From: Chryseobacterium joostei
GTDB taxonomy: Bacteria > Bacteroidota > Bacteroidia > Flavobacteriales > Weeksellaceae
Assembly (NCBI RefSeq): GCF_003815775.1
Contig: NZ_CP033926.1
Coordinates: 3,100,001 to 3,164,000, forward strand
Direction: 5' to 3'
DNA length: 64,000 bases
The notes under the pieces are model-generated. The model had not been told where the DNA came from. It was given only the letters and a program-made list of their open reading frames with translations, and did not search any database. Shown here piece by piece: positions 1 through 64,000 of this stretch. Every line of letters begins with the position of its first letter. Position 1 is the first letter of the stretch. A program made the position numbers and the translations under genes.

Positions 1-1
1 A

Positions 2-391
2 TATTGGGATAAGATTTTAAAAGATGAGGTAAAGAAAGCTTCATCCGGCAACGGCTGTATCGTTGCAATAACGATCCCCTTTTACGCATTTGGTCTATTT
101 TGTTATCTAACCAATCCAAAGGCTTATATTCTTAGTTATATTATTTTTTCCGTATGTACTGGATTTCTGGCATTAATGTTTTGGGCCGGAAGTTCAAATA
201 AAGCAGATGCAAGAAGAAAAGTTAATGAATCCCGTATAAAGTCCGATGAAGCATTAAGAGGATGCCTTACAGAACTGAAAGACTTCAAAGCAGAATACGA
301 TAGGGAAGACGCAAAAGCTTCAGAAGTAAAAACAATGCTTCAATCTATTCGAGCTGAAGAGTTTTTAGCTAATTCAAGAACTACATCATAA
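2..391 (+). CDS. Membrane protein of unknown function, 5' end outside window
   Basis: The reading frame is open from the window edge to the TAA at 391, so the true start lies upstream. About 130 residues are visible. Two hydrophobic stretches suited to membrane helices (about residues 20-40 and 46-63 of the visible part) are followed by a charged, helical tail rich in K, E, D and R that could form a coiled coil. An internal ATG at 176 sits inside the second helix and is a poor start. I do not recognise the family. A small gene follows 18 bp downstream in the same direction. Confidence 0.6.
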   Translation, partial: YWDKILKDEVKKASSGNGCIVAITIPFYAFGLFCYLTNPKAYILSYIIFSVCTGFLALMFWAGSSNKADARRKVNESRIKSDEALRGCLTELKDFKAEYDREDAKASEVKTMLQSIRAEEFLANSRTTS

Positions 392-409
392 CCACAAACA
401 CTCAATAAG

Positions 410-562
410 ATGAGCAATCCGGAAAATAACACCGAAAACAATAAAGAAATAAAGAAAGAAGACAAACAACCTGAAAGTACCCCAAGAAAGGATAAACAAA
501 ATGCAAAGTTCCCAGATTGGGATATTCTTCCTCCTAATCAGATCGTAAAACCCAAATCATAA
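410..562 (+). CDS. Small hydrophilic protein with a W-D-x-L-P-P tail, 50 aa
   Basis: A short frame, ATG at 410 to TAA at 562. The N-terminal 30 residues are almost all N, K, E, D, Q and P, so probably disordered. The C-terminal third carries the motif KFPDWDILPPNQIVKP. From memory, short proteins of flavobacteria often end in a similar 'F-P-x-W-D-x-L-P-P' sequence, and this supports the frame being real; the function is unknown. It lies 18 bp after the preceding membrane-protein gene and 47 bp before a strong terminator, so the two probably form one transcript. Confidence 0.5.
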   Translation: MSNPENNTENNKEIKKEDKQPESTPRKDKQNAKFPDWDILPPNQIVKPKS

Positions 563-609
563 CTAGAGATTATTCAATTGTAATATATAATCTTTACTTC
601 TACCCTATA

Positions 610-642
610 AACCTTTCAAGTTTTTGAAAGGTTTTTTGTTTT
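610..642 (+). terminator. Rho-independent terminator
   Basis: Perfect 10-bp stem AACCTTTCAA / TTGAAAGGTT with a 4-nt loop, followed by a T-rich tract. It ends the transcript of the two small genes at the left edge. Confidence 0.85.
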
Positions 643-677
643 ACGGTTTCCCGTAAGGAATAACCTTTAAAGGGCTA

Positions 678-685
678 TACTTTTG
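678..685 (+). promoter_or_regulatory. Candidate promoter -7 element for the YegP-like gene
   Basis: TACTTTTG matches the Bacteroidota -7 consensus TAnnTTTG and lies 20 bp before the ATG at 706. I see no clear TTG at the usual upstream spacing, so only the -7 half is supported. Confidence 0.45.
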
Positions 686-705
686 ACCCATAAATAAGAA
701 CAATT

Positions 706-1038
706 ATGGGAAAATTTGTTATCACCAGAAGAATAAATAATGAATATCAATTCAATCTTAGGGCTAAAAACGGAGAAATTATTCTTACCAGCGAGGGCTA
801 TGTTCAAAAAGCATCTTGCCATAAAGGAATAGAGTCTGTAAGACTTAATTCTCAGGAAGACTCAAGGTATGACAGAAGAGTAGCCGTCAATAATAAAGAC
901 TATTTTGTTCTGAAAGCCAGAAACGGGGAAATTATTGGTAAAAGCCAGTTGTATAGCTCGAACACCGCAATGGAAAATGGAATTTCTTCTGTAAAAACCA
1001 ATGCTCCTGAGGCAGAAATAATTGATGAAACCCTTTAA
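706..1038 (+). CDS. YegP family (DUF1508) protein
   Basis: 110 residues built from two similar halves of about 50 residues. Each half carries the family signature: 'FVITRRINNEYQFNLRAKNG' with GEIILTSEGY in the first, and YFVLKARNGEIIGKSQLY in the second, each followed by a 'GI-SV--N' segment. This tandem arrangement is that of YegP/DUF1508 proteins, small soluble beta-rich proteins of unknown role. The next frame opens at 1022, overlapping this gene by 17 bp, but its better start is at 1049. Confidence 0.85.
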   Translation: MGKFVITRRINNEYQFNLRAKNGEIILTSEGYVQKASCHKGIESVRLNSQEDSRYDRRVAVNNKDYFVLKARNGEIIGKSQLYSSNTAMENGISSVKTNAPEAEIIDETL

Positions 1039-1048
1039 AATTAAAACC

Positions 1049-2116
1049 ATGGATCTTAAAATTAAACTTGAGCAATTACAACAGAAAGTTGTAGGATTAA
1101 AAGATCAGATTGCTACCGAAGAAGCGACTAAAAACGCATTTGTAATGCCATTTATTCAGATTCTTGGGTATGATATATTTAACCCTACAGAAGTTGTTCC
1201 TGAACATGTATGTGACATCGGAACCAAAAAAGGAGAAAAGGTAGACTATGTGATCAAAAACAATGACGAACCTATTTTTATTATAGAATGCAAGCACTGG
1301 AAAGAGAATGCGGATGCCCACAATTCTCAACTTCACAGATATTACCACGTTTCTAAGACTAGGTTTGGAGTTCTTACCAATGGTATTGTTTATAATTTCT
1401 ATACAGATCTTGAAAAGCCCAACATTATGGATGAAAAACCCTTTTTCACCATCGATATTGAAGACTTAAAAGACAGCTCTATCAAAATACTTGAAAGCTT
1501 TACAAAAAAGGACTATAACCTCGAAAGCATTCTTGATTCTGCGGAAGCTTTAAAATACATTAAGGCAATAAGAAAAGAATTTGAGAAAGAAATAGAAACA
1601 CCATCTGATGAAATTGTAAAACTTTTGGTGAGTAGGTTTTTTGAAAAGCCTATAACAGCGAACAGAATGATTTCCTTTAAGGAGTATACCAAAAAAGCCC
1701 TTACCACTTCCATCAATGAATCGATAAGTTTCAGGCTTAAATCTGCCTTGAGCATTAATGAGCAAATTGAAAAACAGGATGAGGACGTAAAAACATCCCA
1801 GCCTATTGATGAAAACAACGATTCTAAAATTGTTACCACCGAAGAAGAGCTTGAAGGATTCCAAATTGTAAAAGCCATCATGAGAGAAAAGGTTCCTGCA
1901 GCACGCATTGCCTATAGAGATACACTCTCCTACTTTGGAATTTTATTGGATGATAACAATAGAAAACCATTATGCAGGCTTCATTTCAATACAGCCAATA
2001 AATACATTGAAACCTTTCATAACGGAAAAGATTCCGGAGAAAAAGTATTGCTTAATAACCTAGATGAAATATACCATTTCAGAGAGGCACTTCATAAAAC
2101 ACTTGAAAACTATTAA
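1049..2116 (+). CDS. Stand-alone HsdR N-terminal-type nuclease domain protein
   Basis: About 355 residues from the ATG at 1049 (an in-frame ATG at 1022 overlaps the upstream gene). Residues about 20-130 look like the N-terminal nuclease domain of type I restriction R subunits: conserved NAFVMPFIQILGYD, then VDYVI...PIFIIECKHW, a PD-(D/E)XK core with D, E and K all present. The rest (coiled region, then a C-terminal domain ending RLHFN..NKYIETF) is not the helicase/translocase of HsdR. No hsdM or hsdS is present. Such lone proteins are common in Bacteroidota; a DNA-acting or defence role is only inferred. It is first in a tight run of four genes. Confidence 0.75.
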   Translation: MDLKIKLEQLQQKVVGLKDQIATEEATKNAFVMPFIQILGYDIFNPTEVVPEHVCDIGTKKGEKVDYVIKNNDEPIFIIECKHWKENADAHNSQLHRYYHVSKTRFGVLTNGIVYNFYTDLEKPNIMDEKPFFTIDIEDLKDSSIKILESFTKKDYNLESILDSAEALKYIKAIRKEFEKEIETPSDEIVKLLVSRFFEKPITANRMISFKEYTKKALTTSINESISFRLKSALSINEQIEKQDEDVKTSQPIDENNDSKIVTTEEELEGFQIVKAIMREKVPAARIAYRDTLSYFGILLDDNNRKPLCRLHFNTANKYIETFHNGKDSGEKVLLNNLDEIYHFREALHKTLENY

Positions 2117-2122
2117 CTAACC

Positions 2123-2656
2123 ATGAATCTACTCATATCTATACTATTCTTCTGTTTTTTTGAGGGTATTTCAAGTTCTTCTCTATTATGGATAACAAAA
2201 GAAAGTGACCATCATGGTGGAAAATGTACTGGCTCTACCTATTGCACTGCCTGTTCCAATTGCTCTAGATGTGGGCATTGTTCAGGTGGAGGAACCTGCG
2301 GTGTATGTAAAAGTAATTTTTCACCAACAACTATACCATCTAAACGTAGCCCATCAAAGAAATCTAGCTCTAGAAGCAAGTCTGACTCTTATTATAAACC
2401 CAATAGTAAGGGTAGCTCTACAAAAATTCCAAAGTCTTCCATTGAAGATTTAAGTATTAATCTTACCTTAAATAGTATTATCATTTCCAATCGTGCTACA
2501 AAAATTTTTGAAAAACAATCTTTTAAATCAAAAATAATAGAAACAGTATCGAAAAATACTTCTTTAATCAAAATTTCAAAAAATAGTTCATGGTATAAAG
2601 TAAAAGTACAAAAGTCAGGAAAAGTAGGATATATAAATAGCAATGACATCCAATAA
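2123..2656 (+). CDS. Secreted or anchored Cys-rich protein with C-terminal SH3-like domain
   Basis: 177 residues. The N terminus is hydrophobic (first about 23 residues) and fits a signal peptide or anchor. Eight cysteines follow within residues 35-62 in the pattern CTGSTYCTACSNCSRCGHC...CGVC, which suggests a metal-binding or disulfide-rich knot. A Ser/Lys-rich linker leads to an SH3b-like domain (about 120-177): 'VSKNTSLIKISKNSSWYKV' and 'KSGKVGYINSNDIQ' are typical. It starts 6 bp after the nuclease-domain gene and is followed 17 bp later by the PH-SHOCT gene. Function unknown; possibly envelope associated. Confidence 0.65.
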   Translation: MNLLISILFFCFFEGISSSSLLWITKESDHHGGKCTGSTYCTACSNCSRCGHCSGGGTCGVCKSNFSPTTIPSKRSPSKKSSSRSKSDSYYKPNSKGSSTKIPKSSIEDLSINLTLNSIIISNRATKIFEKQSFKSKIIETVSKNTSLIKISKNSSWYKVKVQKSGKVGYINSNDIQ

Positions 2657-2673
2657 CTAAAAAACAAAATAAT

Positions 2674-3300
2674 ATGAACTTAAAACAATTTTTAAACGAA
2701 GAGCAAGATCCAAAAGCAGTAGAAAGGATTTTAGAAAAAATCAACAGCCTTCTGACATCACAGGAATTTGTAGAATATATTGCAGTTCAAAAAAAACCTG
2801 TAATGAACTTTTCTCCCGACTGTATTGCACTTACCAACAGACGGATTATTTTCTGCAGACCTAAAACATTTGGTTTGTCCATGGATTTTCAGGATTATAG
2901 TTGGGTGGATGTTGCAGATTGTCACATTAAGGAAAGTGTTTTTGGAGCTACATTTTTCATGAAAACAATAAGAGGGCTTACCAATATGATGGACTATCTC
3001 CCTAAAAACCAAGCTAGAAAACTCTATCAATTTGCTCAGGAAATTGAGGAACAAATGAGAGGCCTAAGAAGAGAAAAAGAGCTTGAAACTCGAAGAGCTT
3101 CTGCAGGTGGGGTCACTGTAAACAATGCTACACCAATTATTGCCCAACATCAGCAATTTCAACATCAGCAAAAACCACTTTTAATAGAAAATGAAGATCC
3201 TTTTGCTCTTTTACAAAAGTTAAAAGGTTTAATGGAAAATGGAATAATTTCCACAAATGAGTTTGAAGAAAAAAAGAATGAAATTTTATCAAGAGTTTAA
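2674..3300 (+). CDS. Bacterial PH domain and SHOCT domain protein
   Basis: 208 residues. The middle part (about 25-125) reads as a bacterial PH domain, with FSPDCIALTNRRIIFCRPK and a following beta-rich stretch. A Q/H-rich linker (about 150-170) precedes a C-terminal SHOCT domain: DPFALLQKLKGLMENGIISTNEFEEKKNEIL. SHOCT segments usually cap other domains and are thought to mediate oligomerisation. There is no signal peptide, so the protein is likely cytoplasmic. Cotranscribed with its neighbours (17 bp and 3 bp gaps). Confidence 0.8.
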   Translation: MNLKQFLNEEQDPKAVERILEKINSLLTSQEFVEYIAVQKKPVMNFSPDCIALTNRRIIFCRPKTFGLSMDFQDYSWVDVADCHIKESVFGATFFMKTIRGLTNMMDYLPKNQARKLYQFAQEIEEQMRGLRREKELETRRASAGGVTVNNATPIIAQHQQFQHQQKPLLIENEDPFALLQKLKGLMENGIISTNEFEEKKNEILSRV

Positions 3301-3303
3301 GCC

Positions 3304-3519
3304 ATGAAGTCAAAATTTACAGCCACTATACTTGCTTTGTTTTTAGGAGGATTGGGCATCCATAGATTTTATTTGGGACAAAACATTAAAGGCATTTTAT
3401 ATCTTTTATTTTTTTGGACTTTTGTTCCTGCATTGATTGCTTTTTTTGATTTCTTAATTTTTATAACAATGTCTGAAGAGCGTTTCAATTACAAATACAA
3501 TCTTCAAACTGGATTTTAA
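3304..3519 (+). CDS. TM2 domain membrane protein
   Basis: 71 residues with two membrane helices. It carries the TM2 signature GGLGIHRFYLGQ...KGILYLL and an acidic/aromatic turn (FFDFLIF). TM2 proteins are small inner-membrane proteins of unknown function, often next to SHOCT or PH proteins as here. The ATG follows the previous stop by 3 bp. Confidence 0.85.
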   Translation: MKSKFTATILALFLGGLGIHRFYLGQNIKGILYLLFFWTFVPALIAFFDFLIFITMSEERFNYKYNLQTGF

Positions 3520-3600
3520 AATAAAGGATCTTAATAGATATCATTCTTTAATAGTTTTGTTGACTTATCTTATTATAAAAAACACTCAACATATATAACA

Positions 3601-3633
3601 AAAAAGGTAGTTCAGCTGAACTACCTTTTTTTA
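3601..3633. terminator. Bidirectional terminator between convergent genes
   Basis: AAAAAGGTAGTTCAG / CTGAACTACCTTTTT is a perfect long hairpin with A-run on one side and T-run on the other. It serves the TM2 operon on the plus strand and the elaA-like gene on the minus strand, whose stop lies at its edge. Confidence 0.85.
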
Positions 3634-4083
3634 TCTTTTTATCATTTCCGTATGCGGAATATCGTCTTCTAAGTATTTGTTTCCGGTATCTTCAAAACCA
3701 AATCCAGTATAGAATCTCAATAGATAATCCTGTGCTGATATTCTGATTTCAGAAGTACGAAAGCGATTTTCTATTGTTTCTACAGCATATTGTATTAATT
3801 GTTTTCCCAAGCTTTTACCCCTAGCCTTTTCAGTGGTCAGAACTCTTCCAATAGAGGTTTCATCATATTTTATTCCCTTATTGAAAATACGGCAATAGGC
3901 AAGAACCTCACCATTTTCTTCAGCCCAGATGTGAACCGCTTTCTGATCATAGTTATCCAGATCAGGATAAGGACAATTCTGCTCAATAACAAAAACATCT
4001 ATACGAGCTTTCAATATTGAATACAGCTCCGGAACGGTAAACTCATCAAAGGTTTTTATTTTCCAGATAATATTACTGCTCAT
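3631..4083 (-). CDS. ElaA-like GNAT N-acetyltransferase
   Basis: 150 residues. The N-terminal half has the ElaA pattern: 'LYSILKARIDVFVIEQNCPY', 'DLDNYDQKAVHIWAEE'. The acetyl-CoA binding stretch follows as IGRVLTTEKARGKSLGKQLI. The substrate of ElaA proteins is not known. Its start overlaps the end of the ysxC gene by 11 bp, so the two are translationally linked, third in a minus-strand operon. Confidence 0.85.
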   Translation of the reverse strand: MSSNIIWKIKTFDEFTVPELYSILKARIDVFVIEQNCPYPDLDNYDQKAVHIWAEENGEVLAYCRIFNKGIKYDETSIGRVLTTEKARGKSLGKQLIQYAVETIENRFRTSEIRISAQDYLLRFYTGFGFEDTGNKYLEDDIPHTEMIKR

Positions 4084-4699
4084 CGAAGCTTACACTATTT
4101 TGAGTTAAAAAGTCGTTCGTCTTTTCTATGAAGTTCAGAATCTCATCACCACCCGTTTTCTTTTCCGCTGAGGTAATATACAGCTCAGGAAGGTCTTCCC
4201 ATGTCTTATGAAGTTCTGTCTTATAATTTTCAAAGTTTTTAATAATTTCACTCGGTTTTAACTTATCTGACTTTGTAAAGACTATTGAAAAAGGAACTCC
4301 ACTTTCTCCACACCATTGGATGAACTCCAGATCAATTTTCTGCGGATTGTGTCTAGAATCTACCAACACAAAAAGGTTCACCAGATTTCTTCTGTTCAGA
4401 ATATAATTCGTAATCAACTTTTCAAAGTCTTTTCGAATGGACTTTGAAACCTTTGCATATCCATATCCGGGTAAATCAGTAAGGTACCAGTTTTCATTCA
4501 CTAGAAAATGATTGATCAGCTGAGTTTTTCCCGGAGTTCCCGAAGTTTTAGCCAAATCTTTATGATTCATCATTGCATTGATCAGCGAAGACTTTCCTAC
4601 ATTAGATCTTCCGATAAAAGCATATTCAGGCATAGTAGGTTCCGGACAATCCTGCCATTTTCCACTACTTTTTACGAACGTTGCTGTCTTAATAACCAT
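4073..4699 (-). CDS. ysxC: Ribosome biogenesis GTP-binding protein YsxC/EngB
   Basis: 208 residues. GTPase motifs are complete: G1 GRSNVGKSS near residue 30, G3 DLPGYGYAKV, G4 TKSDK, and a G5-like ITSAEKK. This is the EngB/YihA/YsxC family, an essential factor for late assembly of the large ribosomal subunit. Length is normal. It sits between an alpha/beta hydrolase gene (63 bp upstream) and the elaA-like gene (overlapping). Confidence 0.95.
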   Translation of the reverse strand: MVIKTATFVKSSGKWQDCPEPTMPEYAFIGRSNVGKSSLINAMMNHKDLAKTSGTPGKTQLINHFLVNENWYLTDLPGYGYAKVSKSIRKDFEKLITNYILNRRNLVNLFVLVDSRHNPQKIDLEFIQWCGESGVPFSIVFTKSDKLKPSEIIKNFENYKTELHKTWEDLPELYITSAEKKTGGDEILNFIEKTNDFLTQNSVSFDEQ

Positions 4700-4762
4700 T
4701 TTGAAAATATTTTAGAAAAATAAACCACTAAGAAAAGCTCTTAATGGTCATTTATTATGTAT

Positions 4763-5524
4763 TTAAACTTTATCTTTTATCCAGTTGTACAGGATTTCAT
4801 TGAAATCATCCGGTTTCTCCATCATGGCAGCATGGCCACAGTGATCAATCCAGAATAAATCTGAATTAGGAATAAACTTATGCATGTCTTCCGCTACTTC
4901 CGGAGGAGTTACATTATCCTGTTTTCCCCAAATCAGACAGGTAGGAGTCAAAATCTTAGGAAGATCATTCAGCATGTTGTGCTTAATGGCACTTCTTGCT
5001 AACATTACCGTTTTTATTCCTTTCATCCTATCATTTACCACCCCAAAAACTTCATCTACAAGATCTTCAGTAGCCACTTTAGGATCATAGAAAACCTCTT
5101 CAGTTTTCTTTCTTATGTAAGACTTATCGTTTTTCCTTGGAAAGCTATCTCCAAAAGTTCTTTCATATAAACCAGAACTTCCAGTCAAAACAAGATTCTT
5201 TACCAAATCCGGTCTTGCCAACGTAAGAATAAGTCCCACGTGTCCTCCCATCGAGTTTCCTACAATCGTTACAGGGCCAGAAATATGGCTCTCTATAAAC
5301 TTGATGATATATTTTGCTAAAGTGGTAAGATTCGTATTGAGTACTGGCAAATCGTAGATTGGCAGCTGAGGAACATAAACCTTATACCCTCTCTCCGAAA
5401 AAAAATCTACCATCTTATCGAAATTGCTCAAACCACCCATTAACCCGTGCAACAGCACTAATGGATGTCCTTCCCCTGCCTCTATATAGGAGTATTTCTT
5501 TTCTTTTTTTGTACTAAATATCAT
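4763..5524 (-). CDS. Alpha/beta hydrolase
   Basis: About 253 residues from the ATG at 5524. Extending the frame to an upstream GTG/TTG-type start at 5569 would add 15 residues unlike the family, and would run over the promoter. Features: oxyanion region LLHGLMGG, nucleophile elbow GNSMGG, Asp in GKQDNVTPP and a C-terminal His in DHCGHAAMMEKP, giving a full Ser-Asp-His triad. The substrate cannot be read from sequence. It is first in the operon with ysxC. Confidence 0.85.
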   Translation of the reverse strand: MIFSTKKEKKYSYIEAGEGHPLVLLHGLMGGLSNFDKMVDFFSERGYKVYVPQLPIYDLPVLNTNLTTLAKYIIKFIESHISGPVTIVGNSMGGHVGLILTLARPDLVKNLVLTGSSGLYERTFGDSFPRKNDKSYIRKKTEEVFYDPKVATEDLVDEVFGVVNDRMKGIKTVMLARSAIKHNMLNDLPKILTPTCLIWGKQDNVTPPEVAEDMHKFIPNSDLFWIDHCGHAAMMEKPDDFNEILYNWIKDKV

Positions 5525-5546
5525 AAAACGCCTTAATAAAGCCTTG

Positions 5547-5554
5547 CAAAAATA
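5547..5554 (-). promoter_or_regulatory. Candidate promoter -7 element for the hydrolase-ysxC operon
   Basis: On the minus strand TATTTTTG (TAnnTTTG consensus) lies 22 bp before the ATG at 5524. No good TTG was seen at the usual distance. Confidence 0.5.
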
Positions 5555-5747
5555 CAAATTAAACCTCAAAAATATTTTGATTACCCTAATTTAAGATAAA
5601 AATAATACAATATTCTCCTTTTTAACTTTTTTTTTAAAAACCGCTTTACTATGGCTTAAATAACAGTTTTAACAACCCCTTACATATCAGCAAATTACAT
5701 TCTTGGAATTCAATCTTTAATAAAACTTATTAACATTGAGTCAAAAA

Positions 5748-5773
5748 GTGGGAAAAAGTGGGAAATTTTGGAA
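5748..5773 (+). promoter_or_regulatory. MraZ box: three TGGGA-type repeats at 10-bp spacing
   Basis: Two GTGGGA words (5748-5753 and 5758-5763) and a weaker TTGGA (5769) repeat every 10 bp. This is the known arrangement of MraZ operator sites at dcw promoters. It ends about 24 bp before the mraZ ATG at 5797. A GTG at 5758 in frame with mraZ is part of the box and is not the start. Confidence 0.7.
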
Positions 5774-5796
5774 ATTATTATATAAATTTGTCCCAA

Positions 5797-6255
5797 ATGA
5801 AAAATTTCATTGGAACATATGAGTGTAAAATTGACGACAAAGGCCGCCTAAAAGTTCCCTCATCTTTAATCAAACAGATGGAAAACTTCGAGGACAAAGC
5901 ATTTGTAGTCAAAAGATCTGTGTTCCAACCTTGTCTGGAGGTCTATCCAATGAATGCATGGGATAAACTTATGGGCAAAATTAATAAACTGAACAGGTTC
6001 ATTAAAAAGAATGCTGATTTCATACGAATGTTTACGGCAGGAGTAAAAACAGTAGAATTGGACAACGCAGGAAGATTACAGATTTCCAAAGACTTAATGA
6101 GTTTTGCAAATCTTCAGAAAGATACGGTAATCACCAGCGCAGGAGAACTTTTCGAAATTTGGGATAAAGAAGCCTACGAAAAAGTGATCTCCACCAATGA
6201 AACCGATTTTGCCAGCCTTGCCGAGGATGTGATGGGCTCTTTCGATGAAGAATAA
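5797..6255 (+). CDS. mraZ: Transcriptional regulator MraZ
   Basis: About 152 residues. Two SpoVT-AbrB-like halves: 'MKNFIGTYECKIDDKGRLKVPSS' at the N terminus and 'VELDNAGRLQISKDL' in the second half. MraZ represses the dcw promoter in well-studied bacteria and forms a ring-shaped multimer. The start at 5797 is chosen because it matches the family's N terminus and leaves the TGGGA box upstream. First gene of the division and cell-wall cluster, 47 bp ahead of rsmH. Confidence 0.95.
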   Translation: MKNFIGTYECKIDDKGRLKVPSSLIKQMENFEDKAFVVKRSVFQPCLEVYPMNAWDKLMGKINKLNRFIKKNADFIRMFTAGVKTVELDNAGRLQISKDLMSFANLQKDTVITSAGELFEIWDKEAYEKVISTNETDFASLAEDVMGSFDEE

Positions 6256-6302
6256 GCGGTATCAGTTATTAAGATTATATTAAACAAAAAACACAATTAA
6301 GC

Positions 6303-7196
6303 ATGTATCATAACCCCGTTTTGTTGAAGCAGAGTGTTGATGATTTGGTAACGAATCCTGACGGAATATATGTGGACTGCACCTTTGGGGGTGGCGGACA
6401 CTCGAGGGAGATTTTGAGCAGACTTTCTGATAAAGGAAGATTGTTCAGCTTTGACCAGGATCTCGATGCGCTTAAAAATACAATTGATGACCCTAGGTTT
6501 ACATTGGTAAATCAGAATTTCAGATTTCTGGAAAACTCATTACTAATGTATGGAGCACCTCAGGTGGATGGCGTTTTGGCTGACCTTGGAGTTTCATCTC
6601 ATCAGTTTGATGAGGCAGACAGAGGTTTCTCTACAAGAAGCAACGCTCCTTTGGATATGAGAATGAATGTGATGCAGAGCCTTGATGCCAAAAGAGTGAT
6701 TAATGAATATGGAGAGGAAGAGCTTGCAGATATCTTTTATCACTACGGAGAATTAAGGGAAGCAAGAAAATTGGCAAGAGAAATTGCTCATCATAGAAAA
6801 ACAAAAACTATAGAAACCACAGAGGATTTAAAAAAGCTTTTTAGCTATATTCCTCCTCACAAGGTTAATAAATTCTATGCTCAGCTTTTTCAGGCGGTAA
6901 GAATAGAAGTAAACCAGGAGCTTGAAGTGTTAAAGGAAATGCTTCTTCAGGCTTACAATGTTTTAAAACCTGAAGGAAGATTGGTAGTAATTTCTTATCA
7001 TTCCTTAGAGGACCGATTGGTAAAAAGATTCCTGAAAAACGGAATGTTTGAGGGAGAGCCGACAAGAGATATCTACGGAAATTATAAAAAGGCATTTGAA
7101 TTGATAAAGAGTAAAGCGATTATCCCCGATGATAAGGAAATTGAAGAAAACTCAAGAGCAAGAAGTGCAAAAATGAGAACCGGAATAAAATTATAA
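6303..7196 (+). CDS. rsmH: 16S rRNA (cytosine-1402-N4)-methyltransferase RsmH
   Basis: 297 residues, the usual length. SAM-binding motif 'YVDCTFGGGGHSREIL' near residue 25, catalytic region DGVLADLGVSSHQFD, and the C-terminal VISYHSLEDRLVKRF. It methylates C1402 of 16S rRNA with S-adenosylmethionine. Standard second gene of the cluster, in front of the ftsL-like gene. Confidence 0.95.
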   Translation: MYHNPVLLKQSVDDLVTNPDGIYVDCTFGGGGHSREILSRLSDKGRLFSFDQDLDALKNTIDDPRFTLVNQNFRFLENSLLMYGAPQVDGVLADLGVSSHQFDEADRGFSTRSNAPLDMRMNVMQSLDAKRVINEYGEEELADIFYHYGELREARKLAREIAHHRKTKTIETTEDLKKLFSYIPPHKVNKFYAQLFQAVRIEVNQELEVLKEMLLQAYNVLKPEGRLVVISYHSLEDRLVKRFLKNGMFEGEPTRDIYGNYKKAFELIKSKAIIPDDKEIEENSRARSAKMRTGIKL

Positions 7197-7235
7197 AGCA
7201 ACAGTGAATTCACTGCAAAGCAAATTGAAATAAAA

Positions 7236-7601
7236 TTGGCAAAAAGAACAACAAATCGCCCACAGAAGAGACTCACTTTTATAGACATTATAAAAGGAAA
7301 CTTTCTGAATCGTGATGAGATCAAAATACATTACAGGTATTTTCTCTTGTTGTTTATCTTGATGATGGCCATGATTTATAGTAATCACCTCGTCAACAAG
7401 AAAATTAGAATTGTAAACGCCTTAAAGGAAGAAACAGAAGAATATAAATCGAGAAACGCTTACGCTCAAAGTAAGCTGATCAAGGTAAAAATGGAATCAG
7501 AGCTGGGGAAAGAGGTTGCCCGGGACTCATTAATGACCCTGGAAAACCATCCTCATAAATTGCTAATAAAACTGGACAGTACAGATGCAAAAGCAAAATG
7601 A
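7236..7601 (+). CDS. ftsL: FtsL-like divisome protein
   Basis: 121 residues starting at TTG (7236); no ATG or GTG exists in this frame between the rsmH stop and the membrane helix, so the TTG start is the best choice. A cytoplasmic basic N terminus, one transmembrane helix (about residues 35-53) and a short coiled-coil periplasmic part match the FtsL-like family of Bacteroidota. In other bacteria FtsL works with FtsB and FtsQ to activate FtsWI. Identity rests on topology and position between rsmH and ftsI. It overlaps ftsI by 17 bp. Confidence 0.8.
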   Translation: MAKRTTNRPQKRLTFIDIIKGNFLNRDEIKIHYRYFLLLFILMMAMIYSNHLVNKKIRIVNALKEETEEYKSRNAYAQSKLIKVKMESELGKEVARDSLMTLENHPHKLLIKLDSTDAKAK

Positions 7602-9576
7602 ATACGACAATAAGCGTAAAAAAACTTTACGATGGGGCTACCTCTTTGCAGTGGTAGCTTTGTGCGTGTTTGTAATGTTCCTGGCAAGGATTGTAATTCT
7701 TCAGAATACCAATGTTCAGGAGATTAAGGATGATTACATTAATAAAAACTATCGTGAAGCCACTTTAAAGGCTGCCCGTGGTAATTTATTCGCTTCAGAT
7801 GGATCCATTTTGGCAACAACCGTGATGCGCTACGACATCTATCTTGACTTCAAAACGATGAAAGATACGATCTACAGCAACAACATCGGGGCTTTAACGG
7901 ATTCTTTGAGTAAAATGTTCGGAAAATCCAGAGGAGAGTTCAGACAAAAATTTGACGAACAGAAGAAAAAGAAAAACCAATACTATACCTTAGTAAAAGG
8001 ACTTGATTTTGATCAATACGACAGAATCCGAAAGTTTCCAATCTTCAAAAGAGGTAAAAATAAAGGGGGGTTCATTGTTGACAGAAACTACAAAAGAGAA
8101 CTTGCTACCTCAGAAATTGGAGCAGGAACCATTGGTATAGACAACGGAGAGCTTAGATCCGGTCTGGAGGGGGCTTTTTCAAAGTATTTAACCGGTACTG
8201 ACGGAAAAAGATTAGAACAGAGAATCAATTCTTCACAATGGAAGCCTATTGACTTTTGGAAAGTTCAGGAACCTGTGGATGGAGAAGATGTATACACTAC
8301 CTTAGACCTTAGAATTCAAGATATTGCACACTCTGCACTGGAGAAACAACTGATTCATTACGAAGCAAAACACGGTACCGTAATCGTTATGGAAGTTGAA
8401 ACCGGAAAGGTGCGCGCTTTGGTTAATCTAAGAAGAACAGAAGATGGCGAATACGAAGACTCTTACAACTATGCCTTAAAAGACAACATTGAACCGGGAT
8501 CCACATTCAAGACTATTTCTCTGTTAGCAGCAATGGATGATGGTTTCATCGATGAAAATACAACCGTAAATGTAGGAAATGGCGTTTGGACGTATGCCAA
8601 GCAGAGAATTTCTGACGGTCACGGCGGTGGAACTTATGACATCAGTGATGTATTGGCTAAATCCAGTAACGTAGGAACCTCCAAGCTGATTACAAAATAT
8701 TATGCAGAGAAACCACAGATCTTCCTTGACCATTTAAAGCGTTGGAAATTATTCGACAAAATGGACATCGAACTTCCGGGAATTACAAAACCTAAGATTC
8801 TAACTCCTGAAAATAAAAGATGGAACGCCGCTACACTGGCTTCTATCTCTTATGGTTACTCCTCAAACGTTAACCTATTACAGCTAACAACGTTCTACAA
8901 CGGAGTTGCCAATGGAGGTAAAATGCTTAAGCCATTATTCATCGATAAAATCATGAAAGACGGAAAGGTAATGTACAATGCAAAGCCTGAAGTTATGGTA
9001 AACAAAATGGCCTCAGAAAAAGCCATTAAAATGATGACAAGCGCCTTAACCAAGGCTGTAGAAAAAGGAACAGGACGAAGCATCTTCACACCCAACCTGA
9101 AAATGGCAGGAAAAACAGGAACTGCAAGGTTTGAATACTGGCTTCCTGGCCCAATGAAGTACCGCGCATCATTTGCAGGATTTTATCCCGCAGATGCTCC
9201 AAAATATACTTGCTATGTAATGGTAAGCGAACCTAATACATCAATAGGATTCTATGGAGGACCGGTAGCAGCGCCGGTATTTAAGGAAATTGCAGGAAAA
9301 ACATTCCTGAAAACTCCTCAGAATATTGAAAAAGAAATGCTTGTAGACAAAAAGGTAAACCTTAGCAAAATGGTTGAGCCGAATGTGAAAGTAGCAGTTA
9401 ATAACAAGCAGATGCCTAGTGTAGTAGGGTTAATCGGGAAAAATGTTATTCCACAATTGGAAAACCTAGGCTACCGAGTTGACTACAAGGGAGTTGGAAG
9501 AATAAAAGAACAATTCCCGTTGGAAGGCACTACCATCAGTAAAAACCAGAGAATATATTTATCTCTGCAAAATTAA
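7585..9576 (+). CDS. ftsI: Peptidoglycan transpeptidase FtsI (PBP3) with C-terminal PASTA domain
   Basis: 663 residues. One N-terminal membrane helix (about 16-36), a dimerisation/pedestal domain, then the transpeptidase domain with all three catalytic motifs: SxxK as S306-T-F-K309, SxN as S360-S-N362, and KTG at 510-512. A single PASTA domain occupies about 605-663. It cross-links septal peptidoglycan as partner of FtsW. The PASTA tail is usual for Bacteroidota FtsI. Confidence 0.95.
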   Translation: MQKQNEYDNKRKKTLRWGYLFAVVALCVFVMFLARIVILQNTNVQEIKDDYINKNYREATLKAARGNLFASDGSILATTVMRYDIYLDFKTMKDTIYSNNIGALTDSLSKMFGKSRGEFRQKFDEQKKKKNQYYTLVKGLDFDQYDRIRKFPIFKRGKNKGGFIVDRNYKRELATSEIGAGTIGIDNGELRSGLEGAFSKYLTGTDGKRLEQRINSSQWKPIDFWKVQEPVDGEDVYTTLDLRIQDIAHSALEKQLIHYEAKHGTVIVMEVETGKVRALVNLRRTEDGEYEDSYNYALKDNIEPGSTFKTISLLAAMDDGFIDENTTVNVGNGVWTYAKQRISDGHGGGTYDISDVLAKSSNVGTSKLITKYYAEKPQIFLDHLKRWKLFDKMDIELPGITKPKILTPENKRWNAATLASISYGYSSNVNLLQLTTFYNGVANGGKMLKPLFIDKIMKDGKVMYNAKPEVMVNKMASEKAIKMMTSALTKAVEKGTGRSIFTPNLKMAGKTGTARFEYWLPGPMKYRASFAGFYPADAPKYTCYVMVSEPNTSIGFYGGPVAAPVFKEIAGKTFLKTPQNIEKEMLVDKKVNLSKMVEPNVKVAVNNKQMPSVVGLIGKNVIPQLENLGYRVDYKGVGRIKEQFPLEGTTISKNQRIYLSLQN

Positions 9577-9615
9577 AAATTAGAAGAACCCGTCCCAAAA
9601 GGGCGATTTAACAAA

Positions 9616-9634
9616 AATAGGACGAAATCCTATT
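9616..9634. repeat. AGGAC/GTCCT intergenic hairpin, copy 1
   Basis: AATAGGACGAAATCCTATT forms a 7-8 bp stem just ahead of murE. A similar hairpin lies before murG and before ftsA. A second small hairpin, CCCAAAAGGG, lies 20 bp upstream. Confidence 0.5.
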
Positions 9635-9641
9635 GATAAAA

Positions 9642-11102
9642 ATGACAGTAACAGAATTAGTAAACAGAATTCCAGTAGTAGAAATTCACGGTGATAGTAA
9701 CCGTGAGGTTTCTGAATTGGTATTCGACAGCAGAAAGGTTTCGGAGAACTCTCTTTACATCGCCATGAGAGGTACGGTTGTGGATGGACATACATTCATA
9801 GCATCCTCTATTGAAAAAGGAGCAACAACCATTGTATGTGAAGAATTTCCTGAAACATTAGCAGAAAACGTAACCTATGTAAAGGTAAAAGACTCTGCTA
9901 AGACATTAGGCCACCTTGCTTCCAACTTCTACGGAAATCCGTCTCAGAAACTTAAGCTGATAGGAGTTACAGGAACCAACGGAAAGACCTCTGTCTCTAC
10001 TCTGCTTTTTGATGTTTTCACCAATCTGGGCTACCCTTCTGCGTTACTTTCAACTGTTGAAATCAGAATCGGGGAAGAAATTATTCCGGCAACCCACACC
10101 ACTCCGGATGTGATTACCATCAACAAAATCTTAGCTGAAGCTGTTGAAAAAGGTTGTGAATTTGCCTTCATGGAAGTAAGCTCTCATGGAATTGCTCAAA
10201 ACAGAATTGAAGGACTTCACTTCAAGGTAGCAGGCTTTACAAACCTTACCCACGATCATTTAGATTATCATAAAACCTTTGAAGAATATTTAAAAACAAA
10301 GAAAAGATTCTTCGATGGACTGGAAGATACAGCCGTTGCCATCACCAATCTAGATGACAAGAACGGAAATGTCATGCTTCAAAACACAAAGGCTAAAAAG
10401 AAGTCTTATGCTTTGAAAACGATGGCGGATTACCATGGAAAACTACTGGAAGTTGATTTCAACGGAATGTTGGTGAATTTCAATGGAAAAGAACTTTGGA
10501 CAACATTGACAGGTAAATTCAATGTTTACAACTTATTATTGGTCTTCGGAATTGCTGCTGAGCTAGGATTTGAACAAGATGAAATTCTTCAGGCTATCAG
10601 TAAGCTGAAAAGAGTTTCGGGAAGATTTGAGACATTCAAGTCAGACGGAGGAATTTTCTTTATTGTAGATTATGCCCACACTCCGGATGCGTTGGAAAAC
10701 ATTCTGGATAGCATTAATGATATCAGAACAAAAAACGAAAGATTAATAACAGTTTTCGGATGCGGAGGAGACAGAGATCACTCCAAAAGACCTGAAATGG
10801 GAAATATTGCCACTAAAAAATCAACTTTGGCTATCATCACTTCAGATAATCCGAGAACAGAAGATCCCGCACAAATTATTAAGGAGATTGAAGCGGGGGT
10901 TGAACCTCAAAACTTCAGCAAATACACTTCAATTCCGGACAGAAAAGAAGCCATAAAAATGGCCATAAAGTTTGCAGAACCTAAAGATATTGTTCTCGTA
11001 GCCGGAAAAGGCCACGAAACTTATCAGGAGATAAATGGTGTAAAACATCATTTTGATGACAAAGAGACAATCAATGAGCTTTGGAGATTAATGTCTAAAT
11101 AG
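9642..11102 (+). CDS. murE: UDP-N-acetylmuramoyl-tripeptide synthetase MurE
   Basis: About 486 residues from the ATG at 9642 (a TTG three codons upstream is in the hairpin repeat). Mur ligase signatures: ATP loop GVTGTNGKTS, central 'VSSHGIAQNRIEG', and C-terminal 'FGCGGDRDHSKRPEMG'. The motif DNPRTEDP is that of enzymes adding meso-diaminopimelate, so the third residue of the stem peptide is probably mDAP. Cytoplasmic, acts after MurD. Confidence 0.95.
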   Translation: MTVTELVNRIPVVEIHGDSNREVSELVFDSRKVSENSLYIAMRGTVVDGHTFIASSIEKGATTIVCEEFPETLAENVTYVKVKDSAKTLGHLASNFYGNPSQKLKLIGVTGTNGKTSVSTLLFDVFTNLGYPSALLSTVEIRIGEEIIPATHTTPDVITINKILAEAVEKGCEFAFMEVSSHGIAQNRIEGLHFKVAGFTNLTHDHLDYHKTFEEYLKTKKRFFDGLEDTAVAITNLDDKNGNVMLQNTKAKKKSYALKTMADYHGKLLEVDFNGMLVNFNGKELWTTLTGKFNVYNLLLVFGIAAELGFEQDEILQAISKLKRVSGRFETFKSDGGIFFIVDYAHTPDALENILDSINDIRTKNERLITVFGCGGDRDHSKRPEMGNIATKKSTLAIITSDNPRTEDPAQIIKEIEAGVEPQNFSKYTSIPDRKEAIKMAIKFAEPKDIVLVAGKGHETYQEINGVKHHFDDKETINELWRLMSK

Positions 11103-11146
11103 ATTGAAAGATTAAACTCATTTAAAGATTTAAATTAAAAAGAAAC

Positions 11147-12388
11147 ATGCTATACTATCTATACGAATATCTAACCGACCATGGAATTCACGTTCCGGGA
11201 TTAGGAATGTTGAAATACATCTCCTTCCGTGCCGGAATGGCTGTACTGTTCTCTTTAATTATTGCTCTTGTCTACGGTAAAAGAGTAATCAATTACCTTA
11301 GAACAAAGCAGATGGGTGAATTAGTACGTGACCTTGGATTAGACGGACAGAAGCAAAAAGAAGGAACTCCTACCATGGGAGGTCTTATCATCATTTTGGC
11401 AACCATTATTCCGGTATTGCTGTTTACAAGAATCGCCAATGTCTATATCGTATTGTTACTTGTTTCCATGTTTTGGATGGGGGCTATTGGATTTTTGGAT
11501 GATTATTTAAAGAAAATCAAGAAAAATAAAGACGGACTTAGTGGTAAGTTTAAAATAGTAGGACAAGTTGGTTTAGGCTTAATTGTCGGAATTACAATGT
11601 ATTTCCACCCGGATATCACCGTTAAAAGAAAGTATGCAGATGCAAAGGTGGTGAACAGAAACAATGTAGAGCAAAACTTTATGCCTACAGAAAAAATTAC
11701 CGTTTCCACCGTTCCATTCGCAAAGAACAATGAATTTGATTATAGCGGAATACTGTTTTGGATGAATGAAAAAGATGCCCACGAATGGGCATGGATTGTC
11801 TTTATACCCATAGTTATCTTCATTGTAACAGCTGTTTCAAATGGAGCCAATATCACCGATGGAATAGATGGCCTCGCCGCAGGAACCAGTGCCATTATAC
11901 TGCTCACCCTCGCCCTCTTTGCCTATCTTTCCGGGAACATCATCTTTGCAGATTATCTGAATATCATGTTCCTTCCGAATATGGGAGAAACCACCATTTT
12001 TGCAGTTGCCATGGTGGGTGCTGTGATTGGATTCTTTTGGTACAATACCTATCCTGCTCAGGTTTTCATGGGAGATACGGGAAGCTTAATGCTGGGAGGA
12101 GTAATTGCTGTTTTAGCAATTATTTTAAGAAAAGAACTGTTGATTCCTGTTTTATGCGGAATCTTCTTAATTGAAAACCTATCCGTAATGCTACAGGTTA
12201 TCGTTTTCAAATACAGAAAAAGAAAATACGGGTTGGAATATGCCCAAAACAATAGATTATTCAAAATGTCACCATTACACCACCATTATCAGAAAGACGG
12301 ATTTCACGAAAGTAAAATCGTTAACAGAATGATTATCATAGGAGTAATACTGGCAATTGTTTGTCTGATCACACTAAAAATGAGATAA
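11147..12388 (+). CDS. mraY: Phospho-N-acetylmuramoyl-pentapeptide-transferase MraY
   Basis: 413 residues, polytopic. Family motifs: [18 protein letters not shown] (the Asp-rich catalytic site), '[15 protein letters not shown]', [12 protein letters not shown] and 'SPLHHHYQ'. It moves phospho-MurNAc-pentapeptide onto undecaprenyl phosphate, giving lipid I. Compared with the E. coli enzyme there is a longer periplasmic loop (about residues 160-205), which is usual for Bacteroidota. Confidence 0.95.
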
Positions 12389-12474
12389 TTTTTGTAAAAA
12401 GTAGAAAGTACTGATGTAAGGACACCAAACGCATTGTACGTTTTACATTTTACATTTTACAAAAAAGATTAAAT
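12389..12474. repeat. Intergenic inverted repeat between mraY and murD
   Basis: Left arm TTTTTGTAAAAAGTA...GATGTAA faces right arm TTACATTTTACATTTTACAAAAA. The words TTTTGTAAAA/TTTTACAAAA pair. Belongs to a group of AT-rich hairpins between the dcw genes. Confidence 0.45.
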
Positions 12475-13800
12475 ATGAAAATAGTTGTTTTAGGAGGAGG
12501 AGAAAGCGGATGTGGAGCTGCTTATTTGGCAAAAAAGAAAGGTCTGGAAGTATTTCTTTCAGATAAAGGAGCCATTAAGGATAACTATAAACAGTTTCTT
12601 GCAGAAAATGAAATTGAATTTGAAGAAGGAAACCACGACGAAGAAAGAATCTTAAATGCAGATTGGATTGTAAAAAGCCCGGGAATTCCAAAAAAGGCTG
12701 AAATTATCTATAAAATTCATGAGAAAGGAATAAGACTTTCCTCAGAAATTGAATTTGCCTCTGAATTTACAGACGCAAAGATTATTGCCATCACAGGAAG
12801 CAACGGAAAAACAACGACCACTTCCCTGATCTACTACATCCTGAAAAACGACGGGTTAAATGTAGGTTTAGGAGGAAATATAGGATACAGCTTTGCAAAA
12901 CAGGTTGCAGATGAAAACCACGAATATTATGTTTTGGAAGTAAGTTCTTTCCAATTAGATGATATTCAGAATTTCAGACCTTATATCTCTTTATTGTTGA
13001 ACCTATCTCAGGATCACCTGGATCAGTACAACTACAACTATGAAGAATATGCCTTGGCAAAGTTCAGAATAACTGAAAACCAAGAGAATGACAATTTCTT
13101 CATCTACAACAAAGATGACGAAATGAGCAAAAACCTTCTTGAGAAGCTGGAAATAAAAGCGAAAATGATCCCCTTCTCTACAAAAGAAAAGCTGGAAGAA
13201 GGAGGTTTTGTCAACGAAGATCAAATTGTGGTAAAAATGAAGGATGAATTCTCAATGAAAGTTGAAGAATTATCCTTACTTGGAAACCATAATGTAGCTA
13301 ATAGCCTAGCAGCTTCAATAGCTGGTAAAATACTGAAAATCAACAATGAAAGCATTAGACATTCCCTAATGACTTTTCAGGCAGTAGAACACAGGCTGGA
13401 GTTTGTAACTGAAATAGAGGGTGTTAAATACATCAACGACAGTAAGGCTACCAATGTGAATGCAACATATTATGCCCTGGAAAGCATGAAAACCCCAACC
13501 GTATGGATTGTGGGTGGATTAGATAAAGGAAATGACTATACAGAAATAGAGGATTTAGTTAAAAGAAAAGTAAAGGCAATTGTTTGCCTGGGAATTGACA
13601 ATAAAAAGATTATAGATTTCTTCAAAGGAAAAAAGGAATTTATTTATGATACCTCCAGCATGGAAGAAGCCGTGAAAATATCCAAATCATTGGCTAAAAA
13701 TGGCGAAACTGTTTTACTATCACCATGTTGTGCAAGCTTTGATTTATTCAAAAGCTATGAAGACAGAGGGCGTCAGTTTAAAGAACAAGTATTAAAATAA
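12475..13800 (+). CDS. murD: UDP-N-acetylmuramoylalanine--D-glutamate ligase MurD
   Basis: 441 residues. N-terminal Rossmann-type loop VVLGGGESGCGAAYLA, ATP loop ITGSNGKTTTTSL, catalytic VSSFQLD, and C-terminal NDSKATNVNATYYAL plus LLSPCCASFDLF. It adds D-Glu to UDP-MurNAc-L-Ala. Normal length. It lies between mraY and ftsW with repeat-bearing gaps on each side. Confidence 0.95.
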   Translation: MKIVVLGGGESGCGAAYLAKKKGLEVFLSDKGAIKDNYKQFLAENEIEFEEGNHDEERILNADWIVKSPGIPKKAEIIYKIHEKGIRLSSEIEFASEFTDAKIIAITGSNGKTTTTSLIYYILKNDGLNVGLGGNIGYSFAKQVADENHEYYVLEVSSFQLDDIQNFRPYISLLLNLSQDHLDQYNYNYEEYALAKFRITENQENDNFFIYNKDDEMSKNLLEKLEIKAKMIPFSTKEKLEEGGFVNEDQIVVKMKDEFSMKVEELSLLGNHNVANSLAASIAGKILKINNESIRHSLMTFQAVEHRLEFVTEIEGVKYINDSKATNVNATYYALESMKTPTVWIVGGLDKGNDYTEIEDLVKRKVKAIVCLGIDNKKIIDFFKGKKEFIYDTSSMEEAVKISKSLAKNGETVLLSPCCASFDLFKSYEDRGRQFKEQVLK

Positions 13801-13857
13801 AATGTCGGATGTAAAAAGTACATTTTACTTTGTACATCATACATCAATACAAAAAAT
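13801..13857. repeat. Intergenic inverted repeat between murD and ftsW
   Basis: GATGTAAAAAGTAC pairs with TTACTTTGTACATC across a very short loop, followed by further ATACATCAATACA words. Same family of hairpins as the other dcw gaps. Confidence 0.45.
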
Positions 13858-15096
13858 ATGGACGAGCAGAACACAGAAAGCAGAGTTGAATTTCTAAAGG
13901 GCGATAAAGTACTTTGGATGGTCATTCTTGTGATCTCCATTTTCTCTATTTTCCCTGTTTATTCTGCAAGTTCAAATCTGGAATATATTGTTAATAACGG
14001 AACCACTACAGGCCACGTTATTAAGCATATGTTCTTTGTAGTCTTAGGGTTAGGAATCATGAGACTCGTAGGAACCGTAAAATATGAATACATCGGAAAG
14101 CTCAGCAGTATTCTGCTTGGCCTTATGATCGTTTTATTGGTTGTTACCATGTTTACCGGACAAACAATTGATGGAGCCAGTGCTTCCAGATGGCTGAAGA
14201 TTCCGGGAACACCAATCTCTTTCCAGCCATCGTCTTTTGCATTCCTGATGCTAATCATCTATTTGTGTAGATATTTAACCAAAAAGATCACAAGAGAAAG
14301 GCTTCCTATAGAGAACATCATGTATATCTTTGGGCCTATTCTTCTCGTATTTGTTCTGGTTGCAAAAGATAACGGATCTACAGCATTAATGATCTTAATG
14401 GTTTCCGTGATTGTTCTAGTTATAGGACAGCTTCACTGGAAATACATTGCAGGCTTCATTTCTGCCTCGTTTATAGCCATTATATTGTTCTTACTAATCG
14501 CATTGAATACCAATATGATTGGTGGAAACCGTGTTCATACATGGATGAGCCGTATTGAAACCTTTACATCAAGCAAGGCAAAATCAGCAGATACCGATGA
14601 TGAAAGCGTAAAAGCCAAGAATTATCAGGTAATGCAGGCCAAGGCAGCCATCGTTCACGGTGGGATTACCGGAATGGGACCTGGAAAAAGTGCATTAAAG
14701 CAAATGCTTCCTCAGTCTGCTTCCGACTTTATCTTCGCCGTAATTGTAGAAGAATATGGAGTAATCGGAGCAGCTTTTTTGATCAGTCTCTATCTGATCA
14801 TGATGATACGGATTGTAATGATCGCCAGTAAAATGCCGGCATTCTTCGGATCCTTGCTCGTGCTCAGTCTCGGGGTAATGATCTTTATACAACTGGCGGT
14901 AAATATTGCCGTTGCTGTTAATCTGATCCCGGTAACAGGACAGCCTTTACCATTAATCAGTTACGGAGGAACCTCCATGCTGGTAACTTATTTACAGTTA
15001 GGAATTATCTTAAATATAAGCTCAAGAATTCAAATTTATGATGAAGAAGGAATGGGTAAAAAACAAAGTATAGCAGAAATAAACGATATCGCATAA
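13858..15096 (+). CDS. ftsW: Lipid II polymerase FtsW
   Basis: 412 residues, a SEDS-family protein with about ten membrane helices. Motifs: 'DGASASRWLKIPG' (the SEDS signature in the second to third loop), FQPSSFAFL, GGITGMGPGKSALKQMLPQSASDFIFAVIVEEYG, and NLIPVTGQPLPLISYGGTSML. These include the residues essential in SEDS polymerases. It makes septal glycan strands together with FtsI. Position within the cluster distinguishes it from RodA. Confidence 0.93.
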   Translation: MDEQNTESRVEFLKGDKVLWMVILVISIFSIFPVYSASSNLEYIVNNGTTTGHVIKHMFFVVLGLGIMRLVGTVKYEYIGKLSSILLGLMIVLLVVTMFTGQTIDGASASRWLKIPGTPISFQPSSFAFLMLIIYLCRYLTKKITRERLPIENIMYIFGPILLVFVLVAKDNGSTALMILMVSVIVLVIGQLHWKYIAGFISASFIAIILFLLIALNTNMIGGNRVHTWMSRIETFTSSKAKSADTDDESVKAKNYQVMQAKAAIVHGGITGMGPGKSALKQMLPQSASDFIFAVIVEEYGVIGAAFLISLYLIMMIRIVMIASKMPAFFGSLLVLSLGVMIFIQLAVNIAVAVNLIPVTGQPLPLISYGGTSMLVTYLQLGIILNISSRIQIYDEEGMGKKQSIAEINDIA

Positions 15097-15103
15097 CCAA
15101 AAA

Positions 15104-15122
15104 GTAGGACAGAGTCCCATTA
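15104..15122. repeat. AGGAC/GTCC intergenic hairpin, copy 2
   Basis: GTAGGACAGAGTCCCATTA, a short hairpin directly ahead of the murG ATG. Closely resembles the copies before murE and ftsA. Confidence 0.45.
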
Positions 15123-15128
15123 ATTTAA

Positions 15129-16226
15129 ATGAGCAAAAAACTAAAAATATTATTATCAGGCGGAGGAACAGGAGGACATATCTTCCCTGCCATCGCTATC
15201 GCGGATGAAATCAAGAAAAGATTTCCTGATGCAGAATTTTTGTTCATTGGAGCCAACGGAAAAATGGAAATGGAAAAAGTTCCTCAGGCTGGCTACAAAA
15301 TAGAAGGAATAGATATCGCCGGAATCGACAGAGGAAACATGTTATCCAATTTGGGATTACCTTTCAAGATTTTGAAAAGTTTATCAAAGTCCAAAAAGAT
15401 CATTAAAAACTTTGCTCCGGATTTTGCTGTTGGAACAGGTGGTTTTGCAAGTGGACCGGCTTTGTATGAGGCAAGTAAATTGGGCATTCCAATTTTTATT
15501 CAGGAACAGAACGCCCATGCGGGAGTAACCAATAAAATCCTAAGTAAAAAAGCAAAAGCTGTTTTTACAGCCTATCCAAAAGTAGAAGGTTTTCCAGCAG
15601 AAAAAATTAAGTTTCTGGGTAATCCTATTCGTGAAAACATTATTTCAGGAATGCAGGAAACCATTCAGGCAAAGGAAAAAATGGGATTAAATAAAGACAA
15701 GCTTACGATTCTTTCTGTAGGTGGATCTTTAGGATCCAGAACATTGAATAATGCCTGGAAGTCTCATTTAAAGGATATTTTAGACAAAAATTATCAGCTT
15801 ATCTGGCAAACAGGAAAGCTTGATTATCAAGATATTTTAGAAGAAACAAAAGATACAGAAACCAGAAATATTCAGATCCTTGAATTTATCAAAGACATGG
15901 AACTGGCCTATTCTGCTGCAGATATCATCGTTTCAAGAGCCGGAGCCATAGCCATTTCAGAATTGGCTGTAGCACAAAAACCGGTATTATTGGTTCCTTT
16001 CCCTTTTGCAGCGGAAGATCACCAAACCAAAAACGCCATGAATCTGGTTGAAAAAAATGCAGCCAGAATGGTAAAAGACTCTGAAATGCAGGAAAAATTC
16101 TGGAATACATTATCAGAAATCTGCGAAAAAGAAAGTGTAAGAAAGGAAATGTCCGACAATCTGAAATATTTTGCCAAGCCAAATGCTGCAAAAGAGATTG
16201 TAGATGAGATATTTAAATTAATGTAA
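15129..16226 (+). CDS. murG: UDP-N-acetylglucosamine--lipid I transferase MurG
   Basis: 365 residues, GT28 fold. Donor/acceptor loops: SGGGTGGHIFPAIAIAD at the N terminus, TGGFASGPALYEA and 'GNPIREN', then SVGGSLGSRTLN and 'SRAGAIAISELA'. It converts lipid I to lipid II at the inner face of the membrane. Standard position after ftsW. Confidence 0.95.
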   Translation: MSKKLKILLSGGGTGGHIFPAIAIADEIKKRFPDAEFLFIGANGKMEMEKVPQAGYKIEGIDIAGIDRGNMLSNLGLPFKILKSLSKSKKIIKNFAPDFAVGTGGFASGPALYEASKLGIPIFIQEQNAHAGVTNKILSKKAKAVFTAYPKVEGFPAEKIKFLGNPIRENIISGMQETIQAKEKMGLNKDKLTILSVGGSLGSRTLNNAWKSHLKDILDKNYQLIWQTGKLDYQDILEETKDTETRNIQILEFIKDMELAYSAADIIVSRAGAIAISELAVAQKPVLLVPFPFAAEDHQTKNAMNLVEKNAARMVKDSEMQEKFWNTLSEICEKESVRKEMSDNLKYFAKPNAAKEIVDEIFKLM

Positions 16227-16300
16227 AAAGTAAAATTGTAAAAAATATTAATGAAAATCATCAATACTTTTTACATGAATACATCAATACAAGGAAAAGA
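16227..16300. repeat. Intergenic inverted repeat between murG and murC
   Basis: AAAAAGTAAAATTGTAAAAA...TTAATGA against TCATCAATACTTTTTACATG, then repeated ATACATCAATACA. Another member of the TACATT-type hairpin group. Confidence 0.4.
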
Positions 16301-17659
16301 ATGAGCAATTTAGAAACATATCAAAATTTTTACTTCGTTGGAATCGGAGGTATCGGAATGAGTGCATTAGCGCGTTATTTCCACGCATCCGGAAAAAATG
16401 TATTGGGCTACGATAAAACCAATACCAAGCTTACTCAAAATCTAATGAACGAAGGAATTGATATTGTTTTCGAAGATCTTATTGACGAAAAAATCACTTC
16501 TCTTCAAAAAGAAAATACATTGATAATCTACACGCCGGCTATCAAAACGCTTGGAATTTTAGACTACTTCAATGAAAATCAGTTTGAGATCTTAAAACGC
16601 GCAAAAGTTTTAGGGTTAATCACAGAAAACACAGACTGTATTGCTATAGCAGGAACCCACGGAAAGACAACAACATCTACACTGGTTTCCCACTTATGTA
16701 AAGAAGCTAACTTACCGTTCTCATGTTTTTTGGGAGGTATTTCAGAGAACTTTAAATCAAACTTCCTATACAACGGCTCCACCTACTCCGTAGTAGAAGC
16801 AGATGAGTATGACAGAAGCTTCCTGAACCTTTCTCCGGACTGGGCAGTAGTAACTTCTACCGATGCAGACCATTTGGATATTTATGGTGATAAGAACCAT
16901 ATTGAAGAGGGCTTCAGACAATTTGCAGCACTAGTTCCGGAAGATAAAAAGTTATTTGTAAGAAAAGGAGTTGAAATCGGCAGAGGGCATCAAACCTACG
17001 CCGTGAATGAAAAGGCAGACTATTACTCAGATAACCTGCGTATGGATCATGATAAGATTTATTTTGACTTCCATACTCCCACAGAAACAATAAAAGATTT
17101 TGTTTGGGAAATACCTGGGATTCATAATGTAGAAAATGCAACAGTAGCATTAGCTATTTTACACAATTTGGGCGCAGATTTTGATACGCTGAAAAAGGCA
17201 ATTGCCAATTTTAAAGGAATTAAGAGAAGATATACCAAACATATTTACGAAAACGGTAAAATTTATATTGATGACTACGCTCATCATCCAACGGAAATTA
17301 ATGCCGTAGTGGGTTCTATCAAGACTTTTTATCCTGATAAAAAATTATTGGTTGTTTTCCAGCCCCATTTGTTCAGTAGAACAAGAGATTTTGCGGATGG
17401 ATTTGCAGAAAGCCTAAGCAAGGCTGAAGAACTGATTTTACTGGATATCTATCCGGCAAGAGAGCTTCAGGGGAACTTTGAAGGAATTACTTCAAGTTGG
17501 TTATTGGAAAAAGTAACATTAGATAAAAAAGAAGTATCGAATTTATCCGATGCTTTTGAAAAAATAAAAGAAAAAGATTTTGACATCCTCCTTACAGTAG
17601 GTGCAGGAAACATTGATACCCTGTATGACCCTATTTGTGAATGGATTGAGAAAATTTGA
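16301..17659 (+). CDS. murC: UDP-N-acetylmuramate--L-alanine ligase MurC
   Basis: 452 residues. N-terminal FVGIGGIGMSALARYF, ATP loop IAGTHGKTTTSTL, 'VEADEYDRSFL', DDYAHHPTEI and FQPHLFSRTRDF. It adds L-Ala to UDP-MurNAc, the first Mur ligase step. The reading frame is complete. The usual next gene, ftsQ, is displaced by a 600-bp insertion carrying a GxxExxY gene. Confidence 0.95.
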   Translation: MSNLETYQNFYFVGIGGIGMSALARYFHASGKNVLGYDKTNTKLTQNLMNEGIDIVFEDLIDEKITSLQKENTLIIYTPAIKTLGILDYFNENQFEILKRAKVLGLITENTDCIAIAGTHGKTTTSTLVSHLCKEANLPFSCFLGGISENFKSNFLYNGSTYSVVEADEYDRSFLNLSPDWAVVTSTDADHLDIYGDKNHIEEGFRQFAALVPEDKKLFVRKGVEIGRGHQTYAVNEKADYYSDNLRMDHDKIYFDFHTPTETIKDFVWEIPGIHNVENATVALAILHNLGADFDTLKKAIANFKGIKRRYTKHIYENGKIYIDDYAHHPTEINAVVGSIKTFYPDKKLLVVFQPHLFSRTRDFADGFAESLSKAEELILLDIYPARELQGNFEGITSSWLLEKVTLDKKEVSNLSDAFEKIKEKDFDILLTVGAGNIDTLYDPICEWIEKI

Positions 17660-17664
17660 ATATA

Positions 17665-17815
17665 AACGCAATGCTCGCAAAGAAAAATATAAAATCGTTC
17701 GCAAAGGCGTTTCACTTAGCAAATGAGAAAACAAATTATATAAGTTATAGCCCTCGCTGACTGAAACGCCCTCGCGAACGGAAAAATAAACAGATTGCTT
17801 TGCGATCATAGCGTT
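17665..17815. repeat. Nested inverted repeats ahead of the GxxExxY gene
   Basis: Outer arms AACGCAATGCTCGCAAAG (17665-17682) and CTTTGCGATCATAGCGTT (17798-17815) pair with few mismatches. Inner arms CGTTCGCAAAGGCGTTTC (17696-17713) and GAAACGCCCTCGCGAACG (17763-17780) pair likewise. The words CGCAAAG and CGTTNNC recur. The whole 151 bp could fold into one long hairpin. The GC-rich CGCAAAG words are unlike the surrounding AT-rich spacers. Confidence 0.7.
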
Positions 17816-17835
17816 AAACAAAAAACACAAAATGT

Positions 17836-18213
17836 ATGATAGAAAATGAAATTTCAGAGATTGTTTTCAGTGCTGGAATGAAAATACATCGTACGCTTGG
17901 AATTGGACTTTATGAAAATGTATATGAAGAGTGCTTAGTTTATGAACTAAAAAATAGAGGATTGAATGTAGAAAGTCAAAAAAACATTGACATTGAATAT
18001 GAAGAATTAAAGATATCTAAAGCGTTCAGAGTAGATTTATTAGTTGAAAACAAATTAATAATTGAAATAAAAGCAGTTCAGGAGATTAATGATTATCATT
18101 TTTTTCACCTTTTAAATTATTTAAGAATAACAAACATAAAACTCGGAATGATTTTGAACTTTCATTCAATGTTATTCAAAAATGGAGTAAAACGAGTTGT
18201 AAATAAATTGTAA
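17836..18213 (+). CDS. GxxExxY family protein (PD-(D/E)XK nuclease superfamily)
   Basis: 125 residues. The name-giving motif is G24-L-Y-E27-N-V-Y30. A PD-(D/E)XK core follows: D67 in FRVDLLVENK, then E77-I-K79 in LIIEIKAV. The C-terminal HLLNYLRIT..KLGMILNFH is typical of the family. The cellular role of these proteins is not established; some occur inside rRNA intervening sequences. Here it is inserted between murC and ftsQ, preceded by nested inverted repeats, which suggests a mobile or domesticated element. An unrelated origin to the cluster is inferred. Confidence 0.85.
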   Translation: MIENEISEIVFSAGMKIHRTLGIGLYENVYEECLVYELKNRGLNVESQKNIDIEYEELKISKAFRVDLLVENKLIIEIKAVQEINDYHFFHLLNYLRITNIKLGMILNFHSMLFKNGVKRVVNKL

Positions 18214-18277
18214 AAATAATAATGTATTTACGTATTCATGAATACATTTTACATAAATACATGAATACAAAGAATGT
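18214..18277. repeat. Intergenic palindromes before ftsQ
   Basis: Contains the perfect palindrome GTATTCATGAATAC and outer TGTATTTA/TAAATACA arms, and a second ATGAATACA word. Related in wording to the other dcw spacers. Confidence 0.45.
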
Positions 18278-19255
18278 ATGAAAAATAAGTACAGAATATT
18301 AAAAATTGTTGTCACAGTAATCATCCTAGGATTGTTGCTGAGTTTCTCATTGAAGAGATTCGGCCGCCAGCAGATTACTGACAATAAGATTTCTGTAAAA
18401 ATGAATGAAAAAACTCCGGTTTACTTTGTTGATGAAAAAGATATCAGAGAGATTGTAAAAAAGGAAAACCCATCTGGAAAAGTTGGGGAGCTTAATATTC
18501 CCGCATTAGAAAAAAAGATCAATTCACTTCCTGCCGTAGACAGTGCGAATGTCTACTTAAACTTAAACGGAAAGTTGAATCTGGATATCAAGCAGAGAGT
18601 TCCTGTTTTCAGACTCAATAAAGATGGAAAAGATTTCTATGTAGATGAGAAAGGAGTTGAATTTCCTATTTCAAAAACATATTCGCATCCATGTATGCTG
18701 GTTACAGGAGATGTACGGCCGGATGAATATGAGAAACTGGCAGAATTGGTCGGAAAAATTGACAAAGATGATTTCAGCAAGAAATTCTTTATTGGAATTT
18801 CAAAATATAAAGAAAGCTACAATCTTCTGACAAGCGAAGGAAATTACCGAGTAGAGATTGGAGATTTAGATAATATTGATTTTAAAGTAAAAGGATTTAA
18901 AACCTTTGTAGAAAAATATCTGGTATATCAGGATCCTCAAAAGTACAATATGGTTTCTGTAAAATATCAAAACCAGATTGTAACCACCCTAAACCCTTAT
19001 TTCAAGGAAAACGACAGTATCCTGAAAGCAGGGAAACAGGAATTGGCTAAAGTTCCTACCTCAATGGCAACCACAAAAAAACAGGAAGCCAAGCCAAAGG
19101 CAACAGAAATAAAAAAAACAAATACAGCTTCGGCAAAACCGAAAGAAAGCGCAAAACCGAAAACACAACAAAAGGAAATAAAAAAAACAGATAAAAAAAC
19201 AACGGCCCCGGCACAGTCCAAGCCAAAGCCGAAATCAAAGGTGAAAATAGAATAA
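18278..19255 (+). CDS. ftsQ: Cell division protein FtsQ
   Basis: 325 residues. Short cytoplasmic N terminus, one membrane helix (about 7-25), a POTRA-like domain (KTPVYFVDEKDIREIV...LNIPALEKKINSLPAVDSANVYLN) and a FtsQ beta domain up to about residue 255. The last 60-70 residues are a low-complexity tail of K, P, A, T and S. FtsQ recruits FtsL/FtsB and is a central divisome scaffold. The basic tail, on the periplasmic side by this topology, is longer than in E. coli. Confidence 0.9.
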   Translation: MKNKYRILKIVVTVIILGLLLSFSLKRFGRQQITDNKISVKMNEKTPVYFVDEKDIREIVKKENPSGKVGELNIPALEKKINSLPAVDSANVYLNLNGKLNLDIKQRVPVFRLNKDGKDFYVDEKGVEFPISKTYSHPCMLVTGDVRPDEYEKLAELVGKIDKDDFSKKFFIGISKYKESYNLLTSEGNYRVEIGDLDNIDFKVKGFKTFVEKYLVYQDPQKYNMVSVKYQNQIVTTLNPYFKENDSILKAGKQELAKVPTSMATTKKQEAKPKATEIKKTNTASAKPKESAKPKTQQKEIKKTDKKTTAPAQSKPKPKSKVKIE

Positions 19256-19265
19256 TTCAGCACAA

Positions 19266-19286
19266 AGTAGGACTCAGTCCTAATTA
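19266..19286. repeat. AGGAC/GTCCT intergenic hairpin, copy 3
   Basis: TAGGACTCAGTCCTA is a near-perfect hairpin flanked by AAAG and ATTA, ahead of ftsA. It matches the copies before murE and murG. Confidence 0.5.
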
Positions 19287-19322
19287 TAGAAAAAGTAGAA
19301 AAAAATCAAATCGATATAAAAA

Positions 19323-20708
19323 ATGGAAAATCAAGAGTATTCAGTAGGTCTGGACATCGGGACAACAAAGATAGTCGCGATTGTCGGAAGAAGGAATGCA
19401 CACGGGAAAATAGAAGTTCTCGGTGTAGGAAAAGCTAAAAGTCTTGGTGTTCATAAAGGTATTGTGAATAATATTTCACAAACTATTAATTCAATCAAGG
19501 CCGCAGTTTCCGAAGCACAATCCAGTGCTGGAGTTCCTATCCGCAAAGTTACGGTAGGTATTGCTGGAAAACACATTCGTTCTCTGCAGCATTCCGATTA
19601 TATTATGCGTGAACATCCGGATAAGTTTATTACAGATGATGACATTGAAGCATTAAAAGATCAGGTCAAGAAGCTCGTTATGCTTCCTGGAGAAGAAATT
19701 ATCCATGTACTTCCACAAGAATATAAAGTAGATTCCGAAGGTGAAATTCAAGAGCCTGTAGGAATGCACGGTAAACGTTTAGAAGCTAACTTCCATGTTG
19801 TAGTTGGGCAGATGGGAAGCATCAGAAATATAGCAAGATGCGTTCGTGAAGCCGGGCTAGAAATGGAGGCCCTTACTTTGGAGCCATTAGCATCTTCCGA
19901 AGCCGTTCTTACCAAAGAAGAAAAAGAAGCAGGAGTAGCAATTGTAGATATTGGTGGTGGTACCACAGATATTGCTATCTTTAAAGATAATATCATCCGT
20001 CATACCTGTGTTATCCCTTATGGAGGCGGAATTATTACCGAAGATATCAAAGAAGGTTGTTCTATTATTGAAAAACATGCAGAACAATTGAAAGTAAAAT
20101 TCGGTTCGGCTGTGCCAGAATTAGAAAAAGACAGTACTTTTGTAACAATTCCGGGGCTTCACGGCCGTCCAGATAAAGAAATTTCTTTAAAAACCCTTGC
20201 TCAGATCATCAACGCAAGAGTAGAAGAAGTTTTGGAAATGGTTAACACAGAATTGAAAGCCTATGGAGCTTTTGAGCAAAAGAAAAAACTGATTGCAGGA
20301 ATCGTTTTGACTGGTGGTGGTTCAAACCTGAAACATCTACGTCAGTTAGCCAATTATACAACAGGTTTTGATAGCAGAATCGGTTTTGCAAACGAATATA
20401 TTGCCAACGATAAGAATCAGTACCTGAAAGGCCCTGAATTTGCTACCTCTATTGGGTTACTAATGGAGAGTTTAAAGATCAGAGATAAGAGGCTGAATAT
20501 AGATGAAGAAGTGGAACCAGTGGTAAATGAGCAGCCTAAACCTGAGACAACATCCGTACAGGCAGAAACTGTTCAGCCAATTCAGCAGGCAGTACCCGTT
20601 CAGGAACAACCCGTTTCCGATCAGAAACAGGAAAATAGAAGAGCGAAATTGACCTTTGGACAATCGCTTATGGAAAAAGTAAAAAAATTCTTTGAAGAAG
20701 TAGAATAA
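19323..20708 (+). CDS. ftsA: Cell division protein FtsA
   Basis: 461 residues, actin fold. Phosphate loops GLDIGTTKIVAIVG (N terminus) and 'VDIGGGTTDIAIF', and the adenosine motif 'VLTGGGSNLKHL'. After about residue 385 a Q/P/E-rich linker leads to a C-terminal amphipathic helix (SLMEKVKKFFEEV), the usual membrane-targeting element. It tethers FtsZ filaments to the membrane. Confidence 0.95.
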   Translation: MENQEYSVGLDIGTTKIVAIVGRRNAHGKIEVLGVGKAKSLGVHKGIVNNISQTINSIKAAVSEAQSSAGVPIRKVTVGIAGKHIRSLQHSDYIMREHPDKFITDDDIEALKDQVKKLVMLPGEEIIHVLPQEYKVDSEGEIQEPVGMHGKRLEANFHVVVGQMGSIRNIARCVREAGLEMEALTLEPLASSEAVLTKEEKEAGVAIVDIGGGTTDIAIFKDNIIRHTCVIPYGGGIITEDIKEGCSIIEKHAEQLKVKFGSAVPELEKDSTFVTIPGLHGRPDKEISLKTLAQIINARVEEVLEMVNTELKAYGAFEQKKKLIAGIVLTGGGSNLKHLRQLANYTTGFDSRIGFANEYIANDKNQYLKGPEFATSIGLLMESLKIRDKRLNIDEEVEPVVNEQPKPETTSVQAETVQPIQQAVPVQEQPVSDQKQENRRAKLTFGQSLMEKVKKFFEEVE

Positions 20709-20786
20709 AGTATAAATGATAGATGATAACGGATAATTGACTTATCCACCTTCACTCATCATTCATCAATTGTTAAAAGTATAGTT
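20709..20786. repeat. Intergenic hairpins between ftsA and ftsZ
   Basis: GGATAA-TTGAC-TTATCC is a compact hairpin, framed by AATGATAGATGATAA and TCATCATTCATCAATTG which pair imperfectly. Same style as the other spacers. Confidence 0.4.
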
Positions 20787-22700
20787 ATGGAAAATATAGG
20801 TACACAAGGATTTTCATTTGATCTACCAAAAGGGAATTCATCCATCATAAAAGTAATCGGTGTAGGAGGCGGTGGTAACAACGCCCTAAAGCACATGTAC
20901 GAAAAAGGAATTCATGGAGTTGACTTCGTGGTATGTAATACAGATGCTCAAACTCTAGATAATAACCCCGTTGCCAATAAAGTTCAGTTAGGAACTTCCA
21001 TCACGGAAGGTCTTGGAGCTGGTGCAGATCCTGAAGTAGGAGAAAAATCTGCAATCGAAAGTATTGAAGATATCAAGGCAGCTATGGGACAGAACACGAA
21101 AATGGTGTTCATCACTGCCGGAATGGGTGGTGGTACCGGTACCGGAGCAGCTCCTGTCATTGCTAAAGTAGCAAAGGATATGGGAATACTGACTGTGGGA
21201 ATCGTTACAGTTCCTTTCAGCTTCGAAGGAAAAAGAAGACTGGAACAGGCAGAAAACGGTCTGGAAAAATTAAAAAACAACGTTGATTCATTAATTGTAA
21301 TCAATAACGATAAATTAAGACAGCAATTCGGAAACCTTGGATTTAAGCAAGGATTCTCAAAAGCAGATGAAGTCTTAGCCAATGCTGCCAAAGGTATGGC
21401 AGAGGTTATTACGGGTTACTTTGATGTAAACATTGACTTTAGAGATGCTAAATCTGTACTTCAGAACTCTGGTACTGCACTAATGTCTACAGGAACAGCT
21501 TCAGGCGAAAACAAAGCAGAAGAGGCAGTAAGAAAGGCCCTTGATTCTCCATTGCTGAATGACAATAAAATTACAGGTGCCAAAAACGTACTATTGCTAA
21601 TCAGAAGTGGTGCAGAAGAGGTAACAATGGACGAAATTGGTATCATCATGGACCACATCCAGAAAGAAGCAGGAAATACTGCAGACATCATTTTTGGAGT
21701 AGGTGCTGATGAGGAATTAGGAGATGCAGTAAGTGTACTTGTTATTGCTACAGGATTCTCTAATGACAATAAGAAATTCTCTGGTCCTACAGAGAAAATC
21801 AGAATCAGTCTTAATGACAGTTTTGAAGCTCCAAAATCCTCTCCCTTTAAAACAAGAGAAGAAAGAGCATCAACTCCTGAAGCAACACATGATTTCGGAG
21901 GAAAAAACCTTTTCAGATTAGATGACGAAGACCATGATACTCCCAAGTTCAATATGAAGTCTACTGAAAAAAAAATGATTATTGAAGAAGAGGAAATCAG
22001 AACGGAAATAAAATTCTTTGATAAAGAGGAAAATACAGTAAACACACCTGAACAGGAATGGAGAAATGAAGACGAAGATGGTCAGGATGCTTTCAGCCTA
22101 TTCTCTATTGATGAAGAAGACGAAGATCCAAACGACCTGGAAATTCAGTCTTTCTCATTTGATTTTGAAAATAAAAAGGATGAGCCTCAATCAGGGAATA
22201 CATTCAACAATTCAGCTTCACAAGAAAAACCTGTTGAATTCAGCTTCTTTGTGAATGAACCTGTTAGAAATGAGCCAAAGACAGATTTTGGGCAGCCTAA
22301 AGCCGAGTTTAGTGCTCCGGTAAGCGCTGTTGTAGAGCCTACTCAAAAGATAGAGACATTCTACCAAAAAGAGGAGCCTAGAACTGAAACAAGGCCTGCT
22401 TTTGAAACCAGAACAGAAATCGAAACCCCAAAAACTGAAGAATCTGAGTTCACATTCGTGAATAAAACGATTGATCAGGACAGGGTAATAGAAAGAAGAA
22501 ATAAACTAAAAGAATTCAATTCCCGTTATCAAAGCTTTGACAGCACAAGTGAATTCGAGTCTATTCCTGCTTTCAAAAGAAAAAATATTTCGATTGACGG
22601 AACCAATGCATCAGACCAGAATATCAACACTTATATGTCTGACAACAATGGTTCTATGCAGATCAGAGAAAATAGATTCTTGAATAAAGACGTAGACTAA
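20787..22700 (+). CDS. ftsZ: Cell division GTPase FtsZ
   Basis: 637 residues. The GTPase core occupies about 15-335: GVGGGGNNALKHM near residue 24 and the tubulin signature GGGTGTG at 114-120. A very long acidic linker (about 340-590) follows, rich in E, D, P and T. A C-terminal peptide ESIPAFKRKN, which binds FtsA in other bacteria, is found near residue 590 and is followed by a further 40-50 residue tail. Much longer than E. coli FtsZ (383 residues), but a long linker is common in this phylum. Confidence 0.95.
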   Translation: MENIGTQGFSFDLPKGNSSIIKVIGVGGGGNNALKHMYEKGIHGVDFVVCNTDAQTLDNNPVANKVQLGTSITEGLGAGADPEVGEKSAIESIEDIKAAMGQNTKMVFITAGMGGGTGTGAAPVIAKVAKDMGILTVGIVTVPFSFEGKRRLEQAENGLEKLKNNVDSLIVINNDKLRQQFGNLGFKQGFSKADEVLANAAKGMAEVITGYFDVNIDFRDAKSVLQNSGTALMSTGTASGENKAEEAVRKALDSPLLNDNKITGAKNVLLLIRSGAEEVTMDEIGIIMDHIQKEAGNTADIIFGVGADEELGDAVSVLVIATGFSNDNKKFSGPTEKIRISLNDSFEAPKSSPFKTREERASTPEATHDFGGKNLFRLDDEDHDTPKFNMKSTEKKMIIEEEEIRTEIKFFDKEENTVNTPEQEWRNEDEDGQDAFSLFSIDEEDEDPNDLEIQSFSFDFENKKDEPQSGNTFNNSASQEKPVEFSFFVNEPVRNEPKTDFGQPKAEFSAPVSAVVEPTQKIETFYQKEEPRTETRPAFETRTEIETPKTEESEFTFVNKTIDQDRVIERRNKLKEFNSRYQSFDSTSEFESIPAFKRKNISIDGTNASDQNINTYMSDNNGSMQIRENRFLNKDVD

Positions 22701-22703
22701 AAT

Positions 22704-22780
22704 AATGTAACAATGTACCAATCAAATACTGTAACAAATCTGTTCATTTTATAATTGGTACATTGATATACTGTTACATT
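22704..22780. repeat. Inverted repeat between ftsZ and yqeY
   Basis: Left arm AATGTAAC-AATGTACCAAT and right arm ATTGGTACATT-(8 bp)-GTTACATT are complementary except for a small insertion in the right arm. It may act as a terminator or mRNA-processing hairpin after ftsZ. Confidence 0.55.
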
Positions 22781-22795
22781 GGTAAATTAATTAAA

Positions 22796-23242
22796 ATGAG
22801 TTTAGAAAATATAATAAGCGACGCAATAAAAACAGCAATGAGAGAAAAGGACAGAGTTGCCTTGGATTCTCTGCGTGCTGTAAAGTCCCAAATTCTTCTT
22901 TTAAAAACTGAAGCCAGAGGTGCTGAAGTTTCTGCAGAACAGGAAATTGCTATTCTTCAGAGAATGATTAAGCAACGTAAAGACTCTTTTGAACAGTTCT
23001 CTGCTCAAGGGAGACAAGACCTTGCTGAAGTAGAAGAAGCTCAAATGAAAGTAATTGAGAAGTTTTTACCAAAACAACTTTCAGCAGAAGAATTAGAAAC
23101 AGAAATTAAAACCATAATTTCTGACACCGGCGCTGAATCCATTAAGGATTTAGGAAAGGTAATGGGAGCAGCCTCAAAGGCATTAGCCGGAAAATCTGAC
23201 GGAAAAAGTATTTCCGAGATGGTTAAGAAACTCCTTTCATAA
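22796..23242 (+). CDS. GatB/YqeY domain protein
   Basis: About 148 residues from the ATG at 22796. The family pattern is clear: 'MREKDRVALDSLRAVKSQI' near the start and a C-terminal helical YqeY domain ('GAESIKDLGKVMGAASKALAGKSDGKSISEMVKKLL'). It resembles the tRNA-binding tail of GatB but stands alone; the function is unsettled. It is the usual last gene after ftsZ in flavobacteria and is followed 100 bp on by a terminator. A start at 22763 would lie in the repeat and is rejected. Confidence 0.88.
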   Translation: MSLENIISDAIKTAMREKDRVALDSLRAVKSQILLLKTEARGAEVSAEQEIAILQRMIKQRKDSFEQFSAQGRQDLAEVEEAQMKVIEKFLPKQLSAEELETEIKTIISDTGAESIKDLGKVMGAASKALAGKSDGKSISEMVKKLLS

Positions 23243-23344
23243 TGCGATCCGGGTTTCGGGTTTTGGAGTAGTTCCAAATCTCGCAAACACGTATCTCATA
23301 CCCCAACTAAGGATATACAACCTTTGCATATCGATTTGATTAAA

Positions 23345-23380
23345 GAAGCCCGGGACTTTTGAGTCTCGGGCTTCATTTTT
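23345..23380 (+). terminator. Rho-independent terminator after the dcw cluster
   Basis: GAAGCCCGGGACT / AGTCTCGGGCTTC, a 13-bp stem with one G-U pair and a TTTG loop, followed by ATTTTTG. Between the yqeY stop and this hairpin (23243-23344) I see no gene, only a small TTGGA/TCCAA hairpin. Confidence 0.8.
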
Positions 23381-23420
23381 GTGGATATTCCAGTGTGTTA
23401 TTCTGTTTTGAATAAATTTG

Positions 23421-23462
23421 AAAAAAAAGATAGCTTATTACCCTATTCGAGTAGATAATAAG
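23421..23462 (-). terminator. Candidate terminator of the 21-aa peptide unit
   Basis: On the minus strand CTTATTA...TAATAAG forms a stem with an inner CTA/TAG, followed after 5 nt by a run of eight T. The stem overlaps the last codons and stop of the small frame. Confidence 0.5.
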
Positions 23463-23503
23463 TGGCTGATTGCTTGAGGGAAAGCCTTAAATGTTTTTTT
23501 CAT
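23438..23503 (-). CDS. Candidate 21-residue peptide gene
   Basis: ATG at 23503 to TAA at 23438 in an otherwise gene-free 450-bp stretch. The peptide begins MKKTFKAFPQ and ends LLSTRIG: basic, amphipathic, no signal peptide. It has its own -7 box (TAAATTTG, 25 bp upstream) and a hairpin plus T-run at the end. I do not know the family and chance cannot be excluded for so short a frame. A leader peptide, a small membrane-active peptide or a decayed gene end are possible. Confidence 0.35.
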   Translation of the reverse strand: MKKTFKAFPQAISHLLSTRIG

Positions 23504-23528
23504 GGTCGTTTGTTTTTCAGAATCATTT

Positions 23529-23536
23529 CAAATTTA
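23529..23536 (-). promoter_or_regulatory. Candidate -7 element for the 21-aa peptide unit
   Basis: TAAATTTG on the minus strand fits TAnnTTTG, 25 bp before the small ATG. No TTG at the usual spacing, so support is partial. Confidence 0.4.
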
Positions 23537-23646
23537 ATAATTATATTTTATTATTCCTAATTTTAATTCACATTTTTATGAATATTATTAAATTATTAAT
23601 ATTCAATTAATTTTATATTGACTAATCCATTGATAGTTTTTATGTA

Positions 23647-23677
23647 TTGAACAAACGTAAAGAAATGTTTAACTTTG
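23647..23677 (+). promoter_or_regulatory. Promoter of the bacilliredoxin gene
   Basis: TTG at 23647-23649, 20 bp spacer, TAACTTTG at 23670-23677: a full match to the Bacteroidota sigma-ABfr promoter. It shows that the coding region begins downstream (ATG at 23701) and not at the in-frame TTG 23647. Confidence 0.8.
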
Positions 23678-23700
23678 TAGCGATAAAAAAAACAAAATAT

Positions 23701-24111
23701 ATGTACCCAACAGATTTAGTAATGCCTATGAAGGCTGAACTTACAGATAAAGGTTTTCAAGATTTAACATCTCCTGCACAGGTAGAAGAGGCGTTAAAGC
23801 AGTCTGGAACTACATTATTGGTTATTAACTCCGTATGCGGATGTGCTGCGGGAGCTGCAAGACCAGGAGTAGTTTACTCTTTGACTGGAGATAAAAAACC
23901 TGATCATTTAACAACTGTGTTTGCAGGATTTGATACAGAAGCTGTAGTTGAGGCAAGAAAACACCTTGCTCCATTTCCTCCAAGCTCACCTTGTGTAGCG
24001 CTTTTCAAGGATGGTGAATTGGTTCACATGTTGGAAAGACACCACATCGAAGGAAACCCTGCGGGAGCTATTGCAGCAAACCTTCAGGCTGCTTATGACG
24101 AGTACTGTTAA
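23701..24111 (+). CDS. BrxA/BrxB family bacilliredoxin
   Basis: 136 residues from ATG 23701. Active site C46-G-C48 followed by AAGAARPGV, the hallmark of the YphP/YqiW (BrxA/BrxB) family; other conserved blocks are 'MYPTDLVMPMKAELT' and 'FPPSSPCVALFKDGELVHMLERHHIEG'. In Firmicutes these proteins remove bacillithiol from oxidised proteins. Whether this organism makes bacillithiol cannot be seen here. Monocistronic, with its own promoter and terminator. Confidence 0.93.
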   Translation: MYPTDLVMPMKAELTDKGFQDLTSPAQVEEALKQSGTTLLVINSVCGCAAGAARPGVVYSLTGDKKPDHLTTVFAGFDTEAVVEARKHLAPFPPSSPCVALFKDGELVHMLERHHIEGNPAGAIAANLQAAYDEYC

Positions 24112-24131
24112 TAAACAATAAACTCAATATT

Positions 24132-24164
24132 AAACCGTTACAAAATTTGTAACGGTTTTTTTAT
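24132..24164 (+). terminator. Terminator after the bacilliredoxin gene
   Basis: AAACCGTTACAAA / TTTGTAACGGTTT perfect stem followed by TTTT. Lies 20 bp after the stop. Confidence 0.88.
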
Positions 24165-24204
24165 TTAACATTACAAAAAAATTCTCTAAACATTCAAATA
24201 TCAT

Positions 24205-24212
24205 TATATTTG
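24205..24212 (+). promoter_or_regulatory. -7 element very close to the GH3 start codon
   Basis: TATATTTG ends only 5 bp before the ATG at 24218. With the usual 4-7 bp to the transcription start, the mRNA would be leaderless or nearly so. No clear TTG upstream. Confidence 0.55.
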
Positions 24213-24217
24213 TTGGA

Positions 24218-25738
24218 ATGGCAACCAAGGCACTTTTCAATACTGTGGTCAACTGGTTCATCCGTCAAAGGATAGACCAGATTCAAAATTTCATGGATCA
24301 TCCCATTGAAACACAGAAAGGTATATTGTTTTCTCAACTGTTTCATGCAGAGGATACAGAATATGGCAAACTGCATGGATTCAACTCTATTTCAAGCTAT
24401 CAGGATTTTAAAAATAAGGTCCCTATCGTTACCTATGAAGATTTTGAACCTTATATTGAAAGGGCGCGCCAGGGTCACAAGGATGTCAGCTGGCCGGGAC
24501 TGATTAAACATTTTGCTAAATCATCGGGAACAACCAATGCAAGAAGCAAGTTTATTCCTATTTCAGCAGAAAGTCTTGAATATTGTCACATGAAGGCTGG
24601 AAAAGACATGGTTTCCATTTATGCAAACAACCATCCTGAAAATCAGCTTTTTAATTATAAAAATTTACGTCTCGGCGGAAGTTCGGAACTGTATGCTGAT
24701 TTTAACACAAAATTTGGCGACTTATCTGCTATTTTAATTGATAACCTCCCATTTTGGGTAGAAATAACCACCACCCCAAGCAAGAAAGTTTCTTTGATGG
24801 GAGAATGGGAAAGCAAACTGAAAGCAATTACCTCGGAAGTAAAAAATGAGGATGTAGGAAGTATTTTGGGAGTTCCTAGCTGGATGATGGTTCTTTTACA
24901 GCGCGTATTAAAGGAAACCAGCGTAGGAAGTATTTCTGAGCTGTGGCCTAATTTGGAGGTCTTTTTCCACGGTGGAATCAGCTTTAAGCCCTATAAGGAA
25001 CAATACAAGCAGATTATCGGAAAAAACATCAATTACTACGAAATTTACAATGCATCTGAGGGATTCTTTGGAATACAGGACAGATCCAATAGTGATGAGA
25101 TGCTTCTGATGTTGGATTATGGGATATTCTACGAGTTTATACCAATGGATCAGTTTCATTTCTCAGATCCAAAGGTAGTAAGTCTGGAGGATGTGGAAAT
25201 TGGGAAAAACTACGCTATGGTTATCACTACCAACGGCGGACTATGGAGATACCTAATCGGAGATACAGTTATCTTTACATCCACAAACCCTTTCAGGATA
25301 AAAATAACAGGAAGAACCAAGCATTATATCAATGCTTTTGGGGAAGAGCTAATGATTAATAACGTAGAATCTGCTCTTTCAAAGGCGTGTGAAAATACAG
25401 GCGCCCAGATTACAGACTTTACCGGCGCTCCGGTCTTTATGAAAAATAATGAAGGGGGTGCTCACGAATGGATCTTTGAATTCAGTCAATATCCGGATAA
25501 TCTCGATAAATTTATTGATGCTTTTGATCAGCACCTAAAGACCATTAATTCGGATTACGAAGCAAAAAGATACAACAATATGACCCTTAAAAGGCCTATT
25601 GTACATATTGCAAAAGATAATTTGTTCTATCACTGGCTTGAATCCAAAGGAAAACTTGGAGGACAGAACAAGGTACCAAGGTTAAGTAATGACAGGGAGT
25701 ATATAGAACCGCTGTTAGAACTTAATAAGTCAAATTAA
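24218..25738 (+). CDS. GH3 auxin-responsive promoter family protein
   Basis: 506 residues. The ATP/AMP-binding loop is AKSSGTTNARSKFIP near residue 106, followed by the GH3 pattern 'LRLGGSSELY', 'YNASEGFFGIQD', 'GLWRYLIGDTVIFTS' and 'GRTKHYINAFGEELM'. Plant GH3 enzymes join amino acids to acyl acids through an acyl-adenylate. Bacterial members are common in Bacteroidota but their substrates are unknown. Single gene, no operon partners. Confidence 0.9.
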   Translation: MATKALFNTVVNWFIRQRIDQIQNFMDHPIETQKGILFSQLFHAEDTEYGKLHGFNSISSYQDFKNKVPIVTYEDFEPYIERARQGHKDVSWPGLIKHFAKSSGTTNARSKFIPISAESLEYCHMKAGKDMVSIYANNHPENQLFNYKNLRLGGSSELYADFNTKFGDLSAILIDNLPFWVEITTTPSKKVSLMGEWESKLKAITSEVKNEDVGSILGVPSWMMVLLQRVLKETSVGSISELWPNLEVFFHGGISFKPYKEQYKQIIGKNINYYEIYNASEGFFGIQDRSNSDEMLLMLDYGIFYEFIPMDQFHFSDPKVVSLEDVEIGKNYAMVITTNGGLWRYLIGDTVIFTSTNPFRIKITGRTKHYINAFGEELMINNVESALSKACENTGAQITDFTGAPVFMKNNEGGAHEWIFEFSQYPDNLDKFIDAFDQHLKTINSDYEAKRYNNMTLKRPIVHIAKDNLFYHWLESKGKLGGQNKVPRLSNDREYIEPLLELNKSN

Positions 25739-25790
25739 AGTCTTAAAAAGCGTTTACTTCCATTTTTATTGATAGAGTACGCTAAAAATA

Positions 25791-25822
25791 AAACCCGCAG
25801 TTAAAATTTAACTGCGGGTTTC
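25791..25822. terminator. Bidirectional terminator
   Basis: AAACCCGCAGTT / AACTGCGGGTTT perfect 12-bp stem with A-rich and T-rich flanks. Serves the GH3 gene (plus) and the lipoprotein gene (minus). Confidence 0.85.
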
Positions 25823-25824
25823 TC

Positions 25825-26271
25825 TTATTTGCTTAAGTCTTCTTTTAATTTTTTAGCTGCATCTTCTACTTTTGCAGCTCCTTTTCTTGCGGCGTCTTTT
25901 GCGTCTTTCCCAGCTTCCTGAGCTCCGCTTTTAATATCTTTCCCTACCTTGTTGGCTTCAGTTTTAATGTCCTGCCCCGCTTTGTTAAGATCCTGTTTGG
26001 TTTTATCTGCAGTGGCATCAATTTTATCTTTAGCTTTCTGGGCCGCATTGTCAATCTTATTTCCAGCCTGATCTAACTTCTCATCTACATTTTTCTTAGC
26101 TTCATTTACTTTTGCTGAGTCAACGATGTGAGGAGATGTTTCTGAAACCGTCGTGGTTGTGGTAGTAACTGATCCGTCAGCACTTTCTACCTGTTCTGTT
26201 TTTGTTGTTGATTTTGTACAAGCAACAGTGAATATAGAAATCACTACTGCTGCTAGAATTTGTTTTTTCAT
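25825..26271 (-). CDS. Lipoprotein with repetitive amphipathic helix
   Basis: 148 residues. Signal peptide with lipobox FTVAC, so Cys18 is probably lipidated. Residues about 20-55 are Thr/Ser/Val-rich; the rest is a run of A, K, D, N, G and Q with an 11-residue-like periodicity ('AGNKIDNAAQKAKDKIDATADKTKQDLNKAGQDIK'), resembling LEA-type or YtxH/apolipoprotein-like helices. Function unknown; stress protection or envelope spacing are possible by analogy. Confidence 0.75.
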   Translation of the reverse strand: MKKQILAAVVISIFTVACTKSTTKTEQVESADGSVTTTTTTVSETSPHIVDSAKVNEAKKNVDEKLDQAGNKIDNAAQKAKDKIDATADKTKQDLNKAGQDIKTEANKVGKDIKSGAQEAGKDAKDAARKGAAKVEDAAKKLKEDLSK

Positions 26272-26294
26272 ATTGTATATTTTAGGAATGTTTT

Positions 26295-26657
26295 TTATTC
26301 TGTTTTGGTTTCATTTACCGGAGCGGTTTCTGAAGTTTTCTTCTTCTTTTCCGCATCTGTTTTTTTCTTTTCTTCCTCTGCTTTCTGTTTATTCTCCTTT
26401 TCAAGTTCAGTCTTAAGCTTTTTTTCTTCTTCCTGAGCCTTTTTAACCTGTTTTACAGAGTCTAGATATTGTGGCGAAGACATTTTGATCTTACGGGCAA
26501 TATCCACTGAAACAGCGCCTGTTGAAAAGGAATCAACTGCTGTGGTATCATAACGCATTTTAATTTCCTGTTCAGCATTAATATCAGGCGTCTCTTTCTT
26601 TGAACACGCTGTGATAAGAATGGTAAAAATAAAAATTGCAGGCAGTAAATTTTTCAT
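26295..26657 (-). CDS. Small lipoprotein with charged coiled-coil tail
   Basis: 120 residues. Lipobox LITAC at residues 14-18. A short globular part with YDTTAVDSFSTGAVSVDIARKI is followed from about residue 65 by an almost pure K/E helix (KKAQEEEKKLKTELEKEN), ending in a polar tail. I do not recognise the family. It starts 4 bp after the stop of the endonuclease-like gene, so it is in that operon; another lipoprotein gene follows 23 bp downstream. Confidence 0.7.
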   Translation of the reverse strand: MKNLLPAIFIFTILITACSKKETPDINAEQEIKMRYDTTAVDSFSTGAVSVDIARKIKMSSPQYLDSVKQVKKAQEEEKKLKTELEKENKQKAEEEKKKTDAEKKKKTSETAPVNETKTE

Positions 26658-26661
26658 GGAA

Positions 26662-27633
26662 CTAATTTAGCAGAAATTCTGCAATTACAGGATAATGATC
26701 CGACAATTTCACAGATTGATCTACTTTATAACTCAGGGGAATGATAGATTTTGAGCTGAAGATATAATCAATCCTTAAAGGAACTTTATAATCATGAAAG
26801 CTACTCGCACTACCCTTTCCGGCCGTTAAAAAGGCGTCCTGAAGATCTTTCCCAAGGCTATAATATTCGTAGGAATTGGGAACAGAGTTAAAATCTCCTG
26901 CTAAAATTACAGGATAAGGAGAAAAATCAATAACCTTTCTGATCTTTTTGATCTGATCTTCGTGAGCCTGAAACGTAGGAATCATACGGGAAAGAAGAGT
27001 TGAAACATTTCCTATTCCCAAACTCTCCAATTTTGTAAACATCGTTTTGTGAAGTCGGAACGGTTCCAGATAAACATTCACAATTCTTATAATCTTTCCG
27101 TTAATATCCACATCTGCATAGAAAGAGTTTCCTCTAGAATTATCTTCAATGATTTCAGCCTGTCTTAAAATTTTATGTTTTGTTTTAAGAATTACCGATG
27201 GGTATTTTACGAGATCCTGTCTTAAGGCACGGTTAGTATCCTTTTCCTGAACCAGAATAATGTCCGGATCCTGTTCTTTAATATAATTTTTAACCTTATC
27301 CCATCCATAGTCCCCATATTTCACATTAAAGGTTAAAACCTTGATATCTCGTATTGTCTTTACATTTTCTGTTTTGGGAGAAAAATTAATCCATCGTCTT
27401 ATTGGATTGTAAAAAACCAAGGTACCTAAGGCAAAGGCGATTGCAATTCTTTGTTTTTTAAAAGCCCAGATTAGGGTAAGAAGTAAATGCGCCAGTATCA
27501 GATAAGGAAAACCAAGAGAAAGAAGATTAAGATTCCCCAAAAGGTTAGGTGGAACCCATGCATTTCCCAGAGTGCATAAGAGCAAAACGGCAACGGCAAT
27601 ATGTATAAATAGTAATATCTGATTCGACTTCAT
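26662..27633 (-). CDS. Endonuclease/exonuclease/phosphatase family membrane protein
   Basis: 323 residues. Three N-terminal membrane helices (to about residue 80), then an EEP domain facing one side of the membrane: 'VLTFNVKYGDYGWD', VQEKD, GDFNSVPNSYEYY and LSDHYPVIAEF, so the metal-binding and catalytic Asn/Asp/His residues are present. EEP enzymes cut phosphodiesters of DNA, RNA or lipids; the substrate is unknown. It is a paralogue of the next gene upstream, with similar length, topology and motifs. Confidence 0.88.
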   Translation of the reverse strand: MKSNQILLFIHIAVAVLLLCTLGNAWVPPNLLGNLNLLSLGFPYLILAHLLLTLIWAFKKQRIAIAFALGTLVFYNPIRRWINFSPKTENVKTIRDIKVLTFNVKYGDYGWDKVKNYIKEQDPDIILVQEKDTNRALRQDLVKYPSVILKTKHKILRQAEIIEDNSRGNSFYADVDINGKIIRIVNVYLEPFRLHKTMFTKLESLGIGNVSTLLSRMIPTFQAHEDQIKKIRKVIDFSPYPVILAGDFNSVPNSYEYYSLGKDLQDAFLTAGKGSASSFHDYKVPLRIDYIFSSKSIIPLSYKVDQSVKLSDHYPVIAEFLLN

Positions 27634-27707
27634 GAAAAAACGGTCTTGGTACGGATTTTTTTAAGCAAAAACCCTACCAAGCAGTCAAACATTAACTATT
27701 TTTATGA

Positions 27708-28706
27708 TTATTTGTCGTTTATTGAAATCTTTGAAATTACCGGATAATGATCTGAAAGACTGACAGAACGGTCAACGACATAGGAAACAGCCTTTAATGA
27801 TTTTGAAGAAAAAACATAGTCTATCCTTATCGGAAACTTATAATCGTGAAAGCTGGTTGCGCTTCCTCTTCCTGCAGTTAAAAATGCATCTTCAAGCCCC
27901 TCTGATAAATGATAATACTCATAAGAATTGGGAACGGAATTGAAATCTCCTGCTACAATAACCGGATATGGAGAATTATCAATAGATTCCCTGATTAATC
28001 CTACCTGATCCTGATGCTTTTTAAAGGTTGGAATAAGCCTTTTTACAACATCCTTTACTTTTTGCTCATTAGCATCTGAGGACCCATTAAGCTTAACCAT
28101 ATCTTTTTCGAACTTAAATGGATGAAGATATACATCAATAAATCTATACGTTTTACCTTTTATTTCAATATCTGCCTGTATTCCACTAGGTAAATCAATG
28201 CTTTCATCTGCTGAGTAGATCAATTTATTATTTAAAAGCTTATGTTTTGTCAGAATCGTTAAAAATCCATTTGTAGTGGTTCTATGATAACCTTTTAACA
28301 ATGGATATTCCATTCCTGCGTCTTCCTGCAGAAAAATAACATCTGCATTTTGAGCTGCTAAATAATTTTGTATTGATTCTTTCCCGAGGGTTCCTCCTTT
28401 AACATTAAAAGAAACCATTTTTATATCTCCGTCTTCTTTTTTATCTGAAGAATAATTAACCCATCGTTTTACCGGGTTTATAAAAGCCAGTCCGGCAAAC
28501 ATAAATACGAAAGCTCTTTTTTTCCAACTGAAAACCCAGAAAATCGTTAGTATAATATAGGAAATGATCAGAATTGGAAAGCCCAGTGAAAGCAAATTAA
28601 ACCACGGAAATATCTTAGGCGGAATATAAGCATTCAATAAGGTTCCCAACAACAGAAAAAGGATTCCCAGATGCAGGATCAAAAGTATAAGTCTGAAAAT
28701 CTTCAC
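27708..28706 (-). CDS. Endonuclease/exonuclease/phosphatase family membrane protein (paralogue)
   Basis: 332 residues, same layout as the following paralogue: three membrane helices, then 'MVSFNVKGGTLGKESIQN', LQEDAGMEYP, AGDFNSVPNSYEYYHLSEGLEDAFLTAGRG and LSDHYPVISK. Catalytic residues are intact. The pair is a tandem duplication separated by 74 bp. It follows the rhomboid gene by 9 bp, so mutL-rhomboid-EEP-EEP-lipoproteins may be one transcript. Confidence 0.88.
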   Translation of the reverse strand: MKIFRLILLILHLGILFLLLGTLLNAYIPPKIFPWFNLLSLGFPILIISYIILTIFWVFSWKKRAFVFMFAGLAFINPVKRWVNYSSDKKEDGDIKMVSFNVKGGTLGKESIQNYLAAQNADVIFLQEDAGMEYPLLKGYHRTTTNGFLTILTKHKLLNNKLIYSADESIDLPSGIQADIEIKGKTYRFIDVYLHPFKFEKDMVKLNGSSDANEQKVKDVVKRLIPTFKKHQDQVGLIRESIDNSPYPVIVAGDFNSVPNSYEYYHLSEGLEDAFLTAGRGSATSFHDYKFPIRIDYVFSSKSLKAVSYVVDRSVSLSDHYPVISKISINDK

Positions 28707-28715
28707 AAAAATGAA

Positions 28716-29444
28716 TTAATTGAATCTATATAAATGTTTCTTCCAAATTCTTGCTAAAATCCAGCCTACCAAAGCTCCACCAACGTGAGCCAGATGAGCA
28801 ATTCCCCCTCCATTACCGGAAATTCCAAGGTATACTGAAACAATAATTACAATAGGCATCAGGTATTTTACCTTTATGGGAATCGGAATAAACATCATCA
28901 TAATTTTGGAGTCAGGGTATAATGTTGCAAAAGCAGCCACTACTCCAAAGATTGCTCCGGAAGCACCAACCATAGGTGTTGCCACAATGTCTTTTAAGCT
29001 TTCTAATAATTCTTTCTGCTTAAGGATTGAAGCCGCATTTCCGCTAAATTCTACACTCGCACCGGAAAGATAAGCTCCAATATTGAAGCCGAGTTCCTGC
29101 AACCCATTGGAAATCTGTTGAACTTCAACAAAGTTCCAAAGATTAAAAAGGAAAAAAGCCCCTAATCCACTTAAAAAATACATGATCAAATACTTTCTGT
29201 CACCCAGTGTTTGCTCCAAAATCGGCCCAAAACTATATAATGTCAGCATATTAAATAAAATATGCATAATACTACCATGCATGAACATATGGGTAATGAT
29301 CTGCCAAGAATGAAAATAGGGAGAAAAAGGATAAAAACCGGCAAGATAACCGATAATCTGATTTTCCATTAAAGAGGTAACAATAAATACTATAACATTG
29401 ATAATGATAATATTTCTTGTAATTGGTGGTATATTGTTAAACAT
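28716..29444 (-). CDS. Rhomboid family intramembrane serine protease
   Basis: 242 residues, six to seven helices. Catalytic Ser162 in GASGAIFG and His220 in 'HLAHVGGALVG'; the upstream HMFMHGSIMHILFNM matches the family's HxxxHxxxN. A soluble insert of about 45 residues (105-150) between helices is common in Bacteroidota. It cleaves membrane proteins within the bilayer; substrates unknown. It starts 5 bp after the mutL stop. Confidence 0.92.
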   Translation of the reverse strand: MFNNIPPITRNIIIINVIVFIVTSLMENQIIGYLAGFYPFSPYFHSWQIITHMFMHGSIMHILFNMLTLYSFGPILEQTLGDRKYLIMYFLSGLGAFFLFNLWNFVEVQQISNGLQELGFNIGAYLSGASVEFSGNAASILKQKELLESLKDIVATPMVGASGAIFGVVAAFATLYPDSKIMMMFIPIPIKVKYLMPIVIIVSVYLGISGNGGGIAHLAHVGGALVGWILARIWKKHLYRFN

Positions 29445-29449
29445 GTTTT

Positions 29450-31237
29450 TTAAAATTTATTTTTAAAATCATTAAACGGAACCTCGTAGAAACATCTTTT
29501 CCCATCTGGTAAAAACTCCGGGAAACCTAATGCTGTAAAATCCTTGATAACTTGTTCCGCATCTTTTTTATAAATAAAGTCAAATCTTGACTTCGACTGC
29601 ATTTTACTCCATTGATTATGGTAATAATCCATAAATTCTTCTTCTGTTTTATATTCCAGGATTTCAAAAAGGTTCTCAAGAAACTTCATTGCCTGCGTTT
29701 CTTTTAATCCTTCAGGAAGAGAATCTATCCTCAGCACACTTTCATGAGCAATTTTCATCTCAAACCCAAGCTCTGGAAGATATTTTTTGATAGATTGATA
29801 TTTATTTTTCTCTATCTCATTCATATGATACTCCAAGGAAAACAAGAGTGCATGGCTATTTGTATTTGATTTTCTGGTTGATTTATTGTTTTCAGAAACC
29901 AATAACCTATGCATTCTTCCAAGATCCAGCATGAGAGTCATGTCGCCTTTATTGAAAAGCCAATATCCGTTGGGAAGCCTCATCAGGTCTTCGTCAAAAT
30001 CCTCATCTTCAAACAAATTGATTTTTGAAGGTTCGGCAGTAATATTCTGATGATACATTTCCGTAAGGTTTTGAATTTCTTCCGGACGCACATTTCTTTC
30101 TTCCAAAAACGGGTTATAGTCTTTGTCTACAATGATCTCAGGCATTTTTATAACACCACTTCCACCACCATTTCCTTTGCTGGGAATCGGCTTATTCATC
30201 ATTTCATCCAACTCTGGATCTCTATCGAAATCAAGGCTTGGAGAAACATTATAAATCCCTAAAGATCTTTTGATTGTAGATCTAAGTAAAGCGAAAATAA
30301 GGTGCTCATCTTCAAATTTTACTTCTGTTTTCTGTGGATGAATATTCACATCAATTTTTTCCGGATCAAGCTCCAGAAAAAGGAAAAATGACGGAACATA
30401 TCCCGGTAAAAGTAGTCCCTCAAATGCTTCCTGAACTGCTTTGTTGAAATATGGGCTCCTGAAATACCTTCCGTTTACAAAAAGGAACTGTTCTCCTCTG
30501 GCTTTCTTCGATCCTTCAGGTTTAGCAACAAATCCGTGAAGCTTACACCAGATAATATCTTCTTTTATAGGAATCAAAAGTGGTTGTAGTTTTCTTCCAA
30601 AAACATCCACAATACGTTGCATCTGACTTCCTTTTCTTAGCCTGAAAACAGGTTCATCATCATGAAACAGAGAGAATTCAAGCCCCTCATGCGCCAATGC
30701 AACACGTTGAAATTCATCAATTACGTGTCTGAATTCAATATTATTATTTTTAAGGAATTTTCTTCTTGCAGGAACATTATAGAAGAGATTCTTTACCAGA
30801 AAGTTTGATCCTTCTGCTGTCTGAACCGGGTCCTGAAACTGGAAAACACCCCCTTCAATGTAAATGTTGGTTCCAATAGAGGAGTCTTTCTGCTTTGTTC
30901 TCAGCTCAACCTGTGAAACCGCAGCAATGGAAGCCAAAGCTTCTCCACGAAACCCCTTGGTTGCAATCTTAAAGATATCTTCTGTTCCTCTGATCTTGGA
31001 CGTAGCATGCCTTTCAAATGCCAGTCTGGCATCTGTTTCGGACATCCCTTTTCCGTCGTCCACCACCTGTATGAGGTTTTTCCCGGAATCTCTGATGATC
31101 AATTCAATTTTCGTTGCATCTGCATCTATAGCATTTTCCAAAAGTTCTTTCACGATGGATGCAGGTCTCTGCACCACCTCTCCCGCTGCAATTTGGTTCG
31201 CTACATGATCCGGTAAAAGCTGAATAATATCTGACAT
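29450..31237 (-). CDS. mutL: DNA mismatch repair protein MutL
   Basis: About 595 residues from ATG 31237. The GHKL ATPase is complete: LPDHVANQIAAGEV, VKELLENAIDADA, DDGKGM, KGFRGEAL, and the later GREQF/FVNGR block. The C-terminal dimerisation domain (from about 390) contains 'LMLDLGRMHRLLVSEN' where endonuclease-type MutL has DQHAxxERIxYE, so the metal-dependent nicking motif seems absent. MutL couples MutS mismatch recognition to strand removal. A TTG start at 31252 is possible but unlike the family. Confidence 0.93.
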   Translation of the reverse strand: MSDIIQLLPDHVANQIAAGEVVQRPASIVKELLENAIDADATKIELIIRDSGKNLIQVVDDGKGMSETDARLAFERHATSKIRGTEDIFKIATKGFRGEALASIAAVSQVELRTKQKDSSIGTNIYIEGGVFQFQDPVQTAEGSNFLVKNLFYNVPARRKFLKNNNIEFRHVIDEFQRVALAHEGLEFSLFHDDEPVFRLRKGSQMQRIVDVFGRKLQPLLIPIKEDIIWCKLHGFVAKPEGSKKARGEQFLFVNGRYFRSPYFNKAVQEAFEGLLLPGYVPSFFLFLELDPEKIDVNIHPQKTEVKFEDEHLIFALLRSTIKRSLGIYNVSPSLDFDRDPELDEMMNKPIPSKGNGGGSGVIKMPEIIVDKDYNPFLEERNVRPEEIQNLTEMYHQNITAEPSKINLFEDEDFDEDLMRLPNGYWLFNKGDMTLMLDLGRMHRLLVSENNKSTRKSNTNSHALLFSLEYHMNEIEKNKYQSIKKYLPELGFEMKIAHESVLRIDSLPEGLKETQAMKFLENLFEILEYKTEEEFMDYYHNQWSKMQSKSRFDFIYKKDAEQVIKDFTALGFPEFLPDGKRCFYEVPFNDFKNKF

Positions 31238-31256
31238 AAAAACGTAAATCAACTTA

Positions 31257-31264
31257 CAAAAATA
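31257..31264 (-). promoter_or_regulatory. Candidate -7 element for mutL
   Basis: TATTTTTG on the minus strand, 19 bp before ATG 31237. The rest of the gap to 31476 has no gene; a CCCCTATTG/CAATAGAGG hairpin near 31394-31419 may end the DUF1275 transcript. Confidence 0.45.
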
Positions 31265-31476
31265 GTCAATGAAAACGGGAATTAAAACATTAAAACCGTG
31301 AATTAATATTTAATTATCAACATTTCAACAATACTCCTTTTTACAAATCCCGTTCCAAACCATTCATCACCGTTGTTTTTCAAATAGAACAACCCCCTAT
31401 TGTTTTATACCAATAGAGGATTGATTCACAGCTAGTTTATACAAAAAATAATAGTGAAAAATATTTCACCCGATAT

Positions 31477-32304
31477 TTAGTCTTCGAAAGCGAGTTTCCT
31501 CTTTTCCTTTCTTTTAGGGATTCCATGGATTTTTTCATACAGAAAAGCTAAAAGATTAGGCTTTCTGTAAATCCTGTTGTATCTGTACTTTGTGTTAAAG
31601 TGTCGTACATGAATTTTATAGGCATCATATCCGATAACGATCAGAAGACATACACTTATTACATAGAATACTCTGAATTCCAGATAGTAATATGTTAATC
31701 CTGAGAAAACAGCACCTAAAACATAGGCAAGCATGATACTCAATAATAGTTTAGCTCTTCCGATCAGTTCTCCGTTTCGTCTGTATTTCTTTTGAGTAAA
31801 CATAGAGACGAGAATTCCCAGGTCGGTTGTTGTTCCGGTAAGGTGGGTTGTTTTAACCGAGAAGTTCGAGATACTGGCCGTTAAGCCATTCTGTAATCCT
31901 GTTGCAAAAAGCATCAGAGCCACAAGATATTCTGTTTCTTCCAATGTTTTCTGGTAATAAAACTGTCCGTATACTCCCACAAAGAGTAGACATATTATTT
32001 CCAGTACAATCGGCATGGAGTGGGCAAAGTATTTACTTTTCTTATTAAAGTTGATGACTATAAAGTTGGACAGGAAACTTCCGAAGAAGAATAAGAAAAT
32101 CCATCCTCCAACTACTGCCACCTGTGTCCAGTTGCCTTTACTTATTTCTGCTGCTAAAATGGCGTAGTGTCCTGTTACATTGGACGTAAAAGAAAGAAAT
32201 ATGAGTAGGGATGCTATATTTATAGTACCTGCCGTAAATGCAGTCAGCGTCCCCAACCTGATATTGTCTCCCAGTGTCCTGCTGTTACTATAATTTCTTA
32301 ACAT
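31477..32304 (-). CDS. YoaK family (DUF1275) membrane protein
   Basis: 275 residues with about six membrane helices. Opening helix 'LGTLTAFTAGTINIASLLIF' and the motif SNVTGHYAILA, then ATGLQNGLTASISNFSVKTTHLTGTTTDLG, all typical of DUF1275. The function is unproven; some consider it a transporter. The C terminus has a basic cytoplasmic tail (RKPNLLAFLYEKIHGIPKRKEKRK). It follows the Usp-like gene by 31 bp. Confidence 0.88.
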   Translation of the reverse strand: MLRNYSNSRTLGDNIRLGTLTAFTAGTINIASLLIFLSFTSNVTGHYAILAAEISKGNWTQVAVVGGWIFLFFFGSFLSNFIVINFNKKSKYFAHSMPIVLEIICLLFVGVYGQFYYQKTLEETEYLVALMLFATGLQNGLTASISNFSVKTTHLTGTTTDLGILVSMFTQKKYRRNGELIGRAKLLLSIMLAYVLGAVFSGLTYYYLEFRVFYVISVCLLIVIGYDAYKIHVRHFNTKYRYNRIYRKPNLLAFLYEKIHGIPKRKEKRKLAFED

Positions 32305-32335
32305 TGTTTTACTTTTTTTAAATTGTTTTGTACTT

Positions 32336-32830
32336 TTAAACCTCTACAAAGATCTCAGCCAGTCTTCCTCTTTCCGGAAGTCTTTCTCTAGCCCCAACTG
32401 CTATTTCATGGGATTTCAGATCTTTGCACTTTTTGATATAAGGGATAATATCAAACTTACCTTTGCCCTTGCTTTTGATGGATGAAGAATAGTATGCTTC
32501 CTCAATATTTTCAGCTTTCACATACTGGTTAAATGTTCTCTGGAAGCTTCCTGTGAAAATATCGCAGATGATTTTATTAACCAGATGCGGATATTTATTC
32601 TTTATGATCCCAAAGGCATCACAGAACTCTGCAGGTCTTATCTTATTGAAGATTGTGGTTTTCGTATTGAACAAAAGGTCTCTGATAGAATCTCCCGAAT
32701 CATATCCTGAGGTCAAAAGAATATTATATTGATTCTGATCCCCGGATGCATCTTTTTCCTTTAGTACTTTTTTTAATATGTTTAATGACTCAAGAGAGTA
32801 ATCTGTTGCAATTAAAATTGTTTTAGCCAT
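32336..32830 (-). CDS. Usp-like protein of unknown function
   Basis: 164 residues. The N terminus MAKTILIATDYSLESLNILKK looks like the first strand and helix of universal stress proteins, but the ATP-binding G-2x-G-9x-G(S/T) signature is not evident, and the C-terminal half (ERLPERGRLAEIFVEV) is unfamiliar. Could be a divergent Usp or an unrelated alpha/beta protein. Probably cotranscribed with the DUF1275 gene. Confidence 0.55.
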   Translation of the reverse strand: MAKTILIATDYSLESLNILKKVLKEKDASGDQNQYNILLTSGYDSGDSIRDLLFNTKTTIFNKIRPAEFCDAFGIIKNKYPHLVNKIICDIFTGSFQRTFNQYVKAENIEEAYYSSSIKSKGKGKFDIIPYIKKCKDLKSHEIAVGARERLPERGRLAEIFVEV

Positions 32831-32871
32831 GTTCTTATTATTTTGTTTTGTGTTGATCTTTTTTGATGATA

Positions 32872-32879
32872 CAAAACTA
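32872..32879 (-). promoter_or_regulatory. Candidate -7 element for the Usp-like gene
   Basis: TAGTTTTG on the minus strand, 41 bp before the ATG at 32830. No clear TTG upstream. The gap to 33016 holds no gene I can support. Confidence 0.4.
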
Positions 32880-33016
32880 AAGTGGCCAAATTAGAAGTTC
32901 TTTGGAACGGAATTAAAATGTCATTAAAGAGATTAAAATGAGATTAGAAAATTGTTAATGGAAATTAATATAGGTAAGATTGTAGAGGGAAGAAATTGCA
33001 AACTCTCATCCTCACA

Positions 33017-34420
33017 TTAGGTATTCTCCCTCTGTGTACTGTAGAAGTTTGGAAAGCGCATTTGCACCGTTGTTCCTTGGTTTTCATGTGAACTTACGAT
33101 CAATTCTCCGTGATGCATTCGTACAATGTTTCTTGCCAATGGAAGCCCGATTCCATAGCCCTCGTAGTTGTTGGTATTGGATGCTCTGAAGAAAGGGTCG
33201 TAAATTTTGTTCATTTCCTCCTGAGGAATTCCGATACCATTGTCCTTTACAATAATATAGACATCCGTATCTGTAGCTCCGAGAGAAACTTTTACCTGCT
33301 GGAAATTGGAATACTTACAACCATTACTGATAATATTGGCAACAGCAAGGTGTAGAAGCTGTTCGTTTCCTTGTACTTTCAGTTTTTTAGGATTATCGGG
33401 AAGCATACTGATATCCAGATAGATATTGTTCCTGGAGTCAATTTTTCTCAGGGTTTCAATAACATCCCAAAGCAGCTGATCTATTCTTACCTTATCCATT
33501 TTTTGGATCTTGCCATCAAAACCGGTTTGGGCAATCATTAGTAAGGCTTTGATTTTTTTATCAAGCTTTTCGGCTTCATCCAGAATGATTTCCAAAGTTT
33601 CCTTATATTCTTCAGGTGTTCTGCTGATTGAAAGTGCCACGTCTGCTTCACCCATAATGGAAGTTAAAGGTGTTCTCAGCTCATGAGAGACGTTTCCAAT
33701 CAGGTGATTTTGGGTTTCAAAAGAGGTTTCAATCCTGTTCAGCATACCATTAAAGGTATCTACAAGCTCGTTCAGCTCCTTATTATCAGGCTGTGCTTCT
33801 AATCGAAGGTGAAGATTTTCTGAACTTATTTCCTTTACCTTTCCTGTAATCTTTAAAATAGGCCTAAAGAGGGTCTTCGAGAGATAAAAAGAAAATATCA
33901 TACTGAAGAACAGCGAAAGCACAATACATGTAAGCAGTGTTCTTTTCAAGAATCCAAGATAATAGATTACGTAATGGTTCTTGGCAGAAGCAATAGCAAT
34001 ATAATCTTTATCATCATACTTAAAGCTCTGACCAATATAGTAGAATTCTTTGTCGTTATAATTGTCCTCTCCTTTTCTGACAATATTTTTGAAAAAATAA
34101 TCCGGAATATGAACCTCCTGGGAGATTTTTCTGAAATTGGAGTCTGCAGGAACCGCAAAGACATAGTCTTTTTCCATAGGAAGCTCCTCGTCATTCAGGC
34201 TGTTGAGAATATAATTTTCGGGAAGATCAAGATGATCCTTACTTTTTTCAATCTGAACAATGGTAGTTGTACGGATCTTTAGCAGCTCATAAAACCTCTG
34301 ATGTGAAAAATTAACAATTGAAAAGTAAACCAAACCACTGAACAGTAAAATAATGGCGGTAAAAACCAACATTAAAAGCACCATCGTTTTGGTCTGATTT
34401 GTAATCACTTTGTTAAACAT
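33017..34420 (-). CDS. HAMP-domain sensor histidine kinase
   Basis: 467 residues. Helix 1 about 13-36, periplasmic sensor about 40-155, helix 2 about 160-180, HAMP about 180-233, then the kinase: phosphoacceptor His246 in NVSHELRTPLTSIMGE, N-box ANIISNGCKYS, G1 DNGIGIP and G2 GYGIGLPLARNIV. The stimulus is unknown. Its ATG follows the response-regulator stop by 3 bp, so they form a pair. Confidence 0.93.
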   Translation of the reverse strand: MFNKVITNQTKTMVLLMLVFTAIILLFSGLVYFSIVNFSHQRFYELLKIRTTTIVQIEKSKDHLDLPENYILNSLNDEELPMEKDYVFAVPADSNFRKISQEVHIPDYFFKNIVRKGEDNYNDKEFYYIGQSFKYDDKDYIAIASAKNHYVIYYLGFLKRTLLTCIVLSLFFSMIFSFYLSKTLFRPILKITGKVKEISSENLHLRLEAQPDNKELNELVDTFNGMLNRIETSFETQNHLIGNVSHELRTPLTSIMGEADVALSISRTPEEYKETLEIILDEAEKLDKKIKALLMIAQTGFDGKIQKMDKVRIDQLLWDVIETLRKIDSRNNIYLDISMLPDNPKKLKVQGNEQLLHLAVANIISNGCKYSNFQQVKVSLGATDTDVYIIVKDNGIGIPQEEMNKIYDPFFRASNTNNYEGYGIGLPLARNIVRMHHGELIVSSHENQGTTVQMRFPNFYSTQRENT

Positions 34421-34423
34421 TCA

Positions 34424-35131
34424 TTACGCTTTTTTCAATACATAACCCATTCCTATTACCGTATGGATCAATTTATTATCATCCTGACTATCTAATTTTT
34501 TCCTTAAATAGTTCACATAAACATCTACCACATTGGTTCCCAATTCGTAGTTTACGCCCCATACTGCATCCAGAATTTCAGCTCTGGAAATCACCTTTTC
34601 GGGGTTATTAAGGAAATAGAGCAAAAGTTTATATTCAGTAGAGGTAAGGGTAATTTCCTCTCCACCACGGGTAACTTTTTTGGTATAATCATTTACAGTA
34701 AGATCAGAAAACTGAAATACGTGTTCGTTATCCGGCTCCGGTTCAGCTATTTCCTGTGGCCCATTATTGTGGCTTCTTCTCAAAAGAGACTTTACGCGGG
34801 CTACTAATTCAATAAACTTAAATGGCTTTACCAGATAATCATCACCACCACTCTCCAATCCAAGAACAATATTTTCTGAAGTTCCCAGGGCTGTTAAAAA
34901 TAAAATGGGAACACTCTGATTGGTTTTTCTGATTTCCTTACAAACATCCAGCCCATTCATTTCCGGTAGCATAATATCTAAAATTACCAAATCGAAATCG
35001 TTCGCTTGTACCAATTGTACACCGGTACGCCCATCAAAAGCAACAGAAATTTCATATCCGTTTTCCTGCAGTCCTTTTTTAATAAAAGAAACTACGCTGG
35101 TTTCGTCTTCGATAAGAATAATTTTTTTCAT
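34424..35131 (-). CDS. OmpR/PhoB family response regulator
   Basis: 235 residues. Receiver domain with acidic pocket IEDE, phosphoacceptor Asp52 (VILDIML), Thr in LFLTALG and Lys in LVKPFKF. A linker precedes a winged-helix DNA-binding domain ('LTSTEYKLLLYFLNNPEKVISRAEIL', 'TNVVDVYVNYLRKKL'). First gene of the two-component pair; a TATTTTTG -7 box lies 22 bp before the start. Confidence 0.95.
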   Translation of the reverse strand: MKKIILIEDETSVVSFIKKGLQENGYEISVAFDGRTGVQLVQANDFDLVILDIMLPEMNGLDVCKEIRKTNQSVPILFLTALGTSENIVLGLESGGDDYLVKPFKFIELVARVKSLLRRSHNNGPQEIAEPEPDNEHVFQFSDLTVNDYTKKVTRGGEEITLTSTEYKLLLYFLNNPEKVISRAEILDAVWGVNYELGTNVVDVYVNYLRKKLDSQDDNKLIHTVIGMGYVLKKA

Positions 35132-35152
35132 GAAATGAAATAAGGAGTTTTA

Positions 35153-35160
35153 CAAAAATA
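35153..35160 (-). promoter_or_regulatory. Candidate -7 element for the two-component operon
   Basis: TATTTTTG on the minus strand, 22 bp before ATG 35131; TAnnTTTG consensus. Confidence 0.5.
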
Positions 35161-35296
35161 AGGAAATTTTATTGGGAAAGCGAAAAGGCTATTATTCAAA
35201 TCTGCGATTTTACCTCTTTGCATTTTAATCTTAAACCTCAACAATAATTTTAAATGAATTGATACTGCACACCATACAACCTATATAGAATAGTAT

Positions 35297-35304
35297 TACC
35301 TTTG
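35297..35304 (+). promoter_or_regulatory. Candidate -7 element for the XRE-cupin regulator
   Basis: TACCTTTG matches TAnnTTTG, 46 bp before ATG 35351. Confidence 0.5.
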
Positions 35305-35350
35305 CCTTTCATATAATGACGAAAATAATTTAGGTTAAATTGAATACAGC

Positions 35351-35920
35351 ATGAATGACTTTTTAATAGGTATCGGTAAGAGATTAAAGGATATTAGAAA
35401 AAAGAATAATTTAACCATTAATGAACTGGCTTTCAAAGCCAATGTAAGTAACGGGCTTGTTTCCCGTATCGAAAACGGCAGAACCATTCCCTCTCTTCCT
35501 GTTTTACTTGATCTTATTCAGTCTCTGGAAATTGATGCAAGCTACTTCTTTGAAGGCGTTGAGAAAAAGTCCAATGCAAAATTCATTTATGTTCCCAAGG
35601 AAAACCAGCAGCTTATAGAAAAAGAAGTGGAAGCCGAAGGATTCAAGTATATGCATATCTTCAGTAAAAGTCTTCACTCTTTAGGATTTGAAGCCGTATT
35701 GCTTACTCTTGAACCCAACTCTAAAAGAGAAAAGGTGATTACTGATGCCTGGGAGTTTAAATATATCCTGAAAGGAGAGGTAAAATACATCATTGATAAC
35801 GAAGAAATTATCTTAAAAGAGGGAGATTCTCTTTATTTCAATGGTAAATTTCCACACGTTCCTGTAAGCATCAGTAATGAAAGCTGTGTAATGCTTGTTC
35901 TTTATTTTTACACTGCATAA
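35351..35920 (+). CDS. XRE family transcriptional regulator with cupin sensor domain
   Basis: 189 residues. HTH_3 domain at about 8-65 (RLKDIRKKNNLTINELAFKANVSNGLVSRIENGRTIPSLPVLL), then a cupin domain at about 105-187 (ILKGEVKYIIDNEEIILKEGDSLYFNGKFPHVP). Proteins of this build sense small metabolites and control the neighbouring catabolic genes. A perfect inverted repeat lies 44 bp after its stop and in front of the TonB-receptor operon; related sites stand before the phosphatase gene, so it is the likely binder. Confidence 0.88.
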   Translation: MNDFLIGIGKRLKDIRKKNNLTINELAFKANVSNGLVSRIENGRTIPSLPVLLDLIQSLEIDASYFFEGVEKKSNAKFIYVPKENQQLIEKEVEAEGFKYMHIFSKSLHSLGFEAVLLTLEPNSKREKVITDAWEFKYILKGEVKYIIDNEEIILKEGDSLYFNGKFPHVPVSISNESCVMLVLYFYTA

Positions 35921-35963
35921 ATTCTATAGACAGCCCATTTATTTTTATCCTTTATTTTCTAAA

Positions 35964-35984
35964 AAGTTTACAAATAGTAAACTT
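35964..35984. promoter_or_regulatory. Candidate operator, perfect inverted repeat (site 1)
   Basis: AAGTTTAC-N5-GTAAACTT, with centre AAATA. The core GTTTACAAATAGTAAA recurs at 42377 and, inverted, at 42417. It lies between the XRE-cupin gene and the TonB-receptor operon. Confidence 0.65.
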
Positions 35985-36084
35985 TTGAATTTCCCGTTAT
36001 GCTTAAAATTAACGCTATGTTAATGACAAAAGTTCTTTTTACAGAAAAAATCCACATAATAACATTCTATCAAAATTACTTTAT

Positions 36085-36109
36085 AATCCCTTTAAATAAA
36101 GGATTTTTT
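36085..36109 (+). terminator. Candidate terminator or attenuator ahead of the TonB-receptor operon
   Basis: ATCCCTTT / AAAGGAT hairpin followed by TTTTTT, located 165 bp after the XRE-cupin stop and 160 bp before the receptor start. It may simply end the regulator's transcript. The remainder of 35985-36267 is AT-rich with no gene I can support. Confidence 0.55.
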
Positions 36110-36267
36110 GATAACACGTAACTTCCTTTTTCTACTTTTCGAATCATTTTCAGAGTAAGAAATGAGTAACAAATCCCCATAATTTATTAAACAATACTTA
36201 ACACGAAATATTTATATATATTAAAATTATTAGCTTGTTTTGCATAAAAAATTTAATATATGTAAAA

Positions 36268-39093
36268 ATGAAAACAAATTTAGAGAAATTACTTACCCTT
36301 GTTTTTGTCTGTTTTATCATTTTTGTTTCAGCACAAAAGCAGTTAATTATAGGAACTGTTCTTGATGACAGCCAACCGCTTCCCGGTGCAACCGTTAAAA
36401 TAAAAGGTTTATCGAAGAGCATCACCACAGACATTGATGGAAAATTTACAATCAATGACATTAAAGACGGCCAATACAGTCTACAGATCAGCTACATTGG
36501 TTACGAATCTTCAGATGTTGATATTGACTTAAAATCCGGAGCCACTATAGATCTGGGAACCATAAGATTATCACAACCAAGAAAAAATCTTGATGAAGTT
36601 GTAGTAACCGGAACCCTAAAAAACACAGAAGCTAGAGCTTTAAATCTACAGAAGAATGCCATTAACATCACCAACGTCATCGCATCAGATGGTATCGGGA
36701 AACTTCCGGACAGAAATGCAGCAGAGACCGTACAACGTGTACAGGGCGTATCCATTGAAAGAGATCAGGGCGAGGGAAGGTTTGTTTCCTTAAGAGGGCT
36801 TCCTCCTTTCTGGGCCTCCACTACAATTAACGGAAACAGGCTGCCAACTGCTGAAGAGGAAACAACATCCAGGGCTACAGCTTTTGATTTTTTCCCTACA
36901 GAGCTGATTTCTTATGTGCATGTAAACAAATCTTTTACGCCTGATATGGAAGCTGATGGAATTGGTGGCGGTGTTAACTTTATTATCAAGACACCACCCA
37001 TGAAAACTGAGTTTAAAGCCACATTAGGAAGTGGTTACAACGCCAAAGCAGATAAAGGAGTTTATAATCTTGGCTTGTTATATGGCGGAAGAACAAAGGA
37101 TAAAAAATTCGGGTATCTTTTTAATTTTGCTCATTTCATCAGAAACTGGTCTACTGATAACTTCGAAGCAAGAAGAAGTGGTGACGAGGGCGTTTTCAGG
37201 TTAGAGCTTCGTGATTATAACGGCGTTAGAAAGACAACAGGAATCAATGCTGCTTTTGAGTATGTCCTTTCTCCGAAAAACACTTTCTATCTAAAAGGAA
37301 TGTATGGAACCCTTTCTGATGATGAAACCCATTATAAGCACAGAATCAGATTCGATAAATTCAGTTCTGCCAATAATACGGCGAGAGTAGAGCTTCAAAA
37401 TATTCACAACTTACTGATCACAGAACTTACTTCAGTTTCATTGGGTGGTATTCATAGTTTAAGTAAGGGAAAAATTGACTGGGATCTTTCTTATTATGAC
37501 AATCGATTCAAGTATGGAAACATTCCTGATAAGCAGAATAACTCTTATTATGTAATCAAATATACTCAGTCAGGAGTAGGAATAAACCCTGATTATATTT
37601 CCGATCACGGAAATGGGCCAAGAGCCTACTGGAAAGCAGATGGCGGAAAATTAGATTATAAAAACCCGGATGCCTTATTTGGGTTCTACAGCGATCCTAA
37701 TTTCAAAATGGATGCTACTAAAATGAGATTTACAGATCTTGAATTCTATAAGGTTTTTGTAGAAGAAAAGGACAAAATCGTTGCTGCTTTTAATCATGAA
37801 ATCAATACTTCCGACAAACTTACCTTAAAATATGGGTTAAAGTATAGGGATAAGGAACGTAATGCAAGGTTCTCTGATATTTTCTACAACTGGAGCAATG
37901 GAACAGCTCCTCTTTTATCCGATTATGGACAATATATTACTACACAAGCAAACGGGCCAAAATATTTAAGCGAAATGAACGCCCATATCGGGAACTCTTT
38001 TGGGCCGGTACTATCTACTTCCGGAATGAATCAGTTTTGGTACCAGAATCAGGGAAATCTAAAGATCAACACTGCTGATTCTGAAGCATTAGAATACAAT
38101 AAGGCGTTAGGAAGAAACTTTGATGTTTTTGAAAAACATGCCGATGCATACGGAATGGCAACCTATAAACTGAATGATAAGATTACTCTTTTAGGTGGTG
38201 TCAGATTATCCAATACCAACACAAAAGTAAAAGGATATAATGTAATTGATGATGTTCTTACGCCTGTGGAGCACACTAAAAATTATCTTGCTGTTTTACC
38301 AATGCTTCATTTAAAATATACCTTAAATGATAAAGCCAACCTCCGATTTGCCGCTACGAGAACGTTTTCAAGACCTAATTTCGGAGATCTGACCCCTGGA
38401 GGAACTTATATTGAAGCAGACAATGAATTCAAAGGTGGAAATCCGGATCTTAATCCTACTTATTCTTTAAATTTTGACCTGATGGGAGAATACTATTTCT
38501 CAAATGTGGGTATTCTGAGTGGTGGAGTTTTCTATAAATCCATTACAGACCCCATCTTTCAGGATTCATTTACCGGAAGCTATAATGGGATGAACGGAGT
38601 ACAGTTTTCGGCTCCCAATAACGGAAAAGCAGCATGGTTGGGAGGAGTTGAGCTAGGCATCAATAAAAGATTTGACTTTTTGCCAGGTTTCCTTCAATAT
38701 TTCGGGGCACAGGTGAATGCCACCTTTATGACTTCAGAAATGGAAAAACCAAGCGGAAGAAAAGTAAAACTTCCTTACCAAGCCAAGGAATTGTATAACG
38801 TACAGCTATTCTTTGAGAAAAAGGGATTCAATGCAAGACTTGCTTACAACTATAAAGGAAAGTATGCAGTGGAATATGCTGAGGAAGACCTGAATGATTC
38901 TTACTACGGGAAATACAGCAATCTGGACTTTGGAGGATCTTATCAGTTTACCAAGTTCCTGACGCTATATGCAGATGTCAACAATATTCTGAACAAACCC
39001 TTGATCTATCACTTCGGTAAAAACGAAGACCGCCCTGAGCAGGTGGAATATTATGGAGTAAGATTTAATCTTGGAATAAAACTGAACTTCTAA
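36268..39093 (+). CDS. TonB-dependent outer-membrane receptor
   Basis: About 941 residues from ATG 36268 (MKTNLEKLLTLVFVC), giving a proper signal peptide that ends at about 'SA-Q'; an earlier in-frame start at 36235 adds a non-signal extension. An N-terminal carboxypeptidase-like regulatory domain (GTVLDDSQPLPGATVKIKG) is followed by the plug ('VQRVQGVSIERDQGEGRFVSLRGLPP') and a 22-strand-type barrel ending in F. It takes up a ligand across the outer membrane with TonB energy. First gene of the operon with the transporter and phosphonate-type enzymes, so a phosphonate-bearing ligand is inferred. No SusD partner. Confidence 0.92.
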   Translation: MKTNLEKLLTLVFVCFIIFVSAQKQLIIGTVLDDSQPLPGATVKIKGLSKSITTDIDGKFTINDIKDGQYSLQISYIGYESSDVDIDLKSGATIDLGTIRLSQPRKNLDEVVVTGTLKNTEARALNLQKNAINITNVIASDGIGKLPDRNAAETVQRVQGVSIERDQGEGRFVSLRGLPPFWASTTINGNRLPTAEEETTSRATAFDFFPTELISYVHVNKSFTPDMEADGIGGGVNFIIKTPPMKTEFKATLGSGYNAKADKGVYNLGLLYGGRTKDKKFGYLFNFAHFIRNWSTDNFEARRSGDEGVFRLELRDYNGVRKTTGINAAFEYVLSPKNTFYLKGMYGTLSDDETHYKHRIRFDKFSSANNTARVELQNIHNLLITELTSVSLGGIHSLSKGKIDWDLSYYDNRFKYGNIPDKQNNSYYVIKYTQSGVGINPDYISDHGNGPRAYWKADGGKLDYKNPDALFGFYSDPNFKMDATKMRFTDLEFYKVFVEEKDKIVAAFNHEINTSDKLTLKYGLKYRDKERNARFSDIFYNWSNGTAPLLSDYGQYITTQANGPKYLSEMNAHIGNSFGPVLSTSGMNQFWYQNQGNLKINTADSEALEYNKALGRNFDVFEKHADAYGMATYKLNDKITLLGGVRLSNTNTKVKGYNVIDDVLTPVEHTKNYLAVLPMLHLKYTLNDKANLRFAATRTFSRPNFGDLTPGGTYIEADNEFKGGNPDLNPTYSLNFDLMGEYYFSNVGILSGGVFYKSITDPIFQDSFTGSYNGMNGVQFSAPNNGKAAWLGGVELGINKRFDFLPGFLQYFGAQVNATFMTSEMEKPSGRKVKLPYQAKELYNVQLFFEKKGFNARLAYNYKGKYAVEYAEEDLNDSYYGKYSNLDFGGSYQFTKFLTLYADVNNILNKPLIYHFGKNEDRPEQVEYYGVRFNLGIKLNF

Positions 39094-39102
39094 ACCACAA
39101 CA

Positions 39103-40401
39103 ATGGCCAAAACCATCAATAAAAAAACAATAGTAACGCTGAAAGCTGCCTTTGCTGCTTTCGGTGTTTACTTCTGCATGTATGGATTTCGAAAGCCCTT
39201 TACTGTAGCCTCCTTTGAAAGTCTTTCTTATTTTGGGGTCGATTATAAAATATTAATTATTATTGCTCAGGCAGTGGGCTATTTTATTTCGAAATTCATT
39301 GGGATCAAATTCATTTCAGAATTAAAGCCACAAAAAAGGATTCGATATTTATTTATATTCATTGCTGTGGCTGAGCTTGCCCTGCTAGGATTTGCAGTAG
39401 TTCCCGCTCCTTATAATATTCTCTTTATGTTCATTAATGGTATTCCGTTGGGAATGATCTGGGGAATTGTTTTTTCATACATTGAGGGGCGTAAAACAAC
39501 TGAAATTATCGGATTGTTTTTATGCTCAAGTTTTGTAATTTCTTCAGGATTTACAAAGTCTGTAGGAAAGTTTTTGATGGATACATTTTCTATTTCGGAA
39601 TTCTGGATGCCTTTTTCTGCCGGGCTGATCTTTATTGTTCCATTACTTATTTTCGGAATGCTTTTGGAAAAAATCCCTCAGCCCACAGAAGAAGATATTT
39701 TGCTTAAAAGTAAAAGGGAACCCCTTAACGGAAAAGGCAGAAAGGCGCTTATTTATCAGTTTTTCATTCCAATCGTATGTGTTATTTTTCTTTATATCTG
39801 CTTAACGATTTTAAGAGATTTCAGAGATAACTTCAACCGTGAGATCTGGGATGGGTTGCATTTCACTTTTGACAGTTCTATCTTCACCTTAACGGAAATT
39901 CCAATTGCAGCAATGGTATTATTAATCCTAAGCTTCATGGTAAGGGTTAAAAACAATAAAAGGGCATTTGCCTATTATCACTACATTCTTTTTGCGGGAA
40001 TTCTTACCGTAGGACTTTCAACCTATCTGTTTCAGCAAAACTTATTATCTCCTTTTCTGTGGATGACTATTTCAGGCTTTGGGATGTATATCTGTTATAT
40101 TCCTTTTAACGGAATTTATTTTGACAGGATGATTGCCGCCTTTGATATTAAGGGTAATGTAGGATTCCTGATCTATATTGTAGATTCCTTTGGATATCTT
40201 GGAAGTGTTTTGATTCTGTTGTACAAGAATTTTGGTTCTGCCCAGACTTCATGGCTTAGCTTTTATATTACCTTAAATTATATCATAACATTCACTGTTT
40301 TAATCCTTTCGGTCATTGCATTTCTTTCTTTCAGAAAAAAGTCAAAACCGAAATCAAACTCTAATCAATTCATCAATTTCGATACTTCGAAAATCTTATA
40401 A
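39103..40401 (+). CDS. DUF5690 family MFS-like transporter
   Basis: 432 residues, about twelve membrane helices in two halves split by a cytoplasmic loop (about 195-215). 'YFCMYGFRKPFTVASF' in helix 1 resembles the Arg-bearing signature of organophosphate:phosphate antiporters, and YGFRKP is typical of DUF5690. Inner-membrane uptake of the compound brought in by the TonB receptor is inferred from position. Starts 9 bp after the receptor stop and ends 11 bp before the oxidoreductase. Confidence 0.85.
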   Translation: MAKTINKKTIVTLKAAFAAFGVYFCMYGFRKPFTVASFESLSYFGVDYKILIIIAQAVGYFISKFIGIKFISELKPQKRIRYLFIFIAVAELALLGFAVVPAPYNILFMFINGIPLGMIWGIVFSYIEGRKTTEIIGLFLCSSFVISSGFTKSVGKFLMDTFSISEFWMPFSAGLIFIVPLLIFGMLLEKIPQPTEEDILLKSKREPLNGKGRKALIYQFFIPIVCVIFLYICLTILRDFRDNFNREIWDGLHFTFDSSIFTLTEIPIAAMVLLILSFMVRVKNNKRAFAYYHYILFAGILTVGLSTYLFQQNLLSPFLWMTISGFGMYICYIPFNGIYFDRMIAAFDIKGNVGFLIYIVDSFGYLGSVLILLYKNFGSAQTSWLSFYITLNYIITFTVLILSVIAFLSFRKKSKPKSNSNQFINFDTSKIL

Positions 40402-40412
40402 ACTATAGTACA

Positions 40413-41567
40413 ATGACAACAAAATTTGATTTACTCGTTGTGGGAGGCGGAATTCTTGGAACATTCCATGCTTATCATGCCCTGAAGAAAAATCTTAAAG
40501 TAGCCATCCTTGAAAGAAATGCTGTACCTCAAGGTGCAACGGTAAGAAACTTCGGACAGGTAGTACCTTCTGGGATGGATCTTAAATGGCAAAACTTTGG
40601 AAGAGAAAGTCTTGAAATATATAATGAACTTCATACCCAGGCAGATCTTACCATCAGAAAAAACGGTTCCATATACATTGCTTCCAATGATGAAGAGCTT
40701 CAGTTGATTGAAGAGCTGTATGAAATCAACAGAAACAATGACTATGAATCTGTTTTATTATCCAAAAATGACTGCATCAAGAAATTTGACGGCCTTCGTT
40801 CAGACTATTGCAAAGGAGGTCTTTTCTTTCCACAGGAGCTTTCTGTAGATTCTGCTGATATGATTGTAAAGCTTCACAAGCTTTTACAGGAAAAAATGGG
40901 ACTACAGATCTTCTATAATACTACCATTTCTGAAACTCATGAAGATAACCAAAAGTGTATAGCCACAGCAACGGATGGAACTGAATTCACCGCTTCAAAA
41001 ATCATTATCTGCGGCGGTCATGAATTTAAAACATTATATCCTAATGTATTCAATGAAAGTGATCTGGAAGTAAGTAAGCTTCAAATGCTTCAGACAAAAC
41101 CACAGGGGATTTATTCTCTCCAGGGAAATATTCTTACAGGTCTTTCCATCAGAAGGTATGAAGCATTTGGGGAATGTCCATCTTTCCAAAAGATCAAATC
41201 TTTGGAAAATCCTAATTCGTTTGAAAAAAGGTATGGTGTTCATATTTTATTCAAGCAGGCATTGGACGGATCTATCATTCTTGGGGATTCTCATGAATAC
41301 GCAGATGCCAAAAATGCAGATGACCTTGGCTATGATCTTAATATGGAAATTGATGAGTTTATGATCCATGAAGCCAGGAAAATCATTGATCTTCCAACAT
41401 ATGAAATTCAGAGAAGATGGTTTGGGGTGTATTCTCAGTGCAAAACGAAAGATATCTTTGAGCACAGCCCATCTCCTAATGTTCACATCGTAACGGGTAT
41501 AGGAGGAAAAGGAATGACGGGAAGCGGAGGCTTCTCCAAGTTTAATATTGAAAAAATCTACGCATAA
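40413..41567 (+). CDS. TIGR03364-type FAD-dependent oxidoreductase
   Basis: 384 residues, DAO superfamily. FAD loop VVGGGILGTFHAYHAL at residues 7-22, then GATVRNFGQVVPSG, a strong marker for the TIGR03364 group, and C-terminal TGIGGKGMTGSGG. Members of this group occur with phosphonate-breakdown genes, and some have been shown to oxidise 2-aminoethylphosphonate-type amines; I recall this from the literature and did not check it. Predicted role: oxidative deamination or N-dealkylation giving phosphonoacetaldehyde. Starts 11 bp after the transporter and is followed 6 bp later by the HAD hydrolase. Confidence 0.88.
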   Translation: MTTKFDLLVVGGGILGTFHAYHALKKNLKVAILERNAVPQGATVRNFGQVVPSGMDLKWQNFGRESLEIYNELHTQADLTIRKNGSIYIASNDEELQLIEELYEINRNNDYESVLLSKNDCIKKFDGLRSDYCKGGLFFPQELSVDSADMIVKLHKLLQEKMGLQIFYNTTISETHEDNQKCIATATDGTEFTASKIIICGGHEFKTLYPNVFNESDLEVSKLQMLQTKPQGIYSLQGNILTGLSIRRYEAFGECPSFQKIKSLENPNSFEKRYGVHILFKQALDGSIILGDSHEYADAKNADDLGYDLNMEIDEFMIHEARKIIDLPTYEIQRRWFGVYSQCKTKDIFEHSPSPNVHIVTGIGGKGMTGSGGFSKFNIEKIYA

Positions 41568-41573
41568 ATTTAA

Positions 41574-42242
41574 ATGAAAAATATAGAATTACTGGTTCTG
41601 GATATGGCCGGAACAACAATTGACGAGGACAATGTAGTATACAAAACATTGACAAATGCTGTAAATGACTATGGTTATGAGGTAAGTTTGGATAAAGTAT
41701 TATCTACCTGTGCCGGTATGGAGAAACTGGAAGCCATCACAAGCCTGCTAAGGGAAATTAACGGTAATGAAGAAGATGCTCCAGCTATTTTTGAGAATTT
41801 TTCATCTCAGCTCAAGGAGTCTTATAGAAATCTTGAGGTAAAACCGATCAACGGGACAGAGGATTTTCTTCTTAAAATGAAAGCTAAGAATAAAAAAATA
41901 GTGTTAAATACGGGGTATACTTCTGAGATTGCCCATCAGCTTTTAAACAAATTAAACTGGATGGAAAATATCCATTTTGATGCACTTATTACTGCAGATG
42001 ATGTTTTGGAAAGCCGCCCAAGCCCAGAAATGATTCATCTTGCCATGAAAAAATTCAATATTACTGAAGCTGATAAAGTTTTAAAGGCCGGAGATTCTGT
42101 CATTGATGTTGAAGAAGGTAAAAATGCAGGCTGTGGGCTTACCATTGCAGTGCTTTCTGGAGCACAGAGCAGAACAGAATTGGAAAAGGCTGAGCCTGAC
42201 TATATTTTGAAAACCATTTCTGAGGCTGAAAATATTCTTTAA
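41574..42242 (+). CDS. Phosphonatase-like HAD hydrolase
   Basis: 222 residues. HAD motif I is DMAGTTIDE (D10), motif II TGYTS, Lys and DSVIDVEEGKNAGC form motifs III/IV. The sequence is of the TIGR03351 phosphonatase-like type. Lys51 in CAGMEKLEAI stands close to where PhnX has its Schiff-base lysine (Lys53 in B. cereus); an alignment is needed to say if it is equivalent. Predicted to cut the C-P bond of phosphonoacetaldehyde or to act on a related phosphate. Last gene of the operon; a terminator follows. Confidence 0.85.
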   Translation: MKNIELLVLDMAGTTIDEDNVVYKTLTNAVNDYGYEVSLDKVLSTCAGMEKLEAITSLLREINGNEEDAPAIFENFSSQLKESYRNLEVKPINGTEDFLLKMKAKNKKIVLNTGYTSEIAHQLLNKLNWMENIHFDALITADDVLESRPSPEMIHLAMKKFNITEADKVLKAGDSVIDVEEGKNAGCGLTIAVLSGAQSRTELEKAEPDYILKTISEAENIL

Positions 42243-42261
42243 AATTTCTTTTTCAACTACT

Positions 42262-42298
42262 AATGGCACAGATCTGTATTTGTGCCATTGGTGTTTTT
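42262..42298 (+). terminator. Terminator after the phosphonatase-like gene
   Basis: AATGGCACA / TGTGCCATT stem with a 10-nt loop, followed by GGTGTTTTT. Confidence 0.75.
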
Positions 42299-42376
42299 AG
42301 CTCATGCTTACCGGTATAATCTTCAGAGAAACAGGAACTTTTTAATTATCAATTAATTAATTTTCAGTTCACACAT

Positions 42377-42393
42377 GTTTACAAATAGTAAAT
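42377..42393. promoter_or_regulatory. Candidate operator (site 2)
   Basis: GTTTACAAATAGTAAAT, same core as the inverted repeat at 35964. It lies 68 bp before the phosphatase start. Confidence 0.6.
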
Positions 42394-42416
42394 TAATTTT
42401 ACAATAGTTAAAAATA

Positions 42417-42434
42417 AATTACTATTTGTAAACT
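42417..42434. promoter_or_regulatory. Candidate operator (site 3), opposite orientation
   Basis: AATTACTATTTGTAAACT is the reverse complement of the site-2 core. Sites 2 and 3 face each other across about 23 bp, and site 3 ends 26 bp before the ATG at 42461. Confidence 0.6.
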
Positions 42435-42460
42435 TTTATGTTTTAAAACCTTTTTACCCC

Positions 42461-44314
42461 ATGAAAACAAAACTATTCTCAATGGCTGTTGTAATGAGCT
42501 GCTTCCTTGGAGCGCAAACCAAGAAAGTCCTTTTTATTGGTATTGATGGATGCCGCGCAGACGTTATGATGTCTACCCCTACTCCCAACATCCAAAACCT
42601 CATCAATCAATCTATTTATTCTCTTGACGGGCTTTGTGCCTCTACCACATGGAGCGGAAACGGCTGGAGTACGATGCTTACGGGTGTATGGCATACCAAG
42701 CACAATGTTCAGGATAATAGTTTTACTAATCCTAATTACATCAATTATCCGGATTTTATGACAAGAGCGGAAGCTTACAATCCTAATCTTAGAACAATTT
42801 CTTTGGCAAACTGGGCACCCATTAATGATAAGATTGTAAAAAGTGCTGATGTAAAGACTAATCTGGCAACAGATCTTGCAGTAAAAAATGCCGCGGTAAG
42901 CGCTTTACAGAATGATAATCCTGATATTCTTTTTGTGGATTTTGATGATGTAGATCATGCGGGGCACTCCTATGGCTTTTCTTCTTCTGTTCCTCAATAT
43001 GTTTCTTCTATTCAAACCACGGATTCTTATATTGGCGAGATCGTGAATGCTATGAAAAACAGAGCTACTTAAAGTAACGAGGACTGGCTCGTTGTTTTAA
43101 CTACAGATCACGGTGCCATAGAAAGTTCTCACGGTGGCGGAAACCTTTCTGAGCGAAATATTTTTACCGTTTATTCCAATCCCGGATTTACTCCTCAGCA
43201 GATCAGCAAAACGATTATTGAATCCAATAAAACCTTTAACCAGCTTAATTTTCCGGCAGGAACTTATGCGAAACCAAACAATCAGGCCCCTTTTAATTTC
43301 GGATCCAATCAGGACTTTACGATTGAATTTTGGGTAAAACCTAACGCAGCCTACACGGGTGATCCGGTAATGATAGGTAATAAAAATTGGGCAAATGGAA
43401 AAAACAAAGGAATTATCTTCTCAGGATATACCGGACAAAACTTTAAAATGAATATAGGAGACGGAACTAACAGAATTGATCTGGTAGGCGGAAAAGTGGA
43501 AACGAACAAATGGAAGCATATTGCGGCCAGCTTTGACAGAGATGGGCTGGTAACTTTATATGAAGATGGTGTTCCTGTAACTTTTGCTAAAATGAATACC
43601 ATCGGAAATATTGATTCCGGACTTCCTTTAACATTAAACCAAGACGGAACCAATACCTATGGAATAAACCTTGCTGCTTCCTACAAAGACATCAGAATCT
43701 GGAAATCTGCTCTTCCAGGGAATGTAATCGTTAATTGGGCAAATCAGGAGATTACATCCTCACATCCTTATTACGCTCAGCTTCTTTCCAATTGGAAATG
43801 CAATGAAACATCCGGAAATACTCTGACAGACTCTAGCTCCAATGCAAATAATATGACCATAACAGGATCTCCTGCTTATAATGATAATACTACAGGCAAT
43901 TTTAAAATCTATGACTATACCTCAACAACCAGAGAAACAGATCATTTTCCAACGGTCTTGAACTGGCTTTGCATTCCGGTTTCCTCTTCATGGGGAATAG
44001 ATGGAGTAAACAGGATTCCTGAATGTTCCAACGGAAGTTTAGCCACCAAAGAAGCCCAAAAAACAGTTGATGATTTTAAGGTTTATCCCAACCCTGCTTC
44101 TACCCAAATTGGTATTCTTTATAAGTCTTTAGATAAAGAAGTGAAAGCAGAAATTATTGATACGAAAGGGTCTCTTATTTCTTCAAGAAATTTAAAATCT
44201 TCCAATGGTCTTTTTGATGAGAAAATAAATATTGAAAATATTCCGGCAGGAGTATACTTTATTAGGCTCAGCGGGACTAAGAATTCCCAGACAAAGACTT
44301 TTGTAAAGAAGTAA
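42461..44314 (+). pseudogene. Secreted alkaline-phosphatase-superfamily protein with LamG and T9SS domains, broken by an in-frame stop
   Basis: One frame of 617 codons interrupted only by TAA at 43070-43072; the frame resumes without shift. Before the stop: signal peptide, D29 in FIGIDGCRAD, nucleophile region STTWSGNGWSTMLTG, and DDVDHAGH. After it: VVLTTDHGAIESSHGGG (remaining metal ligands), a LamG/concanavalin-like domain (about 280-430), a linker, and a type A T9SS sorting domain (VYPNPASTQIGI...GVYFIRLSGT). The first 203-residue product would lack half the metal site. Either a true pseudogene, a read-through case or a sequence error. The two halves could also be read as CDS 42461-43072 and a frame from 43073. 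Promoter region carries two copies of the operator word. Confidence 0.8.
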
Positions 44315-44342
44315 AATAGTAAAGCAATTAGATTAATTTTTG

Positions 44343-44386
44343 ATATTAGAACAAGGATATTACTATCCGAGTTCTAATATTTTTTA
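44343..44386. terminator. Bidirectional terminator
   Basis: ATATTAGAAC / GTTCTAATAT stem with an inner GGATA/TATCC, flanked by AT-rich runs, between the phosphatase gene and the minus-strand GNAT gene. Confidence 0.7.
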
Positions 44387-44392
44387 TTTCAA

Positions 44393-44878
44393 CTAAGCTT
44401 TAAGATCTAGCTCCATTTGTACATCTACCCTATCATATCCGGGATTAGTGATCGGCATATGTCTGAAGCCTAGTTTTTCATAGAGTTTTATGGCAGGAAC
44501 TAAGACAGAATTAGTTTCCAAAAATACTTTCTCTGCTTTTAGCTCTTTTGCTTTCTCTACTAAGGCATTACCTAATAGATATCCGATTTTCTTCCCTTGT
44601 GCTTTAGGGCTTACCGCCATTTTTGAAAGCTCAAAAGTAAGGGGCTCATCTTTGGCCTTTACCAGAGCACATGTTCCCACCGCTTCACCATTGAGCAATG
44701 CAAACCCAATATGTCCTCCTTTATTTAAAATTTGTTCTTCAGGATTATCCAGAAGCTTATAATCGCTCGCCTCCATCACAAAGAATGTTTTGATCCATTC
44801 TTCATTTAAAGCCTTAAAAGCTCCCTTATATTGGGGTTCGTAAGCTATAATTTTTACTTCATTATTAATATCATTCAT
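44393..44878 (-). CDS. GNAT family N-acetyltransferase
   Basis: 161 residues. Acetyl-CoA loop 'VSPKAQGKKIGYLLGNAL' (Q/R-x-x-G-x-G/A pattern) and the C-terminal YEKLGFR. Substrate unknown. It lies 13 bp after the stop of the MocR-type gene, so both are likely one transcript, and the enzyme may be regulated by it. Confidence 0.85.
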   Translation of the reverse strand: MNDINNEVKIIAYEPQYKGAFKALNEEWIKTFFVMEASDYKLLDNPEEQILNKGGHIGFALLNGEAVGTCALVKAKDEPLTFELSKMAVSPKAQGKKIGYLLGNALVEKAKELKAEKVFLETNSVLVPAIKLYEKLGFRHMPITNPGYDRVDVQMELDLKA

Positions 44879-44891
44879 CTCTATTGGTTTA

Positions 44892-46307
44892 TTAAATTCT
44901 GTTTTTTATCATTTTACCCAATTTCTCAAGATCACTTTCTACACGGTCCGTCCATTCCAGAGCATAATTCAGACGCATACAGTTTTGGTACTGATTATAC
45001 TGTGAAAACATTCTTCCGGGAGCAAAATTTACCTTTTGGCTAACTGCTTCATCGTAAAGATCTTCTGTACAGATTCTTTTATCTAGCTCCAGCCACAACA
45101 TAAACCCTCCTTTTGGTTCTGAAATCTTAGTATTGTCAGGAAAATACTGGGTAACCGACTTTTGAATCTGAAGATAGTTCGCATAAAGCTTTTTCCTGAA
45201 CATCCTTAAGTGATGATCATACCGCCCATGTTCAAGAAAATCAGCTATTACATCCGAAAACAGAGACGGGCTGGAAACGGTTTGAACCAATTTCTGACGG
45301 ATAATCTTTTCCTTAAACTTTCCGGGAGCAACCCATCCAACCCTATATCCTGGAGCCAACGTCTTAGAAACTGACCCTACCCACATCACAATACCTGCTT
45401 CATCATAAAATTTACACGGCTTTGGTCTTCCGGCTCCGAAATAGATGTTTCCATACACATCATCTTCTACCAAGGGAACATTATGTTCGGTGAGCATTCT
45501 TACTAATTCTTTCTTGTTCTCGTCAGGCATTTGAAAACCCAGTGGATTATTGTAATTAACCACAAAGCAACAGGCAGATAGCTTTGGAAGAACCTTTTTC
45601 AATTCATCCAGGTCAACTCCCGTAATTGGATGGGTTGGAATCTCCACCGCTTTCAATCCCAACAGCTGAATAGCCTGAAGAATCCCGAAATAAACCGGAC
45701 TTTCCACCGCTACGGAGTCTCCGGGTTGTGTAACGGCCATCAGACAGTTATACACCCCGTTCATAGCTCCCGAGGTGATGACCAGATCCTTTTCTGTAAT
45801 TTTCCCCTCCATCACAATGGACCATTTGGCTATTTCCCTGCGAAGCTGTTCATTCCCTTGTACGGGTTCATAATTCGTTCCACTGTCACTTTTCCTCTTT
45901 ATTACATCAATCATGCATTTCTTCATCTTGGCTACAGGAAGAAGACTTTTCCCCGGAATCCCCAATGCAAATTGCGTCACATCTGTTCCTCCAATGGTTC
46001 CGAATACTTTCCCGATAAGATCTTCAGGAGTATTCTTTCCCTCAGAAATTTTCATTTTAGCCACAGAGGGCAATGCTAACTTACGTTGTGAGGTTTGGCT
46101 TACAAAATATCCGTATTTTGGGCGTGATTCTACCAGAGAACGACTTTCAAGCTCCATATATGCTTGTTTTACAGTATTTAAACTAACATTATACAACTTT
46201 TGAGCACTCCTTAAGGAAGGCAGCCTGTCTCCAAACTGCAACGTCTCACTTTTGATCTGTTCGGTGACAGAATTGGCTATTTTAAGGTAAAGGACATCTT
46301 TGGGCAT
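44892..46307 (-). CDS. MocR-type GntR/aminotransferase transcriptional regulator
   Basis: 471 residues. N-terminal GntR winged helix (about 1-70: 'YLKIANSVTEQIKSETLQFGDRLPSLRSAQKLYNVSLNTVKQAYMELESRSLV'), linker, then a fold-type I aminotransferase domain with the PLP lysine in 'VGSVSKTLAPGYRVGW'. Such regulators use PLP or its adducts as signal. The target genes are not evident; the GNAT gene downstream is a candidate. Confidence 0.9.
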   Translation of the reverse strand: MPKDVLYLKIANSVTEQIKSETLQFGDRLPSLRSAQKLYNVSLNTVKQAYMELESRSLVESRPKYGYFVSQTSQRKLALPSVAKMKISEGKNTPEDLIGKVFGTIGGTDVTQFALGIPGKSLLPVAKMKKCMIDVIKRKSDSGTNYEPVQGNEQLRREIAKWSIVMEGKITEKDLVITSGAMNGVYNCLMAVTQPGDSVAVESPVYFGILQAIQLLGLKAVEIPTHPITGVDLDELKKVLPKLSACCFVVNYNNPLGFQMPDENKKELVRMLTEHNVPLVEDDVYGNIYFGAGRPKPCKFYDEAGIVMWVGSVSKTLAPGYRVGWVAPGKFKEKIIRQKLVQTVSSPSLFSDVIADFLEHGRYDHHLRMFRKKLYANYLQIQKSVTQYFPDNTKISEPKGGFMLWLELDKRICTEDLYDEAVSQKVNFAPGRMFSQYNQYQNCMRLNYALEWTDRVESDLEKLGKMIKNRI

Positions 46308-46350
46308 GAATCACAGTTTTAAGTAAATGTACAATTTTATCCCTGTTTTT

Positions 46351-46716
46351 CTAAGGATTAAGCCAGTTTATCATTCCATTAATACTGCTTTTTAGTTGTC
46401 TGGGATCTCTAAAATTAGGGGTATTATTTTTTCTAAAATAGTTCTCTACTCGCGCTATAAAACTTTTCTTTTCTGATTCTTTTATCTCTTTTTTATCATA
46501 GATCTTAAAGTCTATTTTACCTTCCTCATCTATGATAAGGCTGGCAAATGAAGTAATCTTATTTTCTTTTTTAGCTAAAAGAAAAGGAATCCCAAAATCA
46601 GGGCTTACTTTCTGACTATCTAGGCTTTGTAAAAATATATCTTTAAGCGCCAACATGTCTGAAATATAGACCTCAGCATATTGAAGTGATTCCGGATGTT
46701 GAATATTGGTTTCCAT
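46351..46716 (-). CDS. Hypothetical protein, 121 aa
   Basis: No family recognised. Hydrophilic alpha/beta-looking protein with no signal peptide or membrane segment; FASLIIDEEGKIDFKIYDKKEIKESEKKSF and a C terminus SINGMINWLNP are the notable parts. It lies 43 bp upstream of the MocR-type gene in the same direction. Confidence 0.55.
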   Translation of the reverse strand: METNIQHPESLQYAEVYISDMLALKDIFLQSLDSQKVSPDFGIPFLLAKKENKITSFASLIIDEEGKIDFKIYDKKEIKESEKKSFIARVENYFRKNNTPNFRDPRQLKSSINGMINWLNP

Positions 46717-46836
46717 AGTATTCTGCTTTACTCAAACAAAATTATGGAGTATTAAAGCTTGGATACAGATACAGAAGAATAGAATATTATGGATACAGAT
46801 AGATATAGAACCATTTATAATTATCAATCAATTGTC

Positions 46837-46861
46837 GGAATGCAAATATTTTAAGCATTCC
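46837..46861. promoter_or_regulatory. Candidate operator before the S24-like XRE gene
   Basis: GGAATGC-N11-GCATTCC inverted repeat, 13 bp upstream of a TATATTTG -7 box. The region 46760-46805 also holds a direct repeat of GGATACAGATA. Confidence 0.45.
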
Positions 46862-46873
46862 TATATGATTTTT

Positions 46874-46881
46874 TATATTTG
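46874..46881 (+). promoter_or_regulatory. -7 element for the S24-like XRE gene
   Basis: TATATTTG, 20 bp before the ATG at 46902. Confidence 0.55.
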
Positions 46882-46901
46882 CAAAAATTATTAGACAAAA
46901 A

Positions 46902-47507
46902 ATGAGTTTCTTTGGAACTAACATTAAGAAAATAAGACAAGTTAAAGGACTGAGCCAAAAAGCTTTTGCTGATTTACTTGACTTAAACAGAGGAGTGATA
47001 AGCTCATATGAAGAGGAACGTGCAGAGCCAAAGATTGAAACGATATTAAAGGTAGCCAGCCACTTTAGTCTTGATCTTGATAAGCTATTGACTGAAACTC
47101 TGGAAACAGATCAATTACTCAATGTTTCAGGCATGGATCAACTAAGTCTTTTTCCAGAAACTACTATTAATGAAAGGAATGAGGAGTCATCATTACAGGA
47201 TAATAATTCCAAAAACCACAGTGTTCTGCAAAAAATATTAGCATCCGTAGATCTGATCTATGAATTTACAACAGAAAACCCATTGCTTCCTCAATACAAT
47301 TACGGAGATATCTTATTTCTGAATAAGGCTGATCTTAAAATTGATCCAACCTATAATCTATTGGTTTATACTGATGGTAATTTACAATATGCCTCCCGTA
47401 CAGATAAACAGAACCTTTATAAAATTGTAGGACAGGTTTCAATCTCTGAAAAAAATATTTTCACAGATATTTTTAAGAGGCTAGAAAAATTAGAAAGGAA
47501 AGAGTGA
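46902..47507 (+). CDS. XRE family regulator with S24-like C-terminal domain
   Basis: 201 residues. HTH domain at about 5-65 (IKKIRQVKGLSQKAFADLLDLNRGVISSYEEERAEPKIET). The C-terminal part (about 120-195) contains NPLLPQYNYGDILFLNKAD and 'NLLVYTDGNLQYASRTDKQNLYKIVGQV', resembling the LexA/CI dimerisation fold, without an evident Ser/Lys dyad. This is the build of phage-type repressors. It faces the restriction-modification operon (27 bp between convergent stops) and may be part of that island. Confidence 0.75.
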   Translation: MSFFGTNIKKIRQVKGLSQKAFADLLDLNRGVISSYEEERAEPKIETILKVASHFSLDLDKLLTETLETDQLLNVSGMDQLSLFPETTINERNEESSLQDNNSKNHSVLQKILASVDLIYEFTTENPLLPQYNYGDILFLNKADLKIDPTYNLLVYTDGNLQYASRTDKQNLYKIVGQVSISEKNIFTDIFKRLEKLERKE

Positions 47508-47534
47508 AAAGTTGTTTATACATGGTTATAAATT

Positions 47535-48737
47535 TTAGTTCATATTGTAAACTCTTATCAATTCTTCCTTAATCCCTCTAAAATCTAAGTCATAATCCAG
47601 ATTTTGAGATAGGCCTGTATTGATAACATAGATCAAAGATTCTTTTCTGTACAGAAACTCTCCTTGATTAAGGGATTTTTCAATATTACTGGTCTTGGCA
47701 AGCAGGCAAACGAGCTGATAGTCTCTGTTAATAGCATCCGTTTTATTACCCGGATGGGCCTTTGCATAATGCTGTGTAGGGGTGAGCTTAATTAAGTTTT
47801 CAAGATAGTGAGCCAGGGATGGAAATTTAGACTTGGGGAAAATATGATGTACCTGAGTAGCTTCACCATTCCCCCATTGATCCTTAATTTCACTTTCCTT
47901 GTACATTTTACGAATTATTTTCATCGCTTTTTGAATCAAATAATCAGAGTAGGCTCCATTTTGATTCATTAACAATGATTCATGCTCTTCTATCGCTTCG
48001 TTTCTTGAAATATTTTTGTTTTTCCCAACATCCCTCCAATTGGGACGATTATACATCAGATCGGTATAGTAGAATTGATTAGGGGATATTCTTCCCTTGG
48101 CAGCTCCTTGAATGTTATTCTCACATGCATATACATTCAGAATCTTTGGAAAAATTCTATTAACTTCAGTTTCTCCATTGATGGCAGTATTGCCAATCAT
48201 AAATCTTTGGAACCTTTCTTTAAGTTCTGCAAAGTCATTATTTGTAACGGATTTATCCAAGCACCTATCCTTGAAAGCATCAAAATATCTGATCTGTCCG
48301 CTGTCCGATAGTACTTTTATAAGATAATGATATAGAAAGATATAGGCATTCCTTTCTTTCATCGCTATAAACTCAAGAATTACCTGATTATTAATGCTGT
48401 AAAGGTTTCTTTTACCATCTTTACGCATCCTCAGAACATTTGCATAGGCTAGTGTTCTTAAAGGTTGTGAGGTAAATTTATCATATTCCTGTCTGGTTGT
48501 TTCATTCCCTGCGTCCGGTTTATTAAAGATTGCTTTTACATTATGATTAAAGTAATCGTCATTCCAGATATCATCCTTAGTAAATTCAATATCTCTGTCT
48601 GCAACAAAATTAAGGACACAGTCTGCTATAATGCAAAGTACATCAGGAGTTACCTTTTGATCCATGAATCTGGCATCTTTTGACTTTCTGACATCAAAAT
48701 CAAAGCAAGCAAAAAAATCAGTAAATAATTCAATCAT
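47535..48737 (-). CDS. HNH endonuclease of the restriction-modification locus
   Basis: 400 residues. The HNH core is close to the C terminus: H297-H298 in 'TQVHHIFPKSKFP', N314 in LENLIKL and H323 in 'TPTQHYAKAHPGNK', a beta-beta-alpha-metal motif. The preceding 290 residues are unrecognised and could hold a DNA-recognition domain. Its start overlaps the PD-(D/E)XK gene by 4 bp (ATGA), so the two are translated together. A restriction nuclease role is inferred from position after a methyltransferase. Confidence 0.8.
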   Translation of the reverse strand: MIELFTDFFACFDFDVRKSKDARFMDQKVTPDVLCIIADCVLNFVADRDIEFTKDDIWNDDYFNHNVKAIFNKPDAGNETTRQEYDKFTSQPLRTLAYANVLRMRKDGKRNLYSINNQVILEFIAMKERNAYIFLYHYLIKVLSDSGQIRYFDAFKDRCLDKSVTNNDFAELKERFQRFMIGNTAINGETEVNRIFPKILNVYACENNIQGAAKGRISPNQFYYTDLMYNRPNWRDVGKNKNISRNEAIEEHESLLMNQNGAYSDYLIQKAMKIIRKMYKESEIKDQWGNGEATQVHHIFPKSKFPSLAHYLENLIKLTPTQHYAKAHPGNKTDAINRDYQLVCLLAKTSNIEKSLNQGEFLYRKESLIYVINTGLSQNLDYDLDFRGIKEELIRVYNMN

Positions 48738-49294
48738 ATCAATAAGTCATTGAATGGTTTTAGCAATGATGTGGGAACAGGTGATGCAGGAAATGGATAT
48801 CTTCCTCCATACGGACGATCATAAGTGGGAAGATACTGATCTGTGATGATCTTAGTCTCCAAATATCCCAATGGATACCAAACTTCTGGAATCTCCCGAA
48901 TAAACAACCCAAAAATGACCAAGTCATATTTTGATAGCAGATCGAATTGTCCTTTGTTAATTAAGCGTCTTCCATACGCTTTATCATCATTTATTTCTTT
49001 TGATAAAATCTTTCGGGCAAATCCTTCCGGAACTGTTTCTGTTTTTACATCAATGCGTTTACCGTTTACTATAATATCATAGCTGTCTATGGTCAGATAG
49101 TTTTCCCGTATATTCTGTTTCCAGTCTTGATGTAAGGCTGTAGAACAAGCAAATTCTCCCCAAAAACCCAATTCATCTCTTTCTTCCGAACTCAGATGTT
49201 CTACTTCAAAATGATGCTTTATAAAGGCATCCCTTTTTTGAGCTTCAATTTTAGCCTGAGCTTTCATCTCATCTGATATCAGTACTTTGATCAT
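48734..49294 (-). CDS. PD-(D/E)XK nuclease-like protein of the restriction-modification locus
   Basis: 186 residues. E47 in ELGFWGEFACS, D73 in DSYDIIVNGK, and D82-V-K84 in RIDVKTET form a PD-(D/E)XK core. The C-terminal half, with VIFGLFIREIPEVWYPLGYLETK, is unrecognised and would hold the other strands. Start overlaps the methyltransferase stop by 4 bp and its stop overlaps the HNH start. Likely a nuclease or nicking subunit; alternatively a specificity or accessory protein. Confidence 0.7.
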   Translation of the reverse strand: MIKVLISDEMKAQAKIEAQKRDAFIKHHFEVEHLSSEERDELGFWGEFACSTALHQDWKQNIRENYLTIDSYDIIVNGKRIDVKTETVPEGFARKILSKEINDDKAYGRRLINKGQFDLLSKYDLVIFGLFIREIPEVWYPLGYLETKIITDQYLPTYDRPYGGRYPFPASPVPTSLLKPFNDLLI

Positions 49295-51798
49295 TCCATG
49301 GTTTTTAAAAGACCAAAGAAAAATACGGAATTATTGTCAATATTCAAGGAGCGGGTACCATAATTTCGGGCCACTCTATAAAATTTTTCGAATTCTTTTG
49401 TTCCGTAATATTCCAGATCGGTTTCCGTTGGCATCCTGCTTCCATTTTTTAATGTTAACAAAGCAACAGATCCGTCTGCAATAGTATTTTTAGGCAAAAA
49501 ACTTGCTCTTGGATAATAGGTTAGGTTGGGAACCATCACTACTCCATCCTTATTTAAGTATTTGGAAACAGCCAACTTCTCGGCATCATCAATATAGCTG
49601 TCATAGTTATCAATTTCTATGATCTGGTTGGTTCCAACATTTCTGGACTTTAAAACCCTGTATTTACCACTCTCTTTTGTTAACAGCTTGGTGATCTGTC
49701 TGTCTCTGAAGCTCTGAAAAATATCAAACTTCATTTTATTAAAAATCTGGTCAAATTCTTCATTTCTATACAACAGCCAGTAGGGAAACTGAGCAGAAAA
49801 TAAATAGTCTTTTTTGCTCTCCTTTACCGTTTCTGTAATATAACTTTCAATTAAAATAGTCTCAGAAATCTTTTTTGCCGATGTTTCAAGCAAAAAGCTG
49901 ATGGTTTCTATTTTAACTCCTTTAAATCCCTTTTCTCCGTAGTCACAAATCTTCAAAAGATTTTGTTCCTTTAATATTTCACGGGTCATATTAAATTCAG
50001 GAGCATTAATAAGGCTTTTAGGAACAATTAATGATACGAATTTTCCAATTGTAATGGCCTTTTCAATAAAGAAAGAAAACAGATTATTCGTTTCTTTATT
50101 TTGAGATTGCCCTTTATATGTTGCCAGCAATTCCTGACTATTGGTAAGCTTTTTATAGGGTGGATTTCCTACTACAAGATCATACTTTACATCAAACTGA
50201 TGAGTCAGAAAGTCGGCATTGATAAAGTTAAACTTAAACTTCTTCGGTAGCTTCAAGTGGCTCAAAATTTCCTTTAAAACCACAAAAGAGTTCCCGTCAA
50301 TATCTACAAGGTCAAAAATAACCTCGTCCTTATCTTCGTATTTTTCAACAAGAAGCGGAATGAAGTTTCCAATTCCGACAGACGGTTCCAAAATCCTTAT
50401 CTTTTTCTTGCCTTTAAACTCAGGAAGATCCTTTACTACCGTGAAAGCAATATCTTTTCTTGTGAAAAATGCAGCATTTTCCTGACGGCTTGAGTTGGCA
50501 TATTCAGCAATCTGATAGATATTTTCAAGCCCGAATTTTTTGAAATCAGACTGTATTAAAGAAATCAGATTCTCTGTTATATGCAGTTCTTCTTTTTTAA
50601 TAATTGTATTGAGTTCTGTTGCCGAAAGAAATTTTTGCCCAACAACGTCCTTAATTCTCTTGGCAATATTAGCAAAAACCCCTGTAGGAACTGCCTCTCC
50701 TATACAATGTCTGATATTAAGTTCTTCTTTCTTCAAAAACTTTTTCTGCTCTTCAACATCTAATTCATCCAATGTTTCCACAGATACATTGGTCCATGCA
50801 AAATTCTCCGGAATACTCATCATCAGCATCAGTTCTCTGATACTGAAAACTCTGTTCTCAGAGGGATGAACGGTATTCTGGCTGGCTAAAATATCATTTC
50901 TTGTATGAACACACGGTCCTTCTCTGTCCCAGTACCAGCGGGCATATTTATCTCCATTCTTGCTTTTATTGAAAACAATTTCACCATCCTTTATCTGATG
51001 AGGAATCCTTTCCTTTTCTTCATTTTGAAAGGCAGATTCACCCTCTTTTAATTTTTCAATCCAGGGAAGCATCTTTACGTCATACTCTCTGAATGAATGA
51101 AAAATATCATTTTCAGAAATAGCTCCCATTTTATTAAGTTTTTCCAGACCTGTAAAGAGTTCTCTTAATGTTTTAGGTTTCTGCTTTTGAGGAAAAATAT
51201 CAAACGGACTTATATTTTGCAAGTCTTTTCGGACACCAATTACCAAGGTTCTTGTTCTGCTTGAATTGGCCCCGTAATCCTTGAAATTGATTACTTTAGA
51301 TAAAATATTATAGTGTCCGCCAAGGTTTTGTATAATAGCTTCACCAATAGTTTTCTCTAATCCGTCTGTATCTGTACAAGTTGTTGTTAAAAAAGCTCTT
51401 ACATTTTCAAAGACAAAAAACCTTGGATTAACCTTTTTTGTAATCTTGATGGATTCAACCACTAATGAATTTCGCCCTAATTCATCATTCTTTTTATGAT
51501 TGGCAACAGACATTCCCTGGCAGGGAGGTGTTGCGATAATAATATCGGGTTCAGAAATATGATGCTTCTTTTTCCACATATCTATTTCTGTAAATAATTG
51601 ACTTTGAACTTTTTCAGAAGTTATATCTCCATCCAAATATCCAGTTTCATATTTGCATTTTTGATTGTGCTCCTGAATCTTTAAACGTTTTGAAAGCAGC
51701 TCATTTGTCGCGATACATTCAAATCCATTTTCTTTAAACCCAAAACAACCTACTCCTGCACTGCTGAATAAACTAATATAAGTTAGTGGCTTTTTCAT
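49291..51798 (-). CDS. Fused m5C and m6A DNA methyltransferase
   Basis: 835 residues with two complete catalytic modules. Residues 1-390 are a C5-cytosine methyltransferase: motif I ISLFSSAGVGCFGF, motif IV PPCQ with nucleophile Cys93, motif VI E131-N-V, motif VIII SSRTRTLVIG, and a motif-X-like IGEAVPTGVFANIAKRI at 366-382. Residues about 430-835 are a gamma-type N6-adenine methyltransferase: FFTRKD (444), motif I LEPSVGIGNF (470-479), NPPY (545-548), then a target-recognition region like that of TaqI-type enzymes. It would put two kinds of methyl mark at one site, suited to an asymmetric target. Starts 3 bp after the controller gene; both downstream genes overlap by 4 bp. Confidence 0.88.
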   Translation of the reverse strand: MKKPLTYISLFSSAGVGCFGFKENGFECIATNELLSKRLKIQEHNQKCKYETGYLDGDITSEKVQSQLFTEIDMWKKKHHISEPDIIIATPPCQGMSVANHKKNDELGRNSLVVESIKITKKVNPRFFVFENVRAFLTTTCTDTDGLEKTIGEAIIQNLGGHYNILSKVINFKDYGANSSRTRTLVIGVRKDLQNISPFDIFPQKQKPKTLRELFTGLEKLNKMGAISENDIFHSFREYDVKMLPWIEKLKEGESAFQNEEKERIPHQIKDGEIVFNKSKNGDKYARWYWDREGPCVHTRNDILASQNTVHPSENRVFSIRELMLMMSIPENFAWTNVSVETLDELDVEEQKKFLKKEELNIRHCIGEAVPTGVFANIAKRIKDVVGQKFLSATELNTIIKKEELHITENLISLIQSDFKKFGLENIYQIAEYANSSRQENAAFFTRKDIAFTVVKDLPEFKGKKKIRILEPSVGIGNFIPLLVEKYEDKDEVIFDLVDIDGNSFVVLKEILSHLKLPKKFKFNFINADFLTHQFDVKYDLVVGNPPYKKLTNSQELLATYKGQSQNKETNNLFSFFIEKAITIGKFVSLIVPKSLINAPEFNMTREILKEQNLLKICDYGEKGFKGVKIETISFLLETSAKKISETILIESYITETVKESKKDYLFSAQFPYWLLYRNEEFDQIFNKMKFDIFQSFRDRQITKLLTKESGKYRVLKSRNVGTNQIIEIDNYDSYIDDAEKLAVSKYLNKDGVVMVPNLTYYPRASFLPKNTIADGSVALLTLKNGSRMPTETDLEYYGTKEFEKFYRVARNYGTRSLNIDNNSVFFFGLLKTME

Positions 51799-51801
51799 CG
51801 T

Positions 51802-52128
51802 TTAGAATTCTATTTCGGTTTGTTTTACGTTCATATTCCTCATGTAATTAATCTTTTCCTTGGCCACATTCAAAGCCTCAGGCAAGCAATTGTATTTAAA
51901 CATTTTTTTTGCAAATTGATCTCCAAAATATTCCACTTTCAATTTTTCAATATCAAGATTAAAAACATCAGCCAACTTTTCCAATCGTCTTTCGTCAAAA
52001 TCTCTTTTTCCGTTTTCAATTTTACTTAGGTTTGCAGAATCAAGCTCAAGTCTTGCTGCAAGCTGCGTTAAGGTCAAATGATTATTGGTCCTTAACTCTC
52101 TGATATATTCACCGAACATTACTTTCAT
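51802..52128 (-). CDS. XRE-type controller protein of the restriction-modification operon
   Basis: 108 residues. HTH at about 6-62 (IRELRTNNHLTLTQLAARLELDSANLSKIENGKRDFDERRLEKLADVF), then a short C-terminal extension. Size and place are those of C proteins that time expression of restriction and methylation. A TTGTCAA/TTGACAA inverted repeat and a direct half-site lie right upstream of its ATG, overlapping the promoter, which fits self-control. Confidence 0.85.
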   Translation of the reverse strand: MKVMFGEYIRELRTNNHLTLTQLAARLELDSANLSKIENGKRDFDERRLEKLADVFNLDIEKLKVEYFGDQFAKKMFKYNCLPEALNVAKEKINYMRNMNVKQTEIEF

Positions 52129-52130
52129 GG

Positions 52131-52163
52131 ACTTGTCAATTTTAACTTGTCAATTATTGACAA
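52131..52163. promoter_or_regulatory. Controller operator: direct and inverted TTGTCAA repeats
   Basis: TTGTCAA at 52133-52139, repeated 14 bp on at 52147-52153, and TTGACAA at 52157-52163. TTGTCAATTATTGACAA is a perfect palindrome around a central T. The group starts 3 bp upstream of the controller ATG and reaches the -7 box. Confidence 0.75.
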
Positions 52164-52168
52164 ATGTA
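52161..52168 (-). promoter_or_regulatory. -7 element of the controller-methyltransferase operon
   Basis: TACATTTG on the minus strand, sharing bases with the palindrome. Binding there would block or guide polymerase. Confidence 0.6.
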
Positions 52169-52242
52169 ATGCTTTTACACTTAAAATCGATTCTTTTTTT
52201 GTTCTGTTTTGTATCAAAATAATGATGGAAAATAACCTGAAT

Positions 52243-52680
52243 TTAATAGAGAAAAGTATCTGAGGAATCAACAATCTTGCTATATAGATTTTCAAGACTT
52301 TGCTTTCTACAATTGCTTCGGAGCGAACACTCCCAAACCACAATGGTTTTGATTTTCTGAGACAAAAGAATCATTTCATTTCTATAATCTCTATCTTTTG
52401 TTTTCTGGGTCTTTTTGCTCCACCAGGTCCTATTTGTCTTGGGCAATATAAAAAGACTGCAATTTTCATGACCATGCCAAAAACACCCTCTAACTTCTAC
52501 CACAATGCCATATCTTGCCAAGTAAATATCAGGTTTTCCTGCTAATTTATTGGGATGTAAACTATATCGCAACCCTTTTGAATGCAGAAATCTTCGTACT
52601 AAAAGCTCAGGCTTTGTATCCCTCCCTTTAATCATACTCATGATATAGCTTCTTGAGTTACTTTCGTTTGGATTTGCCAT
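52243..52680 (-). CDS. vsr: Very short patch repair endonuclease Vsr
   Basis: 145 residues. Vsr hallmarks: 'SYIMSMIKGRDTKPELLVRRFLHSKGLRYSLH', catalytic Asp51 in GKPDIYL, His69 in 'VEVRGCFWHGHENC', and later WWSKKTQKTKDRD. It nicks next to T:G mismatches left when 5-methylcytosine deaminates. Its presence supports the cytosine-methylating half of the fusion protein being active. First gene of the restriction-modification operon, 114 bp before the controller gene. Confidence 0.93.
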   Translation of the reverse strand: MANPNESNSRSYIMSMIKGRDTKPELLVRRFLHSKGLRYSLHPNKLAGKPDIYLARYGIVVEVRGCFWHGHENCSLFILPKTNRTWWSKKTQKTKDRDYRNEMILLSQKIKTIVVWECSLRSNCRKQSLENLYSKIVDSSDTFLY

Positions 52681-52699
52681 GACCTAAAATTATTTTGCT

Positions 52700-52712
52700 A
52701 TTGTGTCACAAT
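52700..52712. promoter_or_regulatory. Palindrome upstream of vsr
   Basis: ATTGTG-T-CACAAT, 20 bp before the vsr ATG. A possible regulator site; no partner is known. The rest of 52681-52825 shows no gene. Confidence 0.35.
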
Positions 52713-52825
52713 AAAATTACTACAATTCTATAAATCAATGTATGTTGGGAATTATTTTCTGAAAAACATAAAAGAAACAGTATTTCTAATCTAATAAAAG
52801 ATAAAAATAGTACCCGTTTTTAAAA

Positions 52826-52860
52826 CAAAAAACCCTCCGTAATAAATACAGAGGGTTTTA
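52826..52860 (-). terminator. Terminator of the duplicated tRNA-Leu unit
   Basis: AAAACCCTCTGTATTT...ACGGAGGGTTTT hairpin with T-run on the minus strand, directly after tRNA-Leu(UAA). Nearly identical to the one at 53167. Confidence 0.8.
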
Positions 52861-52861
52861 G

Positions 52862-52943
52862 TACCCCAGACGGGACTTGAACCCGTACATCCGAAGATAC
52901 AGGATTTTAAGTCCTGCGTGTCTACCAATTCCACCACCAGGGC
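52862..52943 (-). tRNA. tRNA-Leu, anticodon UAA (copy 2)
   Basis: 82 nt. Acceptor stem GCCCTGG, anticodon loop ACTTAAAA giving UAA, long variable arm (GTATCTTCGGAT) of class II tRNAs, T-loop GGTTCAAGTCC. The CCA end is not encoded. It differs from the copy at 53208 mainly in the variable arm and T stem. Confidence 0.93.
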
Positions 52944-52993
52944 TGGTGAGGGCAAAAAAAATAGGATCTGAAGAAATCCTACTTTTTTTTGTG

Positions 52994-53075
52994 TGCGGAT
53001 GAAGGGACTCGAACCCCCACGCCTCACGGCACCAGATCCTAAGTCTGGCGTGGCTACCAATTACACCACATCCGC
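52994..53075 (-). tRNA. tRNA-Leu, anticodon UAG (copy 2)
   Basis: 82 nt. GCGGATG acceptor stem, anticodon loop ACTTAGGA giving UAG, variable arm GTGCCGTGAGGCGT, T-loop GGTTCGAGTCC. It differs from the copy at 53377 by one base (C in place of T just before the anticodon stem). Confidence 0.95.
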
Positions 53076-53119
53076 TGGTTATATTGATCTGCTTTCACAG
53101 ATACAATCTATAATTCTTA

Positions 53120-53127
53120 CAAATATA
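53120..53127 (-). promoter_or_regulatory. Candidate -7 element for the second tRNA unit
   Basis: TATATTTG on the minus strand, 44 bp before tRNA-Leu(UAG) copy 2. Confidence 0.55.
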
Positions 53128-53166
53128 AGAATATTTTTTAATTTAAAGAACTCTATACTCTCTATA

Positions 53167-53206
53167 AAAACAAAAAACCCTCCGTAACGAAAATACAGAG
53201 GGCTTT
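53167..53206 (-). terminator. Terminator of the first tRNA unit
   Basis: CCCTCTGTATTTTCGTTACGGAGGG hairpin then TTTTTTG on the minus strand; its right edge touches the end of tRNA-Leu(UAA) copy 1. Confidence 0.8.
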
Positions 53207-53207
53207 G

Positions 53208-53291
53208 TACCCCGGGCGGGACTTGAACCCGCACGCCAAAAGAGGCACAGGATTTTAAGTCCTGCGTGTCTACCAGTTCCACCACCAGGGC
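53208..53291 (-). tRNA. tRNA-Leu, anticodon UAA (copy 1)
   Basis: 84 nt. GCCCTGG acceptor, anticodon loop ACTTAAAA (UAA), variable arm TGCCTCTTTTGGCGT, T-arm GCGGGTTCAAGTCCCGC. Confidence 0.95.
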
Positions 53292-53299
53292 AGGTGTGG

Positions 53300-53372
53300 A
53301 GCGAAAAACGGGATTCGAACCCGCGACCCCAACCTTGGCAAGGTTGTGCTCTACCAGCTGAGCTATTTTCGC
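53300..53372 (-). tRNA. tRNA-Gly, anticodon GCC
   Basis: 73 nt. Acceptor GCGAAAA/TTTTCGC, D-arm AGCTCAGCTGGTAGAGC, anticodon stem-loop CAACCTTGCCAAGGTTG giving GCC, T-arm GCGGGTTCGAACCCG. CCA not encoded. Confidence 0.96.
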
Positions 53373-53376
53373 ATAG

Positions 53377-53458
53377 TGCGGATGAAGGGACTCGAACCCC
53401 CACGCCTCACGGCACCAGATCCTAAGTCTGGCATGGCTACCAATTACACCACATCCGC
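53377..53458 (-). tRNA. tRNA-Leu, anticodon UAG (copy 1)
   Basis: 82 nt, almost identical to the copy at 52994. First tRNA of the array, 51 bp after a strong promoter. Confidence 0.95.
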
Positions 53459-53509
53459 TGGTTTTTTTATATTGTAAGTTTTAAAGAGCTTGCTTCGTTT
53501 TTGTGAGTG

Positions 53510-53539
53510 CAAATATAGGACAATTTCCTTTACCTCCAA
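53510..53539 (-). promoter_or_regulatory. Promoter of the tRNA Leu-Gly-Leu operon
   Basis: On the minus strand TTG (53539-53537), 19-bp spacer, TATATTTG (53517-53510): full Bacteroidota consensus. Confidence 0.75.
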
Positions 53540-53637
53540 ACTTTTTCGGAAAAAAAATTAAAATTTCTACATTTTTCACCTATGGCACCTAATATTACAT
53601 TTCATTTTCTTACTTTTACAACGTTAATAATTACAAT

Positions 53638-54015
53638 ATGGAATTACAAGGAACGGTAAAGAAACTTTCTGAAACTCAAACATTTGCAAGCGGGTTTCAA
53701 AAAAGAGAATTGGTTATTTTAACTCAGGAACAGTATCCACAGCCGATAAACATAGAATTTTTGTCTGATAAGATCAGTTTATTAGATAACCTTAGAGAAG
53801 GTGAAAATGTAAAGATAGGAATCAACATCAGAGGAAGAGAATGGGTTTCTCCACAAGGTGAAACTAAGTACTTCAATTCTATTACAGGGTGGAGAGTAGA
53901 GAAAGTTTTAGACAATGGATCTGAGCCTACACAGGCAATGCCTCAGCAGTCAGCTTCTCCTGTTTCTAATGAGAATCCGTTTGCCGGAGATGATGACGAC
54001 GATTTACCTTTTTAA
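53638..54015 (+). CDS. DUF3127 protein with SSB-like acidic C terminus
   Basis: 125 residues. Residues 1-95 form the DUF3127 domain, probably an OB-like fold (MELQGTVKKLSETQTFASGFQKRELVI, 'GREWVSPQGETKYFNSITGWRVE'). The end is NPFAGDDDDDLPF, very like the acidic D-D-D-I-P-F tip by which single-strand DNA-binding proteins recruit repair enzymes. This suggests a DNA- or nucleic-acid-related role, which is not proven for the family. A weak TACTTTTA box lies 20 bp before the start. Confidence 0.85.
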   Translation: MELQGTVKKLSETQTFASGFQKRELVILTQEQYPQPINIEFLSDKISLLDNLREGENVKIGINIRGREWVSPQGETKYFNSITGWRVEKVLDNGSEPTQAMPQQSASPVSNENPFAGDDDDDLPF

Positions 54016-54075
54016 TTAAAGAATAAAGATCAAATATAAATCCTACTTTATTAAGTGGGATTTTTTTGCTAAAAG

Positions 54076-54729
54076 ATGGTCCGACTAGACGAAAACGAGA
54101 TTTCATTTCCTGATCCTGAACTGTATGACGGTCATGATGGACTTATTGCCTACGGAGGCGATTTGTCTGTGGAACGCATATGGTTTGCTTATCAATTGGG
54201 GATTTTTCCCTGGTACAATCCAGGAGAAGAAATTCTATGGTGGAGCCCGGATCCAAGATTTATTTTGCTCCCTGACGAGATCAAGGTTTCAAAATCGATG
54301 AGAAAGATAATGAATAGAAACATTTTCACCTTTTCTGAGAACCAAAATTTCAGGGAAGTGATTAAAAATTGTCAGCAATCTCACCGAAAGGGGCAATCAG
54401 GGACATGGCTTTCTGATGAATTGATGAATTCTTTCATTAAACTTCATGAATATGGATTGGCCAAAAGTATTGAAGTGTGGCAGGATGGTGAATTGGTTGG
54501 TGGATTTTATGGTTTACAAATCGGAAATGTATTCTGTGGAGAAAGCATGTTTGCAAAGGTAAGCAATGCTTCAAAGGCAGGATTTATTCATTTTGTGGAA
54601 AGCAACAAAGATCAGATTGAATTAATTGACTGCCAGTCTCATACTGAGCACTTGGAAAGCTTGGGTGCTAAAATGATTCCTAAAAAAGAATTTTTAAAAA
54701 TCCTACACGAAAACAATGAACGCAGATAA
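54076..54729 (+). CDS. aat: Leucyl/phenylalanyl-tRNA--protein transferase
   Basis: 217 residues. Family blocks: FPDPELYDGHDGLIAYGGDLSVERI, 'YQLGIFPWYNPGEEILWWSPDPRFIL', 'GLAKSIEVWQDGELVGGFYGLQIGNVFCGESMF'. It adds Leu or Phe from tRNA to N-terminal Arg or Lys, marking proteins for ClpS-ClpAP. Overlaps the EamA gene by 14 bp. Confidence 0.95.
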   Translation: MVRLDENEISFPDPELYDGHDGLIAYGGDLSVERIWFAYQLGIFPWYNPGEEILWWSPDPRFILLPDEIKVSKSMRKIMNRNIFTFSENQNFREVIKNCQQSHRKGQSGTWLSDELMNSFIKLHEYGLAKSIEVWQDGELVGGFYGLQIGNVFCGESMFAKVSNASKAGFIHFVESNKDQIELIDCQSHTEHLESLGAKMIPKKEFLKILHENNERR

Positions 54730-55594
54730 AGAAAAATGGCTTCTTCTGGTTATCCTTAGTATTATCTGGGGATCTTCTTTTATCTTAATCAAAAAATCGC
54801 TGGAACATTTTAATCCGTTTCAGGTAGGATCATTAAGGGTTCTTATTGCCGGCATCATCTTGCTTCCTATAGCTATTGCCAATTATAAGCTTTTTCCGAA
54901 AAAACATTTAAAGTGGCTTATTTTAGCTGCATTTACTGGGAATTTCATCCCAATGTTCCTGTTTCCTATCGCTGAAACGGAGATAAGTAGCAGCATTGCA
55001 GGGATTATCAACTCTATGATGCCCATTTTTGTAATTATCGTTGGGGCATTGGTTTGGAAGTTTGAAACTACTAAGAAACAAATTGTGGGAACATTAATAA
55101 GTTTCACGGGGGTTTGTATTCTCGCCTTTGGGGGTGGTGACAGTGGAGAACTTAAGATAATACCGATTTTACTTCTCTTATTGGCAACTTTATGCTATGC
55201 CCTAAGTACCACAACGGTAAAATCCAAACTTATGGAAGTCTCTTCCACGGTTTTATCTGCATTTGTATTTTCATTTGTTTTGTTTTTCCCATCTATTATA
55301 GCCCTTACCAGCACGGGATTCTTTTCTGAATTTACTTTCTCAAGAGATAATTTGATAGGATTAATGTTTGTGAGCTTATTGTCTGTATTCGGAACAGGAC
55401 TCGCTATGATGATGAATTACCGTTTATTGAAAGTTTCTACACCTCTTTTTGCCTCTACGGTCACTTTGGTTATGCCAATTGTTGCAATTATCTGGGGAAT
55501 TATTGATGGTGAAAAGCTAACCTATATACAATTTATAGGTGCCGGTATCATCATTGCTGGATTAATATTTTTAAGGACTAATCAAAAAAAATAG
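54716..55594 (+). CDS. EamA (DMT superfamily) transporter
   Basis: 292 residues, ten membrane helices in two EamA repeats; opening 'LVILSIIWGSSFILIKKSL' and second-half 'STPLFASTVTLVMPIVAIIWGIIDGE'. Likely exports or imports a small metabolite; the substrate is unknown. Translationally coupled to aat by overlap. Confidence 0.9.
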   Translation: MNADKEKWLLLVILSIIWGSSFILIKKSLEHFNPFQVGSLRVLIAGIILLPIAIANYKLFPKKHLKWLILAAFTGNFIPMFLFPIAETEISSSIAGIINSMMPIFVIIVGALVWKFETTKKQIVGTLISFTGVCILAFGGGDSGELKIIPILLLLLATLCYALSTTTVKSKLMEVSSTVLSAFVFSFVLFFPSIIALTSTGFFSEFTFSRDNLIGLMFVSLLSVFGTGLAMMMNYRLLKVSTPLFASTVTLVMPIVAIIWGIIDGEKLTYIQFIGAGIIIAGLIFLRTNQKK

Positions 55595-55620
55595 AATTAT
55601 ATCAAATATCATTTTCAATA

Positions 55621-55652
55621 AAAAAAACCTGCATTTCTGCAGGTTTTTTTTA
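55621..55652. terminator. Bidirectional terminator
   Basis: AAAAAAACCTGCA / TGCAGGTTTTTTT with loop TTTC; ends the EamA transcript (plus) and the TPR transcript (minus). Confidence 0.88.
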
Positions 55653-55668
55653 TTATTTTAGATTAAAT

Positions 55669-57051
55669 CTAGTTCTTTTTCTTCACTTTGGCTGTCTTAA
55701 CCTTTTTCACCTCATCCTTGATGAACGGATATTTTTTCTGCATATCCTTAGCAAGAGAAGGGTCAAGCTCCAAAGCTTTCTGAAGAGATTCTACTCCTTT
55801 ATCCTGTTGCTTTAGGTTGAAAAAACAGTTGCTTAACTGATAAAACAATTCCGCTCTGTGATGGCTCTTTACTGCAGCATTCAAAACTGTTACGGCTTCT
55901 TCATATTCACCCACAAGCATCAATACTTCAGAATAGGCATACCAGTTATAAAACCTTGACGGCTCCGCACTGACCAATTTTTTAAGACAGGAAAGGCTTT
56001 CTTCAAATTTTCCTGAATCAATGAATAAAAATGCCAATCTTTTTTGATAATCAAGGTTGTCTTCATTCAATTGGGTGGCTTCTTTAGCAAAATGTAGCGC
56101 CTCTGTCATCCCACCCATTTCTTCATACAGGTATGATTGCTCCATCATCGCAAGGTAAAACTGTGGGTCTTCTCTTAACGATTTCTGGAAAGCATTTAAG
56201 GCTACAATAGGTTGCTTTAGTGCTTTATTACATAATCCAATCTTATAAAAAGTAAATGCCTTGGTATATTCAAGTTCAAGCATTTCTTCATAAGTTTCGA
56301 TTGCTTTTTGATACTGTCCCAGGGCTTCATAACAAGCTGCTTTATTGGCATAAACTCCTACAGAATTTGAATTGATGGCTATTAAATAGTCATATCCTCT
56401 TATTGATTCTTCGTAGTTTTTTCTATTGAAATAGAACTGCCCATATTCAAACCATGCAATCTCGGAATAAGGGAAATCATCTAAATATTCATTAAGAAAG
56501 GCAATAGCCTCCTCACTCTTGTTCAGGTCACTGAAGCACACCATGGAATTTTCAAGGGCATATTCGTCGGAAGGATCTTCCTTCAATGCTTTTCTATAGT
56601 GCTTAAGAGCGTTAAAGGGATCTCCAAGATTCACATATTCATCCGCAATAAAGTTGTGAAGAAAATTTTCTTCTTCTTCTAAGGTCAAAGCTTTCTTGCA
56701 GATTTCAATGGATTTTCTGGGATTTCCCAGGTTCGAATAATACTTGGCGTAGCATACCAAAAAGTCTGTATTCTCCATAGAAGAACCTTTTAACTCGTTG
56801 ATAAGGTCTTTCGCCGTATTATACTCTTCCCATTCCAAAAGAATCTCAAGCTTTTTAATCTTGATATCCAATGAATTAGGATGAAGCTTAAGTCCATAAT
56901 TAACAGCCATATCGGCGTAATTAAAATCACCAAGCTCCAAATAATAAACAATGATATCTTCTAACTCTTCTGTATCGAAGTAGAATTCGTCATTGTTTTC
57001 CATCATTTCCTCGAACTTTTTTACAAGTTCATTTCCAAAATACTCTTCCAA
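55669..57051 (-). CDS. Tetratricopeptide repeat protein
   Basis: 460 residues made almost wholly of TPR helices, at least ten units; examples are 'HNFIADEYVNLGDPFNALKHYRKALKEDPSDEYAL' and 'GVYANKAACYEALGQYQKAIETYEEMLELE'. No signal peptide and no other domain; a basic K-rich tail follows. Likely a scaffold for protein contacts. The 200-bp gap upstream has no gene I can support. Confidence 0.9.
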   Translation of the reverse strand: MEEYFGNELVKKFEEMMENNDEFYFDTEELEDIIVYYLELGDFNYADMAVNYGLKLHPNSLDIKIKKLEILLEWEEYNTAKDLINELKGSSMENTDFLVCYAKYYSNLGNPRKSIEICKKALTLEEEENFLHNFIADEYVNLGDPFNALKHYRKALKEDPSDEYALENSMVCFSDLNKSEEAIAFLNEYLDDFPYSEIAWFEYGQFYFNRKNYEESIRGYDYLIAINSNSVGVYANKAACYEALGQYQKAIETYEEMLELEYTKAFTFYKIGLCNKALKQPIVALNAFQKSLREDPQFYLAMMEQSYLYEEMGGMTEALHFAKEATQLNEDNLDYQKRLAFLFIDSGKFEESLSCLKKLVSAEPSRFYNWYAYSEVLMLVGEYEEAVTVLNAAVKSHHRAELFYQLSNCFFNLKQQDKGVESLQKALELDPSLAKDMQKKYPFIKDEVKKVKTAKVKKKN

Positions 57052-57258
57052 TAGTGTCCTCTTTGTCGGCCCGATGCCTGAAGTTACTTACAGACCCCGG
57101 CAAACGTTTAATTAATAATACATCTGAAACTGATATTCAAATATTTATGCAAAGTTGCGATTTTTTTTTGAATTAACCATTTCATAAATTTCTATTATAA
57201 AAATAGTAAAAAAAGAAAACCAATAAAAGGATTGTGGATAAAAAAATGGAAATTGGGG

Positions 57259-58230
57259 TTAAATTCTTACCACAAGCCTTTTTCCGGTTTGTATCTCTGT
57301 ATTCCACGCAGCTTCGATATTTTTAATATCAACCTCTTCTGTTTCTATTTTAATGTTTCCCTCTATGGCCGCCTGAAACATTTCCGGGATGATTTCTGAA
57401 AATAAAAGGGCAGATTCTTCTTTGGTCCAGCTTCCCAACCCTGATCCTGAAATTTGAATATCGGTTCCTCTAAGGATTTGTGAAGACAATTGAATGGTAT
57501 CTCCGCTCATTCCTCCTATCGTAACCAGCTTTGTCTTATGAGAAAATGTTCCATCACCTTTAAATGCAGATAAAATAATCTCCACAGAATGTCCCCAGAT
57601 ATAATCCAGCACAATGTCTATAGGTGTTTCATTGTGAATCTTTTTTATTTTTTCTTTAAAGTCTTCATCACTTAGCTGCAGGGATATAGCCTCATCAGCT
57701 CCCAATTCCTGAAGTTCCTTCAGGGATTTTTCATTTCTTCCGGTAGCAATAATTTTTTTAGCACCATAAAGTTTTGCAATCTGCACGGCTATTCTACCAG
57801 TAATTCCTGTTGCTCCGTTTACTAATACAACATCTCCGGGTTGTATTCTTGCCTTGAACTTTAGAGCCATTGCAGATCCCATAACGGCGTTTGGCAATGC
57901 TGCAGCTGTAGAAAAGTCTAATTCTTCAGGAATTTCAACCATCATTTTCTTATCTGCAACCGCTTTCTCTGCAACGGTTCCTTTTTTACTAAAAAAATAA
58001 ACTTTTGAACCATTTTCCAAGTATCCCACTCCATCAGACCCTACAATAGTTGGTTGATGTGTTTTATTTTCGGCAGAGTAATGCTTTCCACCGGCTCTTG
58101 CCTTATCAAGGTTTTTGATGGATGCTGCCTTTACGGATACCAGAACTTCATTCTCCTGTATTCCCTTCGGTTCCGCAAAATCTGCATATTGGGGGATTTG
58201 TCCTTTTTCAAATACGACTGCTGCTTTCAT
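57259..58230 (-). CDS. Quinone oxidoreductase-like medium-chain dehydrogenase
   Basis: 323 residues. MDR fold: GroES-like N-terminal part ('EVLVSVKAASIKNLDKARAGG'), then a Rossmann domain with VLVNGATGITGRIAVQIAKLYGAKKIIATGRNEKSL, typical of NADPH binding. Zinc ligands of alcohol dehydrogenases are absent, so it belongs with the quinone oxidoreductase/enoyl reductase branch. Substrate unknown. A Crp/Fnr regulator gene lies 139 bp downstream-upstream on the same strand. Confidence 0.85.
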   Translation of the reverse strand: MKAAVVFEKGQIPQYADFAEPKGIQENEVLVSVKAASIKNLDKARAGGKHYSAENKTHQPTIVGSDGVGYLENGSKVYFFSKKGTVAEKAVADKKMMVEIPEELDFSTAAALPNAVMGSAMALKFKARIQPGDVVLVNGATGITGRIAVQIAKLYGAKKIIATGRNEKSLKELQELGADEAISLQLSDEDFKEKIKKIHNETPIDIVLDYIWGHSVEIILSAFKGDGTFSHKTKLVTIGGMSGDTIQLSSQILRGTDIQISGSGLGSWTKEESALLFSEIIPEMFQAAIEGNIKIETEEVDIKNIEAAWNTEIQTGKRLVVRI

Positions 58231-58369
58231 TATCTTAATTTTTATGCAAAATTATTTCCGGAAAGACCTGAAAAGCGATAACATTTGTTATCAGTTTTAA
58301 AAGCAATACGAAAGTCGGAACTTATCAAGCCCTATCAATAGACGTAATAAATTCTTTGTATGCCTTGTA

Positions 58370-58951
58370 TTATAAAAGGTTTTCTTTCAGAATTTTGCTT
58401 TTTATTCTGCTTAGATGTACCGTTGTAATCCCAAGATAGGAAGCAATATAATGCTGGGGAACCCTTTTGATGATTTCGGGTTTTGCTTTAACGAGATTAA
58501 GATATCGCTGCAGTGGAGTATCCTTGATGAATGAAAAGAAATGCTTCATATAATCGAATATCCTTTCAAAAAGAGCATCCATGAATAGGGTTCTAAGTTC
58601 CGGATTATCATAAACCTCTTCCAGAAAGGCCTCTACATCGGGCTTCTTGATTTTATACAGAATACAGGGTTCTATTGTTTCAAAGGAAACCATGCTGGGA
58701 AGACCCTTTTTAAAGCTTTCCAAAGAAGAAAACATAGTGTTTTCCAGAAAGAACTGAAATGTCACATCCTTACCATCATTATTATACCAGGCTCTTATGA
58801 TTCCTTTCTCTATATAAAAAGCATTATATGAAACCTCTCCCTCGTGTAAAAGCAGGGTTTTAGCAGGAACTTCCATTCTTTCAAAACTTCCTAAAAACTT
58901 TCTCCATTTTTCCTTTGGGAAAGGGGACTTGTTCTTGATGTGCTCAAACAT
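58370..58951 (-). CDS. Crp/Fnr family transcriptional regulator
   Basis: 193 residues. N-terminal cyclic-nucleotide-binding-like jelly roll (VPAKTLLLHEGEVSYNAFYIEKGIIRAWYNNDGKD) and a short C-terminal HTH (YIASYLGITTVHLSRIKSKIL). The ligand-binding residues of CRP are not conserved, as in many Bacteroidota paralogues. It may control the adjacent oxidoreductase, which lies downstream in the same direction. Confidence 0.88.
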   Translation of the reverse strand: MFEHIKNKSPFPKEKWRKFLGSFERMEVPAKTLLLHEGEVSYNAFYIEKGIIRAWYNNDGKDVTFQFFLENTMFSSLESFKKGLPSMVSFETIEPCILYKIKKPDVEAFLEEVYDNPELRTLFMDALFERIFDYMKHFFSFIKDTPLQRYLNLVKAKPEIIKRVPQHYIASYLGITTVHLSRIKSKILKENLL

Positions 58952-58957
58952 TTTGGT

Positions 58958-58993
58958 ATAAAAAAAGAACGGAGCTTTATGGGTTCCGTTCTT
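58958..58993 (-). terminator. Terminator after glmM
   Basis: AAGAACGGA / TCCGTTCTT stem followed by TTTTT on the minus strand, 10 bp after the glmM stop. Confidence 0.8.
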
Positions 58994-59002
58994 ATGATTT
59001 AT

Positions 59003-60385
59003 TTAAATTAAACTTTTAATCTTGGCAATGATATCGTCTCCTAATTTATCAGCCTCTTCCTGAGATTTAGCTTCTGTATAAATTCTGATGATTGGCTCTG
59101 TATTGGATTTTCTAAGGTGAACCCAATTGTTTTCAAAGTCTATTTTAACACCATCTACAGTAGAAACCTCTTCATTTTGGTATTCCTGTTCCATTTTGCT
59201 TAAAATAGCATCTACATCAATTTCCGGTGTCAGTTCTATTTTCTTTTTACCCATGAAATAGCTTGGATATCCTGCTCTTAGTTCAGAAACTGTTTTATTT
59301 TCCTTAGCTAAATGAGTTAAGAATAGGGCTACACCTACTAAAGAGTCTCTTCCGTAGTGTAATTCCGGATAAATAATACCTCCGTTGCCTTCACCTCCAA
59401 TTACTGCATTTTTCTCTTTCATTAGGGTCACTACATTTACTTCTCCTACAGCGCTTGCAAAGTATTCTGAGTTATGTGACTGTGCCACGTCTCTCAAGGC
59501 ACGGCTTGAAGAAAGGTTAGAGACTGCCACTCCGTTTTTATGTTTTAGCAAGTAATCTGCAACTGCGACCAATGTATATTCTTCTCCGAACATTTCTCCC
59601 TTTTCATCAATTAGGGCCAATCTGTCTACATCCGGGTCTACAACTATTCCAAGGTCTGCATTTTCTTTTTTAACCAATTCACAGATGTCTCCCAAATGTT
59701 CTTTTAAAGGCTCTGGGTTGTGAGGGAAGTGACCTGTTGGTTCACAGTATAATTTAATGGTCTCACAGCCTAATTTATCCAATAGCATTGGAATTGCAAT
59801 ACCTCCTGTAGAGTTTACAGCATCCAGTACTACCTTGAAGTTTTTTGCTTTAATGGCTTCAACATCTACCATTGGCAAATCAAGAATCTGCTGAATATGG
59901 ATATCAAAGGCATCTTCTCTTGTTTCGTACTTCCCAAGGTTGTCTACCTCTGCATAATTGAAGTCTTCGCTTTCTGCAAGAGCAAGAACATCAGCTCCGT
60001 TTTCCCCACTGATGAATTCTCCTTTTTCGTTTAAAAGCTTAAGGGCATTCCATTGTTTTGGGTTGTGAGATGCTGTAAGGATAATTCCTCCGTCAGCATT
60101 CAATTCAGGTACCATTATCTCAACGGTTGGTGTTGTAGAAAGGCCTAAATCTATCACGTTAATTCCTAATCCCTGCAATGTTGCAGTAACCAGGGAAGAA
60201 ACCATTTGACCAGAGATTCTTGCATCTCTTCCTATGATAAGAGTGAGGTCTTTTTTATTTTTATTGTTCTGAAGCCAGGTTCCGAATGCGGATGCAAATT
60301 TTACCACATCCAGCGGTGTAAGATTATCATTAACTCTTCCGCCAATGGTTCCGCGAATTCCTGAAATAGATTTTATTAACGACAT
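59003..60385 (-). CDS. glmM: Phosphoglucosamine mutase GlmM
   Basis: 460 residues. Alpha-D-phosphohexomutase family: catalytic Ser106 in ILTASHNPKQWNALK, metal loop VDPDVDRLAL, sugar loop GEGNGGIIYPEL and phosphate loop 'RKSNTEPIIRIYTEA'. The N terminus SISGIRGTIGG fits GlmM of Bacteroidota, which converts glucosamine-6-phosphate to glucosamine-1-phosphate for peptidoglycan and LPS. A phosphomannomutase role cannot be excluded from sequence alone. Confidence 0.88.
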   Translation of the reverse strand: MSLIKSISGIRGTIGGRVNDNLTPLDVVKFASAFGTWLQNNKNKKDLTLIIGRDARISGQMVSSLVTATLQGLGINVIDLGLSTTPTVEIMVPELNADGGIILTASHNPKQWNALKLLNEKGEFISGENGADVLALAESEDFNYAEVDNLGKYETREDAFDIHIQQILDLPMVDVEAIKAKNFKVVLDAVNSTGGIAIPMLLDKLGCETIKLYCEPTGHFPHNPEPLKEHLGDICELVKKENADLGIVVDPDVDRLALIDEKGEMFGEEYTLVAVADYLLKHKNGVAVSNLSSSRALRDVAQSHNSEYFASAVGEVNVVTLMKEKNAVIGGEGNGGIIYPELHYGRDSLVGVALFLTHLAKENKTVSELRAGYPSYFMGKKKIELTPEIDVDAILSKMEQEYQNEEVSTVDGVKIDFENNWVHLRKSNTEPIIRIYTEAKSQEEADKLGDDIIAKIKSLI

Positions 60386-60455
60386 TATGTTTTTTATTTC
60401 TTATTGTTAGTATTATAATTTGTCCGAAACAAAGATACTTAAAAAGATTTTCAAC

Positions 60456-61467
60456 TTATAAAACAGGAATCTTTTTTTGAATTTTGTCATAGGTGTTCTT
60501 TACCACCCTGGGAGGAGCAAAACGATATCCAATATAGAGTAATCCATACATATTATTGTTTTCTACAGCCTGATTTTTTGTTTGATTATAGGTATAGGCA
60601 CTGAAGTTCATTTTTCCGCCAAATAAAAATCGATCCGTGTTATATCCCACATGAAGCCCCCCCTCCATTCTCAATGTTAAATATTGTGCATTTACTCTTG
60701 AATTATCCTCCTGAGCATCCCGATAGGTTGAAAATTTCCCACCAAGCCCAAGGGCAAGATAGGGCGACATATTTACATTCTTCCCGAGCACCCAATTGTA
60801 GAAGTAGCCGATATTCCCACCAATTTTATACTGTGTTTCTTTAACTTTTTTGTCATCTACCTTATTTCTGAGAACAGTAAGGTCATAATCTAGAAACGGA
60901 ACCCAGCTTCCGGAGCTTTTACTCTGCCATTCCCCCTGGGTATAGATACTTTTTGCCAAAAATTTTTATTAAGAATATAGGATGTAGAGCCTCCAAAACT
61001 CTGTACTCTTAAGTCTGGAAACTGCATATAAGGATCACCCTCTTTCCAACCGGGAAAGAGGTCCTGCATGTTTTCAATATAAAACCCCTTAACGTTTTTA
61101 TAATAAAGAGTCTGAATAAATCTTTTGGGGAATAATCTGAAACTAAAGTCTGTATAGGAACTGTTTCCCTTTAATTCGTTGTCCTTGTTATCTGAAAAAA
61201 ACTTAGGCGCAAACGATGGGTTGCACTTATGATTTTATAGTCAACAGATAAGGAAACCTTTGTTTTATTGTTGATTGTAAATATTTGCTGCTTTTCTTTT
61301 CCCTCCTCTCCCTCTGAGAAAATAAAGCTTTCAATATTGGTATCCAGATTGGCACGAATCATTACCTGATCTGCGTAAGACTTGATATTAGTAGTATCTT
61401 TTTGTGCATTTACCAGAATGGCAAATAAAAAAAATAATAATGCAAGTACTGTTCTTGGAACGCTCAA
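60456..61467 (-). pseudogene. DUF4421 family outer-membrane protein, broken by two one-base deletions
   Basis: TTG start at 61467 with a signal peptide (VLALLFFLFAILVNAQ), frame stops early at 61171. Restoring one A at the 61211-61213 AAA run gives HRFAPKFFSDNKDNELKG and continues in a second frame to about 60965 with 'FRLFPKRFIQTLYYKNVKGFYIEN'. Restoring one A in the 60958-60962 run gives NKNFLAKSIYTQGEWQSKS and the final frame to 60456 with GGKMNFSAYTYNQTK...GYRFAPP. The joined product of about 337 residues is a DUF4421 beta-barrel-like protein. Both lesions are single-base losses in homopolymers, so either true decay or sequencing error. Confidence 0.8.
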
Positions 61468-61533
61468 ACTGAATATTTTAAATTAAAAAAATGAAATTAC
61501 CACATTTTTTTCAATTATCCGTTGAATATTATG

Positions 61534-61686
61534 TTAAGAACAGCCACAGTCTTTATCGCAATTTGTTCTTTTGGAACTGAATTTCTTTGGAGCAAAGTTC
61601 TTTTTAAATACCTTGAATAGGGAGAAACACGCAAAAGCTACAATTAATGCAATAAGTACGTACTGAAAAATTAATGAAGAATCCAT
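61534..61686 (-). CDS. FeoB-associated Cys-rich membrane protein
   Basis: 50 residues from ATG 61686: one membrane helix (about 7-24), a basic segment (KVFKKNFAPKKF), and a C terminus with CDKDCGC. Such proteins sit after feoB in many Bacteroidota and are thought to help Fe(II) transport. Its ATG overlaps the feoB stop (TAATG). Confidence 0.88.
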   Translation of the reverse strand: MDSSLIFQYVLIALIVAFACFSLFKVFKKNFAPKKFSSKRTNCDKDCGCS

Positions 61687-63719
61687 TACTTTAAAATTTG
61701 ATATACTATCATCGACACAAAATATGCCAAACCTGTCATCATAGCCACCTGAAAGCCTGTCCATTTCCAGCTTTTGGTTTCTCTATAGACTACTGCCAGT
61801 GTAGAAATACACTGCATTGCAAATGCATAGAACAGAAGAACTGAGATGCCTGTTGCAAAGCTGAAGACCTTCTCTCCATTTGGCTTCACATCTCGTCTCA
61901 TTTTATCAATCACTTTTACTTCAGGAGCATCATCTTCAAGGCTATAAAGTGTTGACATTGTTCCTACAAATACCTCTCTTGCCACGAAACTTGTAAGAAT
62001 CCCTACTCCCATTTTCCAGTCGTATCCCAATGGAGCAATTACCGGTTCAATTCCTTTACCCATTTTGGCAAGGTAAGAGTGGTCTAGCTCTACATTTGTG
62101 GCTACCAATTCGTTTGGATTTTGTTTTGGTCCAAAATAGCTTAAAAACCAAATAATAATACTTACGATGAAGATAATTTTACCCGCTCCGGTGATGAAGT
62201 CCCATACTTTACCCAAAACCATTTTAAAGTCATAGCCAAAAAGTGGTTTTTTATAAGCAGGAAGATCCATTACCAAATATGTTTTTCCTTTGTCTTTAAT
62301 AAATCCCTTAAGAATTGCTGCAGAAAGTAATGCCACTAAAAAGCCCAGCAAATACATTCCCATCAATACAAGTGCCTTATATTTGATACCCAGGAAAGTT
62401 CCTTCAGAAATGATTAATCCAATAATGATACTATACACCGGAAGTCTAGCTGAACACGTCATGAACGGCGTTACCAATATTGTCAGTAATCTTTCTTTAA
62501 CGTTTTCAATATTCCTTGTAGAAATTACTGCCGGAATTGCACAAGCAGTTCCTGAAACAAGGGGAACGATACTTTTTCCGTTAAGTCCAAATGGGCGAAG
62601 AAGTCTATCCATAAGGAAAACAACCCTTGCCATATATCCTGAATCCTCCAATAAGTAAAGGAAATATAATAAAATTCCGATTTGTGGTGCAAACACTACA
62701 ATTCCTCCTATTCCCGGCACAATTCCGTTGGAAATTAAGGAATTGACGGGTCCTTCCGGAAGATGTTCATTGGTAAAGGCAGCAAGCCATGAGAAAGACT
62801 CCTCAATCCAGTTCATTGGATATTCTGCAAGGAAGAAAACACTTTGGAAAATTACCAATAGGATGGCTAAGAAAACAATGTAACCCCAGAACTTATGAAC
62901 TAAAACCCTATCCAGTTTTTCCGTTAGCAATTCTTTGAACTGCGGCTTCTTGGAAATTACATTCTGTAATATTTTATCAACATTTTGGTATCTCCTAACG
63001 GTTTCCTGAACCTGTAATCTTTTAGGAACCAAACTTTTAGCATCAGATTCATTGATCTGTTCCATTACAGACCCTATCTTTCCAAGATCTGTTCCTAATG
63101 AAAGGCTCATCCATGCTTTATATTCATTATCCAGCCCTTTATGAGAAGTTAGTTTCTGGATGAAATCTCTGTGTTCGGCCGGCGTTTCAAAAGAAAGTTT
63201 ATCTGTTTTTACAAATTCATTGTTATAAACAGCGTCTCTTACTTCTTTAATGCCAATTTGTTCTTTTGCATTGGTTTGAATGATCTTAATTCCTAATGCT
63301 TCAGAAAACTTTTGAATGTCTATGGTAATTCCTCTTCGTTCTGCCTGATCTATCTGATTCACAATCAAAATCATTGGAATTCCAAGATCCTGAATCTGCT
63401 GAAATAAAAGAAGCCCCCTTTTTAGGCTTAATGCCTCAAGAATATAAACAACTCCTGCATAGTTTTTCTGCTCGTCAATAAGGTATTTTGAAAAAATAGC
63501 CTCATCTTCTGAACTTGGATATACACTATAAGAACCCGGAAGGTCAACAACCTCAACGTCCTCATTTTTATAGGCGTAATTTCCCGAATGACTTGCAACG
63601 GTAACACCTGCATAGTTCCCGGTTTTCTGCTTTTTGTTACAAAGTGCATTAAAAACCGTTGACTTCCCTACATTAGGATTCCCAACTAAAAGTATTTGTT
63701 TTTTCTTGTTTGCCTGCAT
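61686..63719 (-). CDS. feoB: Ferrous iron transporter FeoB
   Basis: 677 residues. N-terminal G domain: G1 GNPNVGKST, G3 DLPGSYSVYPSSEDE, G4 NQID; then a GDI-like helical domain and about ten membrane helices with the FeoB core repeats 'PLVSGTACAIPAVISTRNIEN..LLTILVTPFMTCSARLPVYSIII' (Cys-bearing gate) and 'GILTSFVAREVFVGTMSTLY'. Imports Fe(II) across the inner membrane. Overlaps feoA and the FeoB-associated gene by one base each. Confidence 0.96.
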   Translation of the reverse strand: MQANKKKQILLVGNPNVGKSTVFNALCNKKQKTGNYAGVTVASHSGNYAYKNEDVEVVDLPGSYSVYPSSEDEAIFSKYLIDEQKNYAGVVYILEALSLKRGLLLFQQIQDLGIPMILIVNQIDQAERRGITIDIQKFSEALGIKIIQTNAKEQIGIKEVRDAVYNNEFVKTDKLSFETPAEHRDFIQKLTSHKGLDNEYKAWMSLSLGTDLGKIGSVMEQINESDAKSLVPKRLQVQETVRRYQNVDKILQNVISKKPQFKELLTEKLDRVLVHKFWGYIVFLAILLVIFQSVFFLAEYPMNWIEESFSWLAAFTNEHLPEGPVNSLISNGIVPGIGGIVVFAPQIGILLYFLYLLEDSGYMARVVFLMDRLLRPFGLNGKSIVPLVSGTACAIPAVISTRNIENVKERLLTILVTPFMTCSARLPVYSIIIGLIISEGTFLGIKYKALVLMGMYLLGFLVALLSAAILKGFIKDKGKTYLVMDLPAYKKPLFGYDFKMVLGKVWDFITGAGKIIFIVSIIIWFLSYFGPKQNPNELVATNVELDHSYLAKMGKGIEPVIAPLGYDWKMGVGILTSFVAREVFVGTMSTLYSLEDDAPEVKVIDKMRRDVKPNGEKVFSFATGISVLLFYAFAMQCISTLAVVYRETKSWKWTGFQVAMMTGLAYFVSMIVYQILK

Positions 63720-63973
63720 TAATTCAATTCTTCAACAATGATATAATCTCCTTCTTCCTCACGAAGAGCAATCCGGCTTTTCTCTGCTCCAAATTCTACA
63801 TACATTGGCCCATTGAACGGAGCCTGGTACAAAATCCTGAATACAGTCTCCGGAAGGAGGCCCATTTCAATGATTTTATTGGGCATTTTCAGATGGTCAT
63901 TATCATATCCCAATATCTTTCCCATTTTGTTCTTAGGAAATCCACTTAATTTATGTAATTCGTTCTCTTTCAA
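63719..63973 (-). CDS. feoA: FeoA family protein
   Basis: 84 residues from a TTG start at 63973; a stop codon lies two codons upstream in frame, so no earlier start is possible. SH3-like FeoA fold: 'GKILGYDNDHLKMPNKIIEMGLLPETVFRILYQAPFNGPMYVEF' and 'SRIALREEEGDYIIVEEL'. It supports FeoB in ferrous iron uptake. First gene of the feo operon. Confidence 0.9.
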   Translation of the reverse strand: MKENELHKLSGFPKNKMGKILGYDNDHLKMPNKIIEMGLLPETVFRILYQAPFNGPMYVEFGAEKSRIALREEEGDYIIVEELN

Positions 63974-63992
63974 AGCCTAAATTTTTGTCTTG

Positions 63993-64000
63993 CAAATATA
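63993..64000 (-). promoter_or_regulatory. Candidate -7 element for the feo operon
   Basis: TATATTTG on the minus strand, 19 bp before the feoA start, at the very edge of the window; the upstream half is outside. Confidence 0.5.

Follow-up and report, generated by a model that had tools for sequence, protein, structure and literature searches.

A putative HpyAV/Hin4II-family restriction-modification cassette with a fused m5C-m6A methyltransferase and a rare nuclease-like gene in Chryseobacterium joostei

Organization and borders of the locus

We analysed a stretch of 64,000 nucleotides of Chryseobacterium joostei (the window), taken from a genome of 4.89 Mb. Five genes, all on the minus strand, lie side by side in the order Vsr, XRE, M, a 186-aa gene, and R (Table 1). 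The open reading frame coordinates bear out the gene positions that a preliminary description had given for an operon at 47535..52680. The regulator, the HNH endonuclease, and Vsr named there are present, but the 186-aa gene, which overlaps both M and R by 4 bp, had been overlooked. XRE and M are separated by 3 bp. M lies upstream of R in the same direction, as expected for the HpyAV/Hin4II family, with one extra gene between them.

Table 1. Genes and regulatory element of the cassette, in window positions
Feature	Position	Strand	Remarks
Predicted Vsr-type mismatch nicking endonuclease, 145 aa	52243-52680	-	Neighbouring accessory gene
Probable operator: half-site TTGTCAA (52133-52139) and palindrome TTGTCAATTATTGACAA (52147-52163)	52133-52163	.	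Exact palindrome, conserved
XRE-type regulator, 108 aa	51802-52128	-	Pfam HTH_3, E 2.9e-12; probably controls the R-M genes
Fused DNA methyltransferase M, 835 aa	49291-51798	-	m5C half and gamma-type m6A half
Putative PD-(D/E)XK nuclease, 186 aa	48734-49294	-	Accessory, located between M and R
HNH restriction endonuclease R, 400 aa, HpyAV-like	47535-48737	-	H297, H298, N314, H323; PADLOC REase_II PDLC03488

The Vsr protein scored 102.1 bits against NCBIfam TIGR00632 (cut-off 97.85), which places it in the curated Vsr family, and matched the E. coli Vsr structure (PDB 1cw0) with E 6.1e-19. It resembles E. coli Vsr also in that its gene lies near a cytosine methyltransferase. E. coli Vsr is specific for CTWGG, whereas the window protein would have to act at a mismatch derived from CCTTC. 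Vsr was found in one of the 17 related loci that include 6 kb of upstream sequence, that of Chryseobacterium L001.

The XRE protein has the sequence hallmarks of a restriction-modification control (C) protein, being a small helix-turn-helix protein with a symmetric upstream element and R-M neighbours, and 16 of the 19 loci in which the start of M is present have an XRE match upstream of it. The 114-bp gap between Vsr and XRE contains the palindrome, which is probably an operator. Its pattern, TTGTCA-N5-TGACAA, occurs at the same offset in all six loci with a close XRE, of 68% identity or more (L001-L005 and L018), and was absent in the seven examined of the ten loci whose XRE is ~34-37% identical. 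Since 0.95 matches with up to two mismatches are expected by chance in the window, the evidence for an operator is this conservation. The palindrome overlaps a TAnnTTTG sequence, which we take to be a Bacteroidota-type promoter element; Vsr therefore probably lies outside the transcript from that promoter. Thus, the Vsr gene that had been placed at the head of the operon exists, but the conserved palindrome in the gap before XRE makes its membership in the operon doubtful. Promoter-like sites numbered 27 (24.1 expected) and terminator-like sites 10 (3.8 expected), six of the latter in the tRNA region at 52829-53324. Most repeats within the cassette were short pairs of imperfect copies.

Five of the 15 regions fetched from genus relatives have the two flanks 27-221 bp apart, where the window holds ~5.3 kb. 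The matching flanks reach 47326-47503 on one side and resume at 52818-52823 on the other. These near-empty sites indicate gain or loss of the whole cassette in one piece. The cassette of C. aurantiacum (L001) lies on the same tRNA side, and the flank on the other side has no match in the window.

A plus-strand XRE gene at 46902-47507 was considered as part of the cassette and rejected, as matching DNA is present in nine of the 15 fetched regions without R-M genes. The insertion point was also considered as a pure defence hotspot, a view that found no support; three relatives have ~4.7 kb of other genes there. Judged by eye, those genes would encode a receptor of TonB type, a protein of PepSY type, and a regulator. 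The wider interval, which in the window (46307-54076) runs from a MocR-type regulator gene to an aat-type gene beside a tRNA-Leu/Gly cluster, ranges from ~1.3 to 33 kb in length among genus relatives.

The methyltransferase and the endonuclease

Both methyltransferase domains were identified by Pfam in the single open frame of M: DNA_methylase at residues 6-383 (E 3.1e-37) and Eco57I methylase at residues 522-623 (E 6.9e-14). Using the motifs as limits, we divided the protein into an m5C half (~1-390), a variable linker (~391-425), and a gamma-type m6A half (~426-835). Among 31 aligned fused proteins, window included, PCQ, ENV, and R-x-R were kept in every one (RTR in 30 and RSR in one), and the second-half motif reads NPPY in 18 and NPPF in 13. 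The domains and the motif conservation uphold the earlier proposal that one 835-residue chain carries complete m5C and gamma-type m6A motifs; a loss of catalytic residues on proper alignment was looked for and not found in any of the 31. The AF2 model of M is poor (pLDDT <50) at residues 94-107, beside the catalytic Cys, in most of 249-315, in much of 693-786, and at 814-827.

The fused architecture has many relatives. A PADLOC profile for the fused protein (823 positions) matched M residues 3-833 with E 8.2e-222; PADLOC additionally holds separate profiles for the two halves, of 387 and 445 positions. M is 44% identical end to end to a Helicobacter pylori P12 protein (P0290, 822 aa; 369 of 834 columns), and equally to a second H. 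pylori cluster. Among the database matches listed, nine other proteins are 93-99% identical to M, the five named ones being from Chryseobacterium. The best 120 of 5549 matches are all at least 70% identical to M with 100% of M covered, and the remainder may include unfused enzymes.

R matched the PADLOC Type II endonuclease profile with E 2.9e-102. H297, H298, N314, and H323 are kept in all 32 aligned R proteins, window included, and correspond to H294, H295, N311, and H320 of HpyAV. The spacing is also that of HpyAV H295-N311-H320, with 16 residues from 298 to 314 and nine from 314 to 323, giving the His-His, Asn, His pattern of the family's HNH endonucleases. In HpyAV, H294D, N311A, and H320A left no detectable cleavage and H295A kept ~1%, according to the available part of the report (PMC2816704). 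A PDB sequence search with R gave no match. We based family membership on the PADLOC profile, the residue spacing, and relatives at 40-47% identity in 11 regions, together with an R in two pieces (L083) at 43-51%; HpyAV R itself was compared by residues only.

An R match follows M in 19 of the 20 related loci L001-L020, L019 being the exception; among the 19, R is partial at a contig end in L012 and in two pieces in L017 (Sulfurimonas sp.). In all 17 loci read, a single open frame of at least 830 aa encodes M; M is in two frames in L015 and cut by the contig in L014. A further locus, L021, whose cytosine-side match is at 26%, was left out. Among 59 genus and order relatives, the window's own genome is the only one to match the fused profile over its length, and the next best covers profile positions 5-333. 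Within the phylum of L017, an M relative was detected in 16 of 298 genomes at E 1e-60, the L017 genome included, and an HpyAV-like R adjoins M in 12 of the 13 regions fetched (in L083 as the two pieces). The thirteenth, L084, has a partial M match and no R.

The 186-aa gene between M and R

The 186-aa protein received no Pfam, NCBIfam, or PADLOC name, and a PDB search with its alignment returned a single, weak match (E 0.54). E47, D73, D82, and K84 are invariant in 60 sequences. The structural model places E47 in helix 36-53, D73 just before strand 74-76, and D82 and K84 in strand 79-88, an arrangement of E...D...(D/E)xK residues on the core fold that is consistent with the PD-(D/E)XK superfamily. 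Judged by sequence and model, the protein is probably a nuclease of this superfamily. BisI-family modification-dependent nucleases (Eco15I, NhoI) were considered as candidate relatives. When the model was compared with viral structures, few of the first 50 matches bore a functional name.

The gene is rare: of 395 genomes from the phylum to which the window belongs, the window's genome alone carries it. This rarity would suit an unrelated phage hitch-hiker that entered the operon and has no part in restriction. So would its viral relatives, since 13 of 14 viral contigs (4-12 kb of sequence each) have no M or R near the relative. Furthermore, the gene is decayed in C. aurantiacum (L001), where M and R are still open, and no match to it was found in two phage records holding at least 80% of M or in an Acinetobacter plasmid holding 75% of M. 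This origin is a serious possibility, but not one that we favour. The same gene adjoins the same M/R family in Carboxylicivirga (L020). Two Moraxellaceae plasmid records are the only two of 72,556 that carry it and likewise the only two in which one place covers at least 80% of M. The invariance of the catalytic-type residues and the 4-bp overlaps with both neighbours also speak against a mere passenger.

That the protein serves as a second functional nuclease of an HpyAV-like sub-branch, acting at the same or a modified target, appears doubtful as a specific proposal. If true, a single operon would hold two methylation chemistries fused in one chain and two nucleases of unrelated fold, whereas most of the viral relatives found carry this nuclease alone. 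The 186-aa gene is in any case the one fresh element of the locus: rare, nuclease-like, and met again both beside R-M systems of this family and in viral contigs that lack them.

The 13 regions from the L017 phylum yielded no relative of the gene. Three IMG/VR contigs (L036, L038, L040) hold relatives without M or R, amid genes that look phage-like by eye. In Winogradskyella flava (L019, 7733-8314 and 5917-7680), the M match extends to residue 561 and no further, R was not found, and the 186-aa frame is open; this locus is apparently a decayed system that retains the accessory gene.

Target, predicted function, and known relatives

With a probability of about 0.9, we read the cassette from its sequence as a Type IIS restriction-modification system of the HpyAV/Hin4II family, with fused dual methylation, most likely of CCTTC/GAAGG, HNH cleavage, and XRE control. 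The N-terminal half of M would place 5-methylcytosine on one strand of the asymmetric site, and the C-terminal half N6-methyladenine on the other. The HNH endonuclease would cut unmodified sites, 6/5 nt downstream by analogy with HpyAV. The palindrome ahead of the XRE gene is the probable binding site of its product, which would in this way govern its own gene as well as M, the 186-aa gene, and R. Repair of the T:G mismatches that follow deamination of 5-methylcytosine may fall to Vsr, and the 186-aa protein may assist or add to restriction, as a dispensable component.

The target was judged from specificity domains whose limits we assigned ourselves. Compared with the H. pylori P12 protein, identity in the m5C half is 47% for the presumed specificity domain and 56% for the catalytic core; in the m6A half, the two values are 42% and 36%. 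The linker is 26% identical. In 12 regions from the phylum of L017, the specificity means are 50% and 44%, against 58% and 43% for the cores. Conservation is thus about equal in the specificity regions and the catalytic parts, which favours CCTTC, and the target is plausibly shared with the H. pylori enzyme; identities of 42-47% in these regions are compatible with differing targets as well and do not prove the same one. The same family and mechanism could serve another site, such as one that departs from CCTTC by a single base. According to the part of the 2010 report available, the target of distantly related endonucleases may be CCTTC or a site differing by 1 bp (PMC2816704). Further points in this direction are that M is only 44% identical to the H. 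pylori protein and that R diverges faster than M in L001-L020, where the best R segments are ~37% to 88% identical to the window R and the M segments 59-96%. Set against the even conservation of specificity regions and cores in the groups compared, we regard a differing target as rather unlikely, and CCTTC stays the preferred site.

Solitary methyltransferases are common, and an active M beside a dead R would be one more. This is very improbable here: the reading frame of R is open over its full length, all four HNH residues are present, and an alignment of 20 sequences has 62 invariant columns.

The fused architecture had invited the view that this is a new kind of system, the first to protect an asymmetric site by m5C and m6A from a single chain. 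The available text of the 2010 report describes M.HpyAV (HP0054, H. pylori) as "a true fusion" of both methyltransferase types and tabulates ten further putative homologous systems, every M being fused (PMC2816704). In those excerpts, the authors state that the product size of M.HpyAV lacks biochemical confirmation. Their Table 2 lists a P12 enzyme 98% identical to M.HpyAV (PMC2816704), and P0290 is that enzyme by name and length. The hp0054 methylome of 2013, as far as the text is available, gives m5C at 1198 of 1304 CCTTC sites and m6A on the complement at 1252 of 1304 (PMC3936762). A third source, also available in part, calls M.HpyAV the sole methyltransferase of its strain able to be both types, and its tables give only the m6A motif (PMC10810217). 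Together with the best 120 database matches, all covering the fused protein in full, these publications leave a categorically new fusion scarcely credible.

The preliminary description had assumed that m5C and m6A enzymes for one asymmetric site are known only as separate proteins. This premise was wrong, and an identical family had already been described for both the methyltransferase and the endonuclease; the proposed mechanism, one chain applying two chemistries to an asymmetric site, is by contrast well supported by homology. As for its remark that it was not aware of a characterised system with this exact gene set, the five-gene combination was not met in the literature, where no targeted search was made for it, but M and R are already known. 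Single-chain m5C and m6A protection is thus a published architecture with many relatives, to which the window contributes a Chryseobacterium case with well-defined borders and near-empty sites in relatives.

The closest comparison is with HpyAV/M.HpyAV (HP0053/HP0054) of Helicobacter pylori, a host distinct from Chryseobacterium. The two systems share a single fused m5C-m6A methyltransferase with the same order of halves and, downstream in the same direction, an HNH endonuclease with the same HNH residues and spacing. The window adds XRE, the neighbouring Vsr, and the 186-aa gene between M and R; the available parts of the two reports describe HpyAV as M plus R and mention none of the three (PMC2816704, PMC3936762). 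Hin4II of Haemophilus influenzae has the same two methyltransferase types, but as separate genes of 387 and 445 aa; its endonuclease is 48% identical to HpyAV, of which it is an isoschizomer, according to the same partly available 2010 report (PMC2816704). Acinetobacter towneri plasmid pTT1-3-2 (NZ_CP114603) encodes related M halves (52% and 37%) and an HpyAV-like R, and its record carries a relative of the 186-aa gene, as the window does. There, however, M1 and M2 are separate overlapping genes, and the match to the 186-aa gene is on the opposite strand and extends to where the circular record ends, instead of sitting between M and R. In Acinetobacter towneri, the split m5C/m6A genes (L052, 5989-9701) have the Hin4II arrangement and lie on a plasmid typed as mobilizable. 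MhoVII of Mycoplasma hominis likewise fuses two methyltransferases for a non-palindromic site; in the part of that report available, its motifs are GATG/CATC with 6mA, and its halves fall in the YhdJ and MTaseD12 branches (PMC12898733). The window pairs C5-cytosine and N6-adenine methyltransferases in one frame with an HNH endonuclease and, by its sequence features, belongs to the HpyAV/Hin4II family, extended by a nuclease-like accessory gene that is rare.
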